Source: Pilasporangium apinafurcum
Taxonomy: Eukaryota > Oomycota > Peronosporomycetes > Pythiales > Pythiaceae
DNA length: 26,398 bases
Assembly (NCBI GenBank): GCA_001600495.1
Contig: BCKE01000049.1
Location: 1 to 26,398 of the forward strand
Reading direction: 5' to 3'
A model generated the notes under the pieces. That model was given only the letters and a program-made list of their open reading frames with translations. It did no database searches and had not been told where the DNA came from. The position numbers and the translations under genes were made by a program. Every line of letters begins with the position of its first letter. The first letter of the stretch is position 1. Below, piece by piece: positions 1 through 26,398 of this stretch.

Positions 1-1527
1 ATGCTAATGTTGTGTTGGTGTTGATGAATTGTATAGTTAATCAAATCACTCAAGCATGGGCAAGGAAAAGGTTCACATTTCGCTCGTCGTCATTGGTCAC
101 GTCGATGCCGGTAAGTCGACCACGACTGGTCACTTGATCTACAAGTGCGGTGGTATCGACAAGCGTACTATTGAAAAGTTCGAGAAGGAAGCCGCTGAAT
201 TGGGCAAGACCTCGTTCAAGTATGCCTGGGTGTTGGACAACTTGAAGGCCGAACGTGAACGTGGTATCACGATCGATATTGCTTTGTGGAAGTTCGAATC
301 CCCCAAGTACTTCTTCACCGTGATTGACGCTCCTGGTCACCGTGATTTCATTAAGAACATGATTACGGGTACCTCGCAAGCCGATTGCGCTATTTTGGTT
401 GTTGCCTCGGGTGTTGGTGAATTCGAAGCCGGTATCTCGAAGGAAGGCCAAACCCGTGAACACGCTCTTTTGGCGTTCACCCTTGGTGTGAAGCAAATGA
501 TTGTTGCTATCAACAAGATGGACGACTCTTCGGTGATGTACGGCCAGGCCCGTTACGAAGAAATCAAGAACGAAGTGACGGCGTACTTGAAGAAGGTTGG
601 CTACAAGCCAGCCAAGATCCCATTCGTGCCAATTTCGGGCTGGGAAGGTGACAACATGATTGAAAAGTCGCCAAACATGCCTTGGTACAAGGGACCTTAC
701 CTCCTTGAAGCGCTTGACCAGTTGAACGCTCCTAAGCGTCCTTCGGACAAGCCTCTTCGTCTGCCTTTGCAGGATGTTTACAAGATCGGCGGTATTGGCA
801 CGGTTCCAGTCGGCCGTGTTGAAACCGGTGTGTTGAAGCCTGGTATGGTTGCCACCTTCGGCCCTACCGGTCTGACCACGGAAGTCAAGTCTGTGGAAAT
901 GCACCACGAATCGTTGCCTGAAGCTGTCCCTGGTGACAACGTTGGTTTCAACGTGAAGAACGTGTCGGTGAAGGAACTTCGCCGTGGTTTCGTTGCTTCG
1001 GACTCGAAGAACGACCCTGCCAAGGGAACGGAAGACTTCACGGCCCAGGTTATTGTGTTGAACCACCCTGGCCAAATCGGTAACGGTTACGCTCCAGTGT
1101 TGGATTGCCACACTGCCCACGTTGCTTGCAAGTTCAAGGAAATCACTGAAAAGATGGATCGTCGTTCGGGTAAGGTGTTGGAACAGCTCCCGAAGTTCGT
1201 GAAGTCGGGTGATGCCTGCATGGTTATCTTGGAACCATCGAAGCCAATGACGGTGGAATCGTTCGCGGACTACCCACCTTTGGGCCGTTTCGCCGTGCGT
1301 GACATGCGTCAGACCGTGGCTGTCGGTGTCATCAAGTCGGTGAACAAGAAGGAAGGTGGCGGCAAGACGACCAAGTCGGCTGCCAAGAAGAAGTAAATGT
1401 AGTTATACACTGGAATTGACATTAGGTTTTGTGTCTTTTGGCAGCGACTGGATAACGATAATTTGCTTTTTTTTAACTTCCAATCTGTTTTGTTTTTGTT
1501 TTCTGTTGAGTATGAACATTGGAATGG
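1..1527 (+). repeat. Left arm of EF-1alpha inverted repeat
   Basis: The arm pairs base for base with the reverse complement of 7318-8844. It covers 55 bases upstream of the EF-1alpha start codon, the whole coding region and 131 bases after the stop. Identity ends abruptly after 1527, where this copy continues GATCC and the other continues CTTGA. No indel is needed over the full length. The sense and one antisense reading frame translate identically in both copies, which leaves little room for even silent differences. The repeat still matches at base 1, so its true left end lies outside the window. Confidence 0.95.
56..1396 (+). CDS. TEF1: Translation elongation factor 1-alpha, copy A
   Basis: This 446-residue GTPase carries aminoacyl-tRNA to the ribosomal A site in the cytosol. 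The P-loop GHVDAGKS is at residues 14-21, followed by the switch region RGITID, the DAPGH motif near residue 91 and NKMD near 153. Beta-barrel domains 2 and 3 follow, and the tail ends in a lysine-rich stretch (KSAAKKK). Length and sequence are normal for a eukaryotic EF-1alpha and close to oomycete versions. The coding region has no intron. Codon use is strongly biased, as expected for a very highly expressed gene, and this bias also creates a long meaningless antisense frame. The product is identical to that of copy B at 7449-8789. Its promoter lies outside the window, so whether it is expressed cannot be judged. Confidence 0.97.
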
Positions 1528-1645
1528 GATCCGAAGAAATGAGCAGTAGGCATCTGAACTTCACTTGAAAATGAAAGCAAGAGATTTCTGAAGATGCTGC
1601 TTGGATTTTGTTCATGAACCCAAACGAATCTTCTTTTTAGTAAAA

Positions 1646-1675
1646 TCCCTTAGCTAAGAATTCTCAGCTTAGGGA
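1646..1675. repeat. Imperfect 30-bp palindrome
   Basis: The sequence reads TCCCTTAGCTAAGAA followed directly by TTCTCAGCTTAGGGA. The two halves are complementary at 13 of 15 positions with no spacer. It lies between the end of the EF-1alpha repeat arm and the ARMT1-like start codon at 1751. It could be a dyad protein-binding site in the ARMT1 promoter, a hairpin in the 5' UTR, or a footprint of the rearrangement that made the repeat. No family is recognised. Confidence 0.6.
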
Positions 1676-1750
1676 CAAATATATGCAATCAGCAATTCTA
1701 TTGACTGACGACAGTTATCAGTAACCAAGTAGAGAAACGGAAGGAGCAGG

Positions 1751-3100
1751 ATGAGTGCTGTCACCCACACCACCACGTCCGAGTTCCTTGCGCGTGTGGC
1801 GCAATGGGAGCTGCTGTACACGAACGTGGAGGGCACGTTCGCCAACAACTCCTACAAAGACCGGTTGCCCGATCTTGTGAAGGACGTTGTGCGTCGTAAT
1901 CAGGAGAGGTTCTCGAAGGCGCAAGTGGATCGCCTACTGCTGCTCGCGCAGGAAATGATTGATAATTCACGTATTCCATTGCCATCGGAAGTAAGCGATA
2001 AATCCCCAACTAGTGCGCATTGGACAGATCTACTGGAGGGAAAAGCGTACACGTGGCAGAACTCGCCCTGGTTTTTGTCGGAGCAATACATGTTCCACTT
2101 GGTGTTAGTCATTGCTGGTTATTACACGACGGGCATTGACCCTTTCCATCCATCGTACGTGACAATACTATGTGATATCATGTGAGCAATTTATTATGCT
2201 GCTTACTAACTATGAGTCTGTCTCTGGTTGTTAACTTATAGGAAAGTGGCTGAACTGGGTGAGGCAACGCCATGGAATCTTCTACACAGCGCAGTCGAAT
2301 TATCCACTATTGATACTGTTGCGACTCGCCACGACCAGTTAAAGCGACTGATGAAACTTTGTTTGTGGGGGAACAAGGCTGATGGCTGCTACACAATCGT
2401 CAAAGACACCATCAGTGGCGACAATGCCACGTTGGACATAGACGATGCCTACCTCTTGGTGGATGACAGCGACAAAGTCATCCACTTCGCAGAAAAACTC
2501 GGTTCAAACCAAGACAAACCTGTGTCTGTGCAATTCATCAACGACAATTGTGGAACAGAGTTACTATTGGATCTGGCGCTCGCAGACCATTTGCTCACGC
2601 ATAAATGGTGCTCTAACGTGACCTTCAACGTCAAGGCAGAGCCCATGTATATCTCAGACGCTACACCTGTGGACGTGACGGAGCATATTCAGGCGATGCA
2701 AACAGCGAGTCACCCACCGGAAATCCAAGAGCTTGGGCGACGCTTGGCCCAGCACGTTGAGAAAAAGCAGTTCATTGTGAGACCAGATCTCTTTTGGAAC
2801 CACTACAGTTTCTACTGGGAGATGCCGGAAAAGCTAGCGACACGCTTGCGAGAAGAGGCGTCACTGGTCATCCTGAAAGGTGATCTGAACTATCGCCGTC
2901 TGTTGGGCGACCGTATGTGGCCAGCAACGACCCCAGTGCAAATCGCGGTTCCGTACTTCCCAGCGCCGTTTGTATCGTTCAGAACATTGAAATCGAATCC
3001 CATTGTGGGTCTTTCTGCTGAGGTAGAGAAGCAATTGGACGCAGAGGATCCGAACTGGCGAATCAATGGCAAGCGCGGCACTATTCAAAGTGTGTTGTAG
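1751..3100 (+). CDS. ARMT1: ARMT1-type damage-control phosphatase (DUF89), two exons
   Basis: This is a member of the metal-dependent DUF89 family, subfamily III. Relatives such as human ARMT1 and yeast YMR027W hydrolyse sugar phosphates, and a carboxyl-methyltransferase role has also been claimed for ARMT1. The exons are 1751-2154 and 2242-3100, giving 420 residues. Family landmarks are YKDRLPDL near residue 36, SPWFLSEQYM, LWGNK (176-180), the metal-site INDNCG with D236 and N237, ISDAT with D274, LKGDLNYRRLLGDR (from about 346) and the C-terminal FRTLKSNPIVGL. A second in-frame donor at 2182 would add nine residues. I prefer the donor GTACGT at 2155 because the joined DPFHPSK fits the family better. 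It ends 77 bases from the convergent gene at 3178. Cytosolic location is assumed because no targeting signal is seen. Confidence 0.9.
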
Positions 3101-3177
3101 GTTGAAAGCATGAGAATGAACATCATGCTTTGCTTTAATTATTAGCTTCGTAGATTGACCGTGCGTTTGCCCTGGAA

Positions 3178-4401
3178 TCAGAAGTTGTAATTGACGCCAA
3201 ATTTTGACAGCACATGAATCAAATTCATAGAGTTACGCTCGCTGAACTCAGCGTCACCCATTATGCTTCCCTCCTCATTTTGGAATATAAATTCATCATC
3301 GCCAATGTCGCTGTGAATGTCAATCGGATCTCGCCGTGGAGCATTCATGGTATTTCGATGTTTCAAAATGCTGGTTCCTTGCTTCTTTGGCGCTCTTTTT
3401 GCAGATGAGCGCGCCAATTCACTTGTGTTAGCCGTATGCTTAGACGATTTCCATGTTTCGTACTTTGCCGTTCGAAAATGACTTGATCTATCTCGATTTA
3501 CGCTTGCCTGTTCGTGCTGCTCTCTCTGAGGCTTATCGTAATGACGCATAGCCACCGGCAGAATGCGATCCATCTTGCAGATCGTGGACGAGTAACTGGG
3601 AATGAGAGGAGCATCCAGACGAGACTCAGACGACAGCAGTGTCGGATCTTTCACTTTTGTTGTATGTAAACCGCCTTTGTTGGATAGACATGGTAACGAG
3701 AGGCTCGGTTTTGCTTGCACATTGCCATCAATAAGCTTTGATAGTGGGGCGATATCAGTAGGATCTTTGCTGTCATCGTCGTTTTCCAACATCAGTCCCA
3801 CGATTTTACATGAAACAGGTATCAGTTGCCGCCGCTCCAGCACATTTTCTATTCGAGATTCGTTGTCGTGGTGATGATTCGGACTTGAGACGATTGCATG
3901 AGATTCTGAAAGATTACATCGTCGCTCGTGTGTTCGTTCAAGTTGCCTGTCGTAGTGTTGATGATAATCGTAGCTTGTGACGACGTTATGTGGTTCTGAG
4001 ATAATAGAAGGACTATTGGTGACCGAGTTCGCTGGCATTGACTGACTCTGGTTACTCGATTGCGAGGAATGATCTTCGTCGTTGCATAAAGTAATAGTTG
4101 CACATCTGCCCTTCACATGGTGTTGCTTTTTGTCCTGATCAACAGTAGGTTTGTACTTTTGACCACGCTCGTTGACAACTTCTTCATATTTTCGGTTGGT
4201 AGTATTCTGTTTTCGACCTTGTTTTCGCTTTTCGTCTTGACTCCTTTCTACTTTCTTGCCCGTGGAATAGGAAAATAGTACCTCTGGCAATGTCGTAAAC
4301 TTTGTCTTGGATCCACTGCACAATGGGCCGTCACTATCATCGACTTCCCATCCAGTTAACTCGATGCCATCATCCTCATCATCTTCGTAATGATTTGCCA
4401 T
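3178..4401 (-). CDS. Unknown protein, probably disordered
   Basis: This is an uninterrupted 407-residue frame that I do not recognise. The first in-frame ATG is at 4401 and gives an acidic start (MANHYEDDEDDG, then ELTGWEVDDSDG). A long low-complexity middle follows, rich in S, N, Q, H, K and R. Basic patches include KRKQGRK near residue 60 and SAKRAPKKQG near 335, and a short, more ordered-looking tail ends in LSKFGVNYNF. No catalytic motif, membrane segment or signal peptide is visible. The open frame continues 15 codons upstream and is hydrophobic there, but it contains no ATG, so a secreted protein is not supported. It may be a regulatory or scaffold protein. It is convergent with the ARMT1-like gene and tandem with the LRAT gene. 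That it is a real gene rests on the length of the open frame alone. Confidence 0.65.
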   Translation of the reverse strand: MANHYEDDEDDGIELTGWEVDDSDGPLCSGSKTKFTTLPEVLFSYSTGKKVERSQDEKRKQGRKQNTTNRKYEEVVNERGQKYKPTVDQDKKQHHVKGRCATITLCNDEDHSSQSSNQSQSMPANSVTNSPSIISEPHNVVTSYDYHQHYDRQLERTHERRCNLSESHAIVSSPNHHHDNESRIENVLERRQLIPVSCKIVGLMLENDDDSKDPTDIAPLSKLIDGNVQAKPSLSLPCLSNKGGLHTTKVKDPTLLSSESRLDAPLIPSYSSTICKMDRILPVAMRHYDKPQREQHEQASVNRDRSSHFRTAKYETWKSSKHTANTSELARSSAKRAPKKQGTSILKHRNTMNAPRRDPIDIHSDIGDDEFIFQNEEGSIMGDAEFSERNSMNLIHVLSKFGVNYNF

Positions 4402-4620
4402 CAATGCCACAAGCAAGCAGACGGGAAAATGCCGTACTATCGACAATGCGATTTATTTTTACACACACTACACATAAAGAACTATGCCAAAAAATCATGA
4501 ACGCACACACTCCCAGATATTCAATGGTTTATCATTTAATGAACGGCACATATGCTACAGGCCTCAAACACAAAAGAAGCAACAACGATAACAATTACAT
4601 CTAAAGCCACAAAGAATAAA

Positions 4621-5691
4621 TTAAGTGAATGATTCTGCGACAAGCACATCGTCCGAAGGTGCTATGGCCACACTCTGACTATCTATGACGTCTGCGTCCA
4701 CGATCTGGAAGGCTGACGCCTTATCCCGTGTATTGAACGTCCGCAAGAGTCCATCACGAGTCTGTGCGCCAATATACCATCGCCGATTGCGGCGACTCTG
4801 TAGCTCGCCATGCCAGGAGTATTCAAACTTAAATAAACTCTCGCGGTGAAAAGAGCGCTTGCGCACCATTTTTAAACAATTGGCCTTAGCGCATAAGTAC
4901 TCCCCCGTTATCGCATCAGCGAGTGTAACTTTCACGCAGTTGTAGGCAACAATCTCAACATCCAAGATGAATGGTGTTGGTGCCTGGCGAAAGGCCAGGT
5001 CGGTCTCCTTGGGATCGTTGTGCACCATATAGAGCGTGTTCCCGAATCGCTTGACAAATTTTGTGTCACTAGTCTGCAGATACACACGCTTGCCCTTTAA
5101 TTCACAGAACTGCTGGTTATGCTCTTGGGCTTCTTCACGCAACTTTTGCAGCGTGTTGTTCAGCGTCCGCAGGACATCGGCTGACTTAGACGACAAGTAC
5201 GGCGCCTTGATATGTACTTTATGGAGCAGCTGCTTGGACCAAACTACGCCGGTTTTGCACCACAATGCGATATGCTCACAATTCATGGATAGAATATTGA
5301 AATGTCCCTTGCCATGACCTAGCAGAAAATTACAGCGTGCAAGTACAACGGGTGGCGTGTCAGACCGTGAACGGTGCACTTCACCCAGTTTTGCAAATGC
5401 GTTCGCGACGAGCGAGCCGCTATACATAACACGCCGCATATCTGACACAGGCCGACCATTGAGAAATTCGGTCAATGATGTCAGTCGGAAACTCGAGTCT
5501 GCCTGTGATTCTCGAAAGTTGTCGATGCGACTCCAGACGTGGGCTATCACAATGTCATCCATATGCTTGCCCGCAGTAAATACGATCCCATGGTGCGTGT
5601 ACCGAAATGGCCATCGTGTCTTGTCCCAAATGCAGATGTGGTCCGTCGCCTGCAGCGTCGCGACGTCCCTTACCGCGCACAGGTTCAGCAT
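4621..5691 (-). CDS. LRAT-domain protein with C-terminal extension
   Basis: The start is the first ATG in frame (5691), giving 356 residues. The N-terminal half is an LRAT/NC domain of the NlpC/P60 papain-like fold. It has YTHHGIVF (His33/34), a second histidine in VIAHVW (His51), and the nucleophile box NCEH with Cys138 followed by IALWCKTG. In animal LRAT and HRAS-like proteins this Cys-His-His set carries out acyl transfer or phospholipase A1/A2 chemistry on membrane lipids, and the same is inferred here. Unlike the animal proteins there is no clear C-terminal membrane anchor. Instead there are about 200 more residues with repeated beta-strand patterns (GKRVYLQTSDTKFV, GEYLCAKANCL, RRWYIGAQTRDG), possibly a beta-trefoil. 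That fold is a guess. No intron is needed. Confidence 0.8.
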   Translation of the reverse strand: MLNLCAVRDVATLQATDHICIWDKTRWPFRYTHHGIVFTAGKHMDDIVIAHVWSRIDNFRESQADSSFRLTSLTEFLNGRPVSDMRRVMYSGSLVANAFAKLGEVHRSRSDTPPVVLARCNFLLGHGKGHFNILSMNCEHIALWCKTGVVWSKQLLHKVHIKAPYLSSKSADVLRTLNNTLQKLREEAQEHNQQFCELKGKRVYLQTSDTKFVKRFGNTLYMVHNDPKETDLAFRQAPTPFILDVEIVAYNCVKVTLADAITGEYLCAKANCLKMVRKRSFHRESLFKFEYSWHGELQSRRNRRWYIGAQTRDGLLRTFNTRDKASAFQIVDADVIDSQSVAIAPSDDVLVAESFT

Positions 5692-7317
5692 CCTCTTCCC
5701 TGTTCTTTCTTCTCTCAAGCTTATTGCTGCTTCTGATATGAGGCAGTGAGTCTCACCCACTCACTTGATCGACCCCACGTTAGGTCAGCAGCAAAGCCTC
5801 AAGCAGGTGCAGCACAGCAGATGCTATGTGCTCTTGTGTGGTGTTCTGCAAGAGCTTCTGTTGGTAATAAAGCACGAGCAGCTACTTACAGATCGTACTG
5901 TACACTCTCACGTGTCGCACCAGCAACCCGCCCCGTTTATCCGCTGGCCATTGATAGCAACCTTCGAAAAAAAATTTAGCCAGTCTCTTCCCAAGTTTAT
6001 TCTATTTAAGAGGTTTTTCGAAATCAGGTTTTGTGGTACGCACACATGTTTTAATTACTAGCGTTTGTTCTGATTTTAGAGTAAAAGCAGATAACATGGG
6101 TAATATGCTCTTAGATAGTTTTTACCTTTTTGACAACGAAAACCGAACGTGACGGATCGCACACAGGAGACCCGGTCGTTGGCGATCGTTTGTAGCTTCA
6201 CAAAAGAAAATTTTCTCCGTTTCTGCAGTTACGTTAAGATGCTGCTGAAAACCTAGTCAGCTCATCCTGATCAGTTATTTTACATACCCAATGTGCTTGT
6301 ATTCATTTTCACATCAACATGCATTCACACATTCCGTTGCACCTTTCTAAGATCGCAAAAGGAATTGCACTGCAGTATTCCGTCCATCCACATTTCTCCT
6401 GCAATTACTTAGGTATCCGTTGGGTTGACAGTCCTATGTTCCAACGCAACTGCGTGCAATTCTTTGACGCCACGTTCCTAATACATCACGGAATCCATCT
6501 GTTGTGAAACTGGAGCTAAATCCCATCGAGTTCTCTAAAACAGATCGGTGGTAATACTAAATGACTGTACATGTATTCAAGCGATAACGAGAGAAACGCA
6601 TGGGAAGCCATCGCTTGGCAGTTTTGCTCTGAATGACCAGCAACGGTTGATCGTTCTCAAAACAGCCATACAGTGGCAACTGAACAACTGATGTGCCCAT
6701 TTGAAAAAACCATCCGTCGGCTAGATAAAACTGGGATACATAATCTATTTGGAAAATAATTTAAAAGAAACAGCGCACATGGTGGATGCCGGATCAAATT
6801 AACTCTGTTTAAAGATGTGCTCCTACTTCCCCATCATCTACAGAAAATTGCTACTATGTTCATGTAGTCGAGAAAGAAAAATGCCAAGCTTCACATCTTC
6901 AACTTACAGAGTGTACTTTGAACTTGCGCTAAACATTCTCGAATGTTGTAGCTACTATCTCCAACGTCGCAAAAATACACTCATCCGCGTTCGCCGCCAA
7001 GTGGATCGAATACCTTGGGTGAGTGTGACGAGACGAAACATTCAGCCCCTCTCCATTTGGGTAAACAGTAACCTTGACCAAACAAATCCGCATAAAATAG
7101 AACACCTGAATGGCTGCATAAAGTTTAATCAAACTGCTGCTTACCACAGTGCAAACATCATCACCATACTTCTCACTAATCGATTATCCAGCGCTCATGT
7201 ACGAATCCTTTGAAGATAAGATTTCTATGTGCGAATGAAGCAGGCTACAAACACAGCTTCTCTCCTTGTAACATTAACAAATTCATTAGGCTCACATTTT
7301 CAACTCTGCCAATCAAG
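5692..7317. other. 1.6-kb region without a convincing gene
   Basis: The region lies between the LRAT start codon and the inner edge of the right EF-1alpha repeat arm. It must contain the LRAT promoter. Open frames here are short, interrupted and without family resemblance. Two weak signals were noted. One is a plus-strand LELNPIEFSK string at 6510-6539, resembling the end of Tc1/IS630-type transposases. The other is a pair of splice-like mini exons on the minus strand around 6908-7065. Neither can be annotated as a gene. No tRNA or spliceosomal RNA was recognised by eye. Confidence 0.5.
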
Positions 7318-8844
7318 CCATTCCAATGTTCATACTCAACAGAAAACAAAAACAAAACAGATTGGAAGTTAAAAAAAAGCAAATTATCGTTATCCAGTCG
7401 CTGCCAAAAGACACAAAACCTAATGTCAATTCCAGTGTATAACTACATTTACTTCTTCTTGGCAGCCGACTTGGTCGTCTTGCCGCCACCTTCCTTCTTG
7501 TTCACCGACTTGATGACACCGACAGCCACGGTCTGACGCATGTCACGCACGGCGAAACGGCCCAAAGGTGGGTAGTCCGCGAACGATTCCACCGTCATTG
7601 GCTTCGATGGTTCCAAGATAACCATGCAGGCATCACCCGACTTCACGAACTTCGGGAGCTGTTCCAACACCTTACCCGAACGACGATCCATCTTTTCAGT
7701 GATTTCCTTGAACTTGCAAGCAACGTGGGCAGTGTGGCAATCCAACACTGGAGCGTAACCGTTACCGATTTGGCCAGGGTGGTTCAACACAATAACCTGG
7801 GCCGTGAAGTCTTCCGTTCCCTTGGCAGGGTCGTTCTTCGAGTCCGAAGCAACGAAACCACGGCGAAGTTCCTTCACCGACACGTTCTTCACGTTGAAAC
7901 CAACGTTGTCACCAGGGACAGCTTCAGGCAACGATTCGTGGTGCATTTCCACAGACTTGACTTCCGTGGTCAGACCGGTAGGGCCGAAGGTGGCAACCAT
8001 ACCAGGCTTCAACACACCGGTTTCAACACGGCCGACTGGAACCGTGCCAATACCGCCGATCTTGTAAACATCCTGCAAAGGCAGACGAAGAGGCTTGTCC
8101 GAAGGACGCTTAGGAGCGTTCAACTGGTCAAGCGCTTCAAGGAGGTAAGGTCCCTTGTACCAAGGCATGTTTGGCGACTTTTCAATCATGTTGTCACCTT
8201 CCCAGCCCGAAATTGGCACGAATGGGATCTTGGCTGGCTTGTAGCCAACCTTCTTCAAGTACGCCGTCACTTCGTTCTTGATTTCTTCGTAACGGGCCTG
8301 GCCGTACATCACCGAAGAGTCGTCCATCTTGTTGATAGCAACAATCATTTGCTTCACACCAAGGGTGAACGCCAAAAGAGCGTGTTCACGGGTTTGGCCT
8401 TCCTTCGAGATACCGGCTTCGAATTCACCAACACCCGAGGCAACAACCAAAATAGCGCAATCGGCTTGCGAGGTACCCGTAATCATGTTCTTAATGAAAT
8501 CACGGTGACCAGGAGCGTCAATCACGGTGAAGAAGTACTTGGGGGATTCGAACTTCCACAAAGCAATATCGATCGTGATACCACGTTCACGTTCGGCCTT
8601 CAAGTTGTCCAACACCCAGGCATACTTGAACGAGGTCTTGCCCAATTCAGCGGCTTCCTTCTCGAACTTTTCAATAGTACGCTTGTCGATACCACCGCAC
8701 TTGTAGATCAAGTGACCAGTCGTGGTCGACTTACCGGCATCGACGTGACCAATGACGACGAGCGAAATGTGAACCTTTTCCTTGCCCATGCTTGAGTGAT
8801 TTGATTAACTATACAATTCATCAACACCAACACAACATTAGCAT
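7318..8844 (-). repeat. Right arm of EF-1alpha inverted repeat
   Basis: This is the reverse complement of 1-1527. The two arms are separated by 5,790 bases of unique sequence (1528-7317), with the 3' ends of the EF-1alpha copies facing inwards. The outer end of the repeat cannot be fixed, because the partner runs out of the window at base 1. The inner end is a clean break at 7318. Such identity, UTRs included, indicates a very recent duplication, continuing gene conversion, or an assembly artefact. Confidence 0.95.
7449..8789 (-). CDS. TEF1: Translation elongation factor 1-alpha, copy B
   Basis: The 446-residue product is identical to that of copy A (56-1396). The same GTPase motifs are present: GHVDAGKS at 14-21, DAPGH near 91 and NKMD near 153. 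Unlike copy A, its upstream region is in the window: a probable 5' UTR intron (8809-8929) and a long pyrimidine-rich tract on its coding strand (8990-9026), both common at very active EF-1alpha promoters. This copy is therefore probably functional. Its 3' UTR equals that of copy A only up to 7318, after which the two diverge, so transcripts might be told apart if polyadenylation lies beyond that point. Gene conversion between the copies would explain the identity. Confidence 0.97.
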
Positions 8845-8929
8845 TTGATTCACTCTGTGGTATGTAGAAAGACGGCGACAATGCGATCCGTCCTTCTTTT
8901 CTTATCGAGATCTGTGGTGCTGCGCTTAC
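8809..8929 (-). other. Probable 5' UTR intron of EF-1alpha copy B
   Basis: On the minus strand a strong donor (AAGG then GTAAGC, first intron base 8929) is followed 121 bases later by an acceptor ending in TTGTATAG (last base 8809), 19 bases before the ATG. A TGCTAAT branch-like site lies about 30 bases before the acceptor. Leader introns are known in EF-1alpha genes of many eukaryotes. If the call is right, the left repeat copy begins inside the same intron at the window edge. No transcript evidence is available. Confidence 0.55.
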
Positions 8930-9653
8930 CTTCTTCTCCGCAGAATGGATAATGAGGGGGGAAGCCACTGGCCGACAGCAAGAGAAAGCGAAAGGGGGGA
9001 GGAGAGGAGGAGGAGGAGGAGGGGAGCTTGTTGGATCCGCTGGTGGTTCTGTGGCTCTCACCTGCGTCCCCAAAATACAAAAAAATCCAACATTTCTACC
9101 AATAATAATCGTTTAATTTTTGAATAGAAGCCAATCATCATGGAAATGCGCTTCTGGCCAATGGTTAATTTTGGAACCGTTGTGGTTGGGACCGTAAGTG
9201 GATGGGGCTACGGGTAAAATGAACGAATGAAGGTGAACCGGTCTATCTTTTTTGTGGTCGGATCCTTTCCTTGCCACTTTGAGTTCAAAATCCTGGTGAT
9301 GCGACTCGACCTTCATTCACATATTCATGCCGCGTAGAATTTCCAAGAGAACGCTTGTGGTTCTGAAGTCGAATCTATATATTCAGTATTTCTACAGAGA
9401 TGGACATTTCTCGAGATAGAACCCTTGCGTTCTTGTCTTTTGGATGTTTCTTACCTACTTTGTCGATCGTGCCAGTGAATGTTTCTATCAATAGATCCAC
9501 TAATCGTCACATTTTATCTATTAATATTAGCCAATAATATACGTTTCTGAATAAAAAAGATCGAAGCGATCTTATAAAGACGCAACGGCAATTTGATGGG
9601 CAAACATGAGTGAATCATGAGTTGGTGGAAATGGACGAACACTTGCGAGAAAA
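8930..9653. promoter_or_regulatory. Divergent promoter region, EF-1alpha copy B and IQ-motif gene
   Basis: This gene-free region lies between two divergent genes. It holds a 37-base uninterrupted purine run at 8990-9026 (GGA repeats; CT-rich on the EF-1alpha coding strand). Two CCAAT motifs occur near 9131 and 9158. A short open stretch begins with ATG at 9140 and ends at a perfect GTAAGT donor at 9194, and could be an upstream exon of the plus-strand transcript. Three ATGs at 9606, 9617 and 9631 precede the IQ-gene start. Transcription start sites cannot be placed from sequence alone. Confidence 0.5.
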
Positions 9654-10908
9654 ATGCTGGCTTTGAATAGTTATGGTCTTTCTCGTTCGAATAATCAACA
9701 TCATCACCATCACCAACAACATGTGGCGCTACCGCCTATATCTACTAGCTGTGGCGGGGGTCTCCCCGCGGTTCGTGAGATTCGGTCGTTGAGCAAATTA
9801 GACATGATACGCACGCAGGTGCATCCGCTCTATCGTACTACCACCGGGTATGACTACGGTCGGTATATGGATTTCAGGGATACTGCGCTGAGTTGCCCCA
9901 AGTATGCCAAAGCAGTGGGTTTTACAAAAGATTTCATAGCTGGACCATTCACTGATACAAGCCTAACGTCCATTGACAAAAGGTAGTGCCCTATGAGAAG
10001 CACCACTTTGCGGTTTTTCTTGTACTAATAATGAACGCATTATAGTAAGCAGCGAGCGGAAAGCTGGGAGAAGAAAGTACTTGAGCGAACAAAGCAAATG
10101 CAGATCAAGTATGAAGAGCTTCAGTTGGTATGTAAAGTTGATATCTTTGCAGGATTTCTGGATGTGACTTGCTAAGAGCAATATACTGTGCATGACTACG
10201 TAGCAACTGGAAACCAAGAAGCAGCTCCGTAGGAAAGAGCGTGAGGTACGACGAAAGGAAATGCAAAGCAGACACCATGCTGCGCTGCTCATTCAGACCC
10301 ACATCCGAGGCTTCTTAGCCAGAAAAGCTATGCAACGTGTGCGATACCATCGACACACTCTTGCAGCACTCAAGATTCAGCAGGTATGCCGTTCCTATGC
10401 CGAAATACGTCGTGCAAAAGCAGAGCTTCGAGCGAGAAAGGTGTGAAAACGATGTTTTGCATTCATTGAAATTTGGCAGTTCAATGGTAACGTTTGTCTG
10501 ACACTCTGTCTTTGTTTCCAGTTTGCACTGCTAGATGTGTTTGCCATCAAGATGCAACACGCTGGACGAAATTACATCTTGCGTGCCGATGCCAAACGAG
10601 AATTACTTCAACTGAAGGAGAATTCCCGCCAGCAGAGAATTCAGGCTGAGCAGACCGCACAAATCTTGCGTGAGCATGCCGCGAAGGAGATTCAGCGCAT
10701 CATTCGTGGTCATATCACTCGAAGGACGGTTCAACGTCAGTACTCCAGTATGTCTATCTCGAATTCCGACAAGGACGACATACGAGAATACGCAGTTCGA
10801 AGTGGGAAGACTAGAAGCGCCAACATACGTCGATCTATGATGACCATGCGGAGAAAACGAGATAAATCAGTACATCGATTGTCATTGTTGAACGGTCCAA
10901 AGAATTAG
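9654..10908 (+). CDS. IQ-motif protein, four exons
   Basis: The exons are 9654-9982, 10046-10127, 10204-10440 and 10522-10908, with phase-consistent GT-AG introns of 63, 76 and 81 bases, giving 344 residues. The N-terminus has a His/Gln run (residues about 14-23). A charged, probably helical segment rich in K, E and R spans about 110-160. Four IQ-like motifs follow: AALLIQTHIRGFLARK (about 163-178), LAALKIQQVCRSY (about 190-205), FAIKMQHAGRNYILR (about 223-238) and AAKEIQRIIRGHITRR (about 269-285). The first and last are close to consensus, and IQ motifs bind calmodulin or related EF-hand proteins. The tail is basic. Many ciliary and zoospore proteins have this layout, but a flagellar role is inference. 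Three upstream ATGs make the exact start uncertain. Confidence 0.8.
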
Positions 10909-11105
10909 CCATAGTATCTGCTGGTATGCTATTCAGATGGTGCATCAATATGTTTCTATTGATCTCTCCCGTTAAATGAACGCAATATAAAGAGCACGTA
11001 AGAGCTAACGGCTATCATGCATCGAAGGAAGCTCAATTACTGCATTTTTTTTAAGGAAAAAAAGACACCAAAGTGAGCTTTCTTCTGTAAGATGCTTCTT
11101 TCTAT

Positions 11106-13220
11106 TTACTCGGTGTCTGATCGAGGAAAATAGCCGAGAATGTCTTTGACCAAAATATTCCACACAAGTTGGACAGCGACTTCGGCGACGATCAGCCAAA
11201 TGACAATCCACTCTAGCTTTGTGTCATGCTGGTGAGCCAACTGTTGACTTAAAACATCCAGGCTACAAAACACAAAGCACAGCGCGATCAGGCTTTGATG
11301 ATCAAAGGAGAGAGTGCATCGTTTCCGAATTACTTACAGCTCTCGAAGGATATCCAGACGGGTGTTTAAAATCTGCACGCGGTTATCAACATCTAGGTAT
11401 TTCATCATTTTCTTGTACAATGGCTCATATTCATCGTCTTCCCAAAAGAAATCTGGTTCATCAAGCATATCCGAATTCAGATTCACGTCATTGCGCTACA
11501 AAGCCATATGGATAGTAAATGCTATGTTTATCAACAATTCCAACTCCAGTCTTAGGGCAGCATCATGCATCCAGCCACATACCTCAATGAATAACCGACC
11601 AATGAGTTTGGAGATATCACTCTGCGAATATTGGATAGAACCAGTCGTAGCTAAGTTTTGCGGGATGTGCTTGGTTTTTTGGATCGTCTCCTCCACGCGC
11701 TCTTCAAATACATCCAACTTGGCTGACTGAGCCATGGCGAACGAAATTGCCAGTTTCTCTGATGCACGATTACTGTTGAGCGTAATGGCGTCATTCACAA
11801 TTCTACGCAAATGACCATAAAGTTAGCCACATGTTAGTTTTGTCGCCATGTTGGGTACTTGCTGCAACGTTCAGGCAGTGTCAAGGAAAATGTCATACCT
11901 GCTTGTTTCACCATAAGTGTAATCCATGTCTTCCACTTCCACTTGCTTCACTGGACCAACAGAAAATGCCCCCAGTGCATTCAAATGGGCTTGTTCTTCA
12001 GTTCGTGTCAGTCCCCAGAAAACGGTGCAGCCAGTTCTACATACGCGTCATAATTCAAAGTTAGCACACGGCATGGATCAGTGCATCTACATCAATTCAG
12101 TAATAGCACGCATGCTTACCCAAAGTAGAACACGTCTTTCTGTCGATATGCCACTGGCACGAAGTTCTCCTCACTGCAATATCCAACACATCACAGTCAA
12201 AATTGAGTCAGTGCGCCATCCTGTCCACTGTCAAAGTCAGGTAGATTATGACAATTGTATACCTGTCTTCCACTGGTGGGGCACATGACGCATGAATCGC
12301 TCCCATATACATTTGATGGGTCCATCCGTTAGGATTCAGCTCACCACCAGGCAATTGGCCAGTCTCCACTCGTTCGAGCCATTTTAACAGCTTGAAGAGT
12401 TGTAACTGATCACATGTACAATATGCCGAGACCCGTAGCTTTTGAATGCTCGGGGGATCCTGTTCATCAAAGCGAGACGCAGGATCAATATTCAGATCAC
12501 TGAATAACAAAAGGAACAAGTTACATGTCTCATGATCTCTCACCCGTAAGTGTTTCTTAATGCTTCGCATCCGCGACCGTCGCGTAAAGCGATTTCCACT
12601 GGGATGGGCGGATGGAGGCGACATCTATATTCCGCCAGATACCAAGATAACAATGAAAATGTTATTGATCAATGGTAACAGAATCATGGACAACCAAAAT
12701 CAGCAGCAATGGTCACTTACCGTGCGCTTACTCTTGCTTCTCCCGACAATTCCGCGCCAGTTTGCACGCGGAAACTGTTTCGGTGGGAAATCGGACGGCT
12801 GGAGATTATAACTTGGTGCGGGAAAATCCAACTGCTCATCACTATCGCTGTCTCCATCGTCACTTGTTACCGTCTCGGCACTATAATGCGTCCCTGGACC
12901 ATAATAAAAGTGTCTATGCTGTGTCGGCCCATTATCTATAGTAGAGAGAAAGTCATATAAAAACACCTATGAATCGATGGCTACCACAAATAGTAAATCA
13001 GGTCTTAGTTTTGTATACCTTTCCGATTCTCCATCTCGTAGACAGCGGAATCCGAATTGTAGTTTAGCGCGATGCCACCTGGGGGTAAGAGCGGAGAGGA
13101 TTCCACTACCGAATCTTCATCAATCGGGTAGCTAGAAAGCTTCGCCAACGCCGATGAGCGGTTCGTACTGCCGCCTACACGGCGATTTGCTATCGTCGAT
13201 GAGCCGCCTACACTCGCCAT
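11106..13220 (-). CDS. RMD1/RMND1 family protein (DUF155), nine or more exons
   Basis: The exons on the minus strand are 13220-13019, 12935-12721, 12624-12544, 12459-12263, 12173-12120, 12036-11899, 11802-11583, 11495-11338 and 11262-11106. The introns are 75-96 bases and all phases agree, giving 473 residues. If the doubtful intron 12543-12460 (84 bases, no stop) is retained, the protein has 501. DUF155 landmarks in order are RVSAYCTCDQL, a TVFWGLTR core, RIVNDAITL, SEKLAISFAMAQSAKLDVFEE, LDEPDFFWEDDEYEPLY, a YLDVDNRVQILNTRLDIL helix, and a C-terminal membrane segment (about 438-459). Yeast Rmd1 acts in meiotic nuclear division, and human RMND1 supports mitochondrial translation. The long serine-rich N-terminus without a clear presequence is closer to the Rmd1 branch. 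Confidence 0.88.
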
Positions 13221-13905
13221 TTGTCAATGCTTTGATGCTTGTCTGACACACTGATCTGACCGTGTCCCTGTAAGTAAGATCCTTCTTAAGTACGAATTAT
13301 GTTGTTGTCATGCACGTAAAGTTCGATGGCGTAGATATATTAAGTACGCACAACAATGATTTTGCAGATGTGGACCACATCATGATTAGATCACGAAAAG
13401 CCGCATAAGCGACATGCCTTTTGTGGGACCAACGATTAAAAATGATTCAGATTGCGGTGGCTTCTAGTAACTAAAATTCGACACATTAGAGATTCGAAAT
13501 GCCCCCATTTTTACTGATGTTTCAGTGCTAACTCTATTCTGATACGTTTCTAAAACCCCATGCTAACCTCAGCCAATTCGTTGTGATATGCTAAAAATCT
13601 CGATAAATCATGATTCAGTGACAACTAATGTAATTTTACGCCAGATCGCATGTGCTTTGTTCTGTTATGCTGGTCGAGCAGCCGTGCGCTTGGCGTTATC
13701 TCAGTACTCGATTCAAAAACAGTCACAGCTCTCACCCACTTCAGTGTACCACTCATGACTGCCTGTGATTGATTCGATCTTTTCTCTGTTTTCACACGTG
13801 CCTCGTCCACTTCCCTCCCAACGGTTCACTTCTTTCACCACTTCGACACTTTTTGGTTTTGTTTTGCCTTTATTAAAGTATTTCATTTTTCGATCGCACA
13901 CAACA
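13221..13905. promoter_or_regulatory. Divergent promoter region, DUF155 and FYVE-TBC genes
   Basis: These 685 bases separate two divergent start codons. The half next to the FYVE-TBC gene is pyrimidine-rich with a CACGTG E-box-like hexamer near 13794, and it ends in ATCGCACACAACA just before the ATG. An open frame beginning at 13765 is in phase with the FYVE-TBC start and could extend its N-terminus, but that sequence looks like leader rather than protein. Nothing else was recognised. Confidence 0.45.
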
Positions 13906-16900
13906 ATGAGTTTGTCGGGCGTGTCTGGTCATCTCGGTGAGGATGGTGGAGGGGGAGATGGGGGTACGAAAGTGGTCCGCAGCGGTACCGTCTCGCAATC
14001 GGATCTCCTGCGTCTTAAGTATACGCGGGCGAATGCATTGGTCTCATCGATTCTCAACAAATACTATAATGGCTCTCCACGTGCCGTGGATCCATTCGTG
14101 ATCCGCTGTTTACAGAAAGAGGAAACGCGGCTGTTCAGTATGCAATGCTTTTTGGAAGAGGTAGAAAACAAATCTTAATTTGGTAAAATAACCATGAGAT
14201 GCTTACACAGATATGATTCAATATGAGTAGGGACCGACGGAGCAAAACCGTGCATTCAAGGAGTCGTCTGTGTTGAAAAACGCGCGCATGCCACCCCAGT
14301 CCACCTCGTGTAAGTTCATCGCTAGTCGTCTATGGTATAATTATGAATTCCATGAAACTCTTGGTATCGCTCTTTGACGCAGTTCTTAATCGCCTCTTTC
14401 CTGTCTGTGCGGGGTATTGTGGCTCGAGCTCCGTCATGTACCTCACCACTTTCATTTTCACAACTCCCCAACCGAGGCTGAACTAACGTTGCCCATTTGT
14501 ACAGGCGTCGGTGGGATGCCCTGAGTGAAGCAGGTGACTACGATGAAGCCATGGCCGAGTACATTGGGGTTGTCGACAAGATTCTCCCCGGATGGGACCA
14601 TGCTATTGACTACCCGGTTTCCAGGCAATGCAAGTTTTGGAAAGACGACTCCACAACTGACCAGTGCCACTACTGTGGTGCGCATTTTGGTATCCAGACC
14701 CGTCGTCATCATTGCCGGATGTGCTTTGAGATCTTTTGCATCGATTGTTGCGCCGCGACAATCGAACTTGCGCTTTGCCCTGGTGCTCCATTACGTAAAC
14801 AGCGTGTGTGTTGTCAATGTCTGCAGGATATTGAACGAAACAACAGCTTATTGGAAGTACGTCGCATCATCCGCGAAAATCACGAGTTGGAGCAAAATAT
14901 CAAAGAGATTCAAGCCGCTACCGAGTCCATTATCACGGCCAAGCAGCGCGAAGAAGCGCAGCTGCGTGAAGAAGCGTCGGCGTGTGGCTGCGATATGGTG
15001 CTACTCGACACGGCGATCCAAGCGCAAATCGGGAGCCCTGTGTCGATCTTGGTCAAGACTCCACCATCGCACAAGTTTGCACCACGGGAGACAGTTGAAG
15101 CTAATGACCAATTGGCGCTGGCGAATCGCCAGCTATTGATGGGGCTCAAAGCCGCACAATGTCGTGCAAAGAAGGCGATCGAGAAGATGGATGTCACTCT
15201 GGCAGTACTCCGAGACGCAATTTACGGTGGTAATGGCACCAATAACAGCGGAGCTGGAGCCATAACTCATTGGCATGCCACTATTTTATATCATATCCTC
15301 CCGTACATGACACTTTATGACATCAAGAGGCTGGGTATAGTCTGCAAAGGGCTCCATGTGAACCTCAAACGACTCAAGTGCGAAGAAAAGTGTATCCTAA
15401 AGCATGGCGTGGCGCCACCTGCGATGCGCGGACGAGTGTGGCAGGTCCAGTGTCTTAAAAACGACAAAACACGAGCATATGTCGTTGATCTCGCAGAAGA
15501 GATTCGTACGCGCCTGGATTCGTCGGATTCCGAGACGGATGACTCGGATTCAAATGGCATGATTGGTGGTTCGCAATCTCCTAGTCATCTCGAAAAGCCG
15601 CAGTGGTACTCACTACTGTCAGCTCAGGAAGATCCCGTGAAGAAATCACTGTGGATGAAAAGTTACGAAATCATTTTGGCACGCTGCCAAAGCTGTGAAA
15701 CACCCATGGAGTATGATGAGCAAATCCGTAACGACGTGCAGCGAACGTTTGGCGTGTCGGCATTACGAAGACTGCGACGCAAATCGTACCATTGTACGAG
15801 CACTCAAAATCAGCAACAGCCTATCGATCTTCCGATAGAGACACGCCAAAAAGCTCTGACGAATGTGCTTCGCGCATTTTCCAGTGTGAACACGGAGATT
15901 GGGTACTGCCAGGGAATGGACTATGTTACAGCCGTCCTGCTAGCAGTTTCGGACTGGAACGAGGCGAACGCATTTTGGCTGCTGACAAGCATGGTGGCAT
16001 CACCACGATATGAACTGGAGTTCCTGTATTGCACTGAAATTCCACATTTGAGTCTGCGATGCTTTCAGGTACCATGAATACAAATATCTGATGGCATATT
16101 TGCTGATAACATACTGATCAAAACACAAATATGTTAGCTGGAGAAACTGATTCAGCTTCATTTGCCGGAATTATCTGCGCATTTAAAAGAGCTGGAATTT
16201 CCTGTCAGTGTTTTCGCAACCGGGTAAAGAGTTAGGACGGATGATGTCAGTTTTTCCGTCAAAGGCATCATACCTTGATGTTAACTTGATTCCATTTTTT
16301 CGCAGGTGGTTCATGACACTCTTTACCAATATGGAAGCGCTTTCGTACGATGTACTGGTTCGTGTCTTGGATGGGTTCTTCATCGTAGGATGGAAATATA
16401 TCTTTCGGGTTGCGCTGGTGATCGTGGAAATGCTACAGGTAGATCCAGTCTTGTGCGCTTGGTTTGTTCTGTTGTATATCACTAAGTAACCCAGCATTAT
16501 GTGTCCCTTTCTGGAAAAGCACCAAATTCTGGCGAGTTCGTTTGAAGAAATTCCGCAAATTTTCTACGATATCCAAGGCAATGCGGTGAGCCCAACTCTA
16601 TAACTTCTGAAGAGGACTTTATAAATCATCTGTGGGTTCATTTCGTGTCTTTGCTCACTGTACCAGCCGAGGCTTCTTCTACCGGGCGTTGTCATGCAGA
16701 TGGCTGTAACATACAAGGTATTGTGGCTTTTAGCTTCGTCATAAGTGTGCAAGTGTAGGGATGTCAATGTGACATTTTCGGATATACCCGTCGCAGGTGA
16801 CCAACGGTATGCTTAAGCGCCTCCAGCAGGAATATGAGACGTCATTGTCACCTCGCGTTGCCTCATCTCATGGGGCTGCAGCAACAACCAACAAACTTAT

Positions 16901-17381
16901 GTCTAAGGCTTTACCTGCTACACCACCAAGTGACAAGCATAAGAACGGACTTGAAGTCAAGCTCAAAAGCTATTCTTCAAAGGCTCAACCTAACATAATT
17001 TCCAATGGAACGACAGACCAGCCACAAGATGGAGGAGAACTCCAGGTGCAGCAGCCTTTTTTGTATGAAGCGCAAGTCCCCAACGTGGTGGAATCAGCGT
17101 CATCCGAACAATTAGCACCCAGCAATGTATCCCCAACTGTATTGCCTAGCACCACCGAAATGGAGACCGTAAACAACACGACAAATGGCAACAACAATCA
17201 GACTCGACGTAACAGTAAGGGACGCAGACGCAAATTTTCCAAGCGGCGTTCGTCCTCCTCTTCACACCACGCTGATACTTCGTCTGCTGGAGACTCACAT
17301 TACCGAACGAAATCACCTGATGCAACCCGCGATGCCTCTCCTGCCGAGTCAACTGTAAACTATGCCGAGTATAACTTTTAA
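13906..17381 (+). CDS. FYVE-finger TBC-domain Rab GTPase-activating protein, nine exons
   Basis: The exons are 13906-14160, 14231-14309, 14383-14413 (31-base microexon), 14505-16068, 16138-16223, 16306-16438, 16520-16585, 16667-16717 and 16797-17381, giving 949 residues. The FYVE zinc finger (about 167-228) has paired cysteines (CHYC), the PI3P-binding RRHHCR at 188-193, and RVCCQC, so endosome targeting is expected. A coiled region follows. The TBC domain starts near GVAPPAMRGRVW (423-434), with the arginine finger in IRNDVQR (R535) and the glutamine finger in YCQGMDY (Q591). Both catalytic residues are present, so an active Rab-GAP is inferred. It continues through LELEFPVSVFATGWFMTLF to HQILASSFEEIPQIF. 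The C-terminal 194 residues are low-complexity and rich in S, N and R. A model without the microexon uses the weaker donor at 14308. Confidence 0.9.
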
Positions 17382-17483
17382 TACAAGAACGCGTAGTAAT
17401 GGAGTGAAGCTAATTGAACGTGTCGATCATCATAGTTCCAACATTATCCATTTCTCTTTCTTCATTTCGCACCACTTTGGTTG

Positions 17484-19714
17484 TCAAAGCTTTCGAAGAT
17501 TCAAGAAACCTTGTGCTTTCTCGTCAATGTCATAGGAAACGGAGACTATCGCGCGTGATGGAAGCGCCAAAAATGTGTCAATAGTGAGCCCTGCCACGTT
17601 TCCAGCGCTATGATGGACCCGTTGCAACTTCCCGGACAAAGACTCTCCGAGAGAAATGCCATCACCAGAGAGAATCAAACTAGGCTCTCCGTTGACCAGC
17701 ACTTGAATCGTTGGTGAAAAATTGGTAAAAAATGCAATTTGGAGATGATATAAGCCTGGAATCATCAGCATTACCTCATCGGATCCCGTCTTCCACACAA
17801 ATATGCTGGCATTCGTGTTTACAACCTGTGTATTCCAGAGAATTGTCTGCTTCGAGCTTGGTCGTCCATCCTTCCATATCTACATCATATCAATCAAACT
17901 CAACAAATACCTGAACGCCATGCCCAATTATATCAAATGCCATCTACGCTACTACTTACATATCGTGCTTGAAAGATCTCACCACGCAGTTGCCGCTTCA
18001 TTCCACGCAACTGTTGGACTACACTATCGAGCTCGGGCTTTGTGGCAAATTCGCCTTGGACTGTTTTCTCTATTTGTTTCATGGCACTTTGCAACCCAGT
18101 GAGGGTGATTTCTGAGTCGAGAAGCTGTTTGGCATCGATGACTGTTAGCTTCTGGTTTAACTCGCCACGAACCACCGATAAATCCTGCTGAAGGGACTCT
18201 ACTATTGACAATACATCATGCTGAATTTGTGCGTTAGCTTACAAATCCACATCTATATGAATCAGGTGTGCTACGATCACATCCTTACGATATTGTGCTT
18301 CAGCTGAGAAATTTCAAACGTATCAGCCTTCGTATTGCTTATTTGTCGCATCTGCTCTAGATCCTCCATCGTTGTTTCTTGAGCTTTCTGGATAGTGTCC
18401 ATGAGCTTACTAGTGATTTCATCAACTTTCGAAACATCGGCCTTTTCTGCGAGTTGCTTCCATATCTCCACTGCCAATAAAAAGCAGAACATGAGCACTT
18501 TTCAAGCTGTAATTACCAATAGCCAACAACAACAGATATAAAAGGAAGAGATAGTCCCTGAGAAAACGTACGAGTATCTACTTTTCGACTGAGTAGCTTG
18601 GAGATTTCACTTTTGCTGGGAGTTTTACCGATAATTGTGGCTAACTCTTGCCGCCATGCAAACATTTGTTTGGTTAGCCTCGTCTCCGTCGTTTGAATCT
18701 CTTGAGTCATTTTGTCTACTGCTTCTTGTATGGATTCCTATCAATTTAAAAGCAACTCAAATATAATTATGGACGCGTTTGTACTTGCCGGCATTAGTGC
18801 GGGAAATCTGACTTACTAGTCCCGATTCTGGATCGATCTGCTTTACCAGATGAGGAACATCGTTATTGGATGACCTTGAGGCTTCTAGTTTCTCTATTTG
18901 CTCATGTGTCTCTGCAAGCAATTCGGTTCGAAGATCCTCCTTTGCTAACGACAGAGCTTGCCAATCTTGTTTAAGCTGAATCTGCATTTCGCTACACTCA
19001 TGCATGAAATTTTGCCATGTTCCCGTCATTTCTTTCATCGCAGCATCGCGCTGATCTTGAAATACCTCTTCAATCTAATGCAACGCATCAGATTAAATCA
19101 TTAAATCATTTCTGCACTCTTTTTGCATCGTAACCAATAACCAACTCCACATGCCATCAGTACCTTGCGAATACATTCGGTATTTTGTACGCGTAGCTGC
19201 TCCATTTCTGTGCGTAATACGATAAATCGATTCTCCAATTCATTGGACATCGTTTTTATTTGTATATCGACTATATTCTGCACCGCATTCCCTATTTCTG
19301 CCTTCATCTGGGCCAGTATTCTCTCCTCTAGTCCACTGGTGGTGGAACGAAGATCTGTCATTTCATCCTGCAAAGTCGCAAGCTGATGTTGCAGCGTCTG
19401 TATCTTCTGAGCTTGCTCTTTCACCACTTTAGCTATATCCTGGAAGCAACACTGGATAGTCGATGGAATATTTTTCCATGCGCGCGGGTTGCTCTCGAGA
19501 GTTGCTGCTAACGTCTCCATTTGCTGATCGAGTATCTTTGAAGGTCATGTTTGAAACGCTTAAGTTCGGTCGTATTTATGGCATCCGAAACGTACTTATC
19601 AGTGCTTACTTCTCGATTGGAAGATTGGAACCGAACAACAGGAAGCGAACATGGCGGCTGCTGGAATGCGATTCTGTCGGGAATGGTGGGTATCTGAGTG
19701 GGCGACTTTGGCAT
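17484..19714 (-). CDS. Coiled-coil protein with C1q-like C-terminal domain, seven exons
   Basis: The exons on the minus strand are 19714-19610, 19535-19164, 19074-18817, 18737-18572, 18470-18289, 18220-17960 and 17879-17484. All phases agree, introns are 68-101 bases, and the product has 579 residues. Residues about 50-440 are heptad-rich coiled coil with recurring degenerate units (SKSEISKLLSRKVD, EKADVSKVDEITSKL, NTKADTFEISQLK, ATKPELDSVVQQL). The last 131 residues, from 449, look like a C1q/TNF-type beta sandwich: ILWNTQVVNTNASIFVWK, then PGLYHLQIAFF, TIQVLVNGEP, LALPSRAIVSVSYD. Coiled coil plus C1q head suggests a trimeric or bundled structural protein. No signal peptide is seen, so an intracellular role is likely, but the function is unknown. 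The first exon is less certain. Starting at the Met at 19520 would give 539 residues and avoid overlap with RPB9. Confidence 0.82.
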
Positions 19715-20248
19715 ATTATTATGTAAAAGTCTTCATACGATAACCAAGTACGGTTTAGAGTGGCGTTAACGGTGTTTGGGGTGATTATATTGCGCCATGT
19801 TTTTGCCGTATTCGTAGCAACAACATGTTATATCCAAGTCAAGACCGGGAGATGCGTCGCTTGATGTTTCGCTGCCGAAATTGCGGTCAATCGGAGGAAG
19901 TAGAGGAAAACTGTATTTATGTGAATGAACTGGTCAAGGACACGCGGTACGACTGAGTTGCAGCGAAGTGGTTGAGAGTTGGGTGGAAGACGACATCTCA
20001 CGTACGTGTAACAATGACACTGTAGGGTGCAACTGGATGTGCTACCAGGGGATGTCATCGATGACCCAACGCTACAACGCGATTACGATGTGACCTGCCC
20101 GATGTGCGAGCACCAGGGCGCGGTGTTTATTCGATCACACGATGGCGTAAAGCAGTCTACATTGGGATTGATCTGGGTCTGCTTGAATCGCGACTGCCAA
20201 GTGGACGAAGAAGGGAATCGACTCCCTTCATATCGGTGGATGGGATAA
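19651..20248 (+). CDS. RPB9: RNA polymerase II subunit RPB9, three exons
   Basis: The exons are 19651-19685, 19818-19946 and 20026-20248, giving 128 residues, close to the usual 113-125. The first zinc ribbon is C9-x2-C12 ... C31-x2-C34 (FCRECNNMLYP, then FRCRNC). The linker DDPTLQRDYDVTCPMC is typical. The second ribbon is C79-x2-C82 ... C107-x4-C112. The first CxxC is built across the exon 1/2 junction (GAATG joined to C), which is strong support for this tiny first exon and for the 132-base intron. The protein acts in Pol II start-site choice, fidelity and TFIIS-assisted proofreading. The second ribbon is odd: its last knuckle has four residues between cysteines instead of two. Exon 1 overlaps, on the opposite strand, exon 1 of the coiled-coil gene. 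Confidence 0.92.
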
Positions 20249-21031
20249 TAGTACAAGTGCTTCGAGTAGTCAACTCAACAAAGAGAAAGTGAGATACTGA
20301 AGAGAATGTGTGCAGAATTCATCAAGAATTGGGGGCTGTTGTGATAGAATAAAGGGAATCCTAAACTCGCGTCCAAAGCAAAACAACACGTTCCACAGTA
20401 TCTACGGATTTGGATTCGCATATGTTCTGTCATCTACCCACGAAGTACAAAGAAAACTTGCCCACGAAAAAAATTGTCATCGACCGTAGCTGCTTCCAGG
20501 TTTTGGATGGTCTTGTTTCTTGTCTTTTTTTTTCAATTAAGTAGACGATTGCGTTACCAGGTGCTCCCTTTCTGCTATGAAATGCGCAAGTCTTGATTAA
20601 GTAAACATTTGTGTCTATGTGTACCACCTTAAATTATTGCATGTCCTAACTTGCACCCGACGGGCCAGATCGATGGATACTTTGTTTGGGGCGGCAACAG
20701 TGTTAATTTCGGTCGAGTGGAAGTACTTTGCCCGCATTAACAACGATCGACGCGGAAGGTAAGCAAGCAAGGTGATCGGGGCATTTTCATTCGCTCCTCG
20801 CATCATAAAGCACATTATCCAGTAGCTGTCGTAAGGTGGCAAAGCGAGTGAGCGGTACAAAGAGCGTTAAAAGGCGTTGGCGTTTTTGCCCCCTTCGTTT
20901 TTTTTTTCCTCTTCTCTTTTTCTCTTATTCTTCGCGTCTCGATTGTGATTGTTTAGTTGCCGTTTTGGCACAAGTTGAGGTTGCTGCACTGTAAGTGTAT
21001 TGGTGGTGGTTAATTATTTACGAACGCAACG
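20249..21031. promoter_or_regulatory. RPB9 3' flank and exportin-7 promoter region
   Basis: This 783-base stretch has no gene I can support. The part nearest exportin-7 holds a pyrimidine-rich block at about 20889-20940 (runs of T and CTCTT), a common feature of oomycete core promoters. A sequence resembling a leader-intron donor (CTGTAAGTG, near 20990) precedes the ATG, but no matching acceptor is obvious. Short frames on the minus strand show no family resemblance. Confidence 0.4.
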
Positions 21032-24000
21032 ATGGACGCGAGCCAATTGCGGAACCTGGAAGCACTCTGCAAGGTGCTCTACGAGAGCGCCAATGAAAGC
21101 GAACGTGCGCACGCACAGCAGTCAGTGCTGATTCTGCAAAGCGCAGCAGAGTACATTCCACAGTGTCAGTACGTCCTGGACAATTCATCATCGCCCTATG
21201 CGCTGCTGGTCGCGAGCAATAGTTTGACGAAACTCATTACGACGCATTGGAACAATTTTACACCCCCTGAGCGTGTTGATATCCGTAAGTGGTGTGCCTG
21301 TTTGTTGCATGTGGATATATTTTCTGTATTGCGTATCGTACGCCAATATCTGGTGCAGAGATGCAATAGCAACACGATAAATCAAGCAAGGGATTGTAGT
21401 ATAAGCACTAACGTTCCATTATACGTGTTGAAAATTGTAGGTAATTATGTACTGGGGTATTTGGCACAGAAAGGACCGACGCTGGAGAAGTTTGTGACAA
21501 CCTCGTTGATTCAATTGGTATGCCGCCTCACTAAATACGGCTGGTTTGATGATGAACAACATCGTGAGATCGTGAACGAAGCTACCAAGTTTTTGCATGC
21601 CACGGTCGACCATTGCATCATTGGGTTGCAAATCTTGAACGAATTAGTCACGGAGATGAATTTGCCTGTGGCGGGTCGCAACATTACGTTTCACCGAAAG
21701 ATCGCTGTGTCATTCCGAGAAGATTCACTGTTCCGTGTTTTTCAAGTTGCATTGACAACGATGAAGGAGTTGCAAACTCACAATATCATTGGGGCAAATG
21801 CAGATCAGGAGAATCGCATGAGTGATCAGGCACTTGGATTGCTTATTAAGTGCCTTTCCTTTGATTTTATTGGTACAAATCCGGATGAATCTTCTGAAGA
21901 AACGGGCTCGCTACAGGTACCGACCTCCTGGAGGCCGGTCATCCAAGATCCACAAACCATGCAACTCTTATTTGATTTTTACAAGACCAGCAACCCGCCG
22001 AATTCGTCGAAATGCTTGGAGGCGCTAATGCTATTTGCATCGGTACGTCGAAATTTATTCTCACCGGATAAGGAGCGCGGTGTGTTTCTCGCGCAATTAC
22101 TAGCGGGAATTTGCGAAATTCTCTCGACGCAGCGAGGATTATCTGACCAACAGAACTATCATGAATTTTGTCGATTGATCGGTCGCTTGAAATCAAACTA
22201 CCAGTTGTCGGAGCTGATGAAGGCAGACTCATTTCAGGAATGGATGGATCTGACGCCGGACTTTACGGTCAAGTCGTTCCGGCAATGGCAATGGTCAGCG
22301 AATTCCACGCACTACTTGTTGGGATTATGGGCTAGGTTAGTGGCAGCTCTGCCATACATACGAGTAGAGGCACGTCCAGGTTCGCCGACATCTGCCACGT
22401 TTTTGGACAATAGTGTGCCACTAGTCATCCAGGCATACGTTCAATCTCGTTTGGATTCTGCAGAGCAATGCGCTACAGATGATTCTCTGGATAATCCATT
22501 AGATGATGAAGGTGGTTTATATGAGCAGCTCGAGAAGCTCCCCACTTTGTGCCATTTTAATTATCGTAGCTCAGGAGAGTATATTGTGACGTTGCTGGAT
22601 CCTATTTTGAACCAATACGCGGAGGCATGCAGCATTTTGGAACAAAATGGTCGCGATATGAATGAGGCAGTTCATCAGCAAGTAGAGACAATGGAGAATC
22701 AGCTGGCGTGGTTAGTGTATGTGATTGGATCAATAATTGGCGGTCAGACGTATGCATCTGGATCAACTGAGGGAGACGAATTGATTGATGCGGATTTATC
22801 GCAGCGAGTGTTCCGTGCTATGCAACTTACTGAACATCGCTTGATTACGTCTGGTGGCCAGCAAAAGCCAAGCCTTCACTTTGAGTTAGCGCTTTTATAT
22901 TACTTCAGCAGCTTCCGAAAGAGCTACATTGGCGAGCAACATGGGATGCCTTCGGCTCCAATGCCATCGTCGGTTATGCAGTCATCCTCACCGATTATGG
23001 CTCCATCCGAAGCGTCCATGACAGGAAAGCACAAGGCGTATCAGCGAATGTTCGATCGAATGGGACTAGGTGATCACACAATTGTCGTCAATATGATTGT
23101 TACCAAAATCGGCAACAATCTGAAGTTCTGGGGAGAAGATGAGGTTGTGATCAGCAAGACTTTGGCGCTGTTTTTTGAAATTACATCAGGCTATTCGTCA
23201 GGAAAGTTGCTGTTAGGTCTGGAAACGGTGCAGTATTTAATTGGTCACCACACAGCGGACGAATTCCCTTTCTTGGCAATTCCAGCGAACACGCGTCATC
23301 GCACAACCTTTCACACCACCATAGCACGGTTGCTCTTTACGACTGCGTTTGACGAATCCTCAGATCGATTTGAGAGATTCATGGAGCCAATAGAGGAAGT
23401 TCTGAACAAGTTGATGCAAACACCAAACTACCGTTTACCAGAAGTGAAAGAGGCTGTCATCGGTGTCTGTCGAGATTTGAGAGGTATTGTACAACAAACA
23501 CACAATCGAAGAACGTTCAGCTGCATTTTCGACTTTCTCTATCCAACGTACTTTCCAGTATTTGTACGGGCTGCCGAAGAGCTGTACGACAATCCGCATG
23601 TCATGACCGCGCTATTGAAATTCTTGCAGGAACTAGCATACAACAAGGCACAGCGAGTAATGTTTGATCAAAGTTCAGCCAACGGGATCTTGCTGTTCCG
23701 CGAATTGAGTAGCGTTGTGGTGGCGTATGGACGACGGATACAGCCACTACAAGTAGGCAAGAACCCGTATGGTGAGAAGTACAAAGGGATCTCATTATGC
23801 CTCGGCATCCTGTATCGAGCACTCGGCGGTAATTACGTCAACTTCGGTGTGTTCAAACTCTACAACGACCAATCACTAGATAATGCATTGGAAGTTGCGC
23901 TTCAACTCGTACTTTCTATTCCACATGAAGATTTGATGAACTATCCCAAGGTGAAGAATGCCTATTTCTTCTTCTTAGAGATATTATTCCGCAATCAAAT

Positions 24001-24508
24001 CGCATCAGTGGTGGCATTAGAGGGAAGCATTTTCACCCAGCTGGTGCAATCACTGCATGAAGGAATCAATTCATACGACTTGGCAATTGCCGCCCAGTGT
24101 GCTACTGCTGTAGATCACCTGGCAACGCTTTATTTCCACGAAATGAAGAAAAAGCGCGATACCCCCATGAAGCACGCACTGTTGGCACATTTACAAGCAA
24201 ATCCGACGATGTGGTCGACACTGCTGTCATCGCTCTTTGATATCTTGGTATATGGTGAAGCGACTTCGCAATGGGCTCTTTCACGTCCGATCTTGAGCTT
24301 GACGCTATGCAGCGAAGATGCGTTGAATGCATACCAACAATCACTGAGTGCCTCACAATCGATGGAAAACCAGGCACTGATCGAGGAAGCCTTTGCTGCG
24401 CTTTTCTCGGACGTGTTACCGAATTTGGAAGCCGCGAATCGTGACAAGTTCACTCAGAAACTCGGTCAATTCCGGAACACGCTACGAGGATTTCTGACCA
24501 TTCAATAG
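21032..24508 (+). CDS. XPO7: Exportin-7 (RanBP16 family nuclear export receptor), two exons
   Basis: The proposed exons are 21032-21284 and 21441-24508, giving 1,106 residues (human XPO7 has 1,087). Exportin-7 is a karyopherin-beta HEAT-repeat receptor that binds RanGTP and carries cargo through the nuclear pore. The match runs end to end: LEALCKVLYE at the start, DIRNYVLGYLA across the splice, KYGWFDDE, FDFIGTNPDESSEE, QVPTSWRP, YHEFCRLIGRLKSNYQL, THYLLGLWARL, DPLDDEGG, WLVYVIGSIIGG, GYSSGKLLLGLE, RDLRGIV, SANGILLFRELS, YKGISLCLGIL, GNYVNFGVFKLYND, LLSIPHEDLMNYPK and RDKFTQKLGQFR at the end. The 156-base intron has no stop and is a multiple of three, so the unspliced frame reads through as 1,158 codons. 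The extra 52 residues have no counterpart in the family. Confidence 0.96.
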   Translation: MDASQLRNLEALCKVLYESANESERAHAQQSVLILQSAAEYIPQCQYVLDNSSSPYALLVASNSLTKLITTHWNNFTPPERVDIRKWCACLLHVDIFSVLRIVRQYLVQRCNSNTINQARDCSISTNVPLYVLKIVGNYVLGYLAQKGPTLEKFVTTSLIQLVCRLTKYGWFDDEQHREIVNEATKFLHATVDHCIIGLQILNELVTEMNLPVAGRNITFHRKIAVSFREDSLFRVFQVALTTMKELQTHNIIGANADQENRMSDQALGLLIKCLSFDFIGTNPDESSEETGSLQVPTSWRPVIQDPQTMQLLFDFYKTSNPPNSSKCLEALMLFASVRRNLFSPDKERGVFLAQLLAGICEILSTQRGLSDQQNYHEFCRLIGRLKSNYQLSELMKADSFQEWMDLTPDFTVKSFRQWQWSANSTHYLLGLWARLVAALPYIRVEARPGSPTSATFLDNSVPLVIQAYVQSRLDSAEQCATDDSLDNPLDDEGGLYEQLEKLPTLCHFNYRSSGEYIVTLLDPILNQYAEACSILEQNGRDMNEAVHQQVETMENQLAWLVYVIGSIIGGQTYASGSTEGDELIDADLSQRVFRAMQLTEHRLITSGGQQKPSLHFELALLYYFSSFRKSYIGEQHGMPSAPMPSSVMQSSSPIMAPSEASMTGKHKAYQRMFDRMGLGDHTIVVNMIVTKIGNNLKFWGEDEVVISKTLALFFEITSGYSSGKLLLGLETVQYLIGHHTADEFPFLAIPANTRHRTTFHTTIARLLFTTAFDESSDRFERFMEPIEEVLNKLMQTPNYRLPEVKEAVIGVCRDLRGIVQQTHNRRTFSCIFDFLYPTYFPVFVRAAEELYDNPHVMTALLKFLQELAYNKAQRVMFDQSSANGILLFRELSSVVVAYGRRIQPLQVGKNPYGEKYKGISLCLGILYRALGGNYVNFGVFKLYNDQSLDNALEVALQLVLSIPHEDLMNYPKVKNAYFFFLEILFRNQIASVVALEGSIFTQLVQSLHEGINSYDLAIAAQCATAVDHLATLYFHEMKKKRDTPMKHALLAHLQANPTMWSTLLSSLFDILVYGEATSQWALSRPILSLTLCSEDALNAYQQSLSASQSMENQALIEEAFAALFSDVLPNLEAANRDKFTQKLGQFRNTLRGFLTIQ
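21285..21440 (+). other. Stop-free in-frame intron of exportin-7
   Basis: The donor GTAAGT at 21285, a CTAAC branch-like site near 21410 and the acceptor TTGTAG ending at 21440 are all strong. The interval is 156 bases, exactly 52 codons, with no stop in the surrounding frame. Removing it joins DIR to NYVLGYLA, which matches the family (DIRNYVLNYLA in human). Keeping it inserts 52 residues into the N-terminal HEAT repeats. Confidence 0.9.
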
Positions 24509-24913
24509 ATGGGCATGCAGAGTGGAGGAAGCGAAATGCATGTTAAAAACAAACGGATAGGACGCGTGCGTGCGCGCGCGAGAGAGAGGGTCTAAGGAAG
24601 TGGATGATTATTTGGGTTCTTTGCTCTCAGCAACTTGTTGGCTTTTCACGTGAGAGTAAATGAGTCGGGAATAGATTTATGAAAAAGGAACCAATCAGAG
24701 GAGTAAAGAATCCCAATCGTATTAATGAGAAGAGAGAAACAAGAGATGCGTCTCAAATGAAAAAGAAAGCGAAAGAAAAATAAAATAGTGAGAGAAGAGA
24801 AAGATTTGTGGGTTCATTGTGAATTTGCCTTGGGTCATCTAGACACAATCATCTTCCATTGAACATGTTCACATTCCAACATATTTAATGGTATAGCAGC
24901 ACTATGTCATTCC
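24509..24913. other. Convergent 3' region with simple repeats
   Basis: This region lies between the stop codons of exportin-7 (+) and the ERF4/CHIC-like gene (-). It holds a GCGTGCGTGCGCGCGC run passing into GAGAGA (24564-24590), then a purine-rich, A-rich stretch at about 24720-24810 containing AATAAA-like strings. No gene is seen. It probably contains both 3' UTRs. Confidence 0.5.
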
Positions 24914-25844
24914 TCAGACTTCGACAACTAATGAAGAGCTTTCTGACGATCTCGACCCTGGTCCACTTCCAAAGGTTCGCGAGGCGGCGAATGACGATCC
25001 TAGTGCTCCCTCAAGCGTTGCATTTTGGTACGCCACCTACTCTCACAGGTCAGCAATCACATTAGAAGTCATCCAGGTGCACGTAGTATTAGATATATAG
25101 ACAGCACAAGTCGATGGAATAACACATTACCACAAGATTGTTGGTCTTTTGAGGCAGCGGGTATGTGATCTCAATCTATCCACGTATGCATATGGTCAGT
25201 AAGTGGCTGACTAGCCTCAAGAGATTGACCCACTGAGTTGCATACCCACGATCGACCCCAGGTTCGGATTAGTCGCCACTCGACACCTGCGCGAGTGAAG
25301 CAAAGCCGCTTATTAATCCGCCCAATCAATGAATGGACGTATTGCTCAGCCTGGGCCAAGGCAATATTTATGTTGAATTCATTCACGTTGCATATCGCCT
25401 ACTACCTTACACCAAGAGACAACGTACATCTTTGATACAAAGATTCGGACACAGCAACGACATGCCCAATGTGCATGGACAGCAGACATAGCCCATCCAG
25501 ACGCAAAAGCAACAGGGCCAGTAGTCTGTCATGGTGTTGTTGATCTGGTTGATCGCAGTCGCAAAATCATCTTCTTTGATCTGCCATATTGACAACACAC
25601 CAAAGCAAATTGATAGAGAGATGGCCGAATGAATTTTATCACCACCGAGCCCACCATCAGATTTGCTTACCACGTAAGTGAGTTCAGGTGGGAACGTATC
25701 GTCGTAGGCTCTTGCCACTCCCGTGATGAAGCGCATCTGCGTTGGATAAAGTCTTACAACTCCATACTCCCTCTCTGGAGCGATAGTGGAGGGCACAGAC
25801 TCGCTGAATCCCGTATCATTTGTATGTGAACTAGTCGCCACCAT
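24914..25844 (-). CDS. ERF4/CHIC-like cysteine-rich membrane-associated protein, five exons
   Basis: The exons on the minus strand are 25844-25671, 25580-25428, 25350-25246, 25175-25131 and 25036-24914. All junctions are phase 0, introns are 70-94 bases, and the product has 199 residues. The first ATG in frame is at 25844. The pattern YDDTFPPEL followed by DDFATAINQINN matches the Golgin A7/ERF4 domain. The cysteine cluster WPCCFCVWMGYVCCPCTLG then SLLCPNLC (about 79-106) resembles the CHIC proteins, which are palmitoylated and peripheral to membranes. ERF4-type proteins are partners of DHHC palmitoyltransferases. A role in lipid modification or membrane traffic is therefore likely, though the exact subfamily is open. 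The tail is rich in serine and glycine. The first intron (25670-25581, 90 bases) has no in-frame stop and could be misread as coding. Confidence 0.85.
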
Positions 25845-26118
25845 TGCAGTTGACAATGGGCGGCGATAGCGATATCTTCAATCAGACGGATCCAGCGATT
25901 GGCACCCTTTCGAGACCGACGACATTCGTGCAACCTTTTGCTTGGTTCGGAATGATGGTCAACTTCAACTTCTGCGTACCAGTGACACAACGAGAAAGCA
26001 GCGGGCAATTAGACATAGCAAGTGAACAATTTTGAAGCAGTCGCTAGACTTATGTTGACAGTGATTAATATATTTCAGAGGCATGTGAGAGTGTATTAGT
26101 CTTTGTGCGGCATTGCGC

Positions 26119-26398
26119 TCATGGACTAGTGGCTTCGCCAGTTTCTCTTGATTGACGCGTCCAGAGGTTGAAGTAAACTGTCACGAACATAAAAAATCAC
26201 GCAACCGTGAGCAACCGATCAATATCTCCTCCGATATTGCATAGTATTTTGCAGTGAGAGGATCACTTTTTTCATACCTCCTTCGTGTTCCAAGAGCTCC
26301 GTGTGACTGCCACGCTCAATGATCCGTCCTTTTTCCATCACAAGGATAGTATCTGCATGTCGAATAGTAGAAAGACGATGTGCGATAGTGATCGTAGT
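26119..26398 (-). CDS. ABC transporter, ABCB type, C-terminal part only
   Basis: The exons are 26398 (window edge) to 26278 and 26177-26119, with a 100-base intron. The visible part is the end of the nucleotide-binding domain: [16 protein letters not shown] contains the switch histidine (H-loop), then [19 protein letters not shown], then across the splice [13 protein letters not shown] and the stop. GVY..LW..Q after the H-loop is typical of ABCB half-transporters of the ATM1/ABCB7/HMT1 kind, which export glutathione-linked or heavy-metal compounds across mitochondrial or vacuolar membranes. The Walker A, signature and membrane parts lie outside the window, so the subfamily is tentative. Confidence 0.85.

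Follow-up and report, generated by a model that had tools for sequence, protein, structure and literature searches.

A facing pair of identical eEF1A genes in an oomycete: a probable old inverted duplication homogenised by gene conversion

Introduction

A study of the Saccharomyces chromosome XIV flip/flop region describes near-identical, gene-bearing inverted repeats that are continually homogenised around other genes, with arms of ~4 kb in a region of 24 kb, sporulation genes in the repeats, and both orientations present within and across species (PMC9731477). For Plasmodium and Babesia, a second report describes an identical pair of EF-1alpha genes in inverted orientation; in Babesia divergens the inverted repeat includes an intron, and the genes lie head to head around a shared promoter region of ~1.4 kb (PMC12984197). 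Two further sources present the bacterial tufA and tufB loci as elongation-factor duplicates that gene conversion keeps alike (PMC4342817), and human polymorphic inversions as flips that recur between inverted arms of high similarity, shown by genotyping individuals (PMC3961182).

Here we examined a window of 26,398 nucleotides, the whole stretch of DNA analysed, at the start of a contig (C49) of the oomycete Pilasporangium apinafurcum, in which two eEF1A genes converge tail to tail around single-copy DNA. As phylogenetic marker and as reference gene, eEF1A is in standard use, and copy-number and expression work in this organism is affected when two homogenised copies stand behind different promoters. 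The locus also offers a small natural test of the links among inverted geometry, gene conversion and inversion. Homogenised facing gene pairs are a known phenomenon and their oomycete setting is little studied; among the literature matches listed (titles and abstract starts) we did not find this arrangement for oomycete eEF1A, which leaves its absence from print unproven.

Results

An inverted-repeat search identified two arms of 1,527 nt, 100% complementary and 5,790 nt apart (Table 1), which were equal as strings in a script comparison and formed the only inverted pair of at least 40 nt in the window (14-base seed). Each arm contains a whole 446-aa eEF1A ORF, with the family match covering the entire protein, a 55-base leader and 131 bases past the stop. 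Among weakly constrained sites, 404 in all (fourfold sites, 218; 3' flank, 131; leader, 55), no substitution separates the arms, and a sharp edge divides the identity tract from diverged sequence. The first-pass annotation had described just such indel-free arms, leader, 3' portion and sharp boundary included; its arm length of "at least 1,527 bp" can now be read as 1,527 bp, a second contig, C58, departing from the repeat at the very base where arm B does. A profile search for PF22594 matched six places in the assembly, three of which represent this eEF1A gene. From our reading of their ORFs, the other three were rejected as eEF1A copies, with C19 reading as eRF3, C6 as HBS1-like and C51 as GTPBP-like. 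Between the arms, loop DNA matched only itself in a search of the organism's own genome, with no second copy found in the assembly, in keeping with the single-copy loop initially described. The two ORFs of its ARMT1-like gene are probably joined by an intron.

Table 1. Features of the eEF1A inverted repeat and its surroundings (window coordinates).
Feature	Position	Strand	Basis or remark
Inverted-repeat arm A (identity tract)	1..1527	+	Begins with the contig; C58 from base 1529 very probably provides the outer flank
eEF1A copy A, 446 aa, intact	56..1396	+	Pfam GTP_EFTU, GTP-eEF1A_C; best PDB matches eEF1A
3' flank common to both copies, 131 bases	1397..1527	+	Contains 8-T run (9 T in C58)
Loop, 5,790 bp, single copy in genome at DNA level	1528..7317		Search of own genome
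ARMT1-like gene	1751..3100	+	ORFs 1751-2185 and 2351-3100; family match in second ORF only
407-aa ORF in loop, without Pfam family	3178..4401	-	ORF list and Pfam scan
LRAT-domain gene in loop, 356 aa	4621..5691	-	ORF list and Pfam scan
Inverted-repeat arm B (identity tract)	7318..8844	-	Repeat search and string comparison
eEF1A copy B, 446 aa, identical to copy A	7449..8789	-	ORF list and string comparison
Putative 5'-UTR intron of copy B, 121 nt	8809..8929	-	Splice-site-like sequences
28-base block common with C58 copy	8928..8955	-	Initiator-like CCATTCT at 8942-8948; putative short 5' exon and GT donor

Upstream of the genes, sequences outside the arms are unrelated apart from the surroundings of a 28-base block, TCATTATCCATTCTGCGGAGAAGAAGGT, which is identical in both and lies 83 bases past the tract edge at arm B and 100 bases past it on C58. 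Allowing up to 3 mismatches, the block occurs twice and no more in the readable part of the 36.5-Mb assembly, N stretches being invisible to the search, and a reversed control returned 0 matches. Beyond the 28 identical bases, likeness extends to 41 bases at 90% when the start of the putative intron is included; the local score is 60, and none of 300 base shuffles scored above 31. Downstream of the arms, diverged homology was not found (local score 27 against a shuffle maximum of 33). The putative 5'-UTR intron, which would span 138 nt in the C58 copy compared to 121 nt in copy B, contains the tract edge (8844/8845), such that its last 36 bases fall in the identical tract; past the first 6 bases, likeness in its outer part was not significant, the score being reached by 94 of 500 shuffles. 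One promoter-like block is thereby found outside the arms for each eEF1A gene, and since each copy retains an intact reading frame along with this core-promoter-like block, both are probably expressed.

Contig C58 also begins with the same repeat (C58:1-1528), one T longer, its T run comprising 9 T compared to 8 T in both C49 arms; the identity may consequently hold for all but one homopolymer base, or the difference may be polishing noise. Closer inspection of the two contigs revealed complementary truncation: C49 opens with the 5' end of the repeat, its arm A having no 5' flank, and C58 opens with the 3' end, its copy having no 3' flank. Judging from these complementary ends, C58 very probably supplies the missing outer side and promoter of arm A, and the assembly has probably printed a single physical copy twice, as arm A and as C58:1-1528. 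The leftward extension originally proposed for reaching the outer repeat end and the copy-A promoter very probably has its counterpart on C58, where both the repeat end and the promoter block are found, through a join to C49 that is itself deduced.

Contig ends were surveyed using the first or last 2,000 bases of 62 ends from 42 of the 136 contigs, 12 of these ends being wholly N and not comparable. This yielded 33 alignments between 32 end pairs, counting each pair once and excluding self-matches and alignments under 200 bases; further pairs could hide in longer overlaps or among the remaining 94 contigs. The C12 start and C52 end were considered as a reciprocal pair and rejected. Their first hit ran to the 2,000-base limit, and when 6,000 bases of each were compared the match (94.9% over 2,425 bp) reached the C52 end and not the C12 start, beginning 893 bases inside the far side.

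Other gene pairs in the genome were sampled from five families (histone, HSP70, actin, tubulin and mitochondrial carrier), a small sample chosen by eye that covered C47, C15, C26, C28 and the C11/C94 ends and left out, for example, the C63 histone, C46 HSP70 and C53 carrier pairs. A second facing pair, of histone H2B, was identified inside contig C47, with arms of 875 bp and one mismatch (99.9%); no homology was found past these arms, the flanks being unrelated. A facing inverted pair of alpha-tubulin genes is 96% identical. Neighbouring HSP70 and actin pairs are 73.8% and 77.3% identical, respectively, and therefore nearby pairs are not all homogenised. The H2B case suggests a genome pattern worth counting.

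Discussion

We consider it likely that the locus represents an old inverted eEF1A duplication homogenised by gene conversion between its arms. Under this scenario, eEF1A would have been duplicated long ago in a tail-to-tail layout, with conversion maintaining identity across the coding regions, both 3' flanks and the end of the 5'-UTR intron. The promoters, the sequence downstream and most of the intron's outer part would have diverged beyond recognition. Identity that spans weakly constrained sites is as found in conversion-homogenised paralogue pairs (concerted evolution). The H2B pair, whose near-identical arms likewise end in unrelated flanks, and the far less similar HSP70 and actin pairs fit this view, for which the EF-1alpha genes of Babesia and Plasmodium (PMC12984197) and the bacterial tuf genes (PMC4342817) are precedents. 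The annotation had left the choice between recent duplication and ongoing conversion undivided; the 28-base block beyond the tract favours the latter and disfavours the former, since homology outside the tract that is older than the identity argues for an old duplication with conversion over a fresh one. A recent segmental duplication, in which an inverted copy of a 1,527-bp piece arose too recently to have diverged, with no need for conversion, would make the arms fully identical, with abrupt ends and flanks that are for the most part unrelated. However, a copy ending within the intron would miss the promoter block, whereas both genes possess it, at comparable distances beyond the tract, and it is found nowhere else; we therefore view this explanation as unlikely. 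The block could be kept by functional constraint, which would still imply a common origin of the upstream regions. A retrocopy was rejected, as the tract holds the 3' end of the putative intron and has no poly-A stretch at its 3' edge.

Some observations count against conversion. Homology outside the tract is confined to the upstream side, where it consists of one short stretch at two genomic places, with none left downstream and none past the H2B arms; consensus polishing of the repeat may inflate the identity, the C58 copy being one T off; and the joining of C58 to C49 is deduced from their complementary ends.

It is similarly improbable that the pair reflects assembly, either through differing genes being given one consensus or through a wrong join creating the inverted layout. 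The ends of C49 and C58 do resemble a repeat-graph edge printed twice, are the only reciprocal terminus-to-terminus pair among the 62 contig ends (12 wholly N), and differ by one base in the T run between printed copies. Against this, unique sequence adjoins arm B on either side within C49, the H2B pair of the same layout sits inside a contig, and the two different upstream regions indicate two eEF1A loci. The early concern over an assembly error is partly borne out in that the break falls exactly at the repeat, with one copy probably on two contigs; the pair is nevertheless no simple artefact, because the assembly contains two eEF1A genes whose promoter regions differ. We find it harder still to credit three or more identical copies, with C49 arm A and C58:1-1528 as distinct genes whose other flanks lie on missing contigs: the eEF1A search lists three places, but the truncated copies complement each other exactly, and the assembly showed no more than two promoter blocks.

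Should conversion between the arms be resolved as a crossover, the loop would possibly flip with both eEF1A genes unchanged, an outcome made plausible by the precedent of the Saccharomyces flip/flop. More tentatively, and with doubt outweighing confidence, the loop may exist in both orientations here, which would account for a contig break at precisely this point. Taken more widely, the same doubtful proposal holds that this genome may keep dosage-critical genes (eEF1A, 100%; H2B, 99.9%; alpha-tubulin, 96%) as facing pairs a few kb apart, allowing their arms to convert and leaving harmless flip-flop segments; if true, gene layout itself would preserve sequence identity. A dedicated recombinase flipping the loop to alter gene order or expression is exceedingly improbable: it shares with the locus the inverted-repeat layout and nothing more, the arms consist of an ordinary housekeeping gene, promoters outside the arms mean that a flip alters no eEF1A promoter-gene pairing, and no recombinase or transposase family was detected in the 10 of 15 window ORFs (at least 120 aa) scanned, a set that leaves out the other five listed (one being eEF1A copy B) and smaller ORFs.

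Compared with the systems outlined above, the locus resembles the Saccharomyces flip/flop in that a unique segment lies between near-identical inverted repeats that carry genes, but differs in its 1.5-kb arms, 5.8-kb loop and eEF1A content, and is known in one assembled orientation. Elongation-factor duplicates kept alike are likewise a feature of tufA/tufB, which encode bacterial EF-Tu; work by Hughes in 2000 reportedly, by its title, linked conversion to inversions. Human inversions share highly alike inverted arms, there seen in genotyped individuals and here in one assembly. With the Plasmodium and Babesia EF-1alpha genes the locus has in common an identical gene pair in inverted orientation; unlike that head-to-head pair with its shared promoter region, the oomycete genes converge tail to tail, with separate, diverged promoter regions outside the arms and unrelated genes between them.

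The eEF1A inverted repeat and its outer flank

Sequence comparison revealed that the arms of the repeat are perfect inverted copies of one another, each carrying a whole eEF1A gene (446 aa), with the two genes facing each other around a 5,790 bp loop, as the first-pass annotation had proposed. Besides an ARMT1-like and an LRAT-domain gene, the loop contains a 407-aa ORF that matches no family; a whole-assembly search found no second copy of this DNA, confirming the earlier claim of a single-copy loop at the DNA level. The assembly spans 36.5 Mb in 136 contigs (the present contig, C49, is 278,690 bp, of which the window forms the initial 26,398), and a domain search located elicitin domains, which are typical of oomycetes, at 50 places in it, pointing to an oomycete as the source.

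Searching the whole genome with the first 1,600 bases of the window identified three places, namely both arms and C58:1-1528 (minus strand). C49 starts exactly at the 5' end of the repeat and contig C58 exactly at its 3' end, such that the two represent complementary halves. On the simplest reading, one physical copy A is printed on both contigs, with reversed C58 running into C49. C58 and arm B diverge at the same base; given this reading, the repeat ends at base 1, and C58 very probably supplies the outer end and copy-A flank previously sought leftwards of the contig. As printed, the eEF1A copies of arm A, arm B and C58 differ solely in the length of a single T run within the 3' flank (8 versus 9), representing either a real difference or polishing noise. 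Among 62 ends sampled from 42 contigs, less the 12 that were wholly N, no other reciprocal terminus-to-terminus match was found; one further candidate pair of ends failed the reciprocal match when longer stretches were compared.

Features of the eEF1A repeat, its neighbours and other gene pairs (L004, L082 and L087/L088 are pieces of contigs C58, C47 and C28)
Feature	Location	Remark
eEF1A repeat arms	window 1-1527 (+) and 7318-8844 (-)	facing
Intron of ARMT1-like gene	window 2185-2351	probable; joins two ORFs
T-run difference	window 1440-1480; L004 50-65	between printed eEF1A copies
Dioxygenase-domain, PH-domain and thymidylate synthase ORFs	L004 2695-6423	adjoin copy A on C58
FYVE + RabGAP-TBC protein gene; exportin-7-like gene	window 14551-16077; 21032-24508	ordinary housekeeping neighbours
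H2B pair arms	L082 1430-2304 and 5508-6382 (C47:198929-199803 and 203007-203881)	facing
Hairpin-like elements	L082 2034-2075, 4040-4087, 5261-5308, 5737-5780	near H2B, H3 and H4 ORF ends
Alpha-tubulin pair	L087/L088 (C28:50995-52416 and 57731-59163)	facing inverted

Divergent flanks and an identical tract

Ahead of their eEF1A genes, arm B and C58 have unrelated sequences apart from the surroundings of one block, comprising 28 identical bases that begin 166 (arm B) or 183 (C58) bases ahead of the start codon; the alignment continues, at 90% over 41 bases in all, as far as the beginning of a putative intron. This block occurs at 2 places in the readable genome, allowing up to 3 mismatches. Within it, CCATTCT matches the pattern YCAYTYY, reported as the oomycete initiator (PMC3599244), and its end forms a GT donor. 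Paired with the TTGTATAG acceptor present in both copies, this donor points to an intron in the 5' UTR, 121 nt long in arm B and 138 nt in C58. The edge of the identical tract falls within this putative intron: its last 36 bases are identical in both copies, and its outer portion (85 or 102 bases) shows, beyond the opening six bases, no significant likeness, the score being attained in 94 of 500 shuffles. Downstream of the tract, no likeness was detectable: the score was 27, whereas shuffled sequences scored up to 33.

Inside the tract, none of 404 weakly constrained sites carries a substitution. The shared block in otherwise unlike sequence indicates that the upstream regions are of common ancestry and have diverged. 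Such a pattern fits gene conversion acting on a pair older than its present identity, and a fresh duplication with these edges would leave it unexplained. Of the earlier proposal of recent duplication or ongoing gene conversion, the latter part is consequently favoured, and upstream regions that are diverged yet homologous speak against recent duplication.

A crossover within the arms would invert the loop, with each gene keeping its own promoter and swapping only sequence past its 3' flank. A homogenised, re-inverting region of this kind is described in Saccharomyces (PMC9731477), and recurrent flips are reported for human inverted repeats (PMC3961182). The assembler joined arm B to its flanks but left C58 and C49 unjoined, a break compatible with conflicting reads from both orientations or, equally, with an ordinary unresolved repeat.

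No further eEF1A gene was found in a genome search with the C-terminal domain; the pair therefore appears to constitute the entire eEF1A supply. EFL is reported in several Pythium species (PMC3699394). Three other C-terminal-domain matches were rejected as eEF1A, their ORFs reading as eRF3, HBS1-like and GTPBP-like. One protein under two promoters would be consistent with a dosage role.

Comparison with other gene pairs and known systems

Five further gene families were searched, and four of the neighbouring pairs among the matches, picked by eye, were compared. On C47, histone H2B (family from a Pfam search, type from reading of the ORF) forms a facing pair of 875 bp with one mismatch, located at the inner edge. 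Its arms extend 135 bp before and 380 bp past the ORF between unrelated flanks, and its 3,203 bp loop contains H3, H4 and a two-ORF ATPase-like gene, identified by reading ORFs. No older homology was found in the flanks outside these arms, so that recent duplication is possible for H2B, which counts against a parallel with eEF1A. The same piece of C47 contains related hairpin-like elements of 42-48 bases, 81-91% complementary between places, which may be histone mRNA 3' end elements.

Alpha-tubulin on C28 forms a facing pair (96.0% over 1,433 bp), the second piece of which includes 739 N and another exact match of 95 bases. Alpha-tubulin at the ends of C11 (L089) and C94 (L090) is 98.5% identical over 1,390 bp, with C94 stopping within the gene; as at eEF1A, a contig thus breaks off where a housekeeping gene is duplicated. 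Not homogenised were an HSP70 pair on C15 (L083/L084; inverted, pointing apart, 73.8% over 1,823 bp) and an actin pair on C26 (L085/L086; same direction, 77.3% over 1,100 bp). Near-identical pairing is apparently not peculiar to the eEF1A locus. The facing pairs, eEF1A among them, are the three most alike of the five neighbouring pairs; five pairs picked by eye are too few to claim a trend between orientation and identity.

Identical inverted EF-1alpha pairs are established for Plasmodium and Babesia (PMC12984197), and bacteria likewise carry EF-Tu pairs that are homogenised (PMC4342817). Whereas the Plasmodium and Babesia genes lie head to head, the present pair is tail-to-tail, with separate promoters and unrelated genes in between. 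It is another arrangement of the same phenomenon, probably belonging to the known class of duplicates homogenised by gene conversion.
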